From the NCBI GenBank assembly GCA_035547835.1, contig DASZTW010000017.1, positions 124,001 through 188,000 on the forward strand: DNA of 64,000 nt, given 5' to 3'. The position numbers and the translations under genes were made by a program. The stretch comes from Acidimicrobiales bacterium. GTDB lineage: Bacteria > Actinomycetota > Acidimicrobiia > Acidimicrobiales > Iamiaceae. Positions 1 to 64,000 of this stretch are shown piece by piece. Positions within the stretch are counted from its first letter, which is position 1. Each line of letters begins with the position of its first letter. The notes under the pieces were generated by a model. The model was not told where the DNA came from and ran no database searches. It saw nothing but the letters and a program-made list of their open reading frames with translations.

Positions 1-293
1 ACATCCGCGCCAACCGGGTCCGGGCGCGGCGCTGGTGGCACGGCGACCACCGTCCCGTCGACTTGCCCGCCGGTACCCGATCACCCCAGGAGCTGGGTGC
101 GTGGGAGCCCCCCGGCTGGGTGCGCGAGCACGTCGAGCACCTGCCGTTCGGGCCCACCAGGACCGGCCGAACCGCAACCGCGATCACCCGGCTGCTCGGC
201 CGCGAACGGTGGTGGCCGGGCGTGGAGGTGCGGTTACGGCGTACCGTGCCAGGCGTCCCCGGGCAGGAGTCAGCATGCGAGACGGCCAACTAG
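1..293 (+). CDS. C-terminal part of an unidentified protein (5' end outside window)
   Basis: An open frame enters from the left edge, reading from base 3, and ends at TAG 291-293, giving about 96 codons. The product is basic and rich in Trp, Arg and Pro (for example GAWEPPGWVREH and LLGRERWWPG). I recognise no domain. The codons keep G or C in third position, as expected for a real gene here. The next gene's ATG lies 19 bases before this stop, so the two are probably co-transcribed, and this may be another envelope-glycan gene. The function is unknown. Confidence 0.55.
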   Translation, partial: IRANRVRARRWWHGDHRPVDLPAGTRSPQELGAWEPPGWVREHVEHLPFGPTRTGRTATAITRLLGRERWWPGVEVRLRRTVPGVPGQESACETAN

Positions 294-1144
294 GCCATGT
301 GCCACTGAAAGCAGACATCGACGGGTCGCGCGCGGCTGCGCAGAAACGGCTCGACGACCACGGATTCTGGTACCACACCATCGACCTCGCGCCGGGCGTG
401 ACCACGCCGGGCTGGTTCGACTTGCGCCATGCGCTCGACGTGATGCCGTTCCCCGACGTCGCGGGCAAGCGTTGCCTCGACATCGGCACGTTCGACGGCT
501 TCTACGCGTTCGAGATGGAGCGGCGTGGCGCAGCCGAGGTCGTGGCGATCGACGTCGAGGACCACGAGCTGTGGGACTGGCCCGCCGACGCCCGCGCCGG
601 CGGCCCCGAAGCGGTCCGCGACCCGGGCATGTCAGGCCCGCCCAAAGGTGCCGGCTTCCGCCTGATCGCCGAGATGATCGACTCGAAGGTCGACTGGCGG
701 GCCTGCAACATCTACGACGTCAACCCCGAGAGGCTCGGCGAGTTCGACGTCGTCATCCTCGGCACGCTGCTGTTGCACTTGCGGGACCCGGTGGGTGCGC
801 TCGAAGCGGTCCGTTCGGTCTGCAAGGGCGAGCTGATGTCGTGTGAGCAGATCGAGTTCTGGACCACGGTCGTGGGTCGCGGCAAGCCGCTGTTCAAGCT
901 GCGCGGCACCGGCCGCACCTGCCAGTGGTGGATCTACAACAGCGCCGGCCACGCGCAGATGCTGTACTCGGCCGGCTTCGAGGTCGTCGAGAAGTCGCCG
1001 TTCTTCCAGAACCGCTTCAACGTGCACCCGCACACCCCGCGCACACCCCGGAACCTGCCGGGCCTGATCGGCCGCCGGCTGATCACCAAAGACTCCCACG
1101 ACGGCGTGTTCCACCGAGCGCTGCTGACCCGCCCGAGGCTGTGA
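275..1144 (+). CDS. CmoB-like class I SAM methyltransferase (paralogue 1)
   Basis: A 289-residue Rossmann-fold methyltransferase. Motif I is RCLDIGTFDGFYAFEM, followed by an acidic residue ending strand 2 (AIDVED). DVVILGTLLLHLRDP corresponds to motif IV. The region before motif I (YHTIDLAPG, then GWFDLRH) resembles CmoB/DUF1698-type enzymes. The substrate is unknown; the gene beside a glycosidase and glycosyltransferases suggests a sugar or lipid-linked glycan rather than tRNA. ATG 275 is chosen because GGCAGGAG lies about five bases upstream; the frame is open further up but reads as a shadow of the previous gene. It is a close paralogue of the gene at 17828-18688, sharing the YEM-type motif I and the WFDLRHAL segment. 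Its stop overlaps the next GTG by four bases. Confidence 0.8.
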   Translation: MRDGQLGHVPLKADIDGSRAAAQKRLDDHGFWYHTIDLAPGVTTPGWFDLRHALDVMPFPDVAGKRCLDIGTFDGFYAFEMERRGAAEVVAIDVEDHELWDWPADARAGGPEAVRDPGMSGPPKGAGFRLIAEMIDSKVDWRACNIYDVNPERLGEFDVVILGTLLLHLRDPVGALEAVRSVCKGELMSCEQIEFWTTVVGRGKPLFKLRGTGRTCQWWIYNSAGHAQMLYSAGFEVVEKSPFFQNRFNVHPHTPRTPRNLPGLIGRRLITKDSHDGVFHRALLTRPRL

Positions 1145-2439
1145 CTGCGGCGGTGAGGCGCATCGGGCGGCGCCACTCCGCACGAGCCCAGGTGGGGCTC
1201 GCGAGCATCGGTGTGATGGTCATGGCCGTCGTGTCGGCCACCGTCGCCACGGGGGCGAGCACCGCCGCCACCGCGACCGGCGCGACCCGCGCAGCATCTA
1301 CGGCGGCTTCTGCGGCAACGGTCGCCCCCGACCCCGGCGGCGCCAACAGCGGCTTCACGGCGCCCACCAGCCTGGCGGGCAAGCGGTTCGGCTTCACCTC
1401 GCACCTCGCCGAGTGGACGAGCGGCTCCGGCGTGACCGCCGTGCAGGAGACGAACCTGATCGCCAACGCCGGCGGCACGGTGCAGCGCTACGCCTTCAGC
1501 TGGCGCTGGCTGCAACCCAAGGCCGGCGGCAAGGTGATCTTCCCGGCGTGGGCCGACCTGACGTACCGATCGATCACCTCGCGGGGGATGACCCCGATCA
1601 TCACGTTCCTCGACGCCCCCACCTGGGCCACCCGGTTCGCGTCGTGCGGGTTGCTCGACCTGACCTGCATCCTCGCCCGTGCGATGCCCCAGAAGGCACC
1701 GGCGGGCTGGGCCGTGGGCGCGTTCGCCAAGGTCGTCGCAGCCGTCGCCGCCCGCTACCCGCTGGCCGTGATCGAGCCGTGGAACGAGCCCAACGAGAGC
1801 GCGTTCTGGCACGACGGCTGGCCCGGCGGCATCGCCACCTTGAACCCGGGCCGCATGGCGCAGATGCAGTGCGCGGTGTACGACCGCGTGAAGGCGCTGG
1901 CCGGCCCCGAACGCATCGTGCTGTCGCCCGGCGTCGGGGTCGGCTTGGCCAGCAACGCCAACACCATGGGTTACGCCGACTACATGTCGCAGATGTACAA
2001 AGCGATGGGACGGGTGTGCTGGGACCACCTCGACGTGCACATCTACAACAACGGCGACTACGCGGGACCCGGCACCATGCTCGCCGCGCAGATGCAGACC
2101 ATCCGCCAGACGAGCGCGCTGTTCGGCGACCCGTCCAGCATCTGGGTGAGCGAGACGGGCATGAGCACCAGCGGGTGCGGTCGCCCCGGCGGATGCGCCA
2201 CCGAGCAGCAGCAGACGCAGTGGCAGGTGGCCGGCGTCTACAAGCTCCTCACGATGCCCGACGTCGACGTGGTGCTGGTGCACAACCTGCGCGACGCGCC
2301 CAGCCCGGCCGAGCAGCTCATCACGAACATCAGCTACGGCTACGGCATGCTCCGCGCCGGTCGCGGCCCGACTCCCGCGCCCAAACCGGCCTACTGCTGG
2401 TACGTGCAGTTCGAGCACCACAAGTACCAGGGCTGCTGA
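1141..2439 (+). CDS. Secreted clan-A-like glycoside hydrolase
   Basis: A 432-residue protein predicted to be exported: a basic N-terminus (VRRIGRRH) is followed by a hydrophobic stretch and an Ala/Thr-rich linker. The rest has TIM-barrel glycosidase features. WNEPNE places the likely acid/base Glu at residue 216, and SETG places a likely nucleophile Glu at about residue 338, the typical spacing for GH-A families such as GH5 or GH39. The exact family cannot be fixed by eye. The start is GTG 1141, which overlaps the methyltransferase stop (GTGA), indicating translational coupling. It probably trims or remodels an extracellular polysaccharide made by the surrounding glycosyltransferases; that role is inferred from context. 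Confidence 0.75.
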   Translation: MTAAVRRIGRRHSARAQVGLASIGVMVMAVVSATVATGASTAATATGATRAASTAASAATVAPDPGGANSGFTAPTSLAGKRFGFTSHLAEWTSGSGVTAVQETNLIANAGGTVQRYAFSWRWLQPKAGGKVIFPAWADLTYRSITSRGMTPIITFLDAPTWATRFASCGLLDLTCILARAMPQKAPAGWAVGAFAKVVAAVAARYPLAVIEPWNEPNESAFWHDGWPGGIATLNPGRMAQMQCAVYDRVKALAGPERIVLSPGVGVGLASNANTMGYADYMSQMYKAMGRVCWDHLDVHIYNNGDYAGPGTMLAAQMQTIRQTSALFGDPSSIWVSETGMSTSGCGRPGGCATEQQQTQWQVAGVYKLLTMPDVDVVLVHNLRDAPSPAEQLITNISYGYGMLRAGRGPTPAPKPAYCWYVQFEHHKYQGC

Positions 2440-2460
2440 CCGGCCCCGGCCGAACCGTGT

Positions 2461-3501
2461 CTACAGCAGGAGGCGCCGGGCGCGGGCCGAACCGGTGACG
2501 AGCGCCGCGCCCTGCACCGTGTCGAGCAGGAGTTGCGCCGGCAGGCCAGTGAACCGTTCGGGGATCGGGATCGGCGCGTAGCGCATGGTGCGCCAGAAGC
2601 GATGCAGCACCCACCACCCGAATGCCAGGCCGATCAGGCCGCCCCGGCGGGTGGCCAGCGACGCCAGCGCCACGTACATCGGCACGCGGGATCGATGGCT
2701 GAACAGCACGCCGTGGCGGATCAGCCCAGATTCGGCCAGCTCAGGCACCTCACGCACCAGCGCGGGGAAGGCGGCCATCTGCCATGACCGCGACAGCCAG
2801 TCGTGGAGATCGGGCGGGAACACGTGGTGGCGCACCTCGGCCTCCGGCACGTAGCGAACCGTGCCGCGCCGAGCCACTTTCCAGCCGAGGAGAGTGTCCT
2901 CGCCGAAGCCGAGGCCTTTGGCACGGTCGCCGGCCCGGAACCGCCACCGGCTGACGGCTTGGTGGTCGAACCCGCCGACTGCGTCGAACACCTCGCGCCG
3001 CAGCACCAGGTTGGCGGTGGGGAACAAACCGCCGTCCTTCTCGCTGACGCTGCGCTCGAGCGGCGCCACCACGCGGGTCGGCACGGTGGGTCCGTGCGCC
3101 AACTCGGCGCCGTCGTCGATGGCGGCCACCGCAGCCGACAGCCACGTGGGCGACGGCTCGCAGTCGCTGTCGGTGAACGCCAGGATCGATCCCCCCGCTT
3201 CGCCCACGCCGCGCACGCGGGCGGCGACCGCGCCCGCCGGTTCCTGGCGGATCAGCCGCACCGGGCGCCCGCGGATCACCGTCGAGGCGGCCAGGTCGGG
3301 GCAGCCGTCCGTCGAACCGTCGTCGACCACGACCACCTCGAAGTCGTCGTAGACCTGCTGGTCGAGCGCGGCGAACAGCTTGGCGAGCAGGTCGACCCGG
3401 TTTCGCACCGGCACGATCACCGACACGCGCACCGGCCCCCGCGTCACCGTCCCACCCGGCGGCGGATCCGTCGCCTGCAGCGTGTCGCCCACGTCGCTCA
3501 C
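2461..3501 (-). CDS. Family 2 glycosyltransferase
   Basis: A 346-residue GT-A type transferase. VSVIVPVRNR opens the nucleotide-binding fold, VVVDDGSTDG is the first Asp motif, TDSDCEP is the metal-binding DxD-like motif, and GFGEDTLLGW supplies the ED that usually marks the catalytic region. A weakly hydrophobic C-terminal stretch (GLIGLAFGWWVLHRFW) may associate with the membrane. The start is GTG 3501, seven bases after the purL stop and preceded by GGGCGAG; longer starts would run into purL. It therefore seems to be the last gene of a purL transcript although it is unrelated to purines. Donor and acceptor are unknown. Confidence 0.82.
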   Translation of the reverse strand: MSDVGDTLQATDPPPGGTVTRGPVRVSVIVPVRNRVDLLAKLFAALDQQVYDDFEVVVVDDGSTDGCPDLAASTVIRGRPVRLIRQEPAGAVAARVRGVGEAGGSILAFTDSDCEPSPTWLSAAVAAIDDGAELAHGPTVPTRVVAPLERSVSEKDGGLFPTANLVLRREVFDAVGGFDHQAVSRWRFRAGDRAKGLGFGEDTLLGWKVARRGTVRYVPEAEVRHHVFPPDLHDWLSRSWQMAAFPALVREVPELAESGLIRHGVLFSHRSRVPMYVALASLATRRGGLIGLAFGWWVLHRFWRTMRYAPIPIPERFTGLPAQLLLDTVQGAALVTGSARARRLLL

Positions 3502-3508
3502 CTCGCCC

Positions 3509-5755
3509 TCAGTCCTGCGTCGTCCCGGCCCCGAAGGCCGCCGGGAGCCGGCCGGCCCACGCATCCGTCACCTGCGCCAGGGATGCGTCGACGAGCGCGG
3601 TGCCGTCCGCCGCCGTGACGGACACCCGGTCGCCGCCCGTGGAACCGAGGAACGTGGCCGGCACGTCGAGGTCGAGGTGGCGCTGATGCACTTCCTTGAT
3701 GGCCTCGGTCGTGAGGCACAGCACGACCCGTGACGGCCCTTCGTGCAGCAGGTGCGCGGCCGACGGCACGCCTTCGACCGTGAGGCCGACGCCCGACCGG
3801 GCGGCCATCTCGGCGAGCGCCAGACCCAGCCCGCCGCTCGACACGTCGTGCACGCCGCTGACCAAGCCGTCGGCCACCACGCCGCGCACCAAGTTGGCCA
3901 ACCGGGTGTGTGCGGCGAGGTCGAGCGCCGCAAGAGTGCCGCCGCGCTGCCCGCCACGCCAAGCCCACTGCGAGCCGGCAAGCGAGGGCAGGTCGCCAGC
4001 GGTGTCCCGCCACGATTCGCCGAGCAGCACCAGCCGCTGCCCTTCGACCAAGCGCACGCCCGGCGGCCGGCGTTCGAGCTGGCCGACCATCCCGAGCATG
4101 CCGATGACCGGCGTGGGGTCGATGTCGGAGCCGTTCGACTCGTTGTACAGGCTGACGTTGCCGCCGATGACCGGCAGACCGAGGGCCCGGCACGCGTCGC
4201 CCATGCCGTCGACGGCCTCCGACAGCTGCCACATGACCTCGGGGTGCTCAGGGTTGCCGAAGTTGAGGCAGTTGACGACGGCCAGCGGTCGCGCGCCGAC
4301 ACACGCCAGGTTGAGCACCGACTCGGCCACCGCCATGGCCGTGCCTCGGCGGGGATCGAGGGCGCACCAGCGGTGGTTGCCGTCGGTCGTCATGGCGAGG
4401 CCACGGCCGGTGTCGGCGCCGGTGCGGGGGTCCTTGAGGCGCAGGACCACGGCGTCGCCGCCGGGGGCCTCGACCGTGTTGAGGAACAGCTGGTGGTCGT
4501 ACTGGCGGAACACCCAGCTCGGGTCGACGAGCAGGTCGAGCAAGCCCGATGTGAGGTCGCCCGACGGCACCGCCGGCTCGTCGGCCAGGCGCGCCGCTCG
4601 GTCGGCCGGCTCCGCCCGGGGTCGGTCGTACTTGGGCGCCGCGTCGTGCAGCGAAGCGGCGGGCACGTCGGCCAGCACCGGCCCGTCGAAGCCCTCGACG
4701 ATCCGCAGGGCGCCACCCTCGGTGACCCGGCCCACCACCGTCGCCCGCACTTCCCACTTGGCGCACAAGGCGAGCACCTGATCGAGATCGTCGGGCGACA
4801 CGATGGCCAGCATCCGCTCCTGCGACTCACTGGTCATCACCTCGAACGGCTCCATGCCCGGTTCGCGGCGGGGCACGGCCGACACGTCGAAGTCCATCCC
4901 GACGCCGCCGCGACTCGCGGTCTCCGAGGCCGCACACGTGAGCCCGGCACCGCCGAGGTCCTGGATGCCGACCACGAGCTTGCTCTCGAGCAGCTCGAGG
5001 CACGCCTCGATCAGCCGCTTCTCCTCGAACGGGTCGCCCACTTGGACCGACGGCCGCTTGGCCTCGTCGCCTTCGCTGAAACCCGCCGACGCAAGCACCG
5101 ACACGCCGCCGATGCCGTCGCGGCCGGTGGTCGAGCCGAGCAGGACCGCCAAGTTGCCGACACCGGACGCCTGCCCGAGCACCAGCCGATCGGCCGGGAG
5201 CGTGCCCAGGCACAGCACGTTGACGAGCGGGTTCCCGCGGTACGTCTCGTCGAACACGAGCTCGCCGCCGACGGTCGGGACGCCGACCGAGTTGCCGTAG
5301 CCGGAGATGCCCGACACGACCCCTTCGGCCACCCACCGGCTGCGAGCATCGTCGAGCGGCCCGAACCGCAGCGGGTCCATCAGCGCGATCGGCCGGGCGC
5401 CCATCGTGAAGATGTCGCGCAAGATGCCACCCGCGCCGGTGGCCGCGCCCTGGTACGGCTCGATGTACGAGGGGTGGTTGTGGCTCTCGATGCGGATGGC
5501 GGCCGCGATCCCGTCGCCCACATCCATCACCCCAGCGTTCTCGCCGGGCCCCACCAGTACGCCCTCACCTTCGGTGGGCAGCCGGGCGAGGTGCAGCCGC
5601 GACGACTTGTACGAGCAGTGCTCCGACCACATCACCGCGTACATCGCGAGCTCGAGGTGGTTGGGCTCTCGGCCGAGGATGCGGGCGATGTCGGCCGCCT
5701 CCTCGTCGGTCAGCCCGAGGGCGCGATGAACCGGCTCAGCAGGTGCGACAGCCAC
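3509..5755 (-). CDS. purL: Phosphoribosylformylglycinamidine synthase subunit PurL
   Basis: A 748-residue synthetase subunit that converts FGAR, ATP and glutamine-derived ammonia to FGAM, the fourth step of purine synthesis. Its length is that of the small PurL, which works with separate PurS and PurQ; both are encoded at 7951-8894. Recognisable signatures are MWSEHCSYKSS near residue 40, IESHNHPS near residue 92, and the duplicated AIRS-like halves (VQDLGGAG-type and VHDVSSGGLG). It starts at GTG 5755, preceded by a TAGCTT box six bases upstream. purQ-purS is cut off from it by a divergent glycosidase gene at 5977-7908, unlike the usual contiguous purSQL. Confidence 0.97.
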   Translation of the reverse strand: MAVAPAEPVHRALGLTDEEAADIARILGREPNHLELAMYAVMWSEHCSYKSSRLHLARLPTEGEGVLVGPGENAGVMDVGDGIAAAIRIESHNHPSYIEPYQGAATGAGGILRDIFTMGARPIALMDPLRFGPLDDARSRWVAEGVVSGISGYGNSVGVPTVGGELVFDETYRGNPLVNVLCLGTLPADRLVLGQASGVGNLAVLLGSTTGRDGIGGVSVLASAGFSEGDEAKRPSVQVGDPFEEKRLIEACLELLESKLVVGIQDLGGAGLTCAASETASRGGVGMDFDVSAVPRREPGMEPFEVMTSESQERMLAIVSPDDLDQVLALCAKWEVRATVVGRVTEGGALRIVEGFDGPVLADVPAASLHDAAPKYDRPRAEPADRAARLADEPAVPSGDLTSGLLDLLVDPSWVFRQYDHQLFLNTVEAPGGDAVVLRLKDPRTGADTGRGLAMTTDGNHRWCALDPRRGTAMAVAESVLNLACVGARPLAVVNCLNFGNPEHPEVMWQLSEAVDGMGDACRALGLPVIGGNVSLYNESNGSDIDPTPVIGMLGMVGQLERRPPGVRLVEGQRLVLLGESWRDTAGDLPSLAGSQWAWRGGQRGGTLAALDLAAHTRLANLVRGVVADGLVSGVHDVSSGGLGLALAEMAARSGVGLTVEGVPSAAHLLHEGPSRVVLCLTTEAIKEVHQRHLDLDVPATFLGSTGGDRVSVTAADGTALVDASLAQVTDAWAGRLPAAFGAGTTQD

Positions 5756-5761
5756 GTCCCC

Positions 5762-5767
5762 AAGCTA
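5762..5767 (-). promoter_or_regulatory. Putative -10 box of purL (leaderless arrangement)
   Basis: On the minus strand TAGCTT stands six bases before the GTG of purL. That would put the transcription start at or next to the start codon. No good -35 is visible. Confidence 0.4.
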
Positions 5768-5976
5768 CAGCGGCCCGGGAAGGTCGCCGTCGTGGTGCAG
5801 AGGTGGGCGGCGTCGCGCTCAAGGTGGCGCACCCACTGCCGATTGACGGGCGCAGGCCACGCCGCCCCGACACCGCTTGCACCCGCCCGACTACGGTCAG
5901 CGCCAGAGTTGAAGGGGAGGCGGGCCGCCACCACGTATCCGACCAGATGTCCACCACCCAAGGAGGCGGGCGGCCC

Positions 5977-7908
5977 GTGACTCACCTCCTCTCGAGCCAC
6001 CAAGGCTCCGACCCGGCCGGCGACTCGACCACCGTTCGCCTCACCAAGCGGCTCGCCGGATGTCGCTCCCGTCGCCGGACCTCGCTGCTGGTAGCCGTGT
6101 TGCTCGCAGTGCTGCTGGCCGGTGTCGTGCCGGGCGGGACGCTCGCCAGGCTGCAGCCCGCCGCCGCCAGCTCCGCCCGCAACCCGGGCCCCAACTCCAC
6201 CACCACGACCTCGACGCCGGGTGCCGCCACCAGCCTGTCCATCGCCGTCACGCCCGGCACCGACATCGCGCGGGCGACCTGGACCCGGCCGACCGGCGTG
6301 ACCTCGACCACGGATGTCACCAGGCTCTACCTGGTCGACGTCACCGTGCCCAGCGCGTGGACCATCGCCCAGCAGGCCACGTGCTACGTGCGCGACGTGT
6401 GCGACCAGGCCGTCAACTTGCGGGGTCTCGTCAGCGGCCGCACCTACATGCTGGCGGTGCAAGGCGTGAACGGCGTCGGCGCCGGCCCGCTGGCGTGGAG
6501 CAACCCCTTCTCGACCTCTCCTTCGTGCCCGGTCGACGTCTGCGTCACGGTCGACGCCACCACCGCCGCGACCTCGGCCAGCAAGGCGCCGACCAACAAG
6601 GCCACCGGCATGCTCGGCAACTTCATGGTGCCGGCCGACGTCAGCCTGCTGGACGACCTCCACCCCACGTGGTGGCGGCTCACCACGTTCGGCTTGCCCG
6701 ACAGCGCCCACCCGCCCGCGTACCAGGCGTTCGACAAGGCCCGCAACCGCGGCGCCACGATCATCGAGAATCTGTCGGCTGACTGGTGGCAGCAGGTCCG
6801 TGACGCCAACGGCGGCAAGATGCCCAAGCCTTCGGCCGACTGGGCCGCGTGGGACAGCTTCGTCACCGCCAAGGTGCGCCAGTCGATCGCCGACGGCCGC
6901 AACCCCGACTACTGGGATGTCTGGAACGAGCCCGAAGGTGGCACCAACGTCATCGGCGGCGGGTTCACCACCAGCGAACAGCTCGCCCTGTACGCGCGGA
7001 CGTGGAAGGACATCCGGTCGGTCGACCCCCACGCCAAGGTCGCCTATGCCGCGTCGACCCAGTTCGCCGCCCGCTCCAACCCGACGACCAACGTGCTCGG
7101 TCTGCTCGATCTGATCGACTACGTGAAGGCCAAGCACCTCACGCTCGACGCCTACACGTACCACGACGGCACGCCGGTCCTGTACGACTCGATGAGCCCC
7201 TTCGCCGACGAGATCATCGACCGGGTGGGCGCCGCACGGAAGTGGCTCGACGCCGCCCACATGACCAGCACCAAGATCGTGATCGACGAGTTCATCCCGC
7301 CGGCCACGTACGGGATCCCGGCTGCCAACCTCGCGTACCTCTCGGCCATCGAGCGCTCGTCGGCCGACGGCGCGGCTCGCGCCTGCTGGGACCGGACCTG
7401 GCCGCTCAGCGCGGGCACGAGCACCACCGCGTCGGGCTGCCTGCTCGGCCAGCTCGACAACCTCACCGACCTCGACGGCAACTTCCCGCTGGCGGCGTGG
7501 TGGGTGCAAGAGGCGTACGCCGACCTGTCGGGTCAGCTCGCCCCCGCCACGTCCACCTCGTCGTGGGTGCAGTCCCTGGCCGCCGTCCGACCGGACGGCA
7601 CGACCACGGTGCTGCTCGGCCGGTACGCCACCTGCACCGCCGACATCTGGAGCCTCGTCAACCCGGCCTGCCCGTCGACGAAGGTCTCCTGGCTACCCGC
7701 CACCGTGCAGGTGAAGGTGAAGGCGCCGTCGGCGGGACGCTGGACCGTGTCGGTGGACGGAATCCCGAACGTGATCAGCGCGGTGACCTCGCTGGTCCAG
7801 TCGCTGGCGCCGAACACGGCCACCACCGACTCGAACGGTGACCTGACCGTGACGGTCCCGATCGCCGACGGTGCCGTCCAGCAGATCACGCTGACCCCCG
7901 CCAGCTGA
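5977..7908 (+). CDS. Secreted FN3 plus clan-A-like glycoside hydrolase
   Basis: A 643-residue exported protein. Residues 1-60 hold a basic N-terminus and a hydrophobic signal segment ([15 protein letters not shown]). Residues about 85-185 look like a fibronectin type III domain ([19 protein letters not shown], then [16 protein letters not shown]). A barrel follows with WNEPEGG, the likely acid/base Glu at 318, and VIDEF, the likely nucleophile Glu near 438. A C-terminal beta-rich region follows ([19 protein letters not shown]). The start is GTG 5977 because AGGAGG lies ten bases upstream; ATG 5947 is possible but lacks such a site. It is transcribed away from purL. A role in surface-polysaccharide turnover is inferred. 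Confidence 0.78.
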
Positions 7909-7919
7909 CCGCCGGTCGT

Positions 7920-7937
7920 GGCGCCCCGCGGGGCGCC
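7920..7937. terminator. Bidirectional hairpin between convergent genes
   Basis: GGCGCCCC-GC-GGGGCGCC, an 8-bp perfect stem, lies between the glycosidase stop (7908) and the purQ stop (7951). There is no T-run, so any termination would be of the GC-hairpin type. Confidence 0.4.
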
Positions 7938-7950
7938 CGAAGGCCGGTCG

Positions 7951-8628
7951 TCAGGCGGCGGCCACCGCGGCCGACTCGACCAGGCCTTGCAGCAGCACGC
8001 GGCCGTCGCTCGAGCCGAGCAGGTCGGAGATCGCCCGTTCCGGGTGCGGCATGAGGCCCACGACGTTGCGGCCCTCGTTGCACACTCCGGCGATCGACTC
8101 GAGCGAGCCGTTGAGGTTCTCGACGTACGTGAGCACGACGCGGTCGTTCGCGCGCAGCTCAGCCAGCGTCTCGGGCGAGCAGGTGTAGTTGCCCTCGAAG
8201 TGGTTGATCGGCACCCGCAGCTCTTGGCCCACACGAGCGGCCGAAGTGAGCACCGAGTTGGTGGACTCGACCCGCAAGGTCGCGGTCGTGCAAAGGAACT
8301 TCAGCCCCGCGTTCTTCTGGAGCGCGCCGGGAAGCAACCCGGCTTCGGTGAGGACTTGGAAGCCGTTGCAGATCCCGACGACCGGCCCGCCGGCCGCAGC
8401 GAACTCGGCGACGGCGCCCATGATCGGCGAGAACCGGGCGATGGCGCCGGGGCGCAGGTAGTCGCCGTGTGCGAACCCACCGGGGACGATCACGGCGTCG
8501 TAGCCCGCGAGCGACGAGTCGCCGTGCCACACGATGTCGGCCGTGCCACCGAGCGCCTGCACCCCTTCGACCGCGTCGAGTTCGCAGTTGGAGCCCGGGA
8601 ACAGCACGACCCCGATGTGGGCAGCCAT
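7951..8628 (-). CDS. purQ: Phosphoribosylformylglycinamidine synthase subunit PurQ
   Basis: A 225-residue class I glutamine amidotransferase that supplies ammonia to PurL. The sequence begins [14 protein letters not shown]. The oxyanion strand is [14 protein letters not shown], the nucleophile Cys lies in GICNGFQ, and the His-x-Glu of the triad is MPHPERA near the C-terminus. The length is typical. The ATG overlaps the purS stop (ATGA), so PurS and PurQ are translationally coupled. A longer in-frame reading upstream overlaps purS and was rejected. Confidence 0.97.
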
Positions 8629-8894
8629 CAGACGGAGGCCGTCGGTGCGGCTTCGATGCGCACGGCGCTGTCTTCGAGGACGGGGTTCGACAAGAACCGG
8701 TGGCACAAGTCGTCGACTTCCGACCGGGCAGCGGCCTCGTCGTCGGCCTCGATCCGGAAGCGGATCAGCTTGCCGACCTGCACGCCTCGCACGCCGGGGA
8801 ACCCCAAGGTGGGCAACGATCGCTCGATCGTGCTCCCTTCGGGATCGGCGATGCCCTCGCGCAACGTCACCTCGACTTGGACCGAGAAGATCAC
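8628..8894 (-). CDS. purS: Phosphoribosylformylglycinamidine synthase subunit PurS
   Basis: An 88-residue small subunit that bridges PurL and PurQ in the three-part FGAM synthase. It has the expected beta-alpha pattern: VQVEVTLREGIADPEG, a central GFPGVRGVQVGK, then a C-terminal segment VDDLCHRFLSNPVLEDS. The family is usually about 80-85 residues. GTG 8894, giving VIFSVQVEV, fits this best; an earlier GTG at 8912 adds six residues with no better ribosome site. purQ follows with an ATGA overlap. Confidence 0.93.
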   Translation of the reverse strand: MIFSVQVEVTLREGIADPEGSTIERSLPTLGFPGVRGVQVGKLIRFRIEADDEAAARSEVDDLCHRFLSNPVLEDSAVRIEAAPTASV

Positions 8895-8937
8895 GATCCC
8901 ATCGTGACACACGCGCCGGCGACGCCGGCGCAGGCAG

Positions 8938-10353
8938 TCAGGCGGCGGGGGCGGCGAAGCGCTGGCGCAGGGCTTCCACCGCTTTGGCCACCAGCGGCGC
9001 CGCCAGCAGCAAGAAGAACGGCTCGAGCCACGAGCGGTACCGGATGTTCGCCGGCAGCAGGAACACCAGCAGCGGGTACGTGGAGATCGGTATCAACCAC
9101 ACCGCCCACGGCACCCGTCGGCGCTCTTCGCGGCACACGACCGCGCCGGCGATCGCCAGCACGTACATGATCCACGACGAGTAGATCGCCAGCCGCAGCA
9201 GCGACTTCGGGTACGGGACCGATGGCCGGATGTGCATGGCGAAGTCGCCGCCGTCGAGGTCGAAGAGGCGCTGCGTGTTCCAGAAGCCGGCTTTGATCAG
9301 CCAATCCGGGTGTTTGCGGATGAGGTGCAAGCTCTCGCTGGTGAGACGCTTGCTGGCCTTCGTCTCCGACGCGTGCTCGTGGTAGAGGTCGGTCACGATC
9401 TTGTTCATGGCGGGGTCGTCCCACGGGTCGCGCCACCCGGCCGGGAAGCGCTTGTCGTTCATCGACGTGGTGTTGAACGTGCCGGCCAAGCCGATGCCCG
9501 AACTGTTGGTGGTGGGGATGAACGCGTGCATCTTCACGGCGTTGCGCACGGTCCACGGCACGACCATCGCGGCGGCGAGGACGATCACGAGCACGGGCGT
9601 GAGGATCGACTTCTTGTCGAACTGGGGGCGGCGCAACGTGCCGTCGGGCCCAGCCGTCCACACCAACCACGCCACTGGCAACAAGGCGAAGAAGCCGGTC
9701 TCGCGCGTGAGGATGGCCAGCCCCACCAGGATCCCTGCGAGGGCCGGCCATCGCCAGCCGCGCGGTTTGCGGCGATGTTGGAGCGCGGCCGCCACCGACC
9801 CGAGCATCAACATCACCAGCAACGGTTCGAGCTGGAGCGACGAGCCGATCAGGATGAGCGTCGGATAGACCGCGGCCATGGCCATGGCGATCAACCCGAG
9901 CCGTCGATTCCATATCTGCGCGGCGATGATCCCGATCAAGGCGATGATGACGGTGCCGAACAACGCGTTCTCGAGGCGGCCCATGGTCCAGCTGTGGGTT
10001 CCGACGACCGCGTAGACCGCGGCAAGGGCCACTGGGTAACCGGGCGCGCGCAGCGCGGTCTGCTGGTGAAGTGACTCGACGTTCGGCGGCACGATCGCGT
10101 AGCCGTAGTTGTGGTGGTCGACAAGTGAGGACGCCGTGTAGTCGAACTGCTGGGCATCGGTGTGGGGCACGTAGGTCTTGCGGGTGTGCAGCACCACTCC
10201 GGTGCGCAGCCCGAGACCCACGAGCAGGACGAGCACGACGAGCGCCCAGCCGAGCCGTGTGGCCGGCAGCACCGGCTCCCTGGCGACCCGCGCCGGTTGG
10301 CCCACGTCGTCTCGCGCGTCTGGCCGCGCGCTTTCCATCACCTCGCTCGACAC
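8938..10353 (-). CDS. GT-C (GT39-like) membrane glycosyltransferase
   Basis: A polytopic protein of about 471 residues, with roughly nine to ten hydrophobic segments, of the polyprenyl-phosphate-sugar dependent GT-C fold. The first outer loop holds HTDAQQFDYTASSL, the Asp-containing motif of this fold. Conserved blocks ALRAPGYPVALAAVY, ILTRETGFFALLP and PWTVRNAVKMHAFIP follow. The same blocks occur in the C-terminal half of the fusion at 15242-17749 (ALRGPAYPTVLSLVY, PWTIRNQRTYHQFVP), so the two are paralogues. The start is uncertain: GTG 10353 after a GGGGGG tract is chosen, ATG 10338 is the alternative, and longer readings are low-complexity. It is transcribed divergently from the GT2 gene at 10574. 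Confidence 0.82.
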   Translation of the reverse strand: MSSEVMESARPDARDDVGQPARVAREPVLPATRLGWALVVLVLLVGLGLRTGVVLHTRKTYVPHTDAQQFDYTASSLVDHHNYGYAIVPPNVESLHQQTALRAPGYPVALAAVYAVVGTHSWTMGRLENALFGTVIIALIGIIAAQIWNRRLGLIAMAMAAVYPTLILIGSSLQLEPLLVMLMLGSVAAALQHRRKPRGWRWPALAGILVGLAILTRETGFFALLPVAWLVWTAGPDGTLRRPQFDKKSILTPVLVIVLAAAMVVPWTVRNAVKMHAFIPTTNSSGIGLAGTFNTTSMNDKRFPAGWRDPWDDPAMNKIVTDLYHEHASETKASKRLTSESLHLIRKHPDWLIKAGFWNTQRLFDLDGGDFAMHIRPSVPYPKSLLRLAIYSSWIMYVLAIAGAVVCREERRRVPWAVWLIPISTYPLLVFLLPANIRYRSWLEPFFLLLAAPLVAKAVEALRQRFAAPAA

Positions 10354-10558
10354 CGTGCCCCCCACGTCATCCCGCTCTTCGAGATCCCGCACCTCGGGTT
10401 CCCGCCACTGGTCCCCGCCGCCGTCTCGGTTGGGTGTTGCCGCTGTCGGGTTCTCACCGCTCGCTGGCACGAGGGGGCAGCATAGCAATGGGGTCATTCG
10501 GGACAGGGAGGCCGTGGCTCTCGGAGGCGCCGAGGTGTCGGAGTAGCCGTGCGTCACC

Positions 10559-10564
10559 TACGAT
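10559..10564 (+). promoter_or_regulatory. Putative -10 box for the GT2/methyltransferase/desaturase operon
   Basis: TACGAT followed by nine bases and ATG 10574. There is no Shine-Dalgarno sequence between box and start, consistent with a leaderless mRNA. Confidence 0.45.
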
Positions 10565-10573
10565 GCGCCCCCC

Positions 10574-11260
10574 ATGGACTTGACCATCGTCATGCCGGTC
10601 TTCAACGAGGAGGCCACGATCGTCGAGGCGGCGGAGCGGGCGCTCGATGCCGGCCTACCGGCGTCCGAGCTGGAGCTGGTGATCGTCGACGATGGCTCGA
10701 GCGATCGCACGGTCGAGCAGCTGCGCGCGCACTCATGGCCGTCGAACGTGCAGATCATCGAGCTCGGCGAGAACCACGGCAAGGGTTACGCGGTGCGCAA
10801 GGGCGCCGAGCGCGCCAACGGGCGCTACGTCGCCGTGCTCGATGCCGACTTCGAGTACGACCCGCGCGACTTCGCCAAGATGCTCCCGGCGTTGGAACAA
10901 GACGACGTCGACGCCGTGATCGGCACGCGCCTGTGGCAGGCGCACACCGCGTTCGGTTACTGGTACGTCATCGGCAACAAGGTCATCAACACGATCTGCA
11001 ACGCGCTGTACAACACGTACCTGTCCGACTTCGGCGCCTGCCTGAAGGTGGTGCCCACCGAGCTGTTCCGCGAGCTCGATCTGCGCGAGAACGGCTTCGG
11101 GTTCGACGCCGAACTGGTCGCCCGATTGCTCCGCCGCAAGGCCAAGATCTACGAGGTGCCGGTCCACTACCGCGCGCGGCGCCGCGAAGAGGGCAAGAAG
11201 ATCAACGCGATGGACGGCGTCAAGATCCTGGGCGTCTTCATCCGCTGCCGCGTTCGTTGA
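10574..11260 (+). CDS. Family 2 glycosyltransferase, dolichol-phosphate-mannose-synthase-like
   Basis: A 228-residue GT-A enzyme with no membrane anchor. TIVMPVFNEEAT, VIVDDGSSDRT, and VLDADFEYDPRDF (the DxD-type metal site) are all present. A C-terminal block VHYRARRREEGKKI matches bacterial polyprenyl-phosphate sugar transferases of the DPM1 type. It probably loads a sugar onto a polyprenyl phosphate that GT-C enzymes such as those at 8938 or 15242 could use. It heads a plus-strand operon; its TGA overlaps the TTG start of the next gene by four bases. Confidence 0.85.
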   Translation: MDLTIVMPVFNEEATIVEAAERALDAGLPASELELVIVDDGSSDRTVEQLRAHSWPSNVQIIELGENHGKGYAVRKGAERANGRYVAVLDADFEYDPRDFAKMLPALEQDDVDAVIGTRLWQAHTAFGYWYVIGNKVINTICNALYNTYLSDFGACLKVVPTELFRELDLRENGFGFDAELVARLLRRKAKIYEVPVHYRARRREEGKKINAMDGVKILGVFIRCRVR

Positions 11261-13053
11261 GCACCGGATCGTTGAGCACCGCACTTCCCCCCTGCCCCGC
11301 TTGCGGCTCCGACCGTGTGCGTCGCGCGTTCCGCCGCCACCACCCGTCGTTCGTGCGCTGCCGCGAGTGCAAGAGCCTCTTCGACCGGGAGCCACCGACT
11401 GCGGGTGAGATGGCCGCGATCTACGAAGGCAGGGACTACTACGTCAAGGCGCCGGCAGCGGCCGGCGGTGAGTCCACGGCAGGCGCCACGAACGGCGAGC
11501 AGCCTTCTCAACACGACGGTCATGTGCACGGCTACTCGTCGGACTACTTGGCCGACCGGGCCTACATCGAGGCCAAGTTCGACCGCGTGCTCGGCCACTT
11601 GGAGCGCTACGTGTCGCCCGGCCGGTTGCTCGACATCGGTGCCGGCCCCGGGTTCCTGCTGGCCGTCGCGAAGCGGCGCGGTTGGGATGCGGTCGGCCTC
11701 GACCTCAACGAGTGGGCCGTGCAGTACGGCCGCGGCGAGCTCGGCGTCGACCTCCGGCTCGGCGCGCTCGGCCCCGACTCGTTCCCCGGGGAGCAGTTCG
11801 ACGCCGTCACGATGATGGATCTGGTGGAGCACGTGCCGTCGTCGGAGGACTTGCTCCGCGACGTGGCGCGCGTCGTTCGGCCCGGCGGTGCGGTGGCGCT
11901 GCTGACACCCGACGCCGGCGCGCGGGTCAGCCGGTCCCTGGGCCACCGCTGGCCCGAGGTGGTCCCCGGCGAGCACGCCGTGCTGTTCTCCGTCGACGGC
12001 CTCGGCCGGGCGCTCGCCCGCCACGGCTTCACGGCGAGCGGCTGGCACACGGTCGGCAAGGAAGCCCCGGTCGCGACGCTGCTCGCCGACGCGGCCCCGG
12101 CCGCGCCGGGCTGGGTGCACCGGGTGCGCGACTTCGTGGCGCATCGCTCCCTCGGCGAGCGGGTGGTCGATGTCGACCCGCACACCAAGTTCTGCTTGTA
12201 CGCCCGTCGCTTGCCAGCCACCACCCGCCCGCCCGAGCACCGGCCGGTGCGGGTCCCGAAACGTCCCGACGAGCTGGCGCACATCGACGAAGCGATCGTC
12301 GACGAGCTCGGCGCCATGGCCGACGCGCCCCGCTTGATCCAGTGGGGCTTCGACGCGTTCGGCGAGTGGGTACCCGGCGCGAAGGTGCTCGAGGTTGGCG
12401 CCGGAATCGGCACGTTCACGTCGATGATGCTCGACGCGGGTGCCATTTCGGTGATCGCGATGGAGCCCGAGCCACGCTGCGCCGACGTGCTCGATCGCAC
12501 CTTCGCCGACGAGCCCCGGGTGACCGTCACCCGTGACGGCCTCCCTGACGCGCCGAGCCTGGCGGGCACCGACGGCACTTTCGACTTGGTGGTGTGCCAC
12601 AACGTGCTGGAGCACATCGCCGACGACCTCGGCGCGCTGCAGGCCATGGCGCGGGCGTTGCGGCCCGGTGGCCGCCTGTCGCTGCTCGTGCCCTCGCAGA
12701 CCGGGCTGTTCGGCCCGCTCGACGATGCCTACGGCCACTGGCGCCGCTACGACCGCGATCAGCTGGCCGGCCTGGTGGCCGACGCCGGCTTCGAGGTCGA
12801 GTCGATCCGGGCCCAGAACACCCTCGGGGTCGCCGGCTGGTGGACCAAGAACCTGCGCCCCGGCGCCCGCATCGGCGCGGCGTCGTTCAAGGCGTACGAG
12901 ATCCTCGTGAAGGCCTGGCGCCCGATGGAAGAGCGACTGCATCCCAGAGCAGGCCTGAGCCTGGTGGTCACCGGCGTGAAACCGCCCGATTCCCCCGCCG
13001 GCGAAGCCGGCGCACCAGCCGGTGAGGCCGGCGCCCCCGCCGACAAAGGCTGA
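11257..13053 (+). CDS. Zinc-ribbon plus tandem SAM-methyltransferase fusion protein
   Basis: A 598-residue protein with two complete class I methyltransferase domains. Residues about 8-45 are a zinc ribbon (CPAC then CREC), typical of the Methyltransf_13/C-methyltransferase style of sugar-modifying enzymes. Domain 1 has LLDIGAGPGFLLAV and VTMMDLVEHVPS; domain 2 has VLEVGAGIGTFTSMML and LVVCHNVLEHI. The C-terminal tail repeats PAGEAGA. The start is TTG 11257, which overlaps the preceding GT2 stop (TTGA); TTG 11272 is an alternative. The context (GT2, desaturase, another zinc-ribbon methyltransferase) points to nucleotide-sugar or glycolipid methylation. Confidence 0.82.
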   Translation: MSTGSLSTALPPCPACGSDRVRRAFRRHHPSFVRCRECKSLFDREPPTAGEMAAIYEGRDYYVKAPAAAGGESTAGATNGEQPSQHDGHVHGYSSDYLADRAYIEAKFDRVLGHLERYVSPGRLLDIGAGPGFLLAVAKRRGWDAVGLDLNEWAVQYGRGELGVDLRLGALGPDSFPGEQFDAVTMMDLVEHVPSSEDLLRDVARVVRPGGAVALLTPDAGARVSRSLGHRWPEVVPGEHAVLFSVDGLGRALARHGFTASGWHTVGKEAPVATLLADAAPAAPGWVHRVRDFVAHRSLGERVVDVDPHTKFCLYARRLPATTRPPEHRPVRVPKRPDELAHIDEAIVDELGAMADAPRLIQWGFDAFGEWVPGAKVLEVGAGIGTFTSMMLDAGAISVIAMEPEPRCADVLDRTFADEPRVTVTRDGLPDAPSLAGTDGTFDLVVCHNVLEHIADDLGALQAMARALRPGGRLSLLVPSQTGLFGPLDDAYGHWRRYDRDQLAGLVADAGFEVESIRAQNTLGVAGWWTKNLRPGARIGAASFKAYEILVKAWRPMEERLHPRAGLSLVVTGVKPPDSPAGEAGAPAGEAGAPADKG

Positions 13054-13118
13054 GCTGCCGGGCAGGCAATCCGCCCATCGAGGTCGAAATCTCCTCCGAT
13101 CCGGAGGGGATCGGGCGT

Positions 13119-14234
13119 ATGGGACCTCACAACGCAGCTGTCGCACCTGACGATGTCGACCAGACCGCGGCGCTCGCCGCGGACGCGGCCGACGACGGGT
13201 TCGGCGACCGTCTCGACGGCCACCCCACCGACATCCCCGAGGTGCCGATGGTGGTCTACCGGCGCACGCTACTGCCCCCCGAACGGGTGCGGGAGCTGAG
13301 CCGCCGCCGGCCGTGGCGTGTCGTGGCCGACACGGCGCTGTGCTGGGCCATCATCGTCGCCGCCTGGCTGGCCGCCGCGGCGATCGGGACGTGGTGGGCG
13401 ATCCTGCTGGCCGTGCTGGTGGTCGGCAACCGCTACTACAGCTTGTTCATCATCGGCCACGACGGGATGCACCGCCGGTTGTTCGCCGACATGGGCCGCA
13501 ACGACCTGTTCACCGACGTGTTCGTGCTGGCCCCGATCTTGTCGATCACGCACCTCAACAACCGCAACCACATGCGGCACCACCAGATGCTGGGCAGCGA
13601 GGCCGACCCCGACCGCCACAAGCACGCCTGCTTCAACAAGGCCGACCTGCTCGGCCTGATCGGCTACCTCACCGGTGGGAGCCTGGCCGTCAACGTGTTC
13701 CACGTGTTCGTCGGGCAGCGGAGCAGCAAGGGCAAAGCCGCGCCGGCCACGGCCGCAACCGCGGCTCCGAGCGGTGCGGGTTCCAAGCGTGAGCGGTATC
13801 GCGTGCGCGACCTCGTGGTGCTGGTGGCCTGCCAGGCTGTCCTCATCACCGGCCTCACGTTGCTGTTCGGGTGGTGGGGCTACCTCGTCATGTGGTGGGT
13901 GCCGGTCTTCGCGTTCGCGTTGATGGCCGACAACCTCCGCACGTTCGCCGAGCACTCGCACGCCGAGTCCGATGCGGCCGCCGATCGGCACCGGCTGATC
14001 ACCAACACGCCGAGCCGGATCGAGCGGTGTGTCCTGTCGCCGATGAACATGAACTTCCACGCGGCGCACCACTTGTGGCCGTCGATCCCCTACTACAACC
14101 TCGCCATCGCCGACGCGGAGATGCGCACGGCCGACGGAGCCGACGCGATCACCTGGCGGGGCTCGTACCTCGCCCACGTGTGGCGCTACGCGAAGGCATT
14201 GCCGCTCCCCGAGTGCCGCCAGGCTCATGCCTGA
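13119..14234 (+). CDS. Membrane fatty-acid desaturase-like protein
   Basis: A 371-residue di-iron membrane enzyme. The three His boxes are HDGMH, HMRHH and HAAHH, which is the standard desaturase/hydroxylase set. Hydrophobic pairs flank them (ALCWAIIVAAWLAAAAIG; LVVLVACQAVLITGL). Start ATG 13119 has GGAGGGG nine bases upstream. It lies in the same plus-strand run as the methyltransferases, and the next ATG begins eight bases inside its 3' end. The substrate is unknown; a lipid carrier or glycolipid acyl chain is a reasonable inference. Confidence 0.87.
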   Translation: MGPHNAAVAPDDVDQTAALAADAADDGFGDRLDGHPTDIPEVPMVVYRRTLLPPERVRELSRRRPWRVVADTALCWAIIVAAWLAAAAIGTWWAILLAVLVVGNRYYSLFIIGHDGMHRRLFADMGRNDLFTDVFVLAPILSITHLNNRNHMRHHQMLGSEADPDRHKHACFNKADLLGLIGYLTGGSLAVNVFHVFVGQRSSKGKAAPATAATAAPSGAGSKRERYRVRDLVVLVACQAVLITGLTLLFGWWGYLVMWWVPVFAFALMADNLRTFAEHSHAESDAAADRHRLITNTPSRIERCVLSPMNMNFHAAHHLWPSIPYYNLAIADAEMRTADGADAITWRGSYLAHVWRYAKALPLPECRQAHA

Positions 14235-15237
14235 CGTGCTCGACCGGCAGACCCCACCCGAGATCGCCGCGTCGGGCGCGCCCACGATCGCGACGGTCGA
14301 CATCCCCGAGTGCGATGTGTGCGGCGCCACGATCTCGACCCCGATCGCGACGGGCTTCGACTACGAGCTGATCACATGCACCAACCAGTGGCGCTACGTC
14401 CGCTGCGACGAGTGCAGCCACGTGTGGATCAACCCTCGACCGGCTCCCGACACGCTGCCGACGATCTATCCCGACACGTACTACTCGTACCACTACGACG
14501 ACATCTCGCCGATCTTGCGCAAGGGCAAGGAGGCGATGGACTCCTTGAAGATCGGCAAGATCCTGAAGGTCGCCGGCGGGCTTCCCGAGCGGTACCTCGA
14601 CGTCGGCTGCGGCGACGGGCGCTACTTGCGCACCCTCGCCCGGCGCGGCGTGCCCGCGTCGGGCCTGTTCGGCCTCGAGCTCGACGAGACCACCGTCGAA
14701 CGTCTCCGCGAGCAGGGCTTCGGCGCGTACTGCGAGCGGGTGGAGACCACCGAACGCTTCCCGGACGGCTCGCTCGACCTCGTCACCATGTTCCACGTCA
14801 TCGAGCACGTCGCCTCGCCCGCCGTGGTGGTCGACCGGCTCACGGCGATGTTGCGGCCGGGCGGCGTGTTGGCGCTGGAGACGCCCAACATCGACAGCCT
14901 CGACGCCCGTCTGTTCCACGACGGCCGCTGGGGCGGCTACCACATCCCGCGCCACTGGCACCTGTTCAACCCCGAGACGCTCCGCAAGCTCCTCGAAGAG
15001 CGTGGCCTCGAGGTCCAGACGGTCCGCTACCAGACCGGGCACTCGTTTTGGATGTACTCGCTGCACCACGCGCTGCGCTACAAGGAACGGCCACGCCCCG
15101 GCCTGGCCAAGCTGTTCGACCCGCTGAGCTCGACCGTGCCGCTGATCGCGTTCACCGGCTTCGACCAGGCCCGTTCCAAAGTGGGCGCCAAGACCTCGGC
15201 GATGCTGTTCATCGCCCGCAAGCCGACGAACCCGTAG
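14227..15237 (+). CDS. Zinc-ribbon class I SAM methyltransferase
   Basis: A 336-residue enzyme. An N-terminal zinc ribbon (CDVCGAT, then RCDECSHVW) precedes a Rossmann domain with YLDVGCGDGRYLRTLA (motif I), LVTMFHVIEHVASP and LRPGGVLALETPN. These features match sugar or lipid C/O-methyltransferases of polysaccharide loci. It starts inside the desaturase 3' end, an eight-base overlap, so it is the last gene of the 10574-15237 operon. It ends four bases from the convergent acyltransferase gene. Confidence 0.85.
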   Translation: MPDVLDRQTPPEIAASGAPTIATVDIPECDVCGATISTPIATGFDYELITCTNQWRYVRCDECSHVWINPRPAPDTLPTIYPDTYYSYHYDDISPILRKGKEAMDSLKIGKILKVAGGLPERYLDVGCGDGRYLRTLARRGVPASGLFGLELDETTVERLREQGFGAYCERVETTERFPDGSLDLVTMFHVIEHVASPAVVVDRLTAMLRPGGVLALETPNIDSLDARLFHDGRWGGYHIPRHWHLFNPETLRKLLEERGLEVQTVRYQTGHSFWMYSLHHALRYKERPRPGLAKLFDPLSSTVPLIAFTGFDQARSKVGAKTSAMLFIARKPTNP

Positions 15238-15241
15238 CGGG

Positions 15242-17749
15242 TCAGGTCGGCGCCGGCACCCGCAGCGGCGCGAACCACGCTCGTTCGCGCGTGGCGGTGC
15301 GCACCACCGCGCGGCAGAAGTCGAACGCCCACACGATCACGGTCGCCGCCGGCAAGAACAGCAGCATCTCGATCGGCGCACGCATCTGCATGCCGCCGAG
15401 CGCGACCAGACCGCCGAGGCCGATCAGCACCGGCGTGATCGCCACGGCCCACGTGACCATGCGTCGCTCCCGTCCGCGCGTGATCACGATCGTGACGAGC
15501 CCGAGCAGCACCAGCACGTAGAACCCGATCACGCTGCCGTTGACGAGGCGATGTGGAACCGTGCCGGCCGCGCCGACGACCTGCGAGTAGTGGCCGAAGT
15601 CGAGCTCGAGCAGCCGCTCGCCGTTGCGGGCGACGGTCTTGATGGTCTTCTTCTTGTGGTGGATGGCGAACTGACGAGCGGCCGACCACAGCTGGGAGTC
15701 GAGCACGGCCGGGTTGGTGGGCGCGTCCTTGGCGAACTGCGCGGCCATCTCCGGGGCGGCGGCCGGTGTGGTCCACGCAAGAGGCGACTGGGGGTTCTTC
15801 GACGTGGCCGAGTTGTACTGGCCCGCCAGGGTGTAGCCGGCGCTGGCCTGGATCGGCACGAACTGGTGGTACGTGCGCTGGTTGCGGATCGTCCACGGCG
15901 CCACCACCACGATGGCCGCGAGCACCACGGCGCCCACTTGGCGCAGTCGTCGCGCGCTCGTCTTTGTCGACCACCAGGCCACCACCATGACGGTGACCCC
16001 CACCACCGCCATCGTCTGTTGGGTGAGCGCGGCGAGACCGACGAAGACGCCGGCCAGCGCGAACCCCCCGACCGGATGCCGCCACGACGGGGCCGCCAAC
16101 GCGGCCCACAGCGCCAGCGCCACGAACAGCAGCGCCATCGGCATGGGGCTGAGCGTGTACGACGACACCAGCATCGACGGGAACACGGCGGCCAGGCCGA
16201 GCACCACGAGCGCCGGTCGTCGCCCGACGAGGCGCAGCGCCACCGCACCGATGGCGGCCACGGCGGCGACGCTGATCACCGCAGTGGTGAGGCGCCCGAC
16301 GGTCACCCCGGTGCCGAACACCCGGTACACCAGCGACAGCACGGTCGGATAGGCGGGCCCCCGCAACGCGGACAGTCCAGGCGCGCCCGGCACCACCCCG
16401 AACCCGTGGCCGTGCGCCAGCGAGGTGGCGATGCGCTGGAAGTCGGCCGCATCGCCGTCGAGCGCAAACCGGTGGCGGGTGCCGAGCACCATGGCGAACC
16501 GCACCACCGCGGCCGCCACCAACACGCCCGCCACTGCCAAGCGGTACGTGCTGGCGCGCAGCGCCTCGAGCAGCCGCCCGCCGTAATCGGGCACCGCGCG
16601 AGGCACCAGGCTGCTCCACGAGATCTCCTGGCGGTGCAGCCGCGACCGGAGGCTGCGCAAGGGCTCTTCGAGCGTGCGGTACGTGATCTCGGTGAGCACG
16701 ACGGTGATCACGAGAGCGAGCAGCAGGCCACGGATGCCCCAGATGTGCCAACGCAGCACGGCGGTGGCGGCCAGCACGTGCCACAAGTACCCCGAGTACG
16801 AACGCTGACCGATGGCCACCATCAGCTTGCTCGACAAGACCCCGCCCATCGACCACGTGCGGGTGGCGGCCGCGCCCACGATCAGCGCGGTGGCGGCCGA
16901 GGCGATGAAGTGCCCGTAGCGACCGTTGAAGTTCGACCCGTGGATCACGAAGGTGATCGCGATCAGCGCGGTGCCGATCCAGCCCGCCGGCTTCGCCCAG
17001 CGCACCGGGAGACCCCAGCGGTGGCGGACGACCGCCAGCGCGCAACCGAGCAGCAGCGAGTCAGCCCGCGCGTCGGTGGCGTGGTACCACCAGTTGTAAT
17101 CACCGGCGTGGCCGACCAGCGATGCCCGCCAGATGGCCGACACCAGCGCCAGCACCACCAGCAGCGTCACGACCCGGATCGGCTTCCACGCCCGGCGGAC
17201 GAGGAACACGAGGCTCATCGGCCACAACAGGTAGAACTGCTCTTCGACCGAGAGCGTCCACACGTGCTCCATGCCGTTGGCGACCACGTGGTTCGACGCG
17301 AACAGGTAGTTGAAGAGGTAGACGGCCGCTGCCACCACCGAGAGCAGCTCGGTGCGCAACGAGATGCCGACGCCCACCGCCCAGATCACGTGCACGGTCA
17401 AGAACACCGCGAGCACCGGCAACAGCCGCAGCGCGCGCCGCGAGTAGAAGCTCCGGAAGCTGACGCGCCCGGTCCGCTGGTGCTCTTGGAGCAACAGCGC
17501 GGTGATCAAGAAGCCGCTGAGCCCGAAGAAGACATCGACGCCGACGGACCCGGCCTCGAGCCACGGCGTCGGACGCGGCCAGCGGTACACCGTGCCCCAA
17601 TGGACCCACGCGATGAGCACGAGCGCGAGGCCTCGGATGCCGTCGAGTGCAGGTATGAAGGTGAGGCGTTCCGCCAACCAGCCGCGACGAACTGCGGTCT
17701 GCCAGGCCCCAGATCCTGGCAGGGTGGTCTCGCCCTGGGTGTCTGACAC
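15242..17749 (-). CDS. Acyltransferase-3 domain fused to a GT-C glycosyltransferase
   Basis: An 835-residue polytopic membrane protein made of two enzymes. Residues about 25-400 are an OafA-type acyltransferase 3: FIPALDGIRGLAL, GVDVFFGLSGFL, FYSRRALRLLP and SVEEQFYLLWP are its signatures. Residues about 410-835 are a GT-C module: LDGDAADFQRIATSLAHG (acidic loop), ALRGPAYPTVLSLVY and PWTIRNQRTYHQF. That module is paralogous to the gene at 8938-10353. The ATG at 17749 fits the family start. One polypeptide may couple transfer of a sugar and O-acylation of a lipid-linked glycan; this coupling is inferred. Confidence 0.85.
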   Translation of the reverse strand: MSDTQGETTLPGSGAWQTAVRRGWLAERLTFIPALDGIRGLALVLIAWVHWGTVYRWPRPTPWLEAGSVGVDVFFGLSGFLITALLLQEHQRTGRVSFRSFYSRRALRLLPVLAVFLTVHVIWAVGVGISLRTELLSVVAAAVYLFNYLFASNHVVANGMEHVWTLSVEEQFYLLWPMSLVFLVRRAWKPIRVVTLLVVLALVSAIWRASLVGHAGDYNWWYHATDARADSLLLGCALAVVRHRWGLPVRWAKPAGWIGTALIAITFVIHGSNFNGRYGHFIASAATALIVGAAATRTWSMGGVLSSKLMVAIGQRSYSGYLWHVLAATAVLRWHIWGIRGLLLALVITVVLTEITYRTLEEPLRSLRSRLHRQEISWSSLVPRAVPDYGGRLLEALRASTYRLAVAGVLVAAAVVRFAMVLGTRHRFALDGDAADFQRIATSLAHGHGFGVVPGAPGLSALRGPAYPTVLSLVYRVFGTGVTVGRLTTAVISVAAVAAIGAVALRLVGRRPALVVLGLAAVFPSMLVSSYTLSPMPMALLFVALALWAALAAPSWRHPVGGFALAGVFVGLAALTQQTMAVVGVTVMVVAWWSTKTSARRLRQVGAVVLAAIVVVAPWTIRNQRTYHQFVPIQASAGYTLAGQYNSATSKNPQSPLAWTTPAAAPEMAAQFAKDAPTNPAVLDSQLWSAARQFAIHHKKKTIKTVARNGERLLELDFGHYSQVVGAAGTVPHRLVNGSVIGFYVLVLLGLVTIVITRGRERRMVTWAVAITPVLIGLGGLVALGGMQMRAPIEMLLFLPAATVIVWAFDFCRAVVRTATRERAWFAPLRVPAPT

Positions 17750-17782
17750 GACCGAATCCCCTCCGAACTGGCCGCATGGGTG

Positions 17783-17823
17783 GGTGGGTGCGCTGCTACG
17801 AACTCAGATGGGTGCGCTGCTAC
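17783..17823. repeat. Short direct repeat
   Basis: GGGTGCGCTGCTACG occurs twice, about 24 bases apart, in the gap between the methyltransferase stop (17828) and the acyltransferase start (17749). It could be a regulator site or a duplication scar. Confidence 0.4.
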
Positions 17824-17827
17824 GTGC

Positions 17828-18688
17828 TCAAAAGCGCCGATGTGTCAGGTAGGCGCGATGCGGGTGCCCGCCCCGAGTGGTGTCCCGCGCCACCATCCAC
17901 GTCAACGACTTCCGACCGAGCTCGCGAACCGGCCCCCGTCGAGCAGGCGCGGCCCCCAGCGCTTCCCCCGGTCGCAACAAGAAGAATGGTGAAACCTCGT
18001 CGATGTCAAACCCGCCGACCTTGAGCAGTTGACGCAAGCCCGGCTCGCTGGCCAGCCACCACTGGAAGTCGACCCCTTCGCCGCGCAGCTCGAACAGCGG
18101 GCGGCCCCGCCGCGCCAAGGCCTGCACCGGCGCGTGCACGAAGTCGACGCACAGGAACTGGCCGTCGGGCTTGACCACCTTGCGCACCGCGTCGAGCGCC
18201 CGCACCGGGTCGCGAAGGTGCACGAGCAGGCTGCCGAGGATCACGACGTCGAACGTGCCGTGCGCTTCGGGGTCGAGGTCGTACACGTTGCCGCCGCGCC
18301 ACTCGACCTTGGAGTCGAGCAGCCGGTGGATGAGCTGGAAGCCCGCCTGCCGGGGCTGCTGGTCGGAGTGGAACGGGTCGAAGCCTTCCTGGGCCCGCAC
18401 TTCTGGCGGGTAATCGATGCCCGACAGGTCGGGCACGTCGAGCGCCACGACCTCGGCCGCGCCACGCCGTTCCATCTCGAAGGCGTAGAAGCCATCCCAC
18501 GTGCCGATGTCGAGGCAGCGCTTGCCCTGCACGTCGGGGAAGGGCATCAGCGGCAGGGCGTGCCGCAGGTCGAACCAGCCCTTGGTGGCCTCCCCTTGGG
18601 CGACGTCGATCGAGTGGTAGTAGAGGAGCTCGTCGAGTTGCTTGCGAAGCTCGGCGCGCGACATCTGCTCGGCAGGGACTTGGCTCAC
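17828..18688 (-). CDS. CmoB-like class I SAM methyltransferase (paralogue 2)
   Basis: A protein of about 286 residues, clearly paralogous to the gene at 275-1144. It shares YHSIDVAQG, GWFDLRHAL, MPFPDV, KRCLDIGTWDGFYAFEM and VVILGSLLVHLRDP. It has the class I Rossmann motifs but no obvious substrate clue. GTG 18688 is preferred: a TACGAT box lies nine bases upstream, and longer readings run into a palindromic repeat. ATG 18664 is the alternative. It lies downstream of the lipase-like gene, separated by the nested palindrome. Confidence 0.8.
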   Translation of the reverse strand: MSQVPAEQMSRAELRKQLDELLYYHSIDVAQGEATKGWFDLRHALPLMPFPDVQGKRCLDIGTWDGFYAFEMERRGAAEVVALDVPDLSGIDYPPEVRAQEGFDPFHSDQQPRQAGFQLIHRLLDSKVEWRGGNVYDLDPEAHGTFDVVILGSLLVHLRDPVRALDAVRKVVKPDGQFLCVDFVHAPVQALARRGRPLFELRGEGVDFQWWLASEPGLRQLLKVGGFDIDEVSPFFLLRPGEALGAAPARRGPVRELGRKSLTWMVARDTTRGGHPHRAYLTHRRF

Positions 18689-18697
18689 AGGGCCGGC

Positions 18698-18703
18698 ATC
18701 GTA
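18698..18703 (-). promoter_or_regulatory. Putative -10 box of the methyltransferase
   Basis: TACGAT on the minus strand, nine bases before GTG 18688. There is no Shine-Dalgarno sequence. Confidence 0.4.
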
Positions 18704-18709
18704 CCCCAC

Positions 18710-18763
18710 CCGTTCTGGGCTGCTTTTTACGCGCCCCAACGCGTAGTTCTCAGCCCAGAACGG
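18710..18763. repeat. Nested palindrome, family 1, copy A
   Basis: Outer arms CCGTTCTGGGCTG / CAGCCCAGAACGG form a 13-bp perfect stem. They enclose a second hairpin TACGCG-CCCCAA-CGCGTA. The stop codon of the lipase-like gene (18750-18752) falls at the edge of the 3' arm, so the last residues of that protein (LPVLG) are encoded by the repeat. The second copy is at 19924-19977. Confidence 0.85.
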
Positions 18764-19835
18764 GGAGGGGGGTCGGCGCTCCGCAGGACGCGGTGACGTA
18801 GCAGGCGAGGGGCGGCTCGGCGTCGACCATGCCCTGCATCACCCGCGGGCCCACGTTGCCGGCGATGCGGGCTGTTTGGGTCAGCAGTTCGATGGGGCTG
18901 ACGTGCGGCATCGTGCCGGGCAGGCACGGCTGTTGCAACCGCACCCGCGCCAGGTCGGCCGGCTCGCCGGGGTGGCGGAACGCGTCGAGGGCGATGGCGT
19001 ACGCGGTGGGCGACGCCGGGATCAGCAGGTGGTCCGACAAGTCGGTGGCGCACACGTCTTGGATCGCCACGTTGGTCACGTTCGGGCCGGGCGGCAGCAC
19101 CGACAACGAGCCGTCGACGTCCGGCGTCACGACGTCGTCGACGCGGGTGTAGATGGCCGTGTACGCGATGCCAGGGAAGGTCTGCGCCCGGGAGTTGAGG
19201 GCCGCCATGAACTTGGACCCGATCGCTTGCTGCCACCCGGCCGGGATGCACGATCCGGGTACGCACAGCCCGGTGGCCACCGCCGATCCCTTGTTGTTGA
19301 GCGGCGCCAGGCCCACCAGCGACGCGACCATCGGCCGGATGTCGGGCCACCACCGCAGCGCCCACCGAGGCAAGGTGCTGGCGCCCTGGCTCCACCCGAA
19401 CAGGATCACCTTGCGGTGCGTCGCCGACCGGATGACCCGCACGGCGTTCACGACGTACTCAGCGGCCACCTGGATGTCGCCGTCAGTGTGGTTCGGCACG
19501 GTCACCGTGCAATACGGCATGTGCTCGGCCGTCAGCGCCTGCTCGTAGTTCCAGGCGAACGCCTCGTCGGGATCGACGGTGGTGCCCGGGATCATCAACA
19601 CGACGTCGCGGGTGACGGCCGACAGGTTGGCCGGGCAGCGCAGCGACGCGTCGAGGTCGCGCTGGGGCACCTGCAACGCCGGGCCCGGTTGGTCGAGCGG
19701 CGCGTAGCCGCCACTCGCCGCGACGGTCGAGGGCGTCGCGCCCGCACCCGTGGCCGGCGCAACGGCGAGCCCGGCCACCAGCAGCCCGACCGCGAGCGGG
19801 CCGGACACGAACCGGAACCAACCCTTCCATGGCAT
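18750..19835 (-). CDS. Secreted lipase-like alpha/beta hydrolase
   Basis: A 361-residue exported hydrolase. A signal segment (FVSGPLAVGLLVAGLAVAPATGAGA) follows MPWKGW. The nucleophile elbow is GWSQG, preceded by a strand KVILF; a probable acid Asp lies in RVDDVVTPD and a His in LSDHLLIP. MIPGTTVDPDEAF gives the oxyanion region. The overall pattern resembles lipases of the Candida antarctica B type and related actinobacterial enzymes. ATG 19835 is chosen for AAGGGCGA just upstream; longer starts would read through a short CGACTGCCA direct repeat. The substrate is unknown. Confidence 0.78.
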   Translation of the reverse strand: MPWKGWFRFVSGPLAVGLLVAGLAVAPATGAGATPSTVAASGGYAPLDQPGPALQVPQRDLDASLRCPANLSAVTRDVVLMIPGTTVDPDEAFAWNYEQALTAEHMPYCTVTVPNHTDGDIQVAAEYVVNAVRVIRSATHRKVILFGWSQGASTLPRWALRWWPDIRPMVASLVGLAPLNNKGSAVATGLCVPGSCIPAGWQQAIGSKFMAALNSRAQTFPGIAYTAIYTRVDDVVTPDVDGSLSVLPPGPNVTNVAIQDVCATDLSDHLLIPASPTAYAIALDAFRHPGEPADLARVRLQQPCLPGTMPHVSPIELLTQTARIAGNVGPRVMQGMVDAEPPLACYVTASCGAPTPLPVLG

Positions 19836-19922
19836 TGGTCGCCCTTGTCGGACTCGTCGCAGTCGTGGCAGTCGTGGCAGTCGTCCCATGGGAGACATCT
19901 TCGCCGCGCCGCCCTCCCCCAC

Positions 19923-19978
19923 CCCGTTCTGGGCTGCGTTTTACGCGCCCCAACGCGTAATTCTCAGCCCAGAACGGG
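19923..19978. repeat. Nested palindrome, family 1, copy B
   Basis: Outer arms CCCGTTCTGGGCTG / CAGCCCAGAACGGG (14 bp, perfect) enclose TTACGCG-CCCCAA-CGCGTAA (7 bp, perfect). It lies between purC and the lipase-like gene, with almost the same sequence as copy A. It could fold as a cruciform or as a terminator-like double hairpin in RNA. Confidence 0.88.
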
Positions 19979-19988
19979 CCGGGGCCGG

Positions 19989-20030
19989 GCCCAGAACGGG
20001 CGGGGGACGGGGATCCGCCCAGAACGGGCC
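19989..20030. repeat. Extra half-arms of family 1 palindrome
   Basis: GCCCAGAACGGG recurs at 19989 and 20017, right next to the 3' arm of copy B at about 19967. It is set in GGGGCCGGG-type spacers with periods of 22 and 28 bases. This looks like local tandem duplication of one palindrome arm. Confidence 0.75.
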
Positions 20031-20052
20031 GGGGCCGGGAGGGGGCGGGTGG

Positions 20053-20958
20053 TCAGGCGGTGACGCCCGGCCAGTCGGTGAAGCGACGGCCGGTGATCAG
20101 CTCGTAGGCCTCGCGGTAGCGATTGCTGGTGGCGGCGACGACCTCGTCGGGCAACGGTGGCGGCGGCGGGGTCTTGTCCCAGTCGAGGCCATCGAGGTAG
20201 TCGCGCACGGGCTGCTTGTCGAAGCTCGGCGGCGTGATGCCCGGCTTCCACTCGTCGGCGGGCCAGAACCGTGACGAGTCGGGGGTGAGGACCTCGTCGC
20301 ACAGGATCAGCTGGCCGTCGAGCAGGCCGAGCTCGAACTTGGTGTCGGCGATGATCACGCCCCGCTCGGCCGCCAGCTCGGCACCTCTGCGGTAGATCTC
20401 GAGCGAGATGTCACGCGCCTTGGTGGCCAGCTCGGCGCCGACGCGGTCGGCGGCTTCTTCGAACGTGATGTTGATGTCGTGGTCGCCGTCATCGGCCTTG
20501 GTCGACGGCGTGAACACCGGCTCGGGCAGTTGCGACGACTCGAGCAGCCCCTCGGGCAGCTTGGTGCCGTGCATCGTGCCGTCCGCCTTGTACTCCTTCC
20601 AGGCCGAGCCGGTGAGGTAGCCCCGCACGATGCACTCGATCGACAGCATCTCAGCCTTGTGGCACAGCATCACCCGTCCCGCCAGCTCGGGGAGCTGCGC
20701 GGCGGACGGTACGTCGGCGAGGTCGGTGGAGATCAGGTGACTGCCGACCAGGTCGCGGAAGTGCTCGAACCAGAACGCAGAGATGGCGGTGAGGACCCGG
20801 CCCTTGTGCTCGATCGGTTCGGCCATCACGACGTCGAAGGCGGAGATGCGATCGGACGTCACCAGCAACAGCCGCCCCTCCCCTGCGTCGTACATGTCGC
20901 GGACCTTGCCGGAGTAGACGTGGGGCAAGTCGATGGGGAATGCGGGCTGTCGCGTCAT
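20053..20958 (-). CDS. purC: SAICAR synthetase
   Basis: A 301-residue ATP-dependent enzyme joining aspartate to CAIR. Signatures are GKVRDMYDAG (N-terminal P-loop-like turn), LLVTSDRISAFDVVM, ECIVRGYLTGSAWKEY, and IADTKFELGL near residue 200. The length matches the monofunctional bacterial enzyme. ATG 20958 gives the canonical N-terminus; TAAGGT stands seven bases upstream. It lies apart from purS and purL, the intervening 11 kb being glycan genes. Confidence 0.96.
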   Translation of the reverse strand: MTRQPAFPIDLPHVYSGKVRDMYDAGEGRLLLVTSDRISAFDVVMAEPIEHKGRVLTAISAFWFEHFRDLVGSHLISTDLADVPSAAQLPELAGRVMLCHKAEMLSIECIVRGYLTGSAWKEYKADGTMHGTKLPEGLLESSQLPEPVFTPSTKADDGDHDINITFEEAADRVGAELATKARDISLEIYRRGAELAAERGVIIADTKFELGLLDGQLILCDEVLTPDSSRFWPADEWKPGITPPSFDKQPVRDYLDGLDWDKTPPPPPLPDEVVAATSNRYREAYELITGRRFTDWPGVTA

Positions 20959-20965
20959 TGAGGCG

Positions 20966-20971
20966 ACCTTA
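20966..20971 (-). promoter_or_regulatory. Putative -10 box of purC
   Basis: TAAGGT on the minus strand, seven bases before ATG 20958. The same bases could serve as a weak AAGGT ribosome site, so this call is tentative. Confidence 0.35.
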
Positions 20972-21103
20972 GAGCGCGCCCACCGCACCCGGAGCCGACT
21001 TTCGCAGCCAGCCACCAGGACCGACCGGCCACGACCCCGTTCCGCGCGAGGTTTCCGACCGCCACGGTGGGATTCTGCGCGCAGAAAGTCGGGGGGCGCC
21101 GGT

Positions 21104-23044
21104 TCAGACGGCGGAGTCGCCGCGGTCGGGGTCCGGCACGGAGTGGAGCAGTGCGCGTTGGCTGTTCAGGCGTTCGATCTCGTCGAGCACCCGGCGCACC
21201 GCACGATCGAGCGCCCGCACGTACTGCTCGGTCACCGTGTCGACCTGGTCGCGGGCGCGGCGACCCATGGCGGCGACTTCGTCGACGAGGTTCTCGATCT
21301 TCTGGCGATCGGTGCGGGCCTGGTCGCTGAACTGACCGAGCTGATCGGCGTGGCGTTCGAGGTGTTCCTGGAGGTGGCCGACCAGCCGCGCCGAGCCGTC
21401 GGGGGCGCTCGCGCGAACAGCCTCCATCCGGCGCAGTTCGGCGGCGAGCAGCTCCCCCACCCGACCCGCCACCTCTGCCGCCGTCGGGAGCAGTGGCGCG
21501 GTTGCTGCCGCGATCGCGTCAGGGTCGAGGCGCTCGCCGACCGCCGACGCCAGCTCCCGCCCGACCTGCTCGGCCACCCGGCCCGCCACCGAGTCGGCCA
21601 AGACCTCGGGCGCCGGGGTCGAACGTTGCCCGTCGCGGACGATGTCGCCAACCTGCTCGATGGCCGTGCGGAGCTCGCTCGTCGAGGCCGCACCAGCCGA
21701 GGCCAACCCAGGGACGCGCTCGGTGAAGACCGACGCTACTGCCGACCTCACGGCCTCGCGGTCCACCAGGCGGTCTCGCAGTGCGCTCGTCACCTGCGTC
21801 GTCACGTCCGCGGCCAGGGCAACTGGGTCCGGTGGAGCGGGAGCGGGCGCCGCGATCGCCTGCATCAGGGGAGAGTCGTCCGGGAGGGAGATCTCGAGCG
21901 GCAGCTCGCTCAGCCGATCGATGACCCGATCGGCCACCGCCCGCGCTGCCGCGTCGGGGTCCGGCGACGGCTGCGCCGCCAACAACTCACCGACCTGGCC
22001 CGTCACCAGGTCGGCCGTGGCCTGCGCCATCGCGCTCGGGTCCGGATCGGGCCGACCGTCCAACACCGCCCGCAACCGCTCCCCAACCCCATCAGCCACC
22101 GCCTGCGCCGCCGCATTCGCAACCGCGATCGGCCGCGCCCCGAACTCCTCGCGCAACCGCTCCGCCACCCCGGCGGCAACCGCCTCCGTCGTCGCGTTCG
22201 TGTCCGAAACGAGCTGGTCGTGCAGCCGGTCGGCTACGAGGGCGGCCACCTCCTGAGCCGCTGCGTCGGCGGCATCCGGGCGGTCCGCGAAGCGAGCGGC
22301 CACCTCCGCGGCCAGGAGATGGTGGTCGACCTGCGGCGTCGGGACGACCGGCGCGGGCCTCGCCGACACTGCCTGTTCGATCGTCGGACGCAGGCGGCCG
22401 GCGACGAGGTCCGCGAGGCGGTCGAGGTCGACGGTGCGGATCGCCGGCCCCCCGCCCGACCCGACGGGGAGGCGGACCAGCCCGGTTCCGGCCGGGTCGG
22501 CGCCATCGGGCTCGGACGGCGGGACGAGCTCGGGCGGGGCGGGCGGAAGCGGGCGGCCACCCGCCACGTCAGCTGCCGCGACCTCTTCGGGCGACGATCC
22601 CGGAAACACGAACACGGGTGGCGAGCCGGCGTCGACCCGGAGGATCGGCTGGTCGTCGCGACCCGGGACCCACAGCTCGATGCGGGCCCACTCGTCGCGT
22701 TGATCGACCGCCGCGCGCACCGCCTCAGCCGCGGGAACGGCCTCGGCCGGCTCAGGGGTCGAACCGAATCGCTCGTAGGCCACGGTCTCGAGTCGCTCGC
22801 CGCCGTACGGGCCGAAGAAGCGCTCGACCGAGTCATCGGCCCCTGCCTGCGCCAGCCGAGCCAGCGCCGCCCCCACCACCTGGCCCGCGCCAGGGTCGAC
22901 GCTCGCTCCCGGAGCGGCTTCGGCTGCGTGAAGGATCCGCTCCAGCAGGTCCGCGCTTGCACCGTCGAACAGGTCGTAGTCCACCCGCAACTCCCGTCCG
23001 GCGCCGGCCGGCCACCCGTCCGTGGCCGCCGCGCGCACAGGCAT
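21104..23044 (-). CDS. Alanine-rich helical repeat protein of unknown function
   Basis: A 646-residue protein with no domain I recognise. The N-terminal 170 residues look globular (FDGASADLLERILHAAEAAPG; RIELWVPGRDD). Residues about 190-540 are built from degenerate helical units of about 28-40 residues, approximating AVADGVGERLRAVLDGRPDP: VADRV, VAERL, VGELL and VGERL recur. A predicted coiled coil closes the protein (HLQEHLERHADQLGQF, then VTEQYVRALDRAVRRVLDEI). It has no signal peptide or membrane segment. Start ATG 23044 has GAGGTAGGA upstream. It lies between purB and purC on the same strand. A scaffolding or cell-shape role is possible but unproven. Confidence 0.7.
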   Translation of the reverse strand: MPVRAAATDGWPAGAGRELRVDYDLFDGASADLLERILHAAEAAPGASVDPGAGQVVGAALARLAQAGADDSVERFFGPYGGERLETVAYERFGSTPEPAEAVPAAEAVRAAVDQRDEWARIELWVPGRDDQPILRVDAGSPPVFVFPGSSPEEVAAADVAGGRPLPPAPPELVPPSEPDGADPAGTGLVRLPVGSGGGPAIRTVDLDRLADLVAGRLRPTIEQAVSARPAPVVPTPQVDHHLLAAEVAARFADRPDAADAAAQEVAALVADRLHDQLVSDTNATTEAVAAGVAERLREEFGARPIAVANAAAQAVADGVGERLRAVLDGRPDPDPSAMAQATADLVTGQVGELLAAQPSPDPDAAARAVADRVIDRLSELPLEISLPDDSPLMQAIAAPAPAPPDPVALAADVTTQVTSALRDRLVDREAVRSAVASVFTERVPGLASAGAASTSELRTAIEQVGDIVRDGQRSTPAPEVLADSVAGRVAEQVGRELASAVGERLDPDAIAAATAPLLPTAAEVAGRVGELLAAELRRMEAVRASAPDGSARLVGHLQEHLERHADQLGQFSDQARTDRQKIENLVDEVAAMGRRARDQVDTVTEQYVRALDRAVRRVLDEIERLNSQRALLHSVPDPDRGDSAV

Positions 23045-23112
23045 CGATCCTACCTCTCGGCGCCCCGTCCCCTCGGGAGGGCGTCCCGCCAGCGAGACCC
23101 TTCCCGGCGCTG

Positions 23113-23161
23113 CCCACCCCGGGGAACCCGCCACCCCAAGCGCGCACCACACCGGGGTGGG
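23113..23161 (-). terminator. Hairpin downstream of purB
   Basis: CCCACCCCGG (23113-23122) pairs perfectly with CCGGGGTGGG (23152-23161) in the 158-base gap after purB. There is no T-run. Confidence 0.35.
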
Positions 23162-23202
23162 GCCGCGCGGCCGGTCGGACACCCGACCTGCCGGACCGCT
23201 GG

Positions 23203-24735
23203 CTACAGGATGGGTTCTGGGTGGTAGCGCGCGGCGGCGGGATCGGAGGCCACCACCTCTTGCACTCGGCGCACGAACGCGTCGACCTGGCGGGCCGCGG
23301 TCCCCACGAACGACAGGGGCTCGCCGACCGCGGCGTCGAGCTGCTCGCTGCTGAGCCCGAGCCGGTCGTCGGCCGCAAGGCGGTCGAGCAGGTCGTTGTG
23401 CTCGAGACCCTGCTCCCGCATCTCGAGCGCCACCGCCACGGCGTGCTCCTTGATGACCTCGTGCGCCGTCTCCCGCCCCACTCCGTTGCGAACGGCGGCC
23501 ATCAAGATCTTGGTGGTGGTGAGGAACGGCAGGTAGCGGCGCAGCTCACGGTCGACCACCGCGGGGTAGGCCCCGAACTCGCCGAGCACCGTCAGCAGCG
23601 TCTCGAACAGACCGTCGGCGGCGAGGAACGCGTCGGGCAGGGCCACCCGGCGCACGACCGAGCAGCTGACGTCGCCCTCGTTCCACTGGTCGCCCGCGAG
23701 CTGCGCCACCATCGCCAAGTGGCCGCGCAGCACCACCGACAGGCCACAGATCCGTTCCGTCGAGCGGCTGTTCATCTTGTGCGGCATGGCCGACGACCCG
23801 ACCTGCCCTTTGGCGAACCCCTCGGTCACGAGCTCCTGCCCGGCCATGAGACGCACGGTCGTGGCGAAGCTGGTGGGGCCGGCGGCGGCCTGGACGAGCG
23901 CCGACACGACGTCGAGGTCGAGCGACCGCGGGTACACCTGGCCGACGTTGTCGAGCGAGTGGGCGAAGCCGAGGTGGCGGGCCACGGCCTCCTCGAGCGC
24001 GTCGACCTTCTCCGGGGTGCCGAGCAGATCGAGCATGTCCTGCTGGGTGCCGACAGGGCCTTTGATGCCCCGCAATGGGTAGCGGGCGATCAGCTCGTCG
24101 ACCCGCGCGAGCGCCTGCAGGAGCTCCTCGCCGCCGTTGGCGAAGCGCTTGCCCAGCGTGGTGGCCTGTGCCGGCACGTTGTGGCTGCGACCGGTGAGCA
24201 CGAGCGCCCGGTGCTCGGCAGCCAGCTCGCCGAATCGGGCGAGCGCGGTGACCATCCGCCGGCGGATGAGCTGGAGCGACGCGCGCACCTGGAGTTGCTC
24301 CACGTTCTCCGTCAGGTCGCGCGAGGTCATCCCCTTGTGGATGTGCTCGTGGCCGGCGAGCGCGGAGAACTCCTCGATCCGGGCCTTCACGTCATGGCGG
24401 GTGACCCGCTCCCGAACCGCGATCGAAGCGAGGTCGACCTGGTCGACCACGGCCTCGTACGCCTCGACCACCCCGTCGGGCACGTCAACCCCGAGCTCCC
24501 GTTGCGCCCGCAACACCGCCAGCCACAGCTGCCGCTCCAGCACCACCTTGCGGGCCGGCGACCACACCTCGACCATCGGTGTGCTGGCGTAACGAGCCGC
24601 CAACACGTTGGGCAGCCCCGGCTTGCCCGACGCGGGCTGGGCCGGATCCGTTGCGGCGGCCCCCGCGGCAGCAGTGGACTGGTCCGGATCCGTTGCGGCG
24701 GCCCCCGCGGCAGCAGCGGACTGGTCACCGGCCAT
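23203..24735 (-). CDS. purB: Adenylosuccinate lyase with alanine-rich N-terminal extension
   Basis: A 510-residue fumarase-superfamily enzyme that releases fumarate from SAICAR and adenylosuccinate. The conserved signature GSSAMPHKMN is present, with GMTSRDLTEN and HNVPAQATTLGKR earlier. The catalytic part begins near YASTPMVEVWS. Before it lie about 45 extra residues holding two 14-residue copies of an AAAGAAATDP-type repeat, encoded by a 42-bp tandem duplication (24642-24725). ATG 24735 is three bases after the purE stop, and no better internal start is visible, so the extension seems to be translated. Confidence 0.95.
   Translation of the reverse strand: MAGDQSAAAAGAAATDPDQSTAAAGAAATDPAQPASGKPGLPNVLAARYASTPMVEVWSPARKVVLERQLWLAVLRAQRELGVDVPDGVVEAYEAVVDQVDLASIAVRERVTRHDVKARIEEFSALAGHEHIHKGMTSRDLTENVEQLQVRASLQLIRRRMVTALARFGELAAEHRALVLTGRSHNVPAQATTLGKRFANGGEELLQALARVDELIARYPLRGIKGPVGTQQDMLDLLGTPEKVDALEEAVARHLGFAHSLDNVGQVYPRSLDLDVVSALVQAAAGPTSFATTVRLMAGQELVTEGFAKGQVGSSAMPHKMNSRSTERICGLSVVLRGHLAMVAQLAGDQWNEGDVSCSVVRRVALPDAFLAADGLFETLLTVLGEFGAYPAVVDRELRRYLPFLTTTKILMAAVRNGVGRETAHEVIKEHAVAVALEMREQGLEHNDLLDRLAADDRLGLSSEQLDAAVGEPLSFVGTAARQVDAFVRRVQEVVASDPAAARYHPEPIL
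24642..24725. repeat. 42-bp tandem duplication inside purB
   Basis: Two adjacent 42-base units starting CCGGATCCGTTGCGGCGG differ at one base. They encode tandem 14-residue Ala/Thr/Asp-rich segments at the PurB N-terminus, so the frame is kept. Confidence 0.9.
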
Positions 24736-24738
24736 GTG

Positions 24739-25236
24739 TCAGCTCCCCGCCGCCTTGTCCTCGGCGCGGTCGTTGGCCGCCAGGACGGCAGCAGCGTTGG
24801 CGGCGCGGTCGTCGGCAAGCTTCTGGGCCAGGCCCGTGTCGGTGATGGCGAGCATCTGCACGACGAGCAGCGCGGCGTTCATCGACCCGTCGATCGCCAC
24901 CGTCGCGACGGGGATGCCCTTGGGCATCTGCACGGTCGCATAGAGGGCGTCGACTCCGTTGAGCCCGCCACCCGACAGCGGCACACCCACCACCGGGAGC
25001 GTCGTGTGTGCGGCGACCACGCCGGCCAGGTGGGCTGCCATGCCGGCGCCGCAGATGAAGGCGACGTAGCCCTCGTCGCGTGCCGACGACACCAGGTCGA
25101 CCACCTCGTGCGGCGTGCGATGGGCGGACAGCACCCGCACGTCGGCATCGAGGCCGAACTTGTCGAGCGTGTCGACTGCGGGCTGCATCTTCGCCCGATC
25201 GTTGGGCGAACCCATGAGCACCGCGACTTTGGTCAT
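24739..25236 (-). CDS. purE: N5-carboxyaminoimidazole ribonucleotide mutase
   Basis: A 165-residue class I PurE that moves the carboxyl group from N5-CAIR to C4 to make CAIR. Signatures are [14 protein letters not shown] (phosphate-binding SxxD), [11 protein letters not shown] and [16 protein letters not shown]. The length is usual. It precedes purB by three bases in the same transcript. N5-CAIR synthetase (purK) is not in the window. Confidence 0.96.
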
Positions 25237-25307
25237 GCCTCAAGTGTCGCAGGTCCCCACCCCCTCCCCCACACCCGACCCCCCAGCCCACCACTTCTGC
25301 ACGAATC

Positions 25308-25349
25308 GGTGAACGGCGGGCGGTGAACGGCGGGCGGTGAACGGCGGGC
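25308..25349. repeat. 14-bp tandem repeat between purD and purE
   Basis: Three perfect units of GGTGAACGGCGGGC lie in the 135-base gap between the purD stop and the purE start. The rest of that gap is C-rich and shows no gene. Confidence 0.85.
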
Positions 25350-25371
25350 GGGGCGGTGGTGGCGGGGCGGC

Positions 25372-26631
25372 CTACAAGGCGGCGATGTCGGAGCGGTGGT
25401 GCATGCCGGGCCAGCTCACACGGCTGACCGCGTCGTAGGCACGCTCGCGCGCCGCTTCGACCGTCTCGCCGAAGCCGGTCACGTCGAGGACGCGGCCACC
25501 GGTGGTGATGATGCGGTCCTTGTCGTCGACGCCGACCCCGGCGGCGTAGACCTGTACGTCGGGCAGGGGCCACACATCGTCGAGGCCTTCGATCACGTCG
25601 CCGGTCGACGGCGCGGCAGGGTAGCCGTCGCACGCGCAGACGACCGTGACCGCACACCGGTCGCCGAACAGCGGCGCGGGCACCTCCGTGAGATCGCCGT
25701 CGGCCGCCGCGGCGAGCAACTCGGCGAGGTCGGACCGCAACCGGGGCAGCACCACCTGCGCCTCGGGGTCCCCGAAGCGGACGTTGTACTCGAGCACCTT
25801 CGGGCCGTCCGGCGTGAGCATCAACCCGGCGTACAGCACACCGCGGTAGTCGATCCCCTTCGCCCGGAGGCAGGCCAGCGTTGGCTCGACCGCCTCGGCC
25901 ATGACCTGCTCCACGACCTCCGGGGTGGCCACCGGGACGGGCGAGTACGCGCCCATGCCGCCGGTGTTGGGGCCGGTGTCGCCGTCGCCGGCCCGCTTGA
26001 AGTCCTGCGCGGGCGCGAGCGCCACGGCACGGGTGCCGTCGCAGACGGCGAGCAGCGACACTTCGGGACCCGACAAACCCTCCTCGATCACCACGGTGCG
26101 GCCGGCGTCGCCGAACGCGCCGCCCGACAACTTGTCGCGCACATCGTCTTCGGCTTCCCCCAGCCAGGCGGTGACCAGCACCCCCTTGCCGGCAGCCAAC
26201 CCGTCGGTCTTGACGACCCACGGGCCTGGCAGCGACCGGAGGTACTCGAGCGCGGGCTCGACCTCGGAGAAGGTGCCGTGGCGCGCCGTCGGCACGCCGG
26301 CTTCCACCAGCAGGTCCTTCATGAACGACTTGGAGCCTTCGAGGCGGGCGCCGTCGGCGCCGGGACCGAACACCCGCTTGCCCTGGTTGCGGAGCCGATC
26401 GGCCAGCCCGTCGACGAGCGGCAGCTCCGGGCCGATCACGAACAGGTCGGCGTCGAGCTTTTCGGGCTCCTCGGTCGAGCCGGTGATGCGCTCGGCGCCC
26501 GGCCCGCGCACCATGCCGGGGTTGCCGGGTGCGACGACCACGTCGGCGGTGCGTGACAACACCCGCGCCAGCGCGTGCTCCCGCCCCCCGCTCCCGACGA
26601 CGACGACCTTCATCGCGGTCATCGCGGTCAT
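25372..26631 (-). CDS. purD: Phosphoribosylamine-glycine ligase
   Basis: A 419-residue ATP-grasp enzyme (GAR synthetase). The N-terminal KVVVVGSGGREHAL, PGNPGM, the ATP-grasp strand VVKTDGLAAGKGV, DFKRAGDGDTGPNTGGMG and FGDPEAQ are all diagnostic. Three in-frame ATGs open the gene through a duplicated ATGACCGCG unit. ATG 26631 is chosen because AGGGGGG lies six bases upstream; the conserved core begins at the third ATG. It lies between purE and purA. Confidence 0.96.
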   Translation of the reverse strand: MTAMTAMKVVVVGSGGREHALARVLSRTADVVVAPGNPGMVRGPGAERITGSTEEPEKLDADLFVIGPELPLVDGLADRLRNQGKRVFGPGADGARLEGSKSFMKDLLVEAGVPTARHGTFSEVEPALEYLRSLPGPWVVKTDGLAAGKGVLVTAWLGEAEDDVRDKLSGGAFGDAGRTVVIEEGLSGPEVSLLAVCDGTRAVALAPAQDFKRAGDGDTGPNTGGMGAYSPVPVATPEVVEQVMAEAVEPTLACLRAKGIDYRGVLYAGLMLTPDGPKVLEYNVRFGDPEAQVVLPRLRSDLAELLAAAADGDLTEVPAPLFGDRCAVTVVCACDGYPAAPSTGDVIEGLDDVWPLPDVQVYAAGVGVDDKDRIITTGGRVLDVTGFGETVEAARERAYDAVSRVSWPGMHHRSDIAAL

Positions 26632-26705
26632 CGCGGTCCCCCCCTGCTGCTCGACATCGGACACTCCCCAGACATCGTGATCACCTTGCTCCGCGCGCCT
26701 TGGTC

Positions 26706-28082
<1,377 letters not shown>

Positions 28083-28187
28083 CTAGTGCCCGGCCCACCG
28101 GCGCCGGCCAGTCGCACCGCCGACGCTGCCGGGCGGCCTGCCCGCCCCGAAAGGTGACCGTCGGACCTTGTGTCAAGATCTCCGGCC

Positions 28188-29228
28188 ATGCCGACCGGGC
28201 ACCCAGGCGCCGCTCCCGAGCGCACGCCGCGCGCGCTCGTGCTGTGCGGCGATTGGGGGCTCGACAGCTGTGGCGTGGGCAGCTCCGAAGCCGCCATGGT
28301 TCGCGGCTTCGTGCCCGAACCCGAGATCGTCGACCCCAACGGGCCCCGCGGCGAGTCCCGCCGCAGGATCCGCCAGGCCGCCAGAGCCGGTCGACCGATC
28401 GTGGTCGTGTACCCGTCGGAGTCGACCGTGGCCCACGCCGGGCCGATGCTCGTGTTCATGGCGGCCGCTCTGGCGCGCCACTCCGACCTCCGTGTCCACC
28501 TGCACGAGTACCGCCTGTACAACGAGCTGCGCCGGGTCCTCGACCTCATCACGACCGTTGGGCGGGCACGCGTCGTCGTCTCGACACAGGGCGAAGCCGC
28601 CGTGCTGCGCGCCAGCCCCGGCGCCAGGCTGCATCGCATCGCGATCGACGTGATCCCGCCGGCCAACGCGGCGACGCCGCTGGAGACCGGCCCCGCCGCG
28701 GTGTCGGCCACCGCCACCGGGGTCGTGGGGGTGTTCGGCTTCCACCGACCCGACAAGGGCATCCAGCTCACGATCGACGTGCTCCGCGAGCTGCCCCCCG
28801 CGTTCCACCAGCTCCACACCCTCGGCCTGGGTTGGGAGTCCGCCGGCTGGCCCGCCGACATCCGCGACCGGTTCACGATCGTCGACAAAGGCCCCTGCGC
28901 CACGCCCGACCTGCCCGGCCCGCTGTCGGAGTGGCAGCTGGCGGTCGCTTCGTTCGCCATCGGGGCCACCGACGGGCGCAACAGCCTGCGCAGCCCCCTC
29001 TCCCACGGCATCCCGACCCTGACCACGGTGGCCGATCCCGCCGACCTCACCTTGCGCCCGGACCACCTCGTGGTGGTCGACGACCTGGCGTCGAGCGTGG
29101 CGCGCGCGGTCGAGATCAGCGGTGACGAGCAGGAGCGCCGCGACGGCGCGGCCTACGTGCACGACTTCGAGCGTCGCGCGCGGGCCGAGCTGTGCGACGC
29201 GCTGCTCGGCCCGCCGGTCAGGCGCTGA
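28188..29228 (+). CDS. Glycosyltransferase-like protein (GT4-type fold suspected)
   Basis: A soluble protein of about 346 residues. The N-terminal strand ALVLCGDWGLDSCGVGSSE resembles the first beta-alpha unit of GT-B enzymes. The second half has GVVGVFGFHRPDKGIQLTI, a phrase typical of the linker into the donor-binding domain of GT4 enzymes, and VASFAIGATDGRNSLRSPLSHG, which sits where the donor-binding Glu motif is usually found. I do not see a clear EX7E motif, so activity is uncertain. ATG 28188 is preferred over GTG 28170; neither has a strong ribosome site. It converges on clpB, with a repeated CAGGCGCTGAC at the junction. Confidence 0.6.
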   Translation: MPTGHPGAAPERTPRALVLCGDWGLDSCGVGSSEAAMVRGFVPEPEIVDPNGPRGESRRRIRQAARAGRPIVVVYPSESTVAHAGPMLVFMAAALARHSDLRVHLHEYRLYNELRRVLDLITTVGRARVVVSTQGEAAVLRASPGARLHRIAIDVIPPANAATPLETGPAAVSATATGVVGVFGFHRPDKGIQLTIDVLRELPPAFHQLHTLGLGWESAGWPADIRDRFTIVDKGPCATPDLPGPLSEWQLAVASFAIGATDGRNSLRSPLSHGIPTLTTVADPADLTLRPDHLVVVDDLASSVARAVEISGDEQERRDGAAYVHDFERRARAELCDALLGPPVRR

Positions 29229-29231
29229 CCA

Positions 29232-29243
<12 letters not shown>
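29218..29243. repeat. Short direct repeat at convergent gene ends
   Basis: CAGGCGCTGAC occurs twice with CAT between, covering the last codons of the GT-like gene and of clpB. It is a small duplication that serves both stop regions. Confidence 0.6.
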
Positions 29244-31799
<2,556 letters not shown>

Positions 31800-31805
31800 G
31801 ACCCA

Positions 31806-31834
31806 AGGGTACGACCCACCCGCAAACTTGACAA
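31806..31834 (-). promoter_or_regulatory. clpB promoter
   Basis: On the minus strand TTGTCA (31829-31834) and TACCCT (31806-31811) are 17 bases apart. The start point would fall on or next to ATG 31799. The -35 overlaps the HAIR-like site. Confidence 0.5.
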
Positions 31835-31847
31835 CCAGACCATCAGG
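31827..31847. promoter_or_regulatory. HAIR-like HspR operator upstream of clpB
   Basis: CTTGACA-N7-CATCAGG matches the known HAIR consensus CTTGAGT-N7-ACTCAAG at 9 of 14 arm positions with the exact seven-base spacer. It overlaps the predicted -35. Confidence 0.55.
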
Positions 31848-31935
31848 TTTTCTCACTCCCTGGCCGCAGGTCCACCCCCCGAACCCCCAGGACGTGGTCG
31901 GGCGAGGGCGGGCGCCATTGCGCGGGTCGGGGCCG

Positions 31936-31941
31936 TAGGAT
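31936..31941 (+). promoter_or_regulatory. Putative -10 box of the GT2 gene
   Basis: TAGGAT, nine bases before ATG 31951. No ribosome site lies between them. Confidence 0.45.
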
Positions 31942-31950
31942 CCCCAAGCC

Positions 31951-32709
31951 ATGGCCGCCCACTTCAACCGCCTGAGCCTGGTCTTCCCGGCCTGGAACGA
32001 AGAAGCGATGCTGGGCCGCACCGTGGCCGCCGCCACCGACATCGGCGAGCGGCTGGTGTCCGACGGCAACGTGGCGAACTACGAGATCGTGCTCGTCGAC
32101 GACGGGTCGACCGACGCGACCCCGAAGTTGATCGACGACTTCGCGGCCGCCGACCCACACGTTCGCCCCGTGCGCCACGAACGCAACCGCGGCCTCGGCG
32201 CCAGCATCCGCAGCGGGTTCGCGGCGGCCACCGGCGACGTGGTCCTGTACACCGACGCCGACCTACCGTTCGACCTCCTCGAGCTCCACAAGGCCCTCCG
32301 GCTGCTGCGCGTGTACGACGCCGACATCGTGTCGATGTACCGCCTCGACCGCACCGGCGAAGGCCCCAAACGGTTCGTGTTCAGCCACATCTACAACTTC
32401 CTGATCCGCTACTCGCTCGGGCTGCGCGTCCGCGACGTGAACTTCGCCGGGAAGGTGATCCGGCGCGACGTCCTCGACCACCTCGACCTGCAGAGCGAAG
32501 GCTCGTTCCTCGACGCGGAGCTGATGGGCAAGGCCGAGCGCCTCGGCTTCACCATCGTCCAGTTCGGCGTCGACTACTTCCCCCGCACGCGCGGCACGTC
32601 GACCCTGGCTGGTACGAACGTGATCGTCGGCATGCTCCGCGACCTCGCCCGCTGGCGGCGCCGCCTCCGCCAGATCGAGCCACTCCCCGGCGGCCACCGA
32701 CGCTCCTGA
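31951..32709 (+). CDS. Family 2 glycosyltransferase, dolichyl-phosphate-sugar-synthase-like
   Basis: A 252-residue GT-A enzyme. [39 protein letters not shown] (metal-binding DxD), and a conserved central block [13 protein letters not shown] are seen. It has no membrane anchor. It resembles DPM1-type enzymes that load polyprenyl phosphate. The gene stands alone between clpB (divergent) and an SCO6745-family gene (convergent). The following 270 bases (32710-32982) show no gene or clear structure. Confidence 0.83.
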
Positions 32710-32982
32710 GCGACCCATGGCGGGACACGTCGATCACCTCGGCCACGGGGAACCCCGGTCGCCGACGGACGGACTCGGCATCCCTGCGCAGTGCGCATCT
32801 CCCCCGCCGCACGCCCACCCGCGACGCGCGGCACGCGGCCGCGATGGTCATCGTTCAGCCAGTTGCAGCCAGCCGGGAGGCTGCGAGGGACCACACGATG
32901 CAGAGCACCGACACCGAGTCGCATGGACGCACGTCCGAGGACTCAGCCGAGAACTTCCGCAGGAGTGAACAGCCGGCGCGGC

Positions 32983-33714
32983 TCAGGTCGCGCTGGCGTG
33001 TGCCGCGACGACCTCGGCGCACCGCTCGACGAACTCGCCGAGCTCCGCCTCGTCCAAGCCGCCCAACACCCGCCCCATGGCACGATTGGTGGCGTCCTCG
33101 GCGCCGGCCCACGCGTCGCCGAGCGCCCGGACGTCGGGCAGCTCGGCCCAGCCGAACAAGGCGGCCATGTGCGGCGAGTTCACCGCCAGCGCCTCGACCG
33201 GCAAGAGCCCCGCGGCCAACACCGCGCCGCCGTGGAGCGACAAGCGCAGCTCGCGCAAGGCGTTCAAGTGGTGCAGCGTGGCGGCCTTCGGCGCGTCGGG
33301 CACCTCCAAGTGTCGCCACCCGCCGAAGATCGGCGACGACGCGGGGTTGGCCGTGGTGACGATCTTGGCGGTGAGCTCGGCGAGCCGGGCGTAGTCGGGG
33401 CCGTCCGGCAGGTGCGCCTCGGCCCAGGTCTCGCACGACTTGGCCCACTCGATGGCGGCCTTCTCCGACGACATCACGTCGACGCTGGCGTCCCACGCGG
33501 CGCGGATGTGGCCCGGGTTGAAGAACACGAACGCGGCCGCCACCACGTCGGCATCGCAAGGCCCGAGCACCGCGCCCCGGCCGGCCACGTAGTAGTTGGC
33601 GCCCTCGAAACCCAACTCGGTGCCGTGGGCATACGTCGCGGCGTCCAACATGAAATGCGACGGCATCGCGACGACCGCGTCGCGGGTGGCTTCGGCAGCG
33701 GCTGTTGGAGTCAT
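32983..33714 (-). CDS. SCO6745-family protein
   Basis: A 243-residue soluble protein that I recognise as the actinobacterial SCO6745 family, mostly helical and of unknown function. Family-typical segments are YAHGTELGFEGANYYVAGRG, LGPCDADVVAAAFVFFNPGHI and LRLSLHGGAVLAAGL. There is no signal peptide or membrane segment. ATG 33714 is preceded by GAGGGGACG, a clear ribosome site. It lies downstream of hspR on the same strand but a palindromic repeat separates them, so co-transcription is doubtful. Confidence 0.75.
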   Translation of the reverse strand: MTPTAAAEATRDAVVAMPSHFMLDAATYAHGTELGFEGANYYVAGRGAVLGPCDADVVAAAFVFFNPGHIRAAWDASVDVMSSEKAAIEWAKSCETWAEAHLPDGPDYARLAELTAKIVTTANPASSPIFGGWRHLEVPDAPKAATLHHLNALRELRLSLHGGAVLAAGLLPVEALAVNSPHMAALFGWAELPDVRALGDAWAGAEDATNRAMGRVLGGLDEAELGEFVERCAEVVAAHASAT

Positions 33715-33824
33715 GACGTCCCCTCGTCGACGACCTCGTGCTTCACCGGCGCGGAGAAGCCGCGCCCGGCCCGGGCGACACTAGTGCCCGTCCCCGCCCG
33801 CTCCCCCCCAACCCCCCACCGTGC

Positions 33825-33865
33825 TGTGAGCACTCAGCCACCCACCAGGTGGTCAAGTGCTCACA
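33825..33865. repeat. Palindrome family 2, copy A
   Basis: TGTGAGCACT...CCACC / GGTGG...AGTGCTCACA forms an imperfect stem, with outer CCCCACC / GGGGTGGG flanks. It lies between the hspR stop and the SCO6745-family start. It is related to the copies at 39594, 43928 and 57547. Confidence 0.8.
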
Positions 33866-33911
33866 CCGCAAGGAGGGGTGGGCAACTGCTGACGCCACAA
33901 GGGGCGGTGGG

Positions 33912-34304
33912 TCAGCGGGACGCGCGGCGCGACTTGCCCTCGAACAGGACCACGGCCTGGTGCAGCGGGACGAGATCGCGCCGGTACCGGTCGTGCGCGG
34001 CCGCCACGTCGGCTGCGGCCTGCTCGCGCAACCGGGCGACCTCAGCGTGCAGCCGCTCCACCTGCGCCTCGAGCTCGAGCACGCGCTTCACGCCGGCCAA
34101 GTTGAGGCCCTCGTTCGTGAGCTCCTGGATGCGGTGGAGCATCTGGATGTCGGCGTCGGAGTAGCGCCGCGATCCGCCCCCGGTCCGGGCCGGGTCGACC
34201 AGTCCCTTGCGCTCATAGATCCGCAACGTCTGCGGGTGGACCCCAGCCAGCTCCGCGGCGACGGAGATCACGTAGACGGCATCGGTGGATCGGCGGGCGG
34301 CCAC
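33912..34304 (-). CDS. hspR: Heat-shock repressor HspR (MerR family)
   Basis: A 130-residue MerR-type regulator. The N-terminal winged helix reads [26 protein letters not shown] followed by SRRYSDADI; a coiled coil ([21 protein letters not shown]) gives dimerisation. In actinobacteria HspR represses the dnaK operon and clpB through HAIR sites, with DnaK as co-repressor. GTG 34304 lies one base after the dnaJ stop with GGAGG six bases upstream. It is the last gene of dnaK-grpE-dnaJ-hspR, and HAIR-like sites stand before dnaK and clpB. Confidence 0.95.
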
Positions 34305-34305
34305 G

Positions 34306-35433
34306 TCACACCTCCAAGTGGGCGCGGGGCGACTCGGACTGGAGCCCCGCGTAGGCCTCGAGCGCGTGGCGCTCTTCCTTCGACAGCTTGCGCGGCACGG
34401 CCAGGTCCACGGTGACCAACAAGTCGCCCGTGCCCTTCGAGGTGGCGACGCCGCGGCCCTTCACCCGGAACGTGCGGCCGGGGTTGGTACCCGGTGGGAT
34501 CCGCAAGGTGACACCCTCGCCATCGAGGGTCGGCACCCGGATGTCGGCGCCGAGCGCGGCCTCGGGGAAGGTGACCGGGACACGCAGGGTGAGGTTGCGG
34601 CCGTCGATGCCGAACCGCTCGTGCGGCGCGACGTGCACCACAACGTAGAGGTCGCCTTGTGGTCCGCCGTTGCGACCCGGGCCGCCACGGCCCTTGAGCC
34701 GGATGCGGGCCCCGTCGGTGACACCGGCAGGGACCCGCACCTTGACCTCACGCCGACGCCGCTCGGCGCCCGTGCCGTGGCAGACGGGACAGGGATCGTC
34801 GATCACCTGACCCCGGCCGGCGCAGGTGGGGCACGGCTGCGAGAAGCTGAACATCCCTTGGTTGTCGTCGAGCACGCCGCGGCCGCCGCACGTCGGGCAG
34901 ACCCGCGGCGACGTGCCGGGACGCGCGCCGGTGCCATGGCAGTTCGAGCACGGTGCGTCGGAAGTGAGGTGGACCGACGTGGTGACGCCGTGCACCGCGT
35001 CCTCGAAGGACAGGTGCAACTCGGCTTCGAGGTCGTCGCCGCGGCGCGGCCCACCCGTACGGCCCGGACCGCCACGGCCCCCGCCGCGCCGGAACAGCCC
35101 ACCGAGCAGGTCGCCGATGTCGCCCTCGAACGTGAAGCCGCCGCCGGGCGCGCCGAACCCTCCGCCGGCGCCTCCCGGACCGAAGCCGCCCATCGGACCC
35201 ATGCGCCGGACCTCGTCATACTCCTTGCGCTTGGCTTCGTCGCCGATGACGTCGTACGCGGACGAGATCTCCTTGAAGCGCTCCTCCGCCGACGGGTCGT
35301 TGGGGTTCGCGTCAGGGTGGTACTGGCGGGCCAGCTTCCGATAGGCGCGCGTGATCTCCTTGGCGGTGGCCGTCTCCGGCACGCCAAGGACCTTGTAGTA
35401 GTCGACATCGAACCACTCGCGCTGGGGAGGCAA
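34306..35433 (-). CDS. dnaJ: Chaperone protein DnaJ
   Basis: A 375-residue type I J-protein that delivers substrates to DnaK. The J domain carries YYKVLGV and the HPD motif (YHPDANPND). A Gly-rich linker, four CxxCxGxG zinc motifs ([32 protein letters not shown]) and the C-terminal substrate domains follow. The start is TTG 35433, one base after the grpE stop, with GAAGGG within grpE's 3' end; the rare start may reduce its level relative to DnaK. Confidence 0.96.
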
Positions 35434-35434
35434 C

Positions 35435-36081
35435 TCAGCCCTTCACCTTCACCATGGCCGGGCGCAGGACCCGGCCCTTCCAGCTGTAGCCGGGCCGCAG
35501 CACGTCGGCGACGATCGGGCCGTCGGCCTCACCGTCGCCGGGTTCGTGCATGACGGCCTCGTGGAGCGATGGGTCGAACGCGTCGCCCTCGGGATCGATG
35601 CGGGCCATGCCCTCTTTTTCGAGCGCCCCGAGCAGCGCCGCGTAGATCGGCTCGACCTCCGCGGCGCCGTGGCGGACCGCCGCGTCGCACGCGTCGAGCA
35701 CGGGCAGCAGCGCGTCGGCCAGTCGGGCGCTGGCCTGGTCGGCCGCGTCGGACTGCTGGCGGGCCACACGCTTGCGGTAGTTCTCGAACTCGGCCTGCAC
35801 CCGCTGCAGGTGCGAGAGGTAGCCATCGCGCTCGGCCGTCATCGCCGCGAGCGGGTCGTCGCTCGCGTGCTCGCCAGCGGCCGCCCCGGTCGCCCCGGTC
35901 GGGGCACCGCCCGTGGTGGCGTCGGCCGCCAGGGCCGCGCCGTGCACCGGCTCGGCCTGGTCGCCCGCGCCTTCACCGCCTGCGCCGGTGGCCGCGGCGT
36001 CTCGAGGGTTGGCGGAGCCCGCGGGCTCCGCCACCTCCTGTTGATCCTCGGGCCGGTTGCCCGATCCGTTCATGTCGGGGC

Positions 36082-36085
<4 letters not shown>
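35435..36085 (-). CDS. grpE: Nucleotide exchange factor GrpE
   Basis: A 216-residue protein that releases ADP from DnaK. An Ala/Gly/Glu-rich disordered N-terminus (about 75 residues) precedes the long helix ([22 protein letters not shown]) and the beta-wing ([17 protein letters not shown], then [14 protein letters not shown]). GTG 36085 overlaps the dnaK stop (GTGA) with AAAGGCGAG upstream; ATG 36073 is possible. Confidence 0.94.
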
Positions 36086-37923
<1,838 letters not shown>

Positions 37924-38057
37924 GAGGTTGCCTCCGAGATGGTTCGGGTTGGTTGTGTTGGTCGGTGTTGCGGGTGCGAACGGCAGCCCCGCCAGCCCGA
38001 CGGTAGGGCCTGTGGTGGCCCGCATGACGTCGGTCGGACGGTTCGCCGTGCTCCACC

Positions 38058-38086
38058 AGCATAAAAGTTGAGCGCCCTGTTATCAA
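38058..38086 (-). promoter_or_regulatory. dnaK operon promoter
   Basis: On the minus strand TTGATA (38081-38086) and TATGCT (38058-38063) are separated by exactly 17 bases. This is the best sigma-70-type promoter in the window. The operator at 38067-38087 covers its -35 and spacer. Confidence 0.7.
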
Positions 38087-38087
38087 C
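38067..38087. promoter_or_regulatory. HAIR-like HspR operator of the dnaK operon
   Basis: GTTGAGC-N7-TATCAAC has HAIR geometry and keeps TTGAG and TCAA of the consensus CTTGAGT-N7-ACTCAAG. It sits within a perfect AAGTTGA-N11-TCAACTT inverted repeat (38065-38089). Confidence 0.65.
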
Positions 38088-38282
38088 TTCGGTGCCCGAA
38101 AAATCTTCGGTGCGCCGGGTGTGCCGACGGGCGAGCCGGGAGAAGCAGGCGGCGCCGTTCCGGCGCCTGGCTCGACGATTCGGCGCTGCCGGCATCGGCG
38201 TCACCGAGAAATGGTGATTGGTAACGTGCGGCGGTCGGTCCCGGCCGCGGCGCCGTGACCAGGGCGACCCGAGGAGGAACCC

Positions 38283-39578
38283 ATGACCGACGCACCCGAC
38301 CGCGCTGCCTGGATGCCCGACCCGACCGGCCGTCACGCTCAGCGTTGGTTCGACGGCACGAAGTGGACCCACCACGTCGCCGACGCGCACGGCGTCACCA
38401 GCACCGACTCCTTCGAGCAGACCAGCCCGGCCGCGGGTGCCACCACGGCGAGCCCGGCCACGGGCGCGGCGGCGTCAGACCCCGCCGCCGGCACCGCCAC
38501 CGACGCGGGGGCGGGCGCAGGAGCGCCGACCGTCACCTCGGGTGCCGAAGCCGGTACCGAAGCCGGTGCCGGGGCCGCTTCGGGAGCGGGTGCCGGGGCC
38601 GCTTCGGGCGCGGGTGCGGCGGGTTCCGACCCGGCTTCGATCGACCCCACCACGATCTCGCCGAGCGCGGCCATCCAGTCCGACCCGACCACCGCGTACC
38701 AACCGCCCCAGCAGGCGTCACCGCAACCGGACGTCGGAGGGGGCACGGGCTGGGGCGCGCCGCAGCCCGGGAACGCCAGCCAGCCAGGTCAGGCGGCGGC
38801 CCCGCCGCCCTGGTCGCAACCCGAGGCCGCGGCCCCGCCGCCCTGGTCGCAACCCGAGGCCGCCGCCCCGCCAGGCCAGCAAGGCCCTGCAGAAAACGCT
38901 GCCGGCTGGGGTGCCCCGCAGCCCGCCGGCGCGCCCGACGCCGCGGGATGGGGAGCACCGCAGGCACCCGGCGCACCCGCGCCAACCGCATGGGGCCAGC
39001 CGCCGCAGGGCCAGCCCCAGGGCCCGCCGCAGGCTTGGGGGCAACCCGCGCCCGCTGGCGTCGCGCCCGGGCAGCCCCAACCAGGTTGGGGAGCACCCCA
39101 GGCCGCGCCGTATGGTGCCGCGGCCCCCTCGCCTGCGACGGCGGTCAACCCGATCTCGGCGGGCGTCGTGGCAATCGGGGCGATCTTGGTGATCGTCGCC
39201 CTGTTCGCGCTCGACTGGGTCAGCCCCGGCGCCGGCAAGCTCACCGACATCCACAAGGCCATCGACGAGCTACGGAAGGCCGGCACCGACGACGTCACGT
39301 TCTTGTCGAAGATCTTCCCGTCGTGGGGCTACATCGTGGCGCTGATCGTGGGGATCGGCTCGGCGGCCGCCGCGCTGTTCGTCAAGGCACTCCGGCCGAT
39401 CGCCTTGGCCGTGTGCGTGGTGATGGCGGGGTGGTGCCTGTTCTTCGGCTTCGACATCGTCCACTGGGCCAGCCAGGACGGCCTCGCCGACCTTTCGGTC
39501 GCCGTGGGCGCCTGGCTCGCCGCCGTCGGCTTCCTCGCCGCCGGCATCGGAGCGATGATCCCGGCCAAGAAGCGCTGA
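38283..39578 (+). CDS. DUF2510-type proline-rich membrane protein
   Basis: A 431-residue protein. Residues 7-40 (AAWMPDPTGRHAQRWFDGTKW) are the DUF2510 motif found at the N-terminus of many actinobacterial membrane proteins. Residues about 50-285 are a disordered Ala/Gly then Pro/Gln-rich linker with internal repeats (AGAASGAGAGAASG; APPPWSQPEA twice). Residues about 288-431 hold four hydrophobic segments (GVVAIGAILVIVALFALDW, YIVALIVGIGSAAAALFV, LAVCVVMAGWCLFFGF, AVGAWLAAVGFLAAGIGAMI). GAGGAGGAA precedes ATG 38283. It is divergent from dnaK; the function is unknown. Confidence 0.8.
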   Translation: MTDAPDRAAWMPDPTGRHAQRWFDGTKWTHHVADAHGVTSTDSFEQTSPAAGATTASPATGAAASDPAAGTATDAGAGAGAPTVTSGAEAGTEAGAGAASGAGAGAASGAGAAGSDPASIDPTTISPSAAIQSDPTTAYQPPQQASPQPDVGGGTGWGAPQPGNASQPGQAAAPPPWSQPEAAAPPPWSQPEAAAPPGQQGPAENAAGWGAPQPAGAPDAAGWGAPQAPGAPAPTAWGQPPQGQPQGPPQAWGQPAPAGVAPGQPQPGWGAPQAAPYGAAAPSPATAVNPISAGVVAIGAILVIVALFALDWVSPGAGKLTDIHKAIDELRKAGTDDVTFLSKIFPSWGYIVALIVGIGSAAAALFVKALRPIALAVCVVMAGWCLFFGFDIVHWASQDGLADLSVAVGAWLAAVGFLAAGIGAMIPAKKR

Positions 39579-39593
39579 CCCTGACCACCCCCT

Positions 39594-39646
39594 CCGTGCT
39601 GTGAGCACTTGCCCACCCAGGAGGTGGCTACGTGCTCACAGCACGG
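39594..39646. repeat. Palindrome family 2, copy B
   Basis: CCGTGCTGTGAGCAC pairs perfectly with GTGCTCACAGCACGG over 15 bp; inner CCACC / GGTGG also pairs. G/C-rich flanks (CCACCCCC / GGGGGTGG) extend it. It lies 16 bases after the DUF2510 gene and could act as its terminator. Confidence 0.88.
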
Positions 39647-39690
39647 GGGGGTGGGGGTGGTCAGATGGGCGGGACGGGGCGGGCGCGTCA

Positions 39691-39696
39691 TACGCT
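39691..39696 (+). promoter_or_regulatory. Putative -10 box of gpmA
   Basis: TACGCT, eight bases before ATG 39705. Confidence 0.4.
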
Positions 39697-39704
39697 CGGC
39701 GGCC

Positions 39705-40463
39705 ATGTCGACCCTCGTCTTGTTGCGTCACGGCGAAAGCACCTGGAACGCCGAGAACCTGTTCACCGGTTGGTGGGACTGCCCCCTGTCGGATGCGGGC
39801 GAGGCACAGGCCGCCGAGGCGGGCCGCTTGCTGGCCGAAGCCGACGTCGACCTCGACGTCCTGCACACCTCGGTGCTCACCCGAGCCATCCAGACCGCCC
39901 AGCTCGCGCTGGCCCAGATGGGACGTCCGTGGCTGCCGGTGCGGCGTCACTGGCGCCTCAACGAGCGCCATTACGGCGACCTGACCGGCCGCAACAAGGC
40001 CGAGACCGCCGCGAAGTTCGGCGCCGACCAGGTGAAGGTGTGGCGGCGCAGCTACGACGTGCCACCGCCGCCGATCGCCGCCGACAACGATCACAACCCC
40101 AACGACGACCGCCGCTACCGCGACCTCGCGCCCGACGTGGTACCCGGATCCGAGTGCCTCGCCGACGTGGTCGACCGCATGCTGCCCTACTGGTTCGACG
40201 CGATCGTGCCCGACTTGGTGGCCGGCCGGGTCACGCTCGTGGTAGCGCACGGCAACTCGTTGCGGGCACTCGTCAAGCACCTCGACCGGATCGGCGACGA
40301 CGAGATCGCGGAGCTCAACATCCCGACCGGCGTGCCGTTCGTGTACGAGCTCGGCCCCGACTTCCGCCCCCTCGACACCAAGGGCCTCCTGGACCGGGCG
40401 CTCGGTGACGTGGCGGCGGCCAAGGCGGCGGCCGAAGCGGTCGCCAACCAGGCCAAAGCCTGA
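39705..40463 (+). CDS. gpmA: 2,3-bisphosphoglycerate-dependent phosphoglycerate mutase
   Basis: A 252-residue glycolytic enzyme interconverting 3- and 2-phosphoglycerate. LRHGESTWN gives the phospho-His (residue 9), [11 protein letters not shown] the conserved substrate loop, and [10 protein letters not shown] the second catalytic His. The length is typical for dPGM. ATG 39705 is chosen at the conserved N-terminus; the open frame upstream covers a palindrome. It ends 15 bases from a convergent regulator gene. Confidence 0.95.
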
Positions 40464-40478
40464 CGCGGCTCGAGACCG

Positions 40479-41000
40479 TCAGCTGACGACGGGATCGGCC
40501 GCTGCTCTGCGCTCGGACACGGGCTCCATCAGGTAGCCGCGTGAGCGCACGGTGCGGATCGCCAGACCGACCGTCGCGAGCCGGCGCCGCAACCGCAGCA
40601 CGTGGACGTCGAGCGCGTTGCGACCCGGCGCGTCGTCCGGCCAACCCCGGGCCACGAGCGTGGTGCGACTGACCACCGCGCCGTAGCGGTCGAGCAAGGC
40701 GCGGGCGAGGCGCGCCTCCACCGGCGGCAGCGACACCCAACGCCCGGCGTTGCGAAGCACGCCGTCGCCGTCGAGCACCGGCTCGCCGGCCTGGGCAGCC
40801 GCGGTCCGCTGCGCCAAGCCGCTCAAGCGCGCCTGGAGATCACGGGGATCGGCCGGTACCCGAATCCAGTCCTCGGCGTCGTCGGCGAGCGCAGGAGGGT
40901 CGACGTCGCCTTCGACCAACAGCAGGCGCGGCACCGCGCTGGCACGCAGACCGGCCAACCGCTCCGATTCAGCAGGGAACCGGACGAGCTCGACGTCCAT
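40479..41000 (-). CDS. Stand-alone OmpR/PhoB-type winged-helix regulator
   Basis: A 173-residue protein. The C-terminal 95 residues are a PhoB-type DNA-binding domain (SLPPVEARLARALLDRYGAVVSRTTL, then NALDVHVLRLRRRLATVG and TVRSRGYLM). The N-terminal 70 residues lack the acidic pocket of a receiver domain, so it is probably not phosphorylated. GGAGG stands directly before ATG 41000. It is transcribed divergently from the cyclic-nucleotide-domain protein across a 125-base gap, so the two may share a control region. Confidence 0.78.
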   Translation of the reverse strand: MDVELVRFPAESERLAGLRASAVPRLLLVEGDVDPPALADDAEDWIRVPADPRDLQARLSGLAQRTAAAQAGEPVLDGDGVLRNAGRWVSLPPVEARLARALLDRYGAVVSRTTLVARGWPDDAPGRNALDVHVLRLRRRLATVGLAIRTVRSRGYLMEPVSERRAAADPVVS

Positions 41001-41111
41001 GGCCTCCGAATGTATGCACCCGACATTTCGCCGGTGTTTCGTCCGTATGAACGGTGCCGGAGCCGCGCCGGACCGCACCGAGTTTTCCGGGCGCAACGAC
41101 GAGCGGCCTCG

Positions 41112-41117
41112 TATGCT
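41112..41117 (+). promoter_or_regulatory. Putative -10 box of the cyclic-nucleotide-domain gene
   Basis: TATGCT, eight bases before ATG 41126, with no ribosome site between. Confidence 0.5.
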
Positions 41118-41125
41118 GCCGGGCC

Positions 41126-41551
41126 ATGGCCGGACGGACCGAACACCTCGAGCACCTTGCAAAGCAGCCTCTCTTTTCCGCCTGCTCCAAGCGGGAGCTC
41201 CAGCGCATCGCCCGCGCGTTCGACGAACTCGAAGTGCCTGCGGGCCGGGTGCTGGTCGACCAGGGCCAAGCCGGTCGCGAAGCGTTCATCGTGTTGGACG
41301 GCACCGCCACGGTCTCGCGCAACAACCGCAAGGTCGCGACCTTGTCGAGCGGTGAGCAGTTCGGCGAGCTCGCCCTCCTCGACCACGGCCCTCGCACGGC
41401 CACCGTCACCGCGGAGACGCCGATGCGGCTGCTGGTCGCGTCGAGCCGCAGTTTCGCCGGCGTCATCGACGACGTGCCGTCGATCGCCCGCAAGCTGCTG
41501 GCCGAGCTCGCCGGTCGCATCCGCGAGCTCGACCGCAAGATCTACGGCTGA
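41126..41551 (+). CDS. Single-domain cyclic-nucleotide-binding protein
   Basis: A 141-residue protein that is almost entirely a cNMP-binding beta-roll: PLFSACSKRELQRIARAFDELEVPAGRVLVDQGQAG, then GEQFGELALLDHGPRTATVTAET, the phosphate-binding cassette. It has no DNA-binding domain, unlike CRP. It may sense cAMP or act as a partner of another protein. The neighbouring divergent winged-helix protein lacks a sensor, so the two could form a split sensor/regulator pair; this is inference. Confidence 0.82.
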   Translation: MAGRTEHLEHLAKQPLFSACSKRELQRIARAFDELEVPAGRVLVDQGQAGREAFIVLDGTATVSRNNRKVATLSSGEQFGELALLDHGPRTATVTAETPMRLLVASSRSFAGVIDDVPSIARKLLAELAGRIRELDRKIYG

Positions 41552-41653
41552 CGCTCGTCCGGACGACCTTCCGTCCCCATTGGGATGTCGGCGCGCCGGG
41601 TCACCGAGCCGATGAGCGCGGCCGATAGTTCGGACCCCTCGGCCCGACCGGGG

Positions 41654-41659
41654 TAGGTT
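41654..41659 (+). promoter_or_regulatory. Putative -10 box of etfD
   Basis: TAGGTT, nine bases before ATG 41669. Confidence 0.45.
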
Positions 41660-41668
41660 CGCGTCGCT

Positions 41669-43888
41669 ATGGACAAGCGGCGTGTTCAGCTGAAGCCCAC
41701 GTACCTCGTGCTCGGCATCGGGGTGCTGTTCGCAGTCGTGACGGCGGCCTCCGGGATCGTCGCCACGATCACCCAATGGCACGACGACAAGCACCGCATA
41801 CAACGCGAGGTGTTCGGCGGCGTGCCGTCCGCGGTGAAGCTCGTCTTCTACATCGTCATCCCGCTGATGTTCCTGTACGGCGCGGTGCTGTTCGCCAACC
41901 GCGTGAAGAACTGGCAGCGCGGCGGCCCCGACCGGCGGGCCACCACCCGACACAACGCCGAGCGCCGCGTCCGAGACCTCCGCTCGGGCGTCTACATGCA
42001 GACCCTGTTGCGCGATCCCGCCGCCGGGGTCATGCACTCGATGATCTACTTCAGCTTCCTCGTCCTGGTGGCCGTGACGACGGTGCTCGAGATCAACCAC
42101 CAGATGCCGCGGTCGGCCAAGTTCCTGTACGGCGGCATGTACGAGGGCTACTCGCTGGTCGGCGACCTCGCCGGTGCGGTGTTCGTGCTCGGCCTGCTGT
42201 TCGCGATCCTGCGCCGCTACGTGCAGCGGCCCTACCGCATCCGGATCAAGACGAAGCCGGAGCACGCCGTCATCCTCGGCACGTTCCTGGTGATCGGCAT
42301 CACCGGCTTCTTCACCGAGGCCTTCCGCATCGCCGCTGCGGGGATGCCGAGCTTCGAGAAATGGTCGGTGATCGGCTGGCCGATCGCCCACGCGGTGCGC
42401 AACTGGAGCCACGTCGCCGGCGCCCACCAGGTGCTGTGGGGCGTGCACGTCGTGGCCTTCGTCGTGTTCCTGGCGATCCTCCCCACCACGATGTTGCGCC
42501 ACATGTTCACGTCGCCGCTCAACCTCTACCTGCGCGACAAGGAACGCCCCAAAGGCGCCATGCGGCCCATGCCCAACCTCATGGAGACCGAGCTCGAGAG
42601 CTTCGGCGCCTCGACCATCCCCGACTTCACCTGGAAGCAGTTGCTCGACACCGACGCCTGCACCATGTGTGGTCGCTGCACGTCGGTGTGTCCGGCCCAC
42701 GGCACCGGCAAGCCGCTCGACCCCCGCGAGATCGTGCTCAAGGTCGGTGAGGTCATGGCGGCCACCGGCGACCCGGTCGTGTCGCCGCCGATCGGCACGT
42801 CGGTCGACATCACCGTCAAGGCCGACTCCGTGTTCGAACGGATCACGTCGGAAGAGCTCTGGGCCTGCACGAGCTGCAAGGCGTGCGACGAGAACTGCCC
42901 GGTCGGCATCGAGATCCTCGACAAGATCCTCGACATGCGGCGCTACCTGACGCTCATGGAGTCCGACTTCCCGACCGAGCTCGGCAACGCATACCGGGGC
43001 ATGGAGAACTCGGGCAACCCCTGGGGCATGAGCCAGGCCGACCGGGGCCAGTGGGCCGAGCAGCTCACCGGCATCGACATCGTCGAGCCCAGCTCGCCAC
43101 TCGACCACGAGTACTTGTACTGGGTCGGCTGCGCCGGCTCGTTCGACGACAAGAACAAGAAGGTCACCCAGGCCACGGCCAAGCTGCTGCAACGGGCCGG
43201 CGTCGACTTCGCCATCCTCGGCCCGGCGGAGAACTGCACGGGCGACCCGGCCCGCCGCTCCGGCAACGAGTACATCTTCCAGATGCTGGCCACCCAGAAC
43301 ATCGAGACGCTCAACGGCATGGGCGTCAAGAAGATCATCACGCAGTGCCCGCACTGCTTCAACACCTTGATGAACGAGTACCCGCAGCTCGGGGGCCACT
43401 TCGAGGTGGTCCACCACAGCCAGTTCCTCGAGTCGCTCATCGCCGACGGCAAGCTCGACCTCAGCAAGGCTCGGCTCGAGGAACGGGTCGTGTACCACGA
43501 CTCGTGCTACCTGGGTCGCCACAACGACGTGTACGCCGCGCCGCGCAACGTCATCGGCAGCCTCGGCGGCATCGAGGTGGTCGAGGCGCCCCGCAACGGC
43601 ACAAAGAGCCGCTGCTGCGGCGCCGGCGGCGCCCGCATGTGGATGGAGGAGACGGTCGGCACCAAGGTGAACGACGACCGGGCCGCCGAGTTGCTCGCCA
43701 CCGGTGCCACCCGGATCACGACCGCCTGCCCGTTCTGCTACATCATGATCGACGACGGCGTGAAAGCGGTCCCGGGCGCCGACGACGAGGTCAAGGTCAC
43801 CGACATCTCGATGACCCTCCTCGAGGCCATCGAGGCCGGCGAAGACACCCGCTCCGCCGAGCCCGCCAACCTCGAAGTCGTCGACTGA
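41669..43888 (+). CDS. etfD: Membrane Fe-S oxidoreductase, EtfD-like (ETF:menaquinone type)
   Basis: A 739-residue fusion. Residues 1-290 are a membrane domain of about five to six helices, like nitrate reductase gamma/HdrE, which would hold haem b and contact the quinone pool. Residues about 325-440 are two 4Fe-4S clusters (CTMCGRCTSVC; CTSCKACDENC). Residues about 480-720 are two CCG domains (WVGCAGSFDD; CPHCFNTL; DSCYLGRH; RCCGAGGARMWM; ACPFCYIM). The architecture matches mycobacterial Rv0338c/EtfD, which passes electrons from electron-transfer flavoprotein to menaquinone during fatty-acid oxidation. etfAB is not in the window. Confidence 0.85.
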   Translation: MDKRRVQLKPTYLVLGIGVLFAVVTAASGIVATITQWHDDKHRIQREVFGGVPSAVKLVFYIVIPLMFLYGAVLFANRVKNWQRGGPDRRATTRHNAERRVRDLRSGVYMQTLLRDPAAGVMHSMIYFSFLVLVAVTTVLEINHQMPRSAKFLYGGMYEGYSLVGDLAGAVFVLGLLFAILRRYVQRPYRIRIKTKPEHAVILGTFLVIGITGFFTEAFRIAAAGMPSFEKWSVIGWPIAHAVRNWSHVAGAHQVLWGVHVVAFVVFLAILPTTMLRHMFTSPLNLYLRDKERPKGAMRPMPNLMETELESFGASTIPDFTWKQLLDTDACTMCGRCTSVCPAHGTGKPLDPREIVLKVGEVMAATGDPVVSPPIGTSVDITVKADSVFERITSEELWACTSCKACDENCPVGIEILDKILDMRRYLTLMESDFPTELGNAYRGMENSGNPWGMSQADRGQWAEQLTGIDIVEPSSPLDHEYLYWVGCAGSFDDKNKKVTQATAKLLQRAGVDFAILGPAENCTGDPARRSGNEYIFQMLATQNIETLNGMGVKKIITQCPHCFNTLMNEYPQLGGHFEVVHHSQFLESLIADGKLDLSKARLEERVVYHDSCYLGRHNDVYAAPRNVIGSLGGIEVVEAPRNGTKSRCCGAGGARMWMEETVGTKVNDDRAAELLATGATRITTACPFCYIMIDDGVKAVPGADDEVKVTDISMTLLEAIEAGEDTRSAEPANLEVVD

Positions 43889-43927
43889 CCCTCCCGACCC
43901 CACCCGAGCGCACCCCACCGAAATCCG

Positions 43928-43976
43928 CTGCTGTGAGCACTTGACCACCTCCTCGGTGGTTGAGCGCGCACAGCAG
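43928..43976. repeat. Palindrome family 2, copy C
   Basis: CTGCTGTG / CACAGCAG (8 bp) and inner ACCACC / GGTGGT pair, with the family core TGTGAGCACTTG in the 5' arm and a diverged 3' arm. It lies between etfD and the DUF1385 gene. Confidence 0.78.
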
Positions 43977-44064
43977 GACGGGTTGGGAGCCGACGAGGCG
44001 GGCGCGGCGGGGGTGGGGGTGGGCCAGACTGGAGTTTCCGGGTCGCCGACCGACAGGAACCACC

Positions 44065-45135
44065 ATGGCCGACACCTCCTCCTCTGCGCCCGCGTCCTCG
44101 GGCACCGCGCCCGCGCCGCCAGTTGCAGGCGGAGTCCACTCGGACGCCGCGCTCGAGCTCGCCCCCGACATCGGTGCGATCGGCGGGCAGGCGCTGATCG
44201 AGGGCGTGATGATGCGTCGGGCCGACCACTGGGGCGCGGCCGTCCGCTGCGACGACGGCTCGGTGAAGACGACCGCCGAGGAGTTGAAGGACCTGGGCAT
44301 CTGGCGCAAGATCCCGCTCGCCCGAGGCGCAATCGCACTGGTGGAGTCGATGACGGTGGGGATGCGGGCGCTGTTGTGGGCGGCTTCCGAGCGCGCCACC
44401 GAGGAGGAACAAGCGCCGACCCGGGTTGGTCTGGCGCTGTCGGCCGTCATCGCCATCGTCTTGTCGCTCGCCGTGTTCGGCGTCGGGCCGGCGGCCGTCG
44501 CGCACTGGGTCGGGCCGAAGTCGTCGGTGCTGTTCAACCTCGCGGAAGGCGCGGTCCGGCTGGCACTGCTGTTCGGCTACCTACTGTTGCTGTCGGCATC
44601 GTCGGAGGTCCGGCGCACGTTCGAGTACCACGGCGCCGAGCACATGACCATCCACGCGCTCGAGCACGGCCTGGCGCTCACGCCCGACAACATCCGCCGC
44701 TTCGACCGCCGCCACCCTCGCTGCGGCACCAGCTTCTTGGTGGTCACCGTGATCGTGGCGGTCGTGGTGTTCACCTTCCTCGGTCGACCGAGCCTGCCCT
44801 GGCTGATCGTCTCGCGGATCGTGCTGTTGCCCGTGGTGGCCGGCCTGTCGTATGAGGCCATCCGGTTCGCGGGCAACCACCGCCACTCGTGGTACGGCAA
44901 GGTCCTGATGGTGCCCGGCAACCTGGTGCAGCGAATCACCACCCGGCCCCCATCGGACGACCAGATCCAGGTTGCCGTGGAGGCCCTGTACGCCGTGCTC
45001 GCCGTCAGCCCGGTTCCCGGCCTGGTCCTGCCCGCCCATGGACCGACAACCCCGCCTCCGGCATCCGCCAGCGGACCGACCCGGGACACACCCGCACCAC
45101 CCGCGGTCGAGCCCGCCGTCTCACCGCCGACATGA
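44065..45135 (+). CDS. DUF1385 (YqhQ-like) membrane protein
   Basis: A 356-residue protein with the DUF1385 hallmark GGQALIEGVMMR near residue 40 and RHPRCGTSFLVV near residue 220. Several hydrophobic segments occur (LALSAVIAIVLSLAVFGVG; LALLFGYLLLL; VTVIVAVVVFTFL; IVLLPVVAGLSYEA). A Pro/Ala-rich tail ends it. Function of the family is unsettled. AGGAA lies just before ATG 44065. The TGA overlaps the next ATG (ATGA). Confidence 0.88.
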   Translation: MADTSSSAPASSGTAPAPPVAGGVHSDAALELAPDIGAIGGQALIEGVMMRRADHWGAAVRCDDGSVKTTAEELKDLGIWRKIPLARGAIALVESMTVGMRALLWAASERATEEEQAPTRVGLALSAVIAIVLSLAVFGVGPAAVAHWVGPKSSVLFNLAEGAVRLALLFGYLLLLSASSEVRRTFEYHGAEHMTIHALEHGLALTPDNIRRFDRRHPRCGTSFLVVTVIVAVVVFTFLGRPSLPWLIVSRIVLLPVVAGLSYEAIRFAGNHRHSWYGKVLMVPGNLVQRITTRPPSDDQIQVAVEALYAVLAVSPVPGLVLPAHGPTTPPPASASGPTRDTPAPPAVEPAVSPPT

Positions 45136-45941
45136 GGCGCTCGGCGCGGGCGCGCCTGCCGAACCGCGCCGTGTTCGACACCTTCGGCCTCACGTACGCG
45201 CCGCACGGTCGCCGTTGGCTCGCCGCGTGCGCCGCGTGCGCCGCGATCGTCATCGAGATCCTGTCGTTGCGCGGGGTGATCCCGTACGTGGTCATCGGCG
45301 GCATCGCGGTGTCGTGGTCGCTCGTGCCGGCGGTCGCGCTGGCGGTGGCGTGTGGGCCGGAGATCGCGGGACGGCAGCAGTCGCGCGTGGCAGCCGTGGT
45401 GTTCGGCGCCATCGCCGGCCTGACGTTGATCGTCGCGTCCGCCCTGCTGATCGCCGGTGGCCACGGTCTCGTGCTCACCGGCTTGATCGTGGTGGCCGCG
45501 ACCGAGGAGCTCGTCTACCGCCTCGCCATTCCCGCCCTCGCCGCGGGCGTGCTGCATCTGGTGGGCGTGCCGGCCAAAGTCGCACGACCGCTGGGGTTCG
45601 TGGCGGGAGGCGTGTGGTTCGTGTTGCTGCCCGGGCATCGCCAGCAGTGGACCACCAACGGCAACATCCTGGCTTTCATGGCGTTCGCGACGCTCGCCGC
45701 GATGGTGGTCTACAGCTCGCGGGCAGTGCTGGCTGCCGCACTGGTCCACCTCGCCACCGACGTCCTCACGTCGCTGTACGTGCTCGGCCAGGTGACCCTC
45801 GGCCAGCGGGGAGCTTTGGTCGCCGCGCTGCTGGCGTTGATGGTGTTGGCGTACTCGTCGCCCGAGTACCGCAGGGAACGACGACGACTCCGACGCCAGG
45901 CTCGGCTGTCCCCCAGCGGACGGCCGAACCCGACGTCGTGA
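45132..45941 (+). CDS. CPBP-family (CAAX-protease-like) intramembrane protein
   Basis: A 269-residue protein with about seven hydrophobic segments. TEELVYRLAIP carries the EExxxR motif of the CPBP (Abi) intramembrane metalloprotease family, and LAAALVHLATDVLTSLY a His at the position of the later conserved motif. The His/Asn motifs are only partly recognisable, so proteolytic activity is uncertain. The ATG overlaps the DUF1385 stop, so the two genes are co-translated. Two hairpins follow. Confidence 0.75.
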   Translation: MRRSARARLPNRAVFDTFGLTYAPHGRRWLAACAACAAIVIEILSLRGVIPYVVIGGIAVSWSLVPAVALAVACGPEIAGRQQSRVAAVVFGAIAGLTLIVASALLIAGGHGLVLTGLIVVAATEELVYRLAIPALAAGVLHLVGVPAKVARPLGFVAGGVWFVLLPGHRQQWTTNGNILAFMAFATLAAMVVYSSRAVLAAALVHLATDVLTSLYVLGQVTLGQRGALVAALLALMVLAYSSPEYRRERRRLRRQARLSPSGRPNPTS

Positions 45942-45946
45942 GTGGC

Positions 45947-45982
45947 GGCCGCACGCCAGCCGGATAGAACCGGCGTGCGGCC
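45947..45982. terminator. Hairpin 1 between convergent genes
   Basis: GGCCGCACGCC / GGCGTGCGGCC, an 11-bp perfect stem with a 14-base loop, directly after the CPBP gene. Confidence 0.55.
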
Positions 45983-45990
45983 GACCTGCG

Positions 45991-46029
45991 TGGTGTGGCG
46001 CGGCGTGCGGGCGTCGCCACGCCACACCA
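45991..46029. terminator. Hairpin 2 between convergent genes
   Basis: TGGTGTGGCG / CGCCACACCA, a 10-bp perfect stem, eight bases after hairpin 1. The pair probably ends transcription in both directions. Confidence 0.55.
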
Positions 46030-46082
46030 TGCGAGCTGCCAGGCCAGCGGTGGCTCGGACCGGCCCCAGTGCCGGCCCGAGC

Positions 46083-46979
46083 TCACCGTGGTGGCGGAAC
46101 GGGCGGGCCGAGATCGTGGGGCGGGACGATCGCGATCTGATCGATCGACGCCAGCGCGTCGGCCAGATCGTCGGGCAGCGGCTGTGGTGTGACGGTCCAC
46201 GTCGCGTGAGCGAGTGCCGGGTCGGTGGCCAGGGCCAACTCGAGCGTGACGACCCGGTCGCCGACCGCATGTACCGGGCTGAGCGCGACGCAGCAGGCGC
46301 CGTCGACGACGGCCACTGTCTCCCCTGAGGTGAACACCGCACGGACCTGCCGTGCGACCGCGTCGAGCTCGACGATCGCCGCGAGGGTCGGCCGGCGCTG
46401 GAGCCGGACCGTCAGCAGCGACCACAGCGACGACGAGCGGACACCGAGCGCCGTGGACTGCGCGTAGAGCTGCACGATCCTGGTGCGGAGGTACGCACCG
46501 GTGTGCAGGCCCGTGCGGATGTCGACGCACTGGTCGCGGTTCGCCAGTCGCTCCTGCTCCTCTGCCCAGGCGGCGAGCGCCACTTGCTGCAAGCTGAGGA
46601 CGTCGAGCCGCTGCCGGCCACCCGAGCCGAGCTGGCGGGCCGCGGCCTCCACTGCCCGGGCCACGTCGGGCGGCCGGGAGCCCACCGCTGCTTCGTCGCG
46701 ACCGAACTCGGCGACGGCGGCCACCAACGGGTGCGGCGGCTCGACGTCGACCGACCCGACTTGGCCACCATCGGCGACGGCCTGGAAGCAGGCTTCGGCG
46801 AGACCGTGGTCGGTCAGCGGGTCGACCAAGTGCGCGGACTCGGTCGTGGCGGTCGCGGTACCGCTGACGAGGGCGAGCAGCCGAGCGGCCGGGTCGCCCG
46901 CCTGCGACACGGCCGGCGGCCCAGCGAGGGGATCTTGGCGGTTGGGCTCGTTCACGCCCCATGAGAGGAACCGCCCCAC
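46083..46979 (-). CDS. Unknown protein with a degenerate GGDEF-like segment
   Basis: A soluble protein of about 298 residues. Residues about 150-185 (DIRTGLHTGAYLRTRIVQLYAQ) resemble the opening of a GGDEF domain (DxLTGLxNRxxL), but I find no GG[DE]EF active-site motif, so cyclase activity is unlikely. The N-terminal half is Ala-rich and helical. The start is unclear: GTG 46979 or GTG 46955. It lies between the CPBP gene (convergent) and a PAS protein on the same strand; with the sigma-factor fusion nearby it may belong to a signalling group. Confidence 0.55.
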   Translation of the reverse strand: MGRFLSWGVNEPNRQDPLAGPPAVSQAGDPAARLLALVSGTATATTESAHLVDPLTDHGLAEACFQAVADGGQVGSVDVEPPHPLVAAVAEFGRDEAAVGSRPPDVARAVEAAARQLGSGGRQRLDVLSLQQVALAAWAEEQERLANRDQCVDIRTGLHTGAYLRTRIVQLYAQSTALGVRSSSLWSLLTVRLQRRPTLAAIVELDAVARQVRAVFTSGETVAVVDGACCVALSPVHAVGDRVVTLELALATDPALAHATWTVTPQPLPDDLADALASIDQIAIVPPHDLGPPVPPPR

Positions 46980-47065
46980 CGATCATGACGCAGATGGAGC
47001 GAATTTCTTCTGGCCGCGCCCGCCGTGTCGGCGACGCGGGCCGCGCCGGCCGTAGCGAGCCGGTG

Positions 47066-47779
47066 TCAGGTGAGCAGCGACGCCGCCTCGTCCAGCGCCG
47101 CGCCGCCGATCAGGCTGAGCACCGCGAACGGCTCGCCGTCGGCTGACCGGAGCGCGAGCGTGGCGACCATCGGTCGCGACCCTCCGGCAGGGTGCGCGTA
47201 CACGACCGCACCGCGATGGTCGCGGCGGCCCGTCCCCACGCAGTACGCCACGGGGTCGGCCAGCCACGGCACCCGCTCACCGTCGGTTGTGCGCAACCTG
47301 CGGCCGAGCTCGGCTTCGACCGGTCCTGCGAAGAACTCCGGCGAGAGACCGAGCAGCTTGCTGGCCACCCGGTTCGCCGTCACGATCTCGCCGCCGGGCG
47401 CGACCACCACGAGCGCGTCGAACGTCGACGCCAACATGAGGTCGCGCGCCGCCTCGACCCAGCGCGACCGGGGCGTCTCGGCCAGGAACACCCGCACGCC
47501 GCCGAACGACGGGTGCCGGTCGCCCGACACGATCGCGTCGACCCACACCCACCCACCGGTGGCCCGCCACAGGCGCAGCTCGCAGCCGCCGAGCGGCGGA
47601 TCAGCGTCGAGCAGCCGCAACAGGCGGTCGAGCGCCGGGTCGTCGGCACCGAGCAACGTGGCGATCGACTGGCCCACCAGCTCCTCGACCGAGCGGTGGA
47701 GGAGCTCCGCCGCGTCGGTGTCGGCCCACACGATGGCGCCCTCGGGGTCGAGGTACAGCGAGCCGCCGGCCGCGTTCAC
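47066..47779 (-). CDS. PAS-domain protein
   Basis: A 237-residue soluble protein with two PAS-like segments: LYLDPEGAIVWADTDAAELLHRSVEELVGQSI at the N-terminus and VVVAPGGEIVTANRVASKLLGLSPEFF in the middle. No kinase, cyclase or DNA-binding output domain is present, so it may act through a partner. GTG 47779 fits the first PAS strand but has no clear ribosome site; the longer open frame upstream is antisense to the sigma-factor gene. It is divergent from that gene across about 96 bases. Confidence 0.7.
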   Translation of the reverse strand: MNAAGGSLYLDPEGAIVWADTDAAELLHRSVEELVGQSIATLLGADDPALDRLLRLLDADPPLGGCELRLWRATGGWVWVDAIVSGDRHPSFGGVRVFLAETPRSRWVEAARDLMLASTFDALVVVAPGGEIVTANRVASKLLGLSPEFFAGPVEAELGRRLRTTDGERVPWLADPVAYCVGTGRRDHRGAVVYAHPAGGSRPMVATLALRSADGEPFAVLSLIGGAALDEAASLLT

Positions 47780-47875
47780 GCGACGTTCGTTAGCACAGCC
47801 GATCCACCCGGTGACAGGATTGTCACGGTCCGAGTGCGAATGCGCACGAACGACCCGGTGACCAGGAGCAGACAG

Positions 47876-49447
47876 GTGAACCCGGTGGCCGACACGTCCG
47901 TCGCCAGCGATGCAGACCTCATCACTCGGGCCCGGGAGGGCGACGAGGACGCTTTCGCGGCCTTGTGGGAGCGCCATGAGGCCGCGGCACGGCGGCTGGC
48001 CGGTACGTATGCCCGCAACGACGCCGATCGCGACGACCTCGTGTCGATCGCCTTCGAGCGGGTGCTGGGCGCGGTTCGCAACGGCGGCGGACCCGACGAA
48101 TCGTTCCGCGCGTACCTGTTCGTCACACTGCGGCGAGCGGCTGCCGAGGCCGCCAAACGGCGCGAGGAGCTGCCGCCGCAAGGCTTGATCGACTTGGCGA
48201 TCGAGGCCGACGAGCCGCCCCTCGAAGGCGAGGAGCGCGAGTTGATCACCCGGGCGTTCGCGTCGCTCCCCGACCGCTGGCAGACGGTGCTGTGGCACAC
48301 CGCAGTCGAGGGACGGGCGCCACGTGAGCTGGCACCGCGCCTCGGCGTGTCCCCCAACGCGGCGGCGGCCATGGCGTACCGGGCACGCGAGAAGCTGCGC
48401 CAGGCGTACCTACAAGCCCATCTCCAGCAGGCACCACGGCCGGGTTGCGAGCCGCATACCGCCCTACTCGGGTCGTACGTGCGCGGCGCCCTGTCGGCGC
48501 GCGACCACCGCGCGGTGGAGGCGCACCTGGAGCACTGCGAGCACTGCCAGGCGTTGGTGGCCGAGCTCCACGACGTCAACTCGCTGCTGCTGCGGGCCGT
48601 GCTGCCGATCCTGGCGGTCGGCGGCGCCAAGGCCGCTGCGGTCGCGGGCGGCGCGGCGGCGGGCGGCACCGGCGGGCTCGCCGTGGTCCGGTGGTTGAGC
48701 GGCCGCTCGGGTCCCGGCCCCCAAGCCGGTGCGGTGGCCGGCGCGGCTGCAGCCGTGGTCGCCGTCGTGATGGCCTCGGTCGCGCTGGCCGGTGGGTTCC
48801 GGGGCGACCACCACCACACGCAGCTCGCTGCCGAGCGTCCCGCGCCATCGGTCGCCGCGCCCGCGCCCCCGTCGACCGCACCGCCGGCGACGCCCACCAC
48901 GGCGGCGCCGACCACCGTGTCGCCCACCACCACCTCGACCACCGTGCCACCCACCTCCACCTCCTCGCTGGTGCCGGCACCACGGGCGATTCCGGTGCCG
49001 ACCACCGCGCCCGACCCGCCGGTCACCACGCCCCGCACGGCCCCGACCACCACGCCGCCACCGCCGTCGACGGCGCCGCCGACTGCACCGCCCACGCCGC
49101 CGACGACCGTCCCCACCAAACCCGTGTTGTGGTTCGGTGGCTCCTACAGCCACGCCCACCCCGGGCTCCGCTCGACCAGCTTCCTGGTCGGGAACCGCAA
49201 GCCCTCGAGAGCGGCAACCGGCCTCGTGGTGGTGTTCGCCGCCGACCACGGTGCGGTGAGCCCGATACCCGGCGGACCGGGGTGGAACTGCGGGCCGGCC
49301 AACCACCACTTGACGTGCCGGTGGAGCGGGTCGCTCGCGCCGGGTCAGACCACCAACGTGCTCGGTTGGGACGCGCCCGGCGCCACCAAGGTCACCATCA
49401 CCGCCACCACCGACCAGGGCGCCACCCAGTCGGTGACGCTCCAATAG
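47876..49447 (+). CDS. ECF sigma factor fused to anti-sigma zinc finger, membrane helix and extracellular domain
   Basis: A 523-residue protein. Residues about 8-75 are sigma region 2 (DLITRAREGDEDAFAALWERH; DRDDLVSIAFERVL) and about 115-175 region 4 (LPDRWQTVLWHTAVEG; LGVSPNAAAAMAYRAREKL). A zinc-finger anti-sigma motif follows (HLEHCEHCQALV). A single membrane segment (GAVAGAAAAVVAVVMASVALAGG) precedes a long Pro/Thr linker and an outer beta-rich domain of about 105 residues. GTG 47876 is chosen for AGGAG seven bases upstream. Sigma factors with such C-terminal extensions are known in actinobacteria; regulation by proteolysis or conformational release is inferred. Confidence 0.85.
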   Translation: MNPVADTSVASDADLITRAREGDEDAFAALWERHEAAARRLAGTYARNDADRDDLVSIAFERVLGAVRNGGGPDESFRAYLFVTLRRAAAEAAKRREELPPQGLIDLAIEADEPPLEGEERELITRAFASLPDRWQTVLWHTAVEGRAPRELAPRLGVSPNAAAAMAYRAREKLRQAYLQAHLQQAPRPGCEPHTALLGSYVRGALSARDHRAVEAHLEHCEHCQALVAELHDVNSLLLRAVLPILAVGGAKAAAVAGGAAAGGTGGLAVVRWLSGRSGPGPQAGAVAGAAAAVVAVVMASVALAGGFRGDHHHTQLAAERPAPSVAAPAPPSTAPPATPTTAAPTTVSPTTTSTTVPPTSTSSLVPAPRAIPVPTTAPDPPVTTPRTAPTTTPPPPSTAPPTAPPTPPTTVPTKPVLWFGGSYSHAHPGLRSTSFLVGNRKPSRAATGLVVVFAADHGAVSPIPGGPGWNCGPANHHLTCRWSGSLAPGQTTNVLGWDAPGATKVTITATTDQGATQSVTLQ

Positions 49448-49456
49448 CCGCCGCGC

Positions 49457-50032
49457 TCAGCGGGTGGGGGTGGTGAAGTTCTCCCAATAGCGGCTCGGCG
49501 TCGGGCCGCGCTGGCCCTGGTACTTCGATCCGACCTCGGCCGACCCGTACGGCACGTCGGCCGGGGTGGTCATGCGGATGAAGGAGATCTGGCCGATCTT
49601 CATGGCGGGATACAGCGTGATGGGCAACGTGGCGACGTTCGAGAGCTCGAGGGTGAGGTGACCCTGGAAGCCCGCGTCGACGAACCCCGCCGTCGAGTGG
49701 ATCAGCAGACCGAGTCGACCCAAGCTCGACTTGCCCTCGAGACGGGCCACGAGGTCGATCGGGAGCTGCACCATCTCGGCAGTGGAGCCGAGCACGAACT
49801 CGCCGGGGTGCAACACGAACACGTCGTCGGCGGAGATCTCGACCAGCTCGGTGAGATCCTCGAGGTTCTGCTTCACGTCGATCATCGGCATCGTGTGATT
49901 CCGGAACACCCGGAAGTAGCGGTCGAGCGTGAGGTCGATCGACGACGGCTGGATGTAGGACGGGTCGAGCGGATCGACCACGATCCGCCCGGCCTCGAGC
50001 TCTTCACGGATGGACCGGTCAGACAGGATCAC
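49457..50032 (-). CDS. dcd: dCTP deaminase
   Basis: A 191-residue trimeric enzyme of the dUTPase fold, giving dUTP from dCTP (or dUMP directly if bifunctional). [28 protein letters not shown], the catalytic segment [20 protein letters not shown] and the C-terminal [14 protein letters not shown] are all conserved. GTG 50032 gives the canonical N-terminus. It neighbours tRNA-Gly as in other actinobacteria. Confidence 0.95.
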
Positions 50033-50116
50033 GCCGGGCACGATACTCGCCGCCGCCCCGGCACCCCGGCGGCGTCGCGGCGGACGCCGGAATCCTGGCG
50101 TCTGATGGCGATCCGG

Positions 50117-50122
50117 TAGGGT
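50117..50122 (+). promoter_or_regulatory. Putative -10 box of tRNA-Gly
   Basis: TAGGGT, twelve bases before the tRNA 5' end. Confidence 0.35.
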
Positions 50123-50134
50123 GATCGCTCCCTC

Positions 50135-50205
50135 GCGGGTGTAGTTCAATGGTAGAACAGCAGCTTCCCAAGCTGAGAACGCGAGTTCGATTCTCGTCAC
50201 CCGCT
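50135..50205 (+). tRNA. tRNA-Gly (anticodon CCC)
   Basis: A 71-base cloverleaf. Acceptor GCGGGTG / CACCCGC pairs fully, with discriminator T; D arm GTTC / GAAC; anticodon loop TTCCCAA; T arm GCGAG-TTCGATT-CTCGT. The first pair of the anticodon stem is G-A, a mismatch. CCA is not encoded. Bacterial tRNA-Gly normally has U at the discriminator. Confidence 0.93.
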
Positions 50206-50285
50206 CTCGTAGGAAGGCCCAGGTCAGCCGTGTTTCCGGTGCCTGGGCCTTCATCGCGCAAGGCCCGAGATCGGCGGGCGTGACC

Positions 50286-51023
50286 CTAACGTGACCCTAC
50301 GGATCGGCCGCTTGTGACGTCGGCCTCCTCGGACTGGTCCCGCACCACGAGGGGCAGAAGGTTCAACAGCACGTCCTCATGAGCAGCGAAGCCTCCGTCT
50401 CGCTCGACGATCAGGTCGAGCCCCACGAGTTCATTGAGGTCTCGAGTGAGAGTCTTCGGCCCACAAGCGGCGTAGGCGGCGGCGAGGTCAGGCGTGAGCC
50501 GCGGGAGATCCTTCTTGGCGACGGCGCCGCGGCCGAGGAGGGTGTTGGCGATCAGGCTTCGCCGTTGGCGCATCTCGATGTCGCGGCCGGTCACCTGTTC
50601 AGCGACGTGCTCGTGCCAGGTGAGCCGGACCTGGCGGTCGTAGACGAACTGGAGTTGGCCGGTCAGTCCGGACACGAAGCCCTCGGCGCAGTACTCCAGG
50701 AACCGGCTGACATCGCCCCCGGACTCACTGGCGTAACGGAGTTGGCGGTAGTACTCGTCACGGGTGTCGTTGCAGTGGTTGGAAATGAGGTGGGCGGCGG
50801 ATGTCGGCACCCCCGAGGTCACGAGCACGAGGTACTCGCAGAGGCGAGCTGTGCGGCCGTTGCCGTCGCCGAAGGGGTGGATCCATGCAAGGTACAGGTG
50901 TGCCATCGAGGCGCGGATGATCGCGGTCGGTAGGCGCATGTGCCCTTCACCGGCGAAGCCCGAACCGTTGAGCCAATCACACATCCACGCGAGGAGGGCT
51001 TCGCACTCAGCAGTTCTGTCCAC
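50286..51023 (-). CDS. Fic-domain protein, N-terminally truncated
   Basis: A protein of about 245 residues. The Fic active site [12 protein letters not shown] (His about residue 49) is intact, and a C-terminal winged-helix-like part follows ([39 protein letters not shown]). Fic enzymes transfer AMP or other nucleotide parts to target proteins. Relatives with this layout usually carry about 80-100 residues before the core; here an in-frame TAG (51057-51059) cuts the frame, so GTG 51023 is the only likely start. It may be a shortened or dying gene. Confidence 0.75.
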
Positions 51024-51056
51024 GGGGCTAGGGCCTCTGAGCAGCGAGAATACAAA

Positions 51057-51200
51057 CTACAAGTGTGTAACTTGTCCATCTATCCGTCCGAGGATGTCCC
51101 GAGACTTGTCCCGGGAGGCGTCCAAGAGCTGGTCGAGCGCATCGGCGATGGCTCGGCCCCGCTGCCTGGTGGAGTGCTGGTAGCGGCGTCGCCGGAAGCC
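51057..51200 (-). pseudogene. Probable C-terminal remnant of a tyrosine-type integrase
   Basis: The minus strand just upstream of the Fic gene reads RRYQHSTRQRGRAIADALDQ and ends at TAG 51057-51059. YQH[AS]T followed by RAIADALD is typical of the end of actinophage/ICE-type tyrosine integrases, with the Tyr being catalytic. No Arg/His box II or N-terminal part is found in frame. The rest of 51200-51560 has coding-like composition in another minus frame (for example WAERKPELVGTL and GWRFRHEAAFDVGKL) but I recognise nothing in it; frameshifted debris is likely. Confidence 0.55.
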
Positions 51201-51578
51201 ACCCGGGCACCAGATACGCCCCAGCACGGAGGTGTCCCTGCGCTCGCAGACTCGCCTGCACGAAGGCGGCGCTGGCGGTCCGATCCCCAGGGAGGAGCGG
51301 CGAGGACGGGGCCCAGCTCGCAGCTGTGAGCTTGCCGACGTCGAAGGCCGCCTCATGCCGGAAGCGCCAACCGTGCGTGCCGACCAGCGGGCTGGCGCCG
51401 TGCTCCTGAAGCGTGCCCACCAATTCGGGCTTCCGCTCGGCCCAGGCTCCGTCGACGATTCCCCGCGGGAGATCAAGCGCGGTGGAGAAGAGGTCCGCCG
51501 GCCCTACGCAACGATCCACCGCCTTGTAGTTCTCGTCGCCGATGCGCGGGACCGTGTCCGAAGTCGAGGTCCACTGGA

Positions 51579-51608
51579 TTGTCTCCTTACGAGCACTCGA
51601 CGTATAGT
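51579..51608 (+). promoter_or_regulatory. Promoter of the RES-Xre pair
   Basis: TTGTCT (51579-51584) and TATAGT (51603-51608), 18 bases apart, lie in an unusually A/T-rich stretch. Confidence 0.5.
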
Positions 51609-51628
51609 ATGACATATGCACGACGTAT
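51598..51628. promoter_or_regulatory. Direct-repeat operator candidate at the RES-Xre promoter
   Basis: CGACGTAT occurs at 51598-51605 and 51621-51628, a centre spacing of 23 bases. The first copy overlaps the -10 box. The antitoxin is the natural candidate to bind. Confidence 0.4.
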
Positions 51629-51656
51629 TGGTACATGTTGGGGCGACGAGGAGACC

Positions 51657-51992
51657 ATGACCACACTCACCTCTCTGTTGGACCACCTCTACGAGGGTGA
51701 CGTCGTCGACACGGCCGACCTGGCGCGGGTGAGCGACACCAACCCTCGAAGCGTGGCCCGGTGGAAGGCCGAGGCCGCCACCCCACGGCGTGACGCCGAG
51801 GAGCGCCTGCTCGAGCTCCGCGCGGTCATCGACCTCGCTCGACGCGTCATGCGCGACGACGCCGCCCGGTTCTGGATGCGCTCGCCGAACCCCGACCTCG
51901 GCTACGAGAAGCCCCTCGACCTCATCGCCGCCGGCCAGTACCAGCGCGTCGTCGACCTACTGCTCGCGTTGGCGGAGGGCGTGACCATCTGA
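51657..51992 (+). CDS. Xre/MbcA/ParS-type antitoxin
   Basis: A 111-residue protein. The N-terminal helix-turn-helix (DTADLARVSDTNPRSVARWKAEA) and the C-terminal toxin-binding domain (DAARFWMRSPNPDLGYEKPLDLIAAGQYQRVVDLL) match antitoxins paired with RES toxins. GAGGAGACC stands directly before ATG 51657. The stop is one base from the toxin ATG, a tight two-gene operon. The antitoxin would neutralise the toxin and repress the promoter. Confidence 0.9.
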   Translation: MTTLTSLLDHLYEGDVVDTADLARVSDTNPRSVARWKAEAATPRRDAEERLLELRAVIDLARRVMRDDAARFWMRSPNPDLGYEKPLDLIAAGQYQRVVDLLLALAEGVTI

Positions 51993-51993
51993 C

Positions 51994-52536
51994 ATGCCGT
52001 CGCTCGACCCTCGGGCGATCGGTCTTGCGCCGGCTGCCTCGCTCTCCGTTGTCGCCTACCGGAACCAGGCCAAGGGGTTCGACCCCCGCAGCGGTGACGG
52101 TGCACGACGCCTTGGCGGCCGGTTCAACCCGCCACACAGCTTCCCGGTGCTCTACCTCTGCCTCACTCGACCATGCGTGGTCGCGGAGCTGACGCGACAG
52201 GCCGAGCGGCAGGGGCTCAACGTCGACGCCCTCCTGCCTCGCGAGCTGTTCGAGATCAGCGCCGACCTCGACATGGTCCTCGACCTCACCGACGCGGCAA
52301 CTCTGGACGCGATCGGCGTCGCCCCGTCTGATCTTGTCCGCGAGGACCACCGGTTCACGCAGGAGATCGGCGACGCAGCCCACGAGCACGCCTTCCAGGC
52401 CATCCGCTCGCCGTCTGCGACCGGAGTCGACCAAGTCCTGGCAGTCTTCCCCGAGAAGCTCGCCGGTACCGTCCTCGACGCGAGGCCTCTCGGCGAGTGG
52501 AACACTCCAGACGACCTTGCCCACCTCGCTCCTTGA
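51994..52536 (+). CDS. RES-domain toxin
   Basis: A 180-residue RES protein. The family residues are visible: Arg in VAYRNQ (about residue 23), GGRFNPP, Glu in CVVAELTRQAERQG (about residue 65) and Ser in FQAIRSPSATG. RES toxins degrade NAD+ by phosphorolysis or hydrolysis. The length (about 150-200) is typical and no key residue seems lost. It forms a pair with the antitoxin immediately upstream; an IS110 remnant begins at its 3' end. Confidence 0.9.
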   Translation: MPSLDPRAIGLAPAASLSVVAYRNQAKGFDPRSGDGARRLGGRFNPPHSFPVLYLCLTRPCVVAELTRQAERQGLNVDALLPRELFEISADLDMVLDLTDAATLDAIGVAPSDLVREDHRFTQEIGDAAHEHAFQAIRSPSATGVDQVLAVFPEKLAGTVLDARPLGEWNTPDDLAHLAP

Positions 52537-52555
52537 TCGACCGATTCCAATCCTC

Positions 52556-52865
52556 GATCCCGAAACTGGGAATCGCAGCGTTGACATCCAACGTTCTGCG
52601 CGGGCACGGCAACCGCCGCCTCTCCCGAACCGTGAACCGCCAGAACAACGCAGCGGTTCACCGCATCGCGGCCACCCAGATGCGCTGTCACGACGACGCC
52701 CGCACCTACCTCGAACGGCGAATGAACCAAGACCACAAGACCAAGACCGAAGCGCTCCGAGCCCTCAAACGACGCCTCTCCGACATCGTCTACCGAGCCC
52801 TGCTCGCCGACACCCAACCAACCGACCAAGCCGGCAGAGCGGACTTGCTCGCCGCCGCCGCTTGA
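52556..52865 (+). pseudogene. IS110-family transposase remnant (C-terminal part)
   Basis: The frame ending at 52865 reads GHGNRRLSRTVNRQNNAAVH, RCHDDARTYLERR and TEALRALKRRLSDIVYRALL. These match the end of IS110/IS1111 transposases (transposase_20 domain; GNRQLNRAL and EAIRALKRxLSDIVY). The DEDD catalytic half is missing, so the copy is dead. It sits 15 bases before the acyl-CoA dehydrogenase ATG and may mark the far edge of the island. Confidence 0.8.
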
Positions 52866-52879
52866 CATAGGAGCAAACC

Positions 52880-54016
52880 ATGGCCGATCTCGACGCCGAC
52901 CGCGACCTCGACGCGTTCACCGCACGGGCAGCCGCCTTCCTGGCCGACGCCGCGGCCGCCGGCACCGCACCGGTCGACTGGGGGGCGATCGTGCCGCCCG
53001 AACGGGTCGACGAGGCCCGTGCCTGGCAGGCCGAGCTCCACGCCGCCGGCTTCGCCGGCATCCACTGGCCCGTCGAGTACGGCGGCCGTGGCCTGACGAT
53101 CGAGCACACCGCGGCATGGACCACCGAGTGCGCCAAGGCCGAAGCGCCGGCCTTCCTGAACATGGTCGGGCACGTGCTCACCGCGGGATCGCTGCTGCTG
53201 TTCGGCAGCGATCAGCAGAAGGCGGCATACCTGCCCGGCATCGCGTCGGGCGACAAGGTGTGGTGCCAGCTCTTCAGCGAGCCCGGCGCGGGCAGCGACC
53301 TGGCGTCGCTCACGACACGGGCGGTGAGCGACGGCGACTCCTACGTGCTCACCGGGCAGAAGGTGTGGTGCTCCAACGGTCGGGTCGCCGACTTCGGCAT
53401 CTGTCTCGCCCGCACCCTGTCGCTCGACGAGCAGCCCAAGAAGCACAAGGGCATCTCGTTCTTCCTGGTCGACATGACCGCGCCCGGCATCGAAGTCCGG
53501 CCGCTGCGGCAGATGACCGGCGGCTCGGAGTTCGACGAGGTCTTCATCGACGAGGTCACGATCCCGGCCAGTTCCCTGCTCGGTCCGGAGCACGAGGGCT
53601 GGGGGGTCGCCATGGCCACGTTGACCAACGAGCGCGGCCACATCGGCAGCGCGTCGATCTCGATGCAACGCCGCCTCGACCGCATGGCTGCCGGGCTGGC
53701 CGGGGCGACCTCGGCGCTCGAGCGCCAGCGGGTGGCGTCGCTGATCGGCCGCGGCAACGTGCTGGCCATGCTCGGCGGCCGCCAAGGGCCCGTGGCCAGC
53801 GTGGCGTCGTCGCTGTCGAAACTCGGCGTGACCGAGCTGATGTTCGACGCCGCCGTCGCCCGCTCCGACGCCGCCGGCGCCAACGGCATGCTCGCGGGCA
53901 GCGACGCGAACGGTCTGGTCGCCGCGCCCGGTGGACGCATCGCCGGCGGCACGACCCAGGTGCAGAAGAACATCATCGGCGAGCGGATCCTCGGCCTCCC
54001 GAAAGACCCGAGCTGA
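52880..54016 (+). CDS. Acyl-CoA dehydrogenase family protein
   Basis: A 378-residue flavoprotein. The N-terminal helical domain (GIHWPVEYGGRGLTIEH), the central beta domain (CQLFSEPGAGSDLASL; YVLTGQKVWCSNG) and the C-terminal helical domain (ITNEG-like TLTNERG; GGTTQVQKNIIGERILGLP) are seen. GGTTQVQKNIIGE binds FAD. I cannot place the catalytic Glu with certainty. AGGAG lies six bases before ATG 52880, right after the IS110 remnant. The natural acyl-CoA is unknown; electrons could reach menaquinone through ETF and EtfD (41669). Confidence 0.9.
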   Translation: MADLDADRDLDAFTARAAAFLADAAAAGTAPVDWGAIVPPERVDEARAWQAELHAAGFAGIHWPVEYGGRGLTIEHTAAWTTECAKAEAPAFLNMVGHVLTAGSLLLFGSDQQKAAYLPGIASGDKVWCQLFSEPGAGSDLASLTTRAVSDGDSYVLTGQKVWCSNGRVADFGICLARTLSLDEQPKKHKGISFFLVDMTAPGIEVRPLRQMTGGSEFDEVFIDEVTIPASSLLGPEHEGWGVAMATLTNERGHIGSASISMQRRLDRMAAGLAGATSALERQRVASLIGRGNVLAMLGGRQGPVASVASSLSKLGVTELMFDAAVARSDAAGANGMLAGSDANGLVAAPGGRIAGGTTQVQKNIIGERILGLPKDPS

Positions 54017-54077
54017 GCGCCGCGGCGCGGGGCCGCCGCCGTTCGGGCGCGGGTAGCCGCCACTCGACGGCGACCGG

Positions 54078-56273
54078 TCAGCGCGCCAGCGACTGCACCA
54101 CGAGCGTCACCGTGTGGTCGTACAGGTCGGCGGTCAGCGCCACGTAACGACGCGCGTCGGCGCCGGCCAGGTCGCCGAGATCGAGCGCGTCGAGCTCGAC
54201 CAGGGTGGCGAAGCGTCGCTGCGCGAACAGCCCGGCGGGATCGGCGCGCGACTGCTCGACCGCCCGCGCCAGTTCAGCGGTGACTCGGCCGGTGCGCACC
54301 TCGTCCCGGCCGATGGCCGACAAGTGGAGACCGCCACGTGATCGGACTTCGGCCACGAGACGACGCCGCAGCGTTTGGCGCTGCGCTCGCTGGTCCGCCG
54401 ACAAGCCATCGTGATGGGCGATGATCCGCCCGCGCACGGCGCCGGCATCGACGTCGGGGCCGGACAGGATCGACAGCTCGATGTCGGCGTTCGAACCGTT
54501 CCATCGACGGTGGTCCCCCACTTGGCGCACCATCGACTGGTCGTGGCCGAAGGTGGGCACCACGAAGTCGATCCCGTGGCTCTGCAACATGGACAGCAAA
54601 GCCGGAGCGACCGCAAACAGCGCCTTGGACGGCAGCGCGGGCGGGCGACCCGGGTCATCGACCAACACCGCGTGGTTCCGCAACGCGGGTGCGGCTTGAG
54701 CGAACAACGACTTCGTCGCCCCGATGGCCCACATCGACCCGCCGCTCCCCCGGTCGACACGCGGCAAGTTCGCGCCGGCGATCACCGCCAGGACCATCAC
54801 CAGCCCGAGCGCGATGAGCGCGGGTAGCGACCTTCCCGGCGACGACCGGCGTGGGTCTGCGCCACTCGTCGGTCGTGCAACCGGCTCGGCGCTCCGATCG
54901 CCCAGGGCGCGTTCGTCGCCGCCAGCGTCGCCGGCGTGGGCGGGATTGTGGACCTGTCCCCGGTCGGCTCGGCGGTCGGTCACCGCGCCGGCAGCGGACA
55001 GCACCAACGCGAACCAACTGAACATCGCGATGGGCCACATCCACTGCACGTACGCCGGGACGAGACCGAACGGCGACGTGCTGCGCGTCGCGCTCAGCAG
55101 ACCGAGCGCCAGCGCGACCACCACGACCATGCCGAGCGATGCTCGCGTCCGATCGCCTCGCTTCCAGGCGAGCACCGCCAGACCCACGGTGACCACCACG
55201 ACGAGCGCGAGCAGGAGCCCGGGCACGACCGCGTCGGACGCGGTGGGGTGCAGCGAGAAGCGGGGGTGGTCCCAGCTGCCCAGCAGCCAGAACGGTGGGC
55301 GGGCCACCACCGAGCCCAGCGCGTCGACGGCACCCGGCAGCCCCGGCGTCTGCGGCGGCTTCACCGACGAGGCCTGCCACAGTCGGGTGAAGTTGCCCTT
55401 CGAAGCGGTGAGCTGCTCGTACAGCGGGGCCGACCAGCACACGAGCAACGCCGCGAGCCCGACCAGCAGGCCGCGGCGGTCGCGGCGCGACAGCCACCGG
55501 CGGCGACGACCGGCCCGCCGGTCAAACCCGTGGTCGACCAGCGCGACGACGAGCGCGGCGGCCAGCAGGCCGGGCACGAGCAGCACGTAGCTCAGGTGGG
55601 TCTGGAGCGTGAAGCTGCCGGCCACCACCGCGACCCACAGCACGCCGAGGTCGCCGTCGGCCACCGACCACACGCCGAACAGGAACAAGACGAACGGCAA
55701 CATCGCCGCGTTCGGGTTCCACGGGTCGTAGAGCAGCACGCTGCCGAACGTGAGCGACATCGCCGACATGGCGACCAGCGCGAGGATCGCGCCGAGAGGG
55801 CCGGCACGACGGCGGGCCAGGCACGCCGCGAGCACCACGCTGGCGGCGTTGACCAGCGCCATCCCCACCGCCACGCCGGCGCCGACGCCGAGGACGGCGA
55901 CCGGAACGGCGAGGCTCACGAACAACGCTGGCCCGGGGTGGTTCAGCCACTGGTGCGACCACATCGAGGCAGAGGACCACGTGCCGAGCAGCGGTGGGCG
56001 GTTGGTGAAGACGTCCTGCGCGCGAAGGCCGACGATCCCGTCGTCGCCGGTCGGGTACCAGCCGCTGGTCGCGGCGCGAAGGCCGGCAACCAGGATCGGC
56101 GTGATCGCCACCGCGACCGCGACCACGAACCACCAGTCGAGCACGCCGCGCGCGACTGGCCCGTCGCCACGGCCGCCCGCACCGCGGCCGCCACCGCCGG
56201 CTCGGACGGTTGCCGGCAGACCGCTCCCCGCCGCCCGAGCCATCGCCGCCCGAGCCATCGCCGACCGCGCCAT
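54078..56273 (-). CDS. Large polytopic membrane protein, GT-C-like
   Basis: A protein of about 731 residues with ten or more hydrophobic segments in the first 470 residues, then a soluble 230-residue C-terminal region. YPTGDDGIVGLRAQDVFTNRPPLLG early in the chain resembles the acidic outer loop of GT-C glycosyltransferases. The tail (WAIGATKSLFAQAAPALRNHAVL; DIELSILSGPDVDAG) resembles none I know. It starts with three 15-base in-frame repeats (MARSA MARAA MARAA); ATG 56273 is the first. It follows the GT2 gene by five bases, a likely polyprenyl-sugar synthase/transferase pair. Confidence 0.72.
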   Translation of the reverse strand: MARSAMARAAMARAAGSGLPATVRAGGGGRGAGGRGDGPVARGVLDWWFVVAVAVAITPILVAGLRAATSGWYPTGDDGIVGLRAQDVFTNRPPLLGTWSSASMWSHQWLNHPGPALFVSLAVPVAVLGVGAGVAVGMALVNAASVVLAACLARRRAGPLGAILALVAMSAMSLTFGSVLLYDPWNPNAAMLPFVLFLFGVWSVADGDLGVLWVAVVAGSFTLQTHLSYVLLVPGLLAAALVVALVDHGFDRRAGRRRRWLSRRDRRGLLVGLAALLVCWSAPLYEQLTASKGNFTRLWQASSVKPPQTPGLPGAVDALGSVVARPPFWLLGSWDHPRFSLHPTASDAVVPGLLLALVVVVTVGLAVLAWKRGDRTRASLGMVVVVALALGLLSATRSTSPFGLVPAYVQWMWPIAMFSWFALVLSAAGAVTDRRADRGQVHNPAHAGDAGGDERALGDRSAEPVARPTSGADPRRSSPGRSLPALIALGLVMVLAVIAGANLPRVDRGSGGSMWAIGATKSLFAQAAPALRNHAVLVDDPGRPPALPSKALFAVAPALLSMLQSHGIDFVVPTFGHDQSMVRQVGDHRRWNGSNADIELSILSGPDVDAGAVRGRIIAHHDGLSADQRAQRQTLRRRLVAEVRSRGGLHLSAIGRDEVRTGRVTAELARAVEQSRADPAGLFAQRRFATLVELDALDLGDLAGADARRYVALTADLYDHTVTLVVQSLAR

Positions 56274-56278
56274 CGCCG

Positions 56279-56998
56279 TCAGCCGGCTCGGCGGGCCCGC
56301 AGCGCCCAGGGCCGGGCGTACTTCACGATGCACCACAATGCGGTGACGCCGTCGCGCCAACCGATCTTCTTGCCCTCGTCGTACGTGCGCCCGCGGTAGC
56401 TGATCGACACTTCGTAGACCCGGAACCCGCCGCGCGCGACTTTCGCAGTGATCTCCGGCTCGATGCCGAAGCGGTCCTCGCGCAAGTCGAGCGACTGGAT
56501 CACCTCGCGGCGAAACGCCTTGTAGCACGTCTCGATGTCGCTCAAGTTCAGGTTGGTCAACATGTTGGACAGCAGTGTCAGCAGCGAGTTGCCGAGGTAG
56601 TGCCAGAAGTAGACCACCCGCCGGGCGCTGGCGGTGATGAACCGCGAGCCGTACACGACGTCGGCGTCGCCGGCCAGGAGCGGCGCGAGCAGCACCGGGT
56701 ACTCGGCGGGGTCGTACTCGAGATCGGCGTCTTGCACGATCACGTACTCGGCGCTCGCCATGGCGAAGCCGCGTCGCAGCGCGGCACCCTTGCCGAGGTT
56801 GACGGGCTGGTGGAGCACGCGGACGCGCGGGTCGTGGACGTCGTCGAGCAGCTCGGCTGATCGGTCGGTGGAGCCGTCGTCGACCACGATGAGCTCTGCC
56901 GTCCAAGGCGATGCCAACACCCGGTCGATCACTTCGGTGACCGTCGCCTCTTCGTTGTAACAAGCCATGACCACCGAGAGGCACGGGGTGGGCTCCAT
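56279..56998 (-). CDS. Family 2 glycosyltransferase, dolichyl-phosphate-sugar-synthase-like
   Basis: A 239-residue GT-A enzyme: LSVVMACYNEEATV, LIVVDDGSTDRS, VIVQDADLEYDPAEY (metal-binding motif), and a C-terminal VSISYRGRTYDEGKKIGWRDG typical of DPM1-like enzymes. ATG 56998 has TAGGTT seven bases upstream and no strong ribosome site. The stop is five bases before the ATG of the large GT-C-like protein, so the two are coupled and may use the same polyprenyl-phosphate sugar. Confidence 0.86.
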   Translation of the reverse strand: MEPTPCLSVVMACYNEEATVTEVIDRVLASPWTAELIVVDDGSTDRSAELLDDVHDPRVRVLHQPVNLGKGAALRRGFAMASAEYVIVQDADLEYDPAEYPVLLAPLLAGDADVVYGSRFITASARRVVYFWHYLGNSLLTLLSNMLTNLNLSDIETCYKAFRREVIQSLDLREDRFGIEPEITAKVARGGFRVYEVSISYRGRTYDEGKKIGWRDGVTALWCIVKYARPWALRARRAG

Positions 56999-57005
56999 CG
57001 GTAGC

Positions 57006-57011
57006 AACCTA
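57006..57011 (-). promoter_or_regulatory. Putative -10 box of the GT2/GT-C operon
   Basis: TAGGTT on the minus strand, seven bases before ATG 56998. Confidence 0.4.
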
Positions 57012-57110
57012 CTGGCCACCCGCCCGCCGTCCGGGTGACGCGACGACCTCGGCCCGTCCGACTCACGGGACGATTTCGCAAGCGCCGTCCGATCGGGCAG
57101 CATCGAGGTG

Positions 57111-57509
57111 ATGGCTCAACCCGCCAGGTCTGGCTTGTTCCGGCGTCTGTGGCCCGCCGGCCAAGACGACGGCGCCCGCGCGTTCCGGCTCGCCGCGATC
57201 GCGCTGACCGGCGTGATGGCCGTGATGCTCGTGATCGTGGTGGTCGCCGCCATCATGTCGCCCGAGTCGAAGGACCAGCAGCAGCAGGCCCACCAAGACG
57301 CCATCGCCAACCCGCAGAGCGTGTCGCAACCCGACTACGGCCAAAAGCCCCAGCACAGCAGCGACCCCGGCGGCTGGGAGCAGCTGGCGCTCGGCGGCTT
57401 GTTGTTCGGCGGGATCGGCCTCTGTGGTCTGTGGGTGGTGCACACCAGCCGCAAGGCGCGAGCTGCCCGCGACCAACGCCGCGCGCCCGGCACCGCGCCG
57501 AGCGCCTGA
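57111..57509 (+). CDS. Small membrane protein of unknown function
   Basis: A protein of about 132 residues with two hydrophobic segments (AIALTGVMAVMLVIVVVAAIM and LALGGLLFGGIGLCGLWVV) around a Gln-rich polar loop (SKDQQQQAHQDAIANPQS). Its N-terminus is basic and aromatic (FRRLWPAG). No family is recognised. The start is GTG 57108 or ATG 57111. It is transcribed alone, ending before a family 2 palindrome. Confidence 0.6.
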   Translation: MAQPARSGLFRRLWPAGQDDGARAFRLAAIALTGVMAVMLVIVVVAAIMSPESKDQQQQAHQDAIANPQSVSQPDYGQKPQHSSDPGGWEQLALGGLLFGGIGLCGLWVVHTSRKARAARDQRRAPGTAPSA

Positions 57510-57546
57510 ACGAGCACCGACACCCCGCGCTGCGCCACCCCGTCCC

Positions 57547-57591
57547 GCTGTGAGCACTTGGCCACCTCCCCGGTGGCCAAGTGCTCACAGC
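57547..57591. repeat. Palindrome family 2, copy D (best preserved)
   Basis: GCTGTGAGCACTTGGCCACC and its exact complement form a 20-bp perfect stem around the loop TCCCC. It lies 37 bases after the small membrane protein gene. Confidence 0.92.
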
Positions 57592-57659
57592 ACCGGGAAT
57601 CACAGCACCGGGAATCACAGCACCGGGAATTACAGCACCGGGAATCACAGCACCGGGAA
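57585..57659. repeat. 15-bp tandem array grown from the palindrome arm
   Basis: Five units of TCACAGCACCGGGAA, one with a T in place of C at its second base, start inside the 3' arm of palindrome copy D. The rest of the 57510-57761 gap shows only a -10 box before the next gene. Confidence 0.92.
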
Positions 57660-57748
57660 AGGGGGACCGGTGCTGACCGGTCCGGTCAGCTGTCGACTGC
57701 TAACCCAGCGCTAACGCACGGTTGCGGCGCGCTTTTCGGGGCCACCCG

Positions 57749-57754
57749 TACCGT
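57749..57754 (+). promoter_or_regulatory. Putative -10 box of the redox operon
   Basis: TACCGT, seven bases before ATG 57762. Confidence 0.45.
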
Positions 57755-57761
57755 GCGAGAC

Positions 57762-58163
57762 ATGGATCCGAACCACACCGGTCACCCGCACCCCGGGACA
57801 GGGGCACACGACCGAGACCGTGGCAACCGCCTCGTCCGGCGGGTCACCACCACGTTGGCCCTCGGTGCCGTCGGCGCCACGGCGGCCTTCGCCGGCCTCA
57901 CCGGCCTCGTCACCCAGCACGCTCGAAACCACGCGGCGACCACCGCCACCACCGCGACCACCGCCACCACCTCCTCCACCACGTCGTCCACCGGCTCGAC
58001 GACGAGCTCCACCGAATCGGAGCGTCACGAAGGGTCCGACGACGACGACGGGGCGGCGCGCCAGTCGACCGCTTCGACGACCACGACCACGACCACGCCC
58101 ACGACGACGGCGACGATCACGCCGACCCAACAGGCTCCATCTGTCGTGAGCGGCGGCTCGTGA
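57762..58163 (+). CDS. Thr-rich single-span membrane or secreted protein
   Basis: A 133-residue protein. A His/Asp-rich N-terminus precedes a basic patch and one hydrophobic segment (TLALGAVGATAAFAGLTGLV); the remainder is a Thr/Ser-rich low-complexity tail with an acidic patch (SDDDDG), ending VVSGGS. It has no domain I know. It contains no flavinylation motif of the D-x-x-[ST]-G-A-[ST] type. Its stop overlaps the ApbE ATG, so it belongs to the redox operon, perhaps as a membrane-anchored partner. Confidence 0.65.
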   Translation: MDPNHTGHPHPGTGAHDRDRGNRLVRRVTTTLALGAVGATAAFAGLTGLVTQHARNHAATTATTATTATTSSTTSSTGSTTSSTESERHEGSDDDDGAARQSTASTTTTTTTPTTTATITPTQQAPSVVSGGS

Positions 58164-59176
58164 TGCACGTCGACGGACCAGTCGACGCCAGCGCACGCTG
58201 GTCGGCGATCGGCACGACCGTCCGCGTGCTCGTCGCCGAGCCGGCGTACCTGGCGTCGGCGGCGTACGCCGTGGCGGCCGTCGTCAACGACGTCGACGTC
58301 GCCTGCAGCCGCTTCCGCGCCGACTCCGAGCTCATGCGCCTGTGTCGCGCCGGGGTGGCCACCGAGGTCTCGCCGCTCCTGGCGCAGGCAATCGAGGCGG
58401 CGCTCGACGCCGCCAAGCAGACCGACGGGGCGGTCGACCCCACCGGCGGTGCATCCATCCGTGCGCTCGGCTACGACCGCTCGTTCGACGACCTCGGCGG
58501 CACGAGTCGCACGCACGCCGCGTCCCTCAGCGCCGGACCGTACGACCCTCCCGGTCCCGCCTTCGCCGGGTGGGAGCTGGTCCGGCTCGACCCGCGCACC
58601 CGCACCGTCTGCATGCCGCGAGGCGTCGAGCTCGACCTCGGCGCGACGGCCAAGGGCCTCGCCGCCGACCTGGCAGCGCATGCCGCGGCCGGCGCGGCCG
58701 ATGGCACCGGCGTCCTCGTGTCGCTCGGGGGCGACCTGTCGGTTGCCGGCGCTACGCCATCGGGCGGCTGGGCGGTCAAAGTCGCCGACGACCACCGCGC
58801 ACCGCTCGACACGACCGGCCCGACCATCGCCGTCCACTCCGGCGGCCTGGCCACGTCGAGCACCACCGTCCGGCGTTGGACGCGCGGCGAAACAACCGCG
58901 CACCACGTGCTCGACCCCGCCACCGGACGCTCGACCACGGGCCCGTGGCGGACCGTGACCGCCGCAGCGGCGAGTTGCCTCGAGGCCAACGTGGCCACCA
59001 CGGCCGCCATCGTCATGGGTGCCGCTGCACCCGCGTGGCTCGAAGCCCACCACATCCCCGCCCGCCTCGTGGGCGCCGACGGCCAAGTCGTGCTCGTGGG
59101 CGGCTGGCCCGCTGATGAGCAACCGGTCGAACCTGCGCCGGTCGGCCCGGCAACGGTGGAAGGGTCGCCACGATGA
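58163..59176 (+). CDS. apbE: FAD:protein FMN transferase
   Basis: A 337-residue ApbE-family enzyme that attaches FMN to a Thr/Ser of partner proteins, using FAD and Mg2+. SRFRADSELMRL, QTDGAVDPTGGASIRALGYD, GVELDLGATAKGLAADL (FAD/Mg site), GVLVSLGGDLSVAG and HHVLDPATGRSTTGPW are family blocks. No signal peptide is obvious, so it may act in the cytoplasm. The ATG overlaps the previous stop (TGATG) and its own stop overlaps the next ATG (ATGA). No target with a flavinylation motif lies next to it. Confidence 0.92.
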   Translation: MHVDGPVDASARWSAIGTTVRVLVAEPAYLASAAYAVAAVVNDVDVACSRFRADSELMRLCRAGVATEVSPLLAQAIEAALDAAKQTDGAVDPTGGASIRALGYDRSFDDLGGTSRTHAASLSAGPYDPPGPAFAGWELVRLDPRTRTVCMPRGVELDLGATAKGLAADLAAHAAAGAADGTGVLVSLGGDLSVAGATPSGGWAVKVADDHRAPLDTTGPTIAVHSGGLATSSTTVRRWTRGETTAHHVLDPATGRSTTGPWRTVTAAAASCLEANVATTAAIVMGAAAPAWLEAHHIPARLVGADGQVVLVGGWPADEQPVEPAPVGPATVEGSPR

Positions 59177-59763
59177 CCGCAGCCATCGGCGGCCAGGCCA
59201 TGTGGTTCCTCGTCAGAGGCTCAGGGATCGTGTCGCTGCTCTTGTTGACCGCCGGAACCGCCCTCGGCATCCTCACCTCGCAGCGCTGGTCGCTCACCCG
59301 CCGCATCCCTCGATTCGTGGTCGGCGACTTGCACCGCAACCTGTCGATGCTCGCGGTCGCGTTCGTGGCGTTGCACGTCGTCACCACGATCGTCGACGGG
59401 TTCGTGCCGATCCGCTGGATCTCCGCCGTCATCCCCTTCACCTCGTGGTACCGGGGCTGGTGGCTCGGCCTCGGCGCACTGGCAAGCGACCTCTTCCTGG
59501 CCGCGGCGATCACCAGCGCGTTTCGCCGCCGCCCGCCCTATCGGGCCTGGCGGACCATCCACCTGGCCGCCTATGCCTCATGGCCGATCGCCGTGGCGCA
59601 CTCGCTCGGCACCGGAACCGATCGCGGTGAGGGCTGGATGCTCATGCTGGTCGCGCTCTGCATGGCCCTGATCGCCGGCTTGGCCGCCTGGAGGGCGTTC
59701 GACCGCTTGCGACCGCTCCGCACTCGGCCTCCCGCCGGCTCGCTGGGGACACAGGCAAGGTGA
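59173..59763 (+). CDS. Ferric-reductase-like transmembrane cytochrome
   Basis: A 196-residue membrane protein with about five to six helices (GIVSLLLLTAGTALGIL; LSMLAVAFVALHVVTTIVDG; LGLGALASDLFLAAAIT; WRTIHLAAYASWPIAVAHSLG). His residues at DLHRNL, LHV, IHLA and AHSLG are placed to bind two haems b, as in ferric-reductase-like and MsrQ proteins. No FAD/NAD domain is attached, so electrons must come from a partner, probably the NuoF-like protein. The ATG overlaps apbE. Confidence 0.88.
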   Translation: MTAAIGGQAMWFLVRGSGIVSLLLLTAGTALGILTSQRWSLTRRIPRFVVGDLHRNLSMLAVAFVALHVVTTIVDGFVPIRWISAVIPFTSWYRGWWLGLGALASDLFLAAAITSAFRRRPPYRAWRTIHLAAYASWPIAVAHSLGTGTDRGEGWMLMLVALCMALIAGLAAWRAFDRLRPLRTRPPAGSLGTQAR

Positions 59764-59773
59764 CACGAGCCCG

Positions 59774-61087
59774 ATGACGTCCACCGCGATCGACTTCCCC
59801 TCCGTGCACCGACCCTCGTCGGCCACCGCAGCATCGGGGCACCTGCCCCGGCTCTTCGCACCGATGTCCGGCCCGGCCCACCATCACGCCAGCCATCTGG
59901 CCCGCTTCGGCCCGCTGCCCGACGGCTACCACCGACTCGGGCATGGCCTCATCGAGGAGGTGCGGCGCGCCGGCCTGCTGGGGCGCGGCGGTGCGGCCTT
60001 TCCAGTCGCCACGAAACTCGACGCGGTGGCGGGACGGCGCAACGGGGTGGTGGTCGTGAACGCCACCGACGGCGAGCCGGCGAGTCGCAAGGACGCGGTG
60101 CTCGCCAGGGTCGCGCCACATCTGGTGATCGACGGTGCCGTCTTGGCGGCCGGAGCCATCGGCGCACTCGACGTGTTCGTGTGTGTCGACCGACTCGACG
60201 GCGACACCCTGCGCTCGCTACAAGCGGCCGCGGCCGACCGGCCGTCGTTCGAACCGCCGACCCGCGTGCTGGCGGCACCGGCCCGATACGTGGTCGGGGA
60301 AGCGACCGCGCTCGCTCGCTGGGTCGGCGGCGGCGAGGCGCGACCCGTCTTCGGTGTCCGTCCCGACCAGCGGGGGTCCTGGGGTCGTCCGACGTTGGTC
60401 CACAACGCCGAGACCCTGGCGCACCTCGCGCTGATCGCGCGCCACGGCGCAGATTGGTTCCGCGCGATGGGGACCGCGGCCGAGCCCGGCTCCACGCTGG
60501 TCACGTTCGTGGGCGACATCGAACGCCCCGGCGTCATGGAAGTGGCCATGGGGAGCGACTTGCGCAGCCTCGTCGACGAGGCCACGCCCACCGCGCGGCC
60601 CACGGCGTTGCTGCTCGGCGGCTACGGCGGCACATGGGTGCACGCAACGACGGCCGCAGAGCTCCGTTGGTGCGACCATTCCTTGCGCACCGCCGGCGCG
60701 TCGGCTGGCGCAGGCGTGGTGGCCGTTCTGGGAACCCACCGCTGCGGCCTCGCCGAGACGGCCGGTCTGGCTCGCTGGTTCGCCGGGGAGTCTGCGGGCC
60801 AGTGCGGGCCCTGTCGCTTTGGTCTGCCCGCCATCGCCGACGTGCTCGAGACCCTGGCGGCCGGTCGTGCCCAGCCCGGCGACGTCGCGCAGCTCCACCG
60901 ATGGCTCGCTGATGTCGACAGGCGGGGCGCGTGCGCCCACCCGGACCTCGCGGTCCGCCTGGTGCGCAGCGCGCTCACCACCTTCGGAGAGGACATCGCG
61001 TCCCACCTGCAGGGTCGACCGTGCGCCGGCGCGGGCCTCCCACCGATGCTGCCCGTGCCCGACTTGGGAGGTGAACCGTGGCGTTGA
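59774..61087 (+). CDS. NuoF-like flavoprotein (SLBB and Fe-S region)
   Basis: A 437-residue relative of NADH dehydrogenase subunit F. GLLGRGGAAFPVATK is the FMN-binding motif, VNATDGEPASRKD the conserved GxxGEP-like turn, and TFVGDIERPGVMEV an SLBB-type strand. The C-terminal cluster region reads GESAGQCGPCRFG then RRGACAHPD: three Cys are clear, while the first Cys of the NuoF pattern (ESCG) is Ala. It probably moves electrons between NAD(P)H or ferredoxin and the cytochrome. The last ten bases overlap the ferredoxin gene. Confidence 0.87.
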   Translation: MTSTAIDFPSVHRPSSATAASGHLPRLFAPMSGPAHHHASHLARFGPLPDGYHRLGHGLIEEVRRAGLLGRGGAAFPVATKLDAVAGRRNGVVVVNATDGEPASRKDAVLARVAPHLVIDGAVLAAGAIGALDVFVCVDRLDGDTLRSLQAAAADRPSFEPPTRVLAAPARYVVGEATALARWVGGGEARPVFGVRPDQRGSWGRPTLVHNAETLAHLALIARHGADWFRAMGTAAEPGSTLVTFVGDIERPGVMEVAMGSDLRSLVDEATPTARPTALLLGGYGGTWVHATTAAELRWCDHSLRTAGASAGAGVVAVLGTHRCGLAETAGLARWFAGESAGQCGPCRFGLPAIADVLETLAAGRAQPGDVAQLHRWLADVDRRGACAHPDLAVRLVRSALTTFGEDIASHLQGRPCAGAGLPPMLPVPDLGGEPWR

Positions 61088-61302
61088 CCCGGCGGGCCGG
61101 ACTCGAGTTGGTCGTCGACCCGATCCTGTGCGACGGCGCGGGGATGTGCGCCGAATTGCTCCCCGAGCACATTCGGCTCGACGACTGGGGCTTTCCGATC
61201 GTGCACACGCCCGAAGTGCCGCTCGCCAACCGTGGGGCAGCAAGGCGGGCCTGCCGGGCCTGCCCGAAGCTCGCGCTCCGGTTGCAGGGAACGCTCCGCT
61301 GA
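61078..61302 (+). CDS. Small single-cluster ferredoxin
   Basis: A 74-residue ferredoxin of the P450-partner type: ILCDGAGMCAELLPEH, DDWGFPIV, then RRACRACPKLALRL. Cys occur at about 18, 24, 59 and 62. The central Cys of CxxCxxC is Ala (GAGMC), so the cluster may be 3Fe-4S, unless Cys 59 also binds. GTG 61078 has GGGAGG upstream and overlaps the NuoF-like stop. It is the likely one-electron carrier of the operon. Confidence 0.88.
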   Translation: MALTRRAGLELVVDPILCDGAGMCAELLPEHIRLDDWGFPIVHTPEVPLANRGAARRACRACPKLALRLQGTLR

Positions 61303-61382
61303 CCGACCTCGTGCCTGCCGGGCCCTGTGGCTCGACGGCCTCTGCACGCACGGCCGGTGGCTTGATCGGTCATGCTGTCGAC

Positions 61383-62090
61383 GTGCGGCTGCTGCTGATC
61401 GAAGACGACCGCGGCATCGCGGAACCGCTGGTCGAGGGCCTGCATGCCCACGGCTACGAAGTGGGCTGGGTGACCACAGGCGGCGAGGCGCTCGAGGACC
61501 AAGGCGGTGGTCTGGTGCTGCTCGATCTCGGTCTCCCCGACCTCGACGGCACCGAGGTGTGCCGGCGCCTGCGAGCCAGGGACGCAAACCGTCCCATCAT
61601 CGTGATCACCGCGCGGGGCGAGGAAGACGATCGGGTCCGCGGTCTCGACGCCGGCGCGGACGACTATCTCGTCAAGCCGTTCGGGTTCCGCGAGCTCACC
61701 GCCCGGATCCGTGCCGTGACCCGCCGCGTGGGTGGCGACAACGCTGGCGAGGACGTGCGCGTGCAGCAGCTCGGACGGCTGGTGGTCGACCGGTCGGCGC
61801 ACCGGGTGCTCGTCGACGGCCGAGAAGTGGCCCTCACACCGAAGGAGCTCCAACTGCTCGCGGCACTCGCCGAGCGTCCCGGCAGGGTCGTGAACCGTCA
61901 CGTCGTGTTCGAGCGCGTGTGGGGCCCGCACTTCTACGGCCCGACCAAGACGCTCGACGTCCACGTCGCCTCGCTGCGCCGCAAGCTCGGCCACCCCGAA
62001 TGGATCGAGACGATCCGCAACGTCGGGCTCCGGCTGGGCGACACCGGGACCGACGGCGCGCCGGACCACGCGCCGTCGCCGCGCGACTAG
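61383..62090 (+). CDS. OmpR-family response regulator
   Basis: A 235-residue two-domain regulator. The receiver begins RLLLIEDDRG, has the phospho-Asp in LLDLGLPD (about residue 48), VITARGEED and DYLVKPFG. The winged helix (ALTPKELQLLAALAERPGRVVNRHVVFERVWG, KTLDVHVASLRRKLG) follows. GTG 61383 matches the family start but has no ribosome site. It is 80 bases after the ferredoxin gene and eight bases before the kinase. It probably controls the redox operon or a related response. Confidence 0.92.
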   Translation: MRLLLIEDDRGIAEPLVEGLHAHGYEVGWVTTGGEALEDQGGGLVLLDLGLPDLDGTEVCRRLRARDANRPIIVITARGEEDDRVRGLDAGADDYLVKPFGFRELTARIRAVTRRVGGDNAGEDVRVQQLGRLVVDRSAHRVLVDGREVALTPKELQLLAALAERPGRVVNRHVVFERVWGPHFYGPTKTLDVHVASLRRKLGHPEWIETIRNVGLRLGDTGTDGAPDHAPSPRD

Positions 62091-62097
62091 GTCCGCC

Positions 62098-63525
62098 GTG
62101 CGGCGCCGGTTGCTCGCCTCCTATCTGGTCTTGGCGCTGGTGGTGCTCGTGGCCCTCGAAGTCCCCCTCGGGGTCGTGGGCACGCGCCGTGAGCGCGACG
62201 GGGTGCGCGCCAATGCCGAGCGCGACGCCACGGTGCTCGCCGCGCTGTCGTACCTGGCCGTCGACCCCGACCACGACCGGCCCCACGGCGCGGACAGCGA
62301 CCACCAGCGCGAGGTCACCGACCTCAACGACCTCACCCGCCGGTACGTGACCGGATCGCGCGTCGAGGTGCTCGTGGTCGACGCCAACCGCAACGTGATC
62401 GCCTACCAGTCCCACAACGGTGAAACGCGACCCGACACCCGCCAGGACCTGAGCCCGCTGCTCGGACAGGCCCTCGAAGGCAACGCAGCCGTCGCGGCTG
62501 GCACGACCGAGGGCGAAGCGACCGAAGTGGCCGCCCAACCGATCACCAACCCCGGTGGGCAGGTGGTGGGCGCCGTGCAGGTGACGGTGTCGGCCCAAGC
62601 CGCGCAACACCGGGCCCTCGAGCTGGTCTGGGCGCTCATCGGCTTCGCCGCGCTCGTGCTGGCGGTCGCCGCTGCGGTCGGTGTGCTGATGGCCCGATCC
62701 GTGGCTCGCCCGTTGGCGAGCTTGGAGACGGCCGTTCGCTCGCTCGAGAGCGGCGACCTCGACGTGCGCGCCCGGCCCGGAGGCCCGAAGGAGATCCGGA
62801 CGGTGGCGGTCGCGTTCAACAGCATGGCCGACCGTCTGCGCGAGCTGATCAACAGCCAACGCAACTTCTTGGCCGACGCGTCGCACCAGCTGCGCTCCCC
62901 CCTCACCGCGCTGCGACTCCGGCTCGAAGCCATCAACCCGGACGACCGCGAAGGCACCCGGCGGCATCTGGCCGGCGCGGTCGGTGAGGTCGAGCGACTC
63001 TCGCGGCTGACCGAAGGTCTGTTGGCGCTCATGCGGGTCGAGGGCAGACGTCCATCCCGCAAGCAGGTCGCGGTCGGCGACATCGTCCGCGAGCGCGCGG
63101 CGATCTGGGAAGCCTTCGCCGACGAGCGCGAGGTCCACTTGCGCGTCGACCTCCCCGCCGAGCCGCTCCTCGCCCTCGACGTCGAGGGCCACCTCGAGCA
63201 GGCGCTCGACAACTTGCTGGCCAACGCACTCCAGGTCGCGCCCGCTGGCTCGGAGATCTCGCTGGCGGCCCAGTCGACCGTTGACGGTGACCGTTCCCTG
63301 GTCGAGGTGACGGTGACCGACGAGGGCCCGGGCATGACCCCCGAGGAGCGCGCTTCGGCGTTCGAGCGCTTCTGGCAGCACCACGACAACCGCACCGGCC
63401 GCACCGGACTCGGTCTCACGATCTCACGGCAGCTGTCGCGGGCCAGCGGCGGCGACCTGTTGCTCGACGACGCGCCCGGGGGCGGCTTGCGCGCGACCGT
63501 GCAGCTCGAGGCGGCCTCGGCCTGA
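62098..63525 (+). CDS. Membrane sensor histidine kinase
   Basis: A 475-residue kinase. Two membrane segments (SYLVLALVVLVALEVPLGVV; LVWALIGFAALVLAVAAAVGVL) flank an outer sensor of about 140 residues. HAMP (ARPLASLETAVRSLESGDLDV), HisKA with phospho-His 263 (DASHQLRSPLTAL), N box (LDNLLANALQVAP), G1 (VTDEGPGM) and G2 (GRTGLGLTIS) follow. GTG 62098 is eight bases after the regulator stop. The signal is unknown. Confidence 0.93.
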   Translation: MRRRLLASYLVLALVVLVALEVPLGVVGTRRERDGVRANAERDATVLAALSYLAVDPDHDRPHGADSDHQREVTDLNDLTRRYVTGSRVEVLVVDANRNVIAYQSHNGETRPDTRQDLSPLLGQALEGNAAVAAGTTEGEATEVAAQPITNPGGQVVGAVQVTVSAQAAQHRALELVWALIGFAALVLAVAAAVGVLMARSVARPLASLETAVRSLESGDLDVRARPGGPKEIRTVAVAFNSMADRLRELINSQRNFLADASHQLRSPLTALRLRLEAINPDDREGTRRHLAGAVGEVERLSRLTEGLLALMRVEGRRPSRKQVAVGDIVRERAAIWEAFADEREVHLRVDLPAEPLLALDVEGHLEQALDNLLANALQVAPAGSEISLAAQSTVDGDRSLVEVTVTDEGPGMTPEERASAFERFWQHHDNRTGRTGLGLTISRQLSRASGGDLLLDDAPGGGLRATVQLEAASA

Positions 63526-63560
63526 GACGGGCGCCGTCGCGCGAGGGTGGTCGGCGCACC

Positions 63561-63594
63561 CGGCACGGTGGCCGGGAGTCTCCGGGCCGTGCCG
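63561..63594. terminator. Hairpin between convergent genes
   Basis: CGGCACGG / CCGTGCCG with further CCGG pairing inside the loop, after the kinase gene. Confidence 0.45.
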
Positions 63595-63605
63595 AGGTCA
63601 GCGAC

Positions 63606-63992
63606 TCACTTGGTGAGCAGCGTCGCCGCAGACCAGATCACGGCGATGGCACCGATGCCGATCATCACCAGACTGCGCCCGAGCGGCGCCTCGGGGAGGT
63701 CACGCCGACCGCCCCGCGCCGGCCCTCGCCCACCCGCCCTGGCCGGCCCGCGCCGGGTGCCACCCGCCTTGTTCGCCCGACCCGAGGCGGACTTGGCGCG
63801 ACCCCCGCCGGACGTGGCAACACGCCCTCCGCCCGACTTCGCCCCGCGGCCCTTCCCCGACCTGGCGGCGTCTGGTGGACGCGACGGAGGGCGCAGCAAC
63901 GCCAGGCCGTAACCGACCACCATCGCCGCGCCGAGCGCCAACACCAGCCACACCAGAAGGTCGGCGCCGAACACGCCGGAGTCAGCCAGCAC
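63606..63992 (-). CDS. Small two-span membrane protein with basic linker
   Basis: A 128-residue protein. Two hydrophobic segments (LLVWLVLALGAAMVVGYGLALL and LVMIGIGAIAVIWSAATLL) are joined by a Gly/Lys/Arg-rich, probably disordered loop of about 65 residues (SGKGRGAKSGGG; GRAKSASGRANKAGG). No family is recognised; the basic loop could bind nucleic acid or anionic lipid. The start is GTG 63992, near the window edge, with GAGGA just upstream. Confidence 0.6.
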   Translation of the reverse strand: MLADSGVFGADLLVWLVLALGAAMVVGYGLALLRPPSRPPDAARSGKGRGAKSGGGRVATSGGGRAKSASGRANKAGGTRRGPARAGGRGPARGGRRDLPEAPLGRSLVMIGIGAIAVIWSAATLLTK

Positions 63993-64000
63993 GGGTCCTC

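Follow-up and report, generated by a model that had tools for sequence, protein, structure and literature searches.

Nested palindromes in an Acidimicrobiales genome: probable members of a REP-like family with an AbiEi-like/DUF559 nuclease gene as partner

Related systems

The described systems closest to the elements of this study are the REPs and REPINs together with the REPtrons. REPs are short dispersed palindromes of 20-40 bp that often lie after stop codons or between convergent genes, some of them supplying the stop; they are tied to a single type of enzyme, the RAYTs (Y1 tyrosine transposases), with one REP superfamily said to be without a dedicated transposase (PMC3733652). REPtrons feature species-specific arms, tandem clusters, and repeats on both sides of the gene for the cognate enzyme. 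The palindromes described below share these traits and differ in others: the Y1 transposase is absent, and the flanked gene encodes an AbiEi-like/DUF559 nuclease; a one-sided GTAG/CGTC tag is lacking, the ends being symmetric (CCGTT...AACGG); and the length is 50-54 bp. Because the defining RAYT is absent, the system is not filed as REP-RAYT. We read it as a REP/REPtron-like system in which an unrelated nuclease would be the cognate enzyme.

The EDxHD (Vsr-fold) homing endonucleases resemble this nuclease through a weak profile match to PDB 3r3p (E 0.0044), an entry that we take to be I-Bth0305I. They lack an AbiEi-like DNA-binding half and differ further in their setting, as the system here comprises many dispersed repeats and no intron or intein. 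The family is reported to act as a dimer whose target spans nearly 60 bp (PMC3943268), a length near that of the present dyads (50-54 bp). The AbiE type IV toxin–antitoxin systems are related through the other half of the protein, the N-terminal one, which matches AbiEi models with a best value of 2.2e-23 for the F1 protein. AbiEi is reported to bind inverted repeats (PMC7319586); unlike AbiEi, the protein here carries a fused nuclease domain.

The palindrome pair in the window

The window is the whole stretch of DNA that was analyzed, with a length of 64,000 nucleotides. An earlier note, made from its letters, had described a nested double palindrome in two near-identical copies bracketing a lipase-like gene. 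The features of this region are as follows.

18710..18763, no strand: F1 palindrome copy A, an arm of which supplies the TGA of the lipase-like ORF
18750..19835, minus strand: lipase-like ORF of 361 amino acids, bracketed by copies A and B and ending in VLG-stop from copy A
19924..19977, no strand: F1 palindrome copy B, between a purC-like gene and the lipase-like gene
19989..20000, plus strand: extra half-arm GCCCAGAACGGG adjoining copy B
20017..20028, plus strand: second extra half-arm GCCCAGAACGGG adjoining copy B

The described pair is real: over 67 nt the two copies share 91% identity, and neither has a mismatch in the outer arms CCGTTCTGGGCTG/CAGCCCAGAACGG. Each is built from outer arms of 13 bp, spacers of 4 nt, an inner stem of 7 bp, and a 6-nt loop. 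The inner TTACGCG-CCCCAA-CGCGTAA, assigned by the note to both copies, is exact in copy B—the sole match in the window, with 0 expected from shuffles—and has one mismatch in copy A, where the stem ends in CGCGTAG. The last codons of the lipase-like ORF, GTT CTG GGC TGA (V-L-G-stop), are an arm of copy A, so that the claim of a captured stop codon and last residues stands, as does that of extra half-arms beside copy B. The motif CCCAGAACG occurs seven times in the window against 0.66 expected. Because of this excess and of the 30 copies found in the genome against none for a reversed-pattern control, copies A and B are not a product of chance.

The lipase-like ORF itself has no Pfam match at E 0.001. 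Matches of relatives to its protein cover inner parts only, at 29-41% identity, and the C-terminus lies outside the aligned parts. The gene is apparently a bystander, and among bracketed genes it is those of the AbiEi-DUF559 nucleases, described below, that are informative.

The F1 family across the genome

The genome of the organism (G000) has a size of 3.70 Mb and is 96.7% complete. It carries 30 dispersed copies of the F1 family of approximately 54-bp nested palindromes. The genome-wide arm search that the note had proposed allowed up to three mismatches in the 20 arm positions and returned 30 places—every one with 0 mismatches—and none for the reversed control. Identical 10-bp arms and the same 28-nt inter-arm distance are found in 30 of 30 copies. 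The interiors vary, and a TGGG-bearing loop occurs in both directions relative to the spacers. Pairing is avoided in the A/T-rich 4-nt spacers, where shuffling predicts approximately 51 paired positions out of 120 and 25 are seen (P 0.0012).

Decayed copies of F1, with one to four arm mismatches, were not found in 1.643 Mb; the second family, F2, has in the same 1.643 Mb 14 copies with one arm mismatch and five with two. As no F1 copy with mismatched arms is seen, the arms may be under strong selection, may be kept uniform, or may have spread recently. The lack of decayed copies counts against a purely mobile family, in which such copies are expected.

Exact F1 arms are confined to this genome among 61 genomes, and the exact pattern has no match in viral contigs; a looser pattern gives at least 120 stretches there, approximately the chance level by our own estimate. 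Rfam yields three weak matches, all under the gathering score and none meaningful. A Rhodobacteraceae match (L046) was judged to be chance, with an interior that does not look palindromic. Integron attC sites feature RYYYAAC ... GTTRRRY consensus boxes and form cassette arrays; F1 lacks these boxes, its ends being GTTCTGG...CCAGAAC, and its copies are dispersed. Direct repeats of 2-9 nt, as the target-site duplication of a DDE-type MITE would leave, are not in excess next to the 30 elements of this genome and 65 of relatives.

An F1 copy lies in both adjacent gaps for three of 1478 genes. Besides the lipase pair, two F1 copies at C17:208174 and 208966 (L056) enclose a maltose-acetyltransferase-like gene and do not differ over 50 nt, which looks like a recent local duplication of the same sort. 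On these grounds local duplication, which the note had read from the half-arms as recent, is plausible.

Position relative to genes

With a home-made gene finder, none of the 30 F1 copies is located inside a predicted gene: 11 occupy convergent gaps, 14 tandem, and five divergent, and some overlap a gene end. In five of the 30, an arm supplies the stop of the gene—lipase-like, EF-G-like, LeuA, GlnE, and an RibD_C-domain protein. The proteins flanking F1 have no common theme, as judged from 20 that were scanned. Of 69 classified elements of relatives, 29 are convergent, 27 tandem, four divergent, and nine inside predicted genes, one further element at a contig edge being left out; another 19 divide into four convergent, 11 tandem, three divergent, and one inside a gene. 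Several of the "inside-gene" elements are poor palindromes and probably chance matches.

The intergenic length in 1.643 Mb is 14% convergent, 56% tandem, and 29% divergent. Against this background, F2 is strongly biased toward convergent gaps (15 of 31 distinct gaps, P 6e-6) and F1 moderately (7 of 20, P 0.016), and a depletion of F1 in divergent gaps is not seen (4 of 20, P 0.26; all in 1.643 Mb). This bias, along with hairpins of very high stability (-65.2 kcal/mol with z -9.1, and -50.1 kcal/mol with z -6.1), is what plain two-way terminators would show—spread by chance duplication and with a secondary link to the nuclease. However, a terminator needs no sequence-invariant arms, five of 30 F1 copies sit in divergent gaps, a whole genome holds only 30 copies, and a scan of 17500-21200 gave no T-run terminator at the elements, with a single weak site elsewhere, at 17533-17546. 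The one-to-one pairing with nuclease genes, described next, would also be left unexplained, and we regard the terminator explanation as improbable.

Second and third families and the probable cognate nuclease genes

The F2 family, with arms GCTGTGAGCA/TGCTCACACC, has 40 copies in the 1.643 Mb examined, of which four lie in the window.

33823..33867, no strand: F2 palindrome, arms GCTGTGAGCA/TGCTCACACC
39598..39642, no strand: F2 palindrome
43930..43974, no strand: F2 palindrome, right arm with two mismatches
57547..57591, no strand: F2 palindrome

A de novo search for dispersed palindromes with 10-bp arms in the same 1.643 Mb gave F1 and F2 as the only well-dispersed families. A third family, F3, has the arms TTGGCTCGTT/AACGAGCCAA around its nuclease gene and, away from that gene, a single copy in 1.643 Mb (C17:293865).

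The F1 nuclease gene, C12:148337-149281, is located outside the window between two F1 copies. Its protein matches models of AbiEi antitoxins over the N-terminal half and DUF559 over the C-terminal half; the protein of the genome G401 is of the same kind. The G401 and G317 proteins have, in addition, a weak match to the MTES_1575 nuclease family, just under the cut-off. A profile of six such proteins, compared with the PDB, finds 3hrl, an endonuclease-like protein, at 3.7e-7, and the above-mentioned 3r3p, a mobile intron protein, at 0.0044. Residues D, E, H, and D of the C-terminal half are invariant in six of six proteins, the invariant positions listed being E207, D239, E250, H257, and D266. 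This half is predicted to be a Vsr/PD-(D/E)XK-type nuclease domain.

Six flanked proteins, including one encoded in this genome, were combined into a profile, and a scan with it over 1.643 Mb, or 44% of the genome, matched four ORFs, of which three are full-length. The fourth, G000 C17:288085, was left out because the nuclease half is missing. All three full-length AbiEi-DUF559 genes in the 1.643 Mb have copies of a palindrome of their own on either side, namely F1, F2, and F3, respectively. At the F2 locus (C5:99921-100850), the arms are GCTGTGAGCA/TGCTCACAGC, and three F2 copies upstream and two downstream form tandem arrays with a period of approximately 73 bp on both sides of the gene. Since the F1 gene was first met through being flanked, the independent part of this test consists of F2 and F3. 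As a control, same-armed 7-bp palindromes were found in both flanks of 10 of 1478 genes, all three nuclease genes included (P 2e-7). At 8 bp, four of 1478 genes remain: two nuclease genes, the lipase-like gene of the window, and a hexapeptide-transferase gene (P 1.6e-5). Judged from these sequences, palindrome families are paired with specific nuclease genes.

The same layout in other genomes

Outside G000, palindrome, gene, and palindrome are arranged in this way in G317, G155, G401, G004, and G080, all of the same order, and also in Tsukamurella. Both flanks can be seen for nine full-length genes: three in G000 and one in each of these six. The 8-bp same-arm test is passed by six of the nine, and F3 passes at 7 bp. 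In G155 and G080, imperfect palindromes can be appreciated by eye on both sides, and both genes fail the automatic same-arm test; the 3' palindrome of G080 is decayed. A further gene, in G010, has three tandem palindromes on its sole visible side. Five of these 10 genes (F2, F3, G155, G010, and Tsukamurella) were found without a palindrome as lead, the Tsukamurella gene by protein similarity alone.

This last gene, a DUF559 gene located on NZ_LR134454 of Tsukamurella tyrosinosolvens, is enclosed by TGCGGTGGAT/ATCCACCGCA palindromes. Two other records of the same strain carry similar copies; one of these copies sits tightly between the stop codons of convergent genes, and the other occupies a divergent gap. 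The "plasmid" records of T. tyrosinosolvens NCTC13231 (NZ_LR134451, NZ_LR134454, and NZ_LR134464; L431-L434) carry the housekeeping genes nrdF and pntB and look like pieces of chromosome. Related proteins are encoded in 15 plasmid records (Thermus, Geobacillus, and others), one of which was examined for palindromes.

Related palindromes in the order and their gain and loss

Of 298 genomes of the order, 14 contain matches to a covariance model built from the 30 F1 copies, the genome of the window being one of them. The better matches have in common a stem base, CGTTCTGG/CCAGAACG, with inner arms that are genome-specific. The pattern CGTTCTGG-N26-44-CCAGAACG occurs in 65 of 397 genomes, at up to 53 (G089) and 48 (G222) places, and its reversed control gives approximately 15 matches in 14 genomes; the note's expectation of other copies in the genome and its relatives is borne out in this form. 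The outer bases are constant within genomes—partly because of the choice of pattern—and compensatory changes are seen at inner pairs in several of them.

The size of such elements, their intergenic place near stops, and the overlap with stop codons are as described for REPs (PMC3733652), as would suit classical REPs moved by a RAYT. Yet PF01797 (Y1_Tnp) has no match in the 96.7% complete genome, the same model being positive in five of 14 control genomes, and of 20 genomes with at least eight matches to the stem-base pattern, only G230 belongs to the 75 of 397 with Y1_Tnp. Movement by a RAYT is very unlikely.

The flanks of thirteen elements were traced into same-genus genomes by joined probe, part of them giving usable, aligned sites. 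The C10 element of G214 is absent in G236, the C168 element of G214 in both G236 and G273, the C28 element of G401 in G056, and the C78 element of G317 in G155. The C12 and C77 elements of G401 are common to G258, and one G317 element is retained in G155 with a changed interior. At the G214 sites on C35 and C10, other genomes carry a CGTTCTCGGGGTGG-type palindrome at the same place. In G236 and G273 (L324 and L334), palindromes with CGTTCTCGGGGTGG arms occupy the sites of CGTTCTGGCGGTCG elements of G214. One candidate pair, L123 and L126, was rejected as a common site, as the alignment placed one element at each end of a homologous gene.

On C79 of G401, a gene of approximately 0.93 kb is enclosed by two identical palindromes; the counterpart in G258 and G056 is one palindrome with matching outer flanks. 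The comparison fits insertion or deletion alike. By analogy only, one palindrome in two genomes and palindrome–gene–palindrome in a third recalls a solo LTR and a full retroelement; unlike LTRs, the repeats here are approximately 51 bp long and palindromic.

Gain and loss between genomes of one genus also bears on a regulatory explanation, in which the AbiEi-DUF559 protein would be an autoregulator, the palindromes its operators, and the dispersed copies a selected regulon or roadblock set and not mobile. In its favor, the promoters of AbiEi antitoxins contain inverted repeats to which the antitoxins themselves bind (PMC7319586), and a need for every copy would account for the invariance of the F1 arms in 30 of 30 copies. 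Against this stand the turnover of elements itself, the preference of copies for the 3' ends of genes over promoters, the palindrome located 3' of the nuclease gene as well, the F2 tandem arrays with their regular period, and the diversity of the 20 flanking proteins. The operator explanation is accordingly rated as unlikely, although less so than the terminators.

Proposed mechanism

Copies A and B are probably non-autonomous members of the REP-like F1 family, whose partner is the AbiEi-like/DUF559 nuclease gene at C12:148337-149281; the steps of binding, cutting, and copying are inferred. Nuclease genes and palindromes are associated in the genomes, and the nuclease may mobilize the palindromes. 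In this scheme the inverted arms would be bound by the AbiEi-like half, probably dimeric and in contact with the entire dyad of approximately 50 bp, or else with a single strand that has folded. Nicking or cutting by the Vsr/PD-(D/E)XK-like half would come next, and repair would copy the palindrome into new sites or keep existing copies uniform. Copies would settle where they are tolerated—mainly right after stop codons—and the strong hairpin may double there as a two-way transcript end. Maintenance or regulation of palindromes without movement is a possible variant. The lack of target-site duplication, the single distant copy of F3, and the failure of G155 and G080 in the same-arm test count against the favored mobile reading.

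Significance

A search of titles and abstracts, with subscription journals and preprints mostly outside its reach, found no prior report that pairs palindromes with DUF559 genes. On balance, we lean slightly toward a class of parasites or domesticated elements in Actinomycetota, REP-RAYT-like and built on a fusion of AbiEi-like and Vsr-type parts. Each paralogue would recognize and spread or maintain its own palindromes of approximately 40-54 bp; several pairs would coexist in one genome, and arms and specificity would co-diverge between species. If true, a second, unrelated enzyme family paired one-to-one with palindromes would help to explain palindromic repeats that have no RAYT. A family whose annotation goes no further than DUF559/AbiEi-like would also gain a function, and natural pairs of nuclease and site would become available in which the evolution of long-site specificity can be studied.

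Follow-up and report, generated by a model that had tools for sequence, protein, structure and literature searches.

The window, a stretch of 64,000 nucleotides from an Acidimicrobiales bacterium (contig DASZTW010000017.1), contains a compact gene group that was described in the initial annotation as five tightly overlapping genes followed by a regulator and a kinase. All seven genes were found on the plus strand at the coordinates assigned there, and the identities of the last six were borne out by domain matches. The first five are tightly packed, with overlaps of 1 nt, 4 nt and 10 nt and one gap of 10 nt. The features are as follows.

57585..57659, no strand: five 15-bp tandem repeats 5' of the tail gene; candidate regulatory site
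57762..58163, plus strand: tail protein (Thr-rich), 133 aa; predicted FMN acceptor; architecture from sequence and AF2 model
58140..58160, plus strand: codons of the acceptor-like C-terminal motif SVVSGGS; FMN predicted on Ser133 from sequence and relatives
58163..59176, plus strand: ApbE FAD:protein FMN transferase, 337 aa; PF02424
59173..59763, plus strand: MsrQ/ferric-reductase-like two-haem membrane cytochrome, 196 aa; PF01794
59774..61087, plus strand: NuoF-like NADH/FMN protein, 437 aa; PF01512, PF10589
61078..61302, plus strand: ferredoxin, 74 aa; PF13459
about 61383..62090, plus strand: OmpR-type response regulator, start codon uncertain; PF00072, PF00486
62098..63525, plus strand: sensor histidine kinase (HAMP/HisKA); PF00672, PF00512, PF02518

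A comparison of the gene set across actinobacteria had been proposed as a check, and conserved co-occurrence was found. In a named set of 80 apbE loci (Streptomyces, Nocardia, Amycolatopsis, Frankia, Arthrobacter and others) picked by ApbE similarity, the ApbE, cytochrome, NuoF-like and ferredoxin genes were clustered in 52 loci, and the same set was grouped in most relatives within the order. The conservation of the gene set far exceeds chance. Regulators closely matching the OmpR-type regulator of the window adjoin the module in Streptomycetaceae and Nocardia, and the module is present on three conjugative Arthrobacter plasmids. Beyond ApbE, the cytochrome, NuoF, the ferredoxin and the two-component genes, the search for conserved neighbours revealed no further conserved gene that would name a final acceptor. 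One membrane-protein family, seen in 8 loci, was the exception in that search.

The cytochrome matched PF01794 (Ferric_reduct) with an E-value of 4e-8, above the cut-off, and contained no flavin/NAD domain. Its two pairs of haem-ligand histidines (His54, His68, His130 and His143), invariant in 85/85 sequences, together with PF01794 identify it as an MsrQ-like/ferric-reductase-domain cytochrome. The fold of a longer relative resembled cytochrome b561, STEAP and NOX proteins with no strong Foldseek E-value, and its beta domain was similar only to common barrel enzymes. A gap between the cytochrome and NuoF genes of relatives was considered as the site of an FMN_bind gene, and this was rejected when the gap proved to be a C-terminal extension of the cytochrome. 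The NuoF-like protein matched PF01512 and PF10589 above the cut-offs, with PDB entry 2fug chain 1 as the best match (E 2e-79). The four-cysteine pattern of cluster N3 was incomplete, the first cysteine being Ala341 in the window protein and Ala, Ser or Thr in 82/82 NuoF-like sequences, with C344, C347 and C387 kept. In the ferredoxin, only C18, C24 and C62 were conserved among 24 sequences and the middle ligand was missing, a three-cysteine pattern that predicts a 3Fe-4S type.

The first gene of the group encodes a protein with a basic N-terminus, a single membrane helix and a disordered Ser/Thr/Pro/Ala arm of approximately 80 residues. In the AF2 model, one helix spans residues 14-49 and the remainder is coil with low pLDDT. 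No Pfam or NCBIfam family match was obtained for this tail protein, and no FMN_bind (PF04205) domain was found in it. The charge rule predicted an N-in orientation for 96 of 98 tails, which would place the arm outside the cytosol. The window protein ends in SVVSGGS-stop, which does not fit the strict ApbE acceptor motif D-x-x-[ST]-G-A-[ST] and is, as judged from sequence, a relaxed copy of it. The initial annotation, which reported no flavinylation motif in the operon, had overlooked this C-terminus, and its suggestion that the Thr-rich protein is an obvious partner gains from a relaxed acceptor motif that is conserved in relatives.

Tail candidates in relatives were picked by fixed, motif-blind ORF rules, and the data sets compared below are not mutually independent, as some contigs are shared between them and the named set was chosen through ApbE similarity. 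A domainless tail protein was encoded just 5' of apbE in 64 of the 80 named loci; for the other 16, the fixed rule yielded no candidate. An exact [ST]x[GA][ST]-stop ending was present in 54 of the 64 named tails, compared to 2.9 expected from shuffles (maximum 9) and to 8 of 285 controls from other parts of these loci. The last residue of these 54 tails was Ser in 52 and Thr in two. Within the order, the motif lay near the C-terminus in 41 of 55 tail candidates (shuffles, 8.5), and in 29 of the 38 apbE genomes lacking FMN_bind a motif tail adjoined apbE. Two out-of-sample sets were also inspected: all three tails of the Arthrobacter plasmids, whose genes are annotated as hypothetical or not at all, ended in TRAS-stop, and 18 of 23 candidates in a phylum sample carried a loose motif, with only 8/23 showing the exact ending. 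In the named tails, the last four residues of the arm were kept and almost nothing else. Divergent endings comprised a cysteine pair in L048, L049, L062, L064, L071, L087 and L189, and SSSSF, SAVS and SSGDS in L032, L033 and L035. The Asp of the canonical motif was missing from the window tail and from nearly all others, and Gly frequently replaced Ala ahead of the acceptor residue. The full canonical motif ended only three of the 64 named tails (DSTSGAS, three Streptomyces), and a search for it in 26 relatives gave a single match, in an unrelated 553-aa ORF. A D-to-A change in the acceptor motif has been reported to have a minor effect, and flavin tags perform best at a terminus (PMC12052999).

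The window genome (completeness 96.7%) encodes only one ApbE, and no FMN_bind, DUF2271, DUF3570, NqrB/RnfD or Flavodoxin_4 domain was found in it. In the order, ApbE was present in 66 of 118 genomes and FMN_bind in 28, and the FMN_bind matches adjoined ApbEs. The proposed search of the genome for FMN_bind proteins speaks in favor of the initial interpretation. The expectation that the ApbE target is either elsewhere or atypical holds in its second part; there is no need to place it elsewhere, given the relaxed C-terminal motif of the Thr-rich protein, whose position is conserved in relatives.

These findings point, with a probability of about 0.8, to a self-contained transmembrane electron line encoded by the five genes, in which a new type of ApbE substrate serves as the outer carrier. 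With FAD as the donor, the cytosolic ApbE would attach FMN to the hydroxyl of Ser133, the last residue of the tail, which would be a one-helix anchor with an unfolded arm lacking a flavin-binding domain. Once exported, the arm would hold its FMN on the outer side of the membrane as a flexible tether. The NuoF-like protein would accept electrons from NADH and hand them to the 3Fe-4S ferredoxin, which would supply the two-haem cytochrome. The cytochrome would carry them over the membrane to the tethered flavin, which, once reduced, may donate to an outside acceptor, possibly ferric iron, a different metal or a quinone. We infer the flavinylation, the topology, the direction of the electrons, the acceptor and the timing of ApbE action relative to export. 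Flavinylation before export or another route must be assumed, because ApbE is cytosolic and the tail is predicted to lie outside. Overall, the initial interpretation is partly supported: a transmembrane module with its own ApbE stands, the direction from NAD(P)H to the outside is still presumed, and the tail, rather than an additional FMN_bind protein, is proposed as the outer acceptor.

Electrons might instead flow inwards, with an external donor oxidized by way of the tail flavin and ferredoxin or NAD reduced by the module. Every carrier is reversible in principle and the cluster has no conserved terminal acceptor gene, but outward transfer from NAD(P)H is the direction assumed for characterized flavinylated MsrQ-like systems and their relatives (PMC8238504), and we regard inward flow as unlikely. 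It is quite improbable that the real ApbE substrate is an unlinked protein with an unrecognized motif, the tail serving ApbE or the cytochrome solely as anchor, chaperone or docking factor. That possibility would fit the lack of a canonical motif in the tail, the folded or membrane domains of known ApbE substrates (PMC8238504, PMC11334425) and a genome whose completeness would allow an FMN_bind gene to have been missed. However, it leaves the motif exactly at the stop in 54/64 tails unexplained, gives no reason why the canonical motif should end three of them, and is at odds with the finding that no FMN_bind-like motif occurred around any of the 80 named loci.

The window ApbE itself matched PF02424 (E 8e-45) and ApbE relatives in the PDB (E to 2e-44), and has neither a signal peptide nor room for one. 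Its triad positions are Ser232-His248-Asn276. Ser232 and His248 are spaced as S241 and H257 of Vibrio cholerae ApbE and were kept in 104/104 ApbEs of this group, and the catalytic Asp was Asn in the same 104/104. The Asp was retained in ApbEs of the FMN_bind group (9/9) and the PepSY group (6/6), and FMN_bind-linked ApbEs formed a clade of their own, apart from those of this group, with support of 100/98. FMN transferase activity of the window ApbE is not to be assumed, because its third triad residue is Asn. Such proteins could be FAD pyrophosphatases or flavin-binding subunits, with the tail end as a docking peptide, and PMC4767422 ascribes FAD hydrolysis to at least one ApbE relative. This explanation appears decidedly improbable in view of the full retention of Ser232 and His248 and of a supposed docking peptide that resembles the transferase acceptor motif, exactly so in three species. 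The Asp-to-Asn change was also considered as a marker of exactly terminal acceptor sites and was rejected as not clean, because Glu occupies the position in other tail clades, whose acceptor sites are terminal in some cases and near-terminal in others.

An origin of the conserved end at the DNA level, with the Gly-Gly or Gly-Ala codons as the apbE Shine-Dalgarno site and the last codon set by an ATGA/GTGA overlap, was rejected as largely refuted and is exceedingly improbable: many loci do have a tail stop that overlaps the apbE start or lies shortly before it, with TCG or TCA as a frequent last codon ahead of TGA, but Shine-Dalgarno-like strings occurred in only 10 of the 54 tails, the Gly codons match the tail background, Ser/Thr at -4 and Ser at -1 are drawn from many codons including TCC, AGC and AGT, and in L137 the motif tail precedes the cytochrome and not apbE. 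These mixed codons and the rarity of such strings indicate selection at the amino-acid level.

The proposed electron line is closest to the MsrQ-like flavinylation clusters with a NuoF-like protein (Meheust et al. 2021, eLife, PMC8238504), which likewise combine a PF01794 two-haem cytochrome, ApbE and a NuoF-like NADH subunit. MsrQ-like clusters were found mainly in Actinobacteria, and 31 with a NuoF-like subunit were reported. There, the flavinylated part is described as typically an FMN_bind protein; in the genome of the window this third component of an MsrQ-like flavinylation system, besides cytochrome and ApbE, is absent, and a C-terminal tail without a domain is the candidate acceptor. 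The 2021 survey left out genes for which no signal peptide was predicted, a filter that may explain why ApbEs of this type were not pursued there. DUF2271 and DUF3570 substrates (PMC8238504) also adjoin apbE genes with no FMN_bind partner and have a modifiable Ser in an [ST]GA[ST] acceptor. In contrast to the tail, whose predicted acceptor is the final residue of a chain without a domain, they consist of domains of roughly 135 and 420 residues, respectively. FMN_red substrates (Huang et al. 2024, PMC11334425) similarly have an unstructured C-terminal extension that bears acceptor sites, but Flavodoxin_4/FMN_red substrates have a flavin-binding fold onto which the extension folds back, and the tail proteins have no such fold. 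In the Flavin-tag (Tong et al. 2021), as summarized in PMC12052999, a short terminal motif suffices for ApbE to attach FMN; that tag is an engineered label, and the tail proteins would be a natural and widespread use of this principle. No description of such candidate flavin-acceptor tails was found in the literature search. The cytochrome/NuoF/ApbE cluster type is already known, and the C-terminal tail acceptor appears to be new.

A broader proposal, which we consider doubtful, is that the tails form a phylum-wide set of flavoproteins without a flavin-binding domain, carrying FMN on the hydroxyl of a chain-terminal Ser of a disordered arm. The free carboxylate of that Ser would stand in for the triad Asp of ApbE, now Asn, in a substrate-assisted flavinylation, and the arm would act as a swinging flavin carrier at the cell surface. 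The more probable explanation given above, of the tail as ApbE substrate, would mean, if right, that a flavin cofactor needs no binding fold and can function on a bare flexible tether. It predicts covalent flavoproteins in Streptomyces, Nocardia and other actinobacteria, encoded by genes that match no curated family. It also proposes what many ApbE enzymes without a known target, which were left in 670 genomes in the 2021 survey (PMC8238504), may modify.

The host genome (3.7 Mb, 96.7% complete) was found to encode exactly one ApbE and no FMN_bind, DUF2271, DUF3570, NqrB/RnfD or Flavodoxin_4 domain. The initial annotation had placed the ApbE target elsewhere or in an atypical protein and named the Thr-rich membrane protein as a candidate partner; that protein (133 aa), here called the tail protein, is now the candidate FMN acceptor, at its C-terminal Ser133.

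Genes of the module in the window, with strand and basis of assignment
57762-58163, +, tail protein (sequence; no Pfam match)
58163-59176, +, ApbE (Pfam ApbE domain)
59173-59763, +, cytochrome (Pfam Ferric_reduct)
59774-61087, +, NuoF-like protein (Pfam Complex1_51K and NADH_4Fe-4S)
61078-61302, +, ferredoxin (Pfam Fer4_15)
about 61383-62090, +, response regulator (Pfam two-component domains)
62098-63525, +, histidine kinase (Pfam two-component domains)

The window tail protein runs from a basic N-terminus through one hydrophobic helix and a region rich in Thr and Ser, which includes a patch of Asp, to PTQQAPSVVSGGS at the stop codon; AlphaFold2 gave one helix (14-49) and low-confidence coil for the remainder, with a slight confidence rise at 121-130. 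Relatives were collected by a motif-blind rule, which asked for an open reading frame whose stop lies shortly before apbE and whose product has a hydrophobic helix and, after it, a segment enriched in S, T, P, A, G, Q, N and V. Among 98 tails, the net charge was +3.9 over the 15 residues preceding the helix and -0.4 after it (N-in sign in 96), and the arm, with a median length of 73 residues, lacked Cys and contained 4.6% large hydrophobic residues. None of the 42 tails scanned matched a Pfam or NCBIfam family, and no prior account of such tails was found in the literature searched, which covered a minority of subscription journals.

Directly upstream of the window tail gene are five tandem repeats of 15 bp (TCACAGCACCGGGAA, 57585-57659), preceded by a 17-bp inverted repeat (57550-57588); the sequence at 57550-57659 is a possible regulator binding site or terminator. 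At eight other loci (L054, L055, L069, L082, L088, L094, L096 and L099), the tail gene is preceded by a gene for another small protein, whose C-terminus is Asp-rich (..DDDD) and which possibly binds metal. On contig L039 (12101-12802, minus strand), a 233-aa multi-helix membrane protein with no Pfam match adjoins the tail gene and has an acceptor-like end, ALSGAS-stop.

A seven-residue motif is enough for ApbE and works best at termini; Asp-to-Ala in it has a minor effect, and Ser works less well than Thr as acceptor (2025 review, PMC12052999). In the host's order, the relaxed form [ST]x[GA][ST] was found within 6 residues of the end in 41 of 55 tails, compared to a mean of 8.5 and a maximum of 19 when the last 40 residues were permuted (2000 trials), and strict [ST]G[GA][ST] in 22 compared to 0.84; in the named set (80 apbE loci from named genomes), the relaxed form stood exactly at the stop in 54 of 64 tails (shuffles 2.9, maximum 9) and the strict form in 41 (0.4 by shuffling), although the two sets share some contigs and the sequences are related, so that the shuffles overstate independence. 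Applied elsewhere in the named loci, the rule gave the motif end in 8 of 285 cases, at least one of which (locus L137) is a tail in a different gene order. The 54 motif tails of the named set ended in Ser (52) or Thr (2), with Gly at position -3 in 41, Ser or Thr at -4 (fixed by the motif definition) and mostly His, Gln or Pro instead of Asp at -7. In three Streptomyces the tail closes with the complete canonical motif, DSTSGAS, and the tails of three Arthrobacter plasmids, read after the rule had been fixed, end in TRAS. In a random phylum sample, the loose motif occurred in 18 of 23 tails, exactly C-terminal in 8. Codons at the motif were mixed and Shine-Dalgarno-like strings rare, which indicates that conservation acts on amino acids and not on a DNA-level signal.

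Several relatives depart from the Ser-motif end, Cys-terminated tails among them. Upstream of apbE at seven loci (L048, L049, L062, L064, L071, L087 and L189), tails of the same build end in a Cys pair without Ser motif (for example CGSKPC, CQTSKC and CYTSPSGNVTCY), perhaps a dithiol replacing, or accompanying, the flavin. In further genomes of the phylum, tails at L208, L209, L211, L212, L214 and L217 end in STGGS-stop or TTGGS plus 2-5 residues, which suggests a further subclass.

ApbE was present in 66 of the 118 genomes of the order and FMN_bind in 28, where its matches adjoin ApbEs; 29 of the 38 apbE genomes without FMN_bind had a tail with the motif (counted per genome). An FMN_bind-like motif was absent at all 80 named loci. 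In a tree of 80 ApbEs from the order, those linked to FMN_bind formed one side of a branch with support 100/98. A third group (loci L059, L068, L083-L085 and L089) had neither FMN_bind nor tail, and in four members a convergent PepSY_TM-like gene (PepSY_TM_like_2) adjoined. The catalytic triad of Vibrio cholerae ApbE, Ser241-His257-Asp285 (PMC12052999), maps by identical spacing to Ser232-His248-Asn276 in the window. The third residue was Asp in the FMN_bind (9/9) and PepSY (6/6) groups, Asn in 104/104 NuoF-type ApbEs and Glu in other tail clades (8/8; 34/36). Judged from sequence, this residue marks tail-linked ApbEs as a distinct functional group, and it warns that their activity is to be taken as predicted. 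Speculatively, the free C-terminal carboxylate beside the acceptor hydroxyl could replace the missing Asp.

A median of 36 nt separates the tail stop from the conserved ApbE core, leaving no room for a signal peptide. Twin arginines stand just before the helix in 69 of 98 tails, with a weak Tat consensus; flavinylation in the cytosol and subsequent Tat export would be compatible with an ApbE that lacks a signal peptide. Meheust et al. 2021 removed genes without a predicted signal peptide from their survey and stated that in 670 genomes an ApbE is retained for which no substrate is known. They also reported MsrQ-like clusters, of which 31 include a NuoF-like protein, and gave the flavinylated part as typically FMN_bind (PMC8238504). 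Flavodoxin_4 and FMN_red are further ApbE substrates (Huang et al. 2024, PMC11334425).

Relatives of the NuoF-like protein formed one family at 240-370 bits, sharply split from the next matches (<170 bits), in which ApbE, cytochrome, NuoF-like and ferredoxin genes were clustered with regulators close by. All four were present at 52 of the 80 named loci, a set found with an ApbE alignment and thus picked by ApbE similarity; these included Streptomyces, Nocardia, Amycolatopsis, Frankia, Gordonia, Arthrobacter and MAGs labelled Solirubrobacterales, Dormibacterota and Chloroflexi. The window's regulator was matched at 177-197 bits by the one adjoining the module in Streptomycetaceae and Nocardia seriolae. 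Three conjugative Arthrobacter plasmids (L198, NZ_CP014572.1; L199/L201, NZ_CP084557.1; L200, CP017422.1) carry complete five-gene copies in the window's order; two of the plasmids lack any annotation of the tail gene, and the third lists it as 'hypothetical'.

Four His of the cytochrome were invariant in 85 sequences, and a longer relative resembled STEAP, NOX and cytochrome b561 in fold by structure comparison. Eleven relatives (L032, L033, L036, L039-L041, L043, L044, L046, L050 and L051) have an extra C-terminal domain behind a Pro/Ser linker, absent from the window protein and predicted as eight beta strands in L046; it could dock the tail flavin. The NuoF-like protein keeps its FMN/NADH motifs, the first Cys of the N3 cluster motif being lost in 82/82, and the ferredoxin keeps three Cys. 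Electrons would pass from NADH to the FMN and cluster of the NuoF-like protein, then to ferredoxin, to the cytochrome haems and finally to the tethered FMN outside, and we infer this outward direction as proposed. One Arthrobacter plasmid encodes a VIT-family protein, an Nramp transporter and a multicopper oxidase within 15 kb of the module; these neighbours, together with the link to VIT1 mentioned in PMC8238504, point weakly to a metal, for instance ferric iron, as the acceptor.
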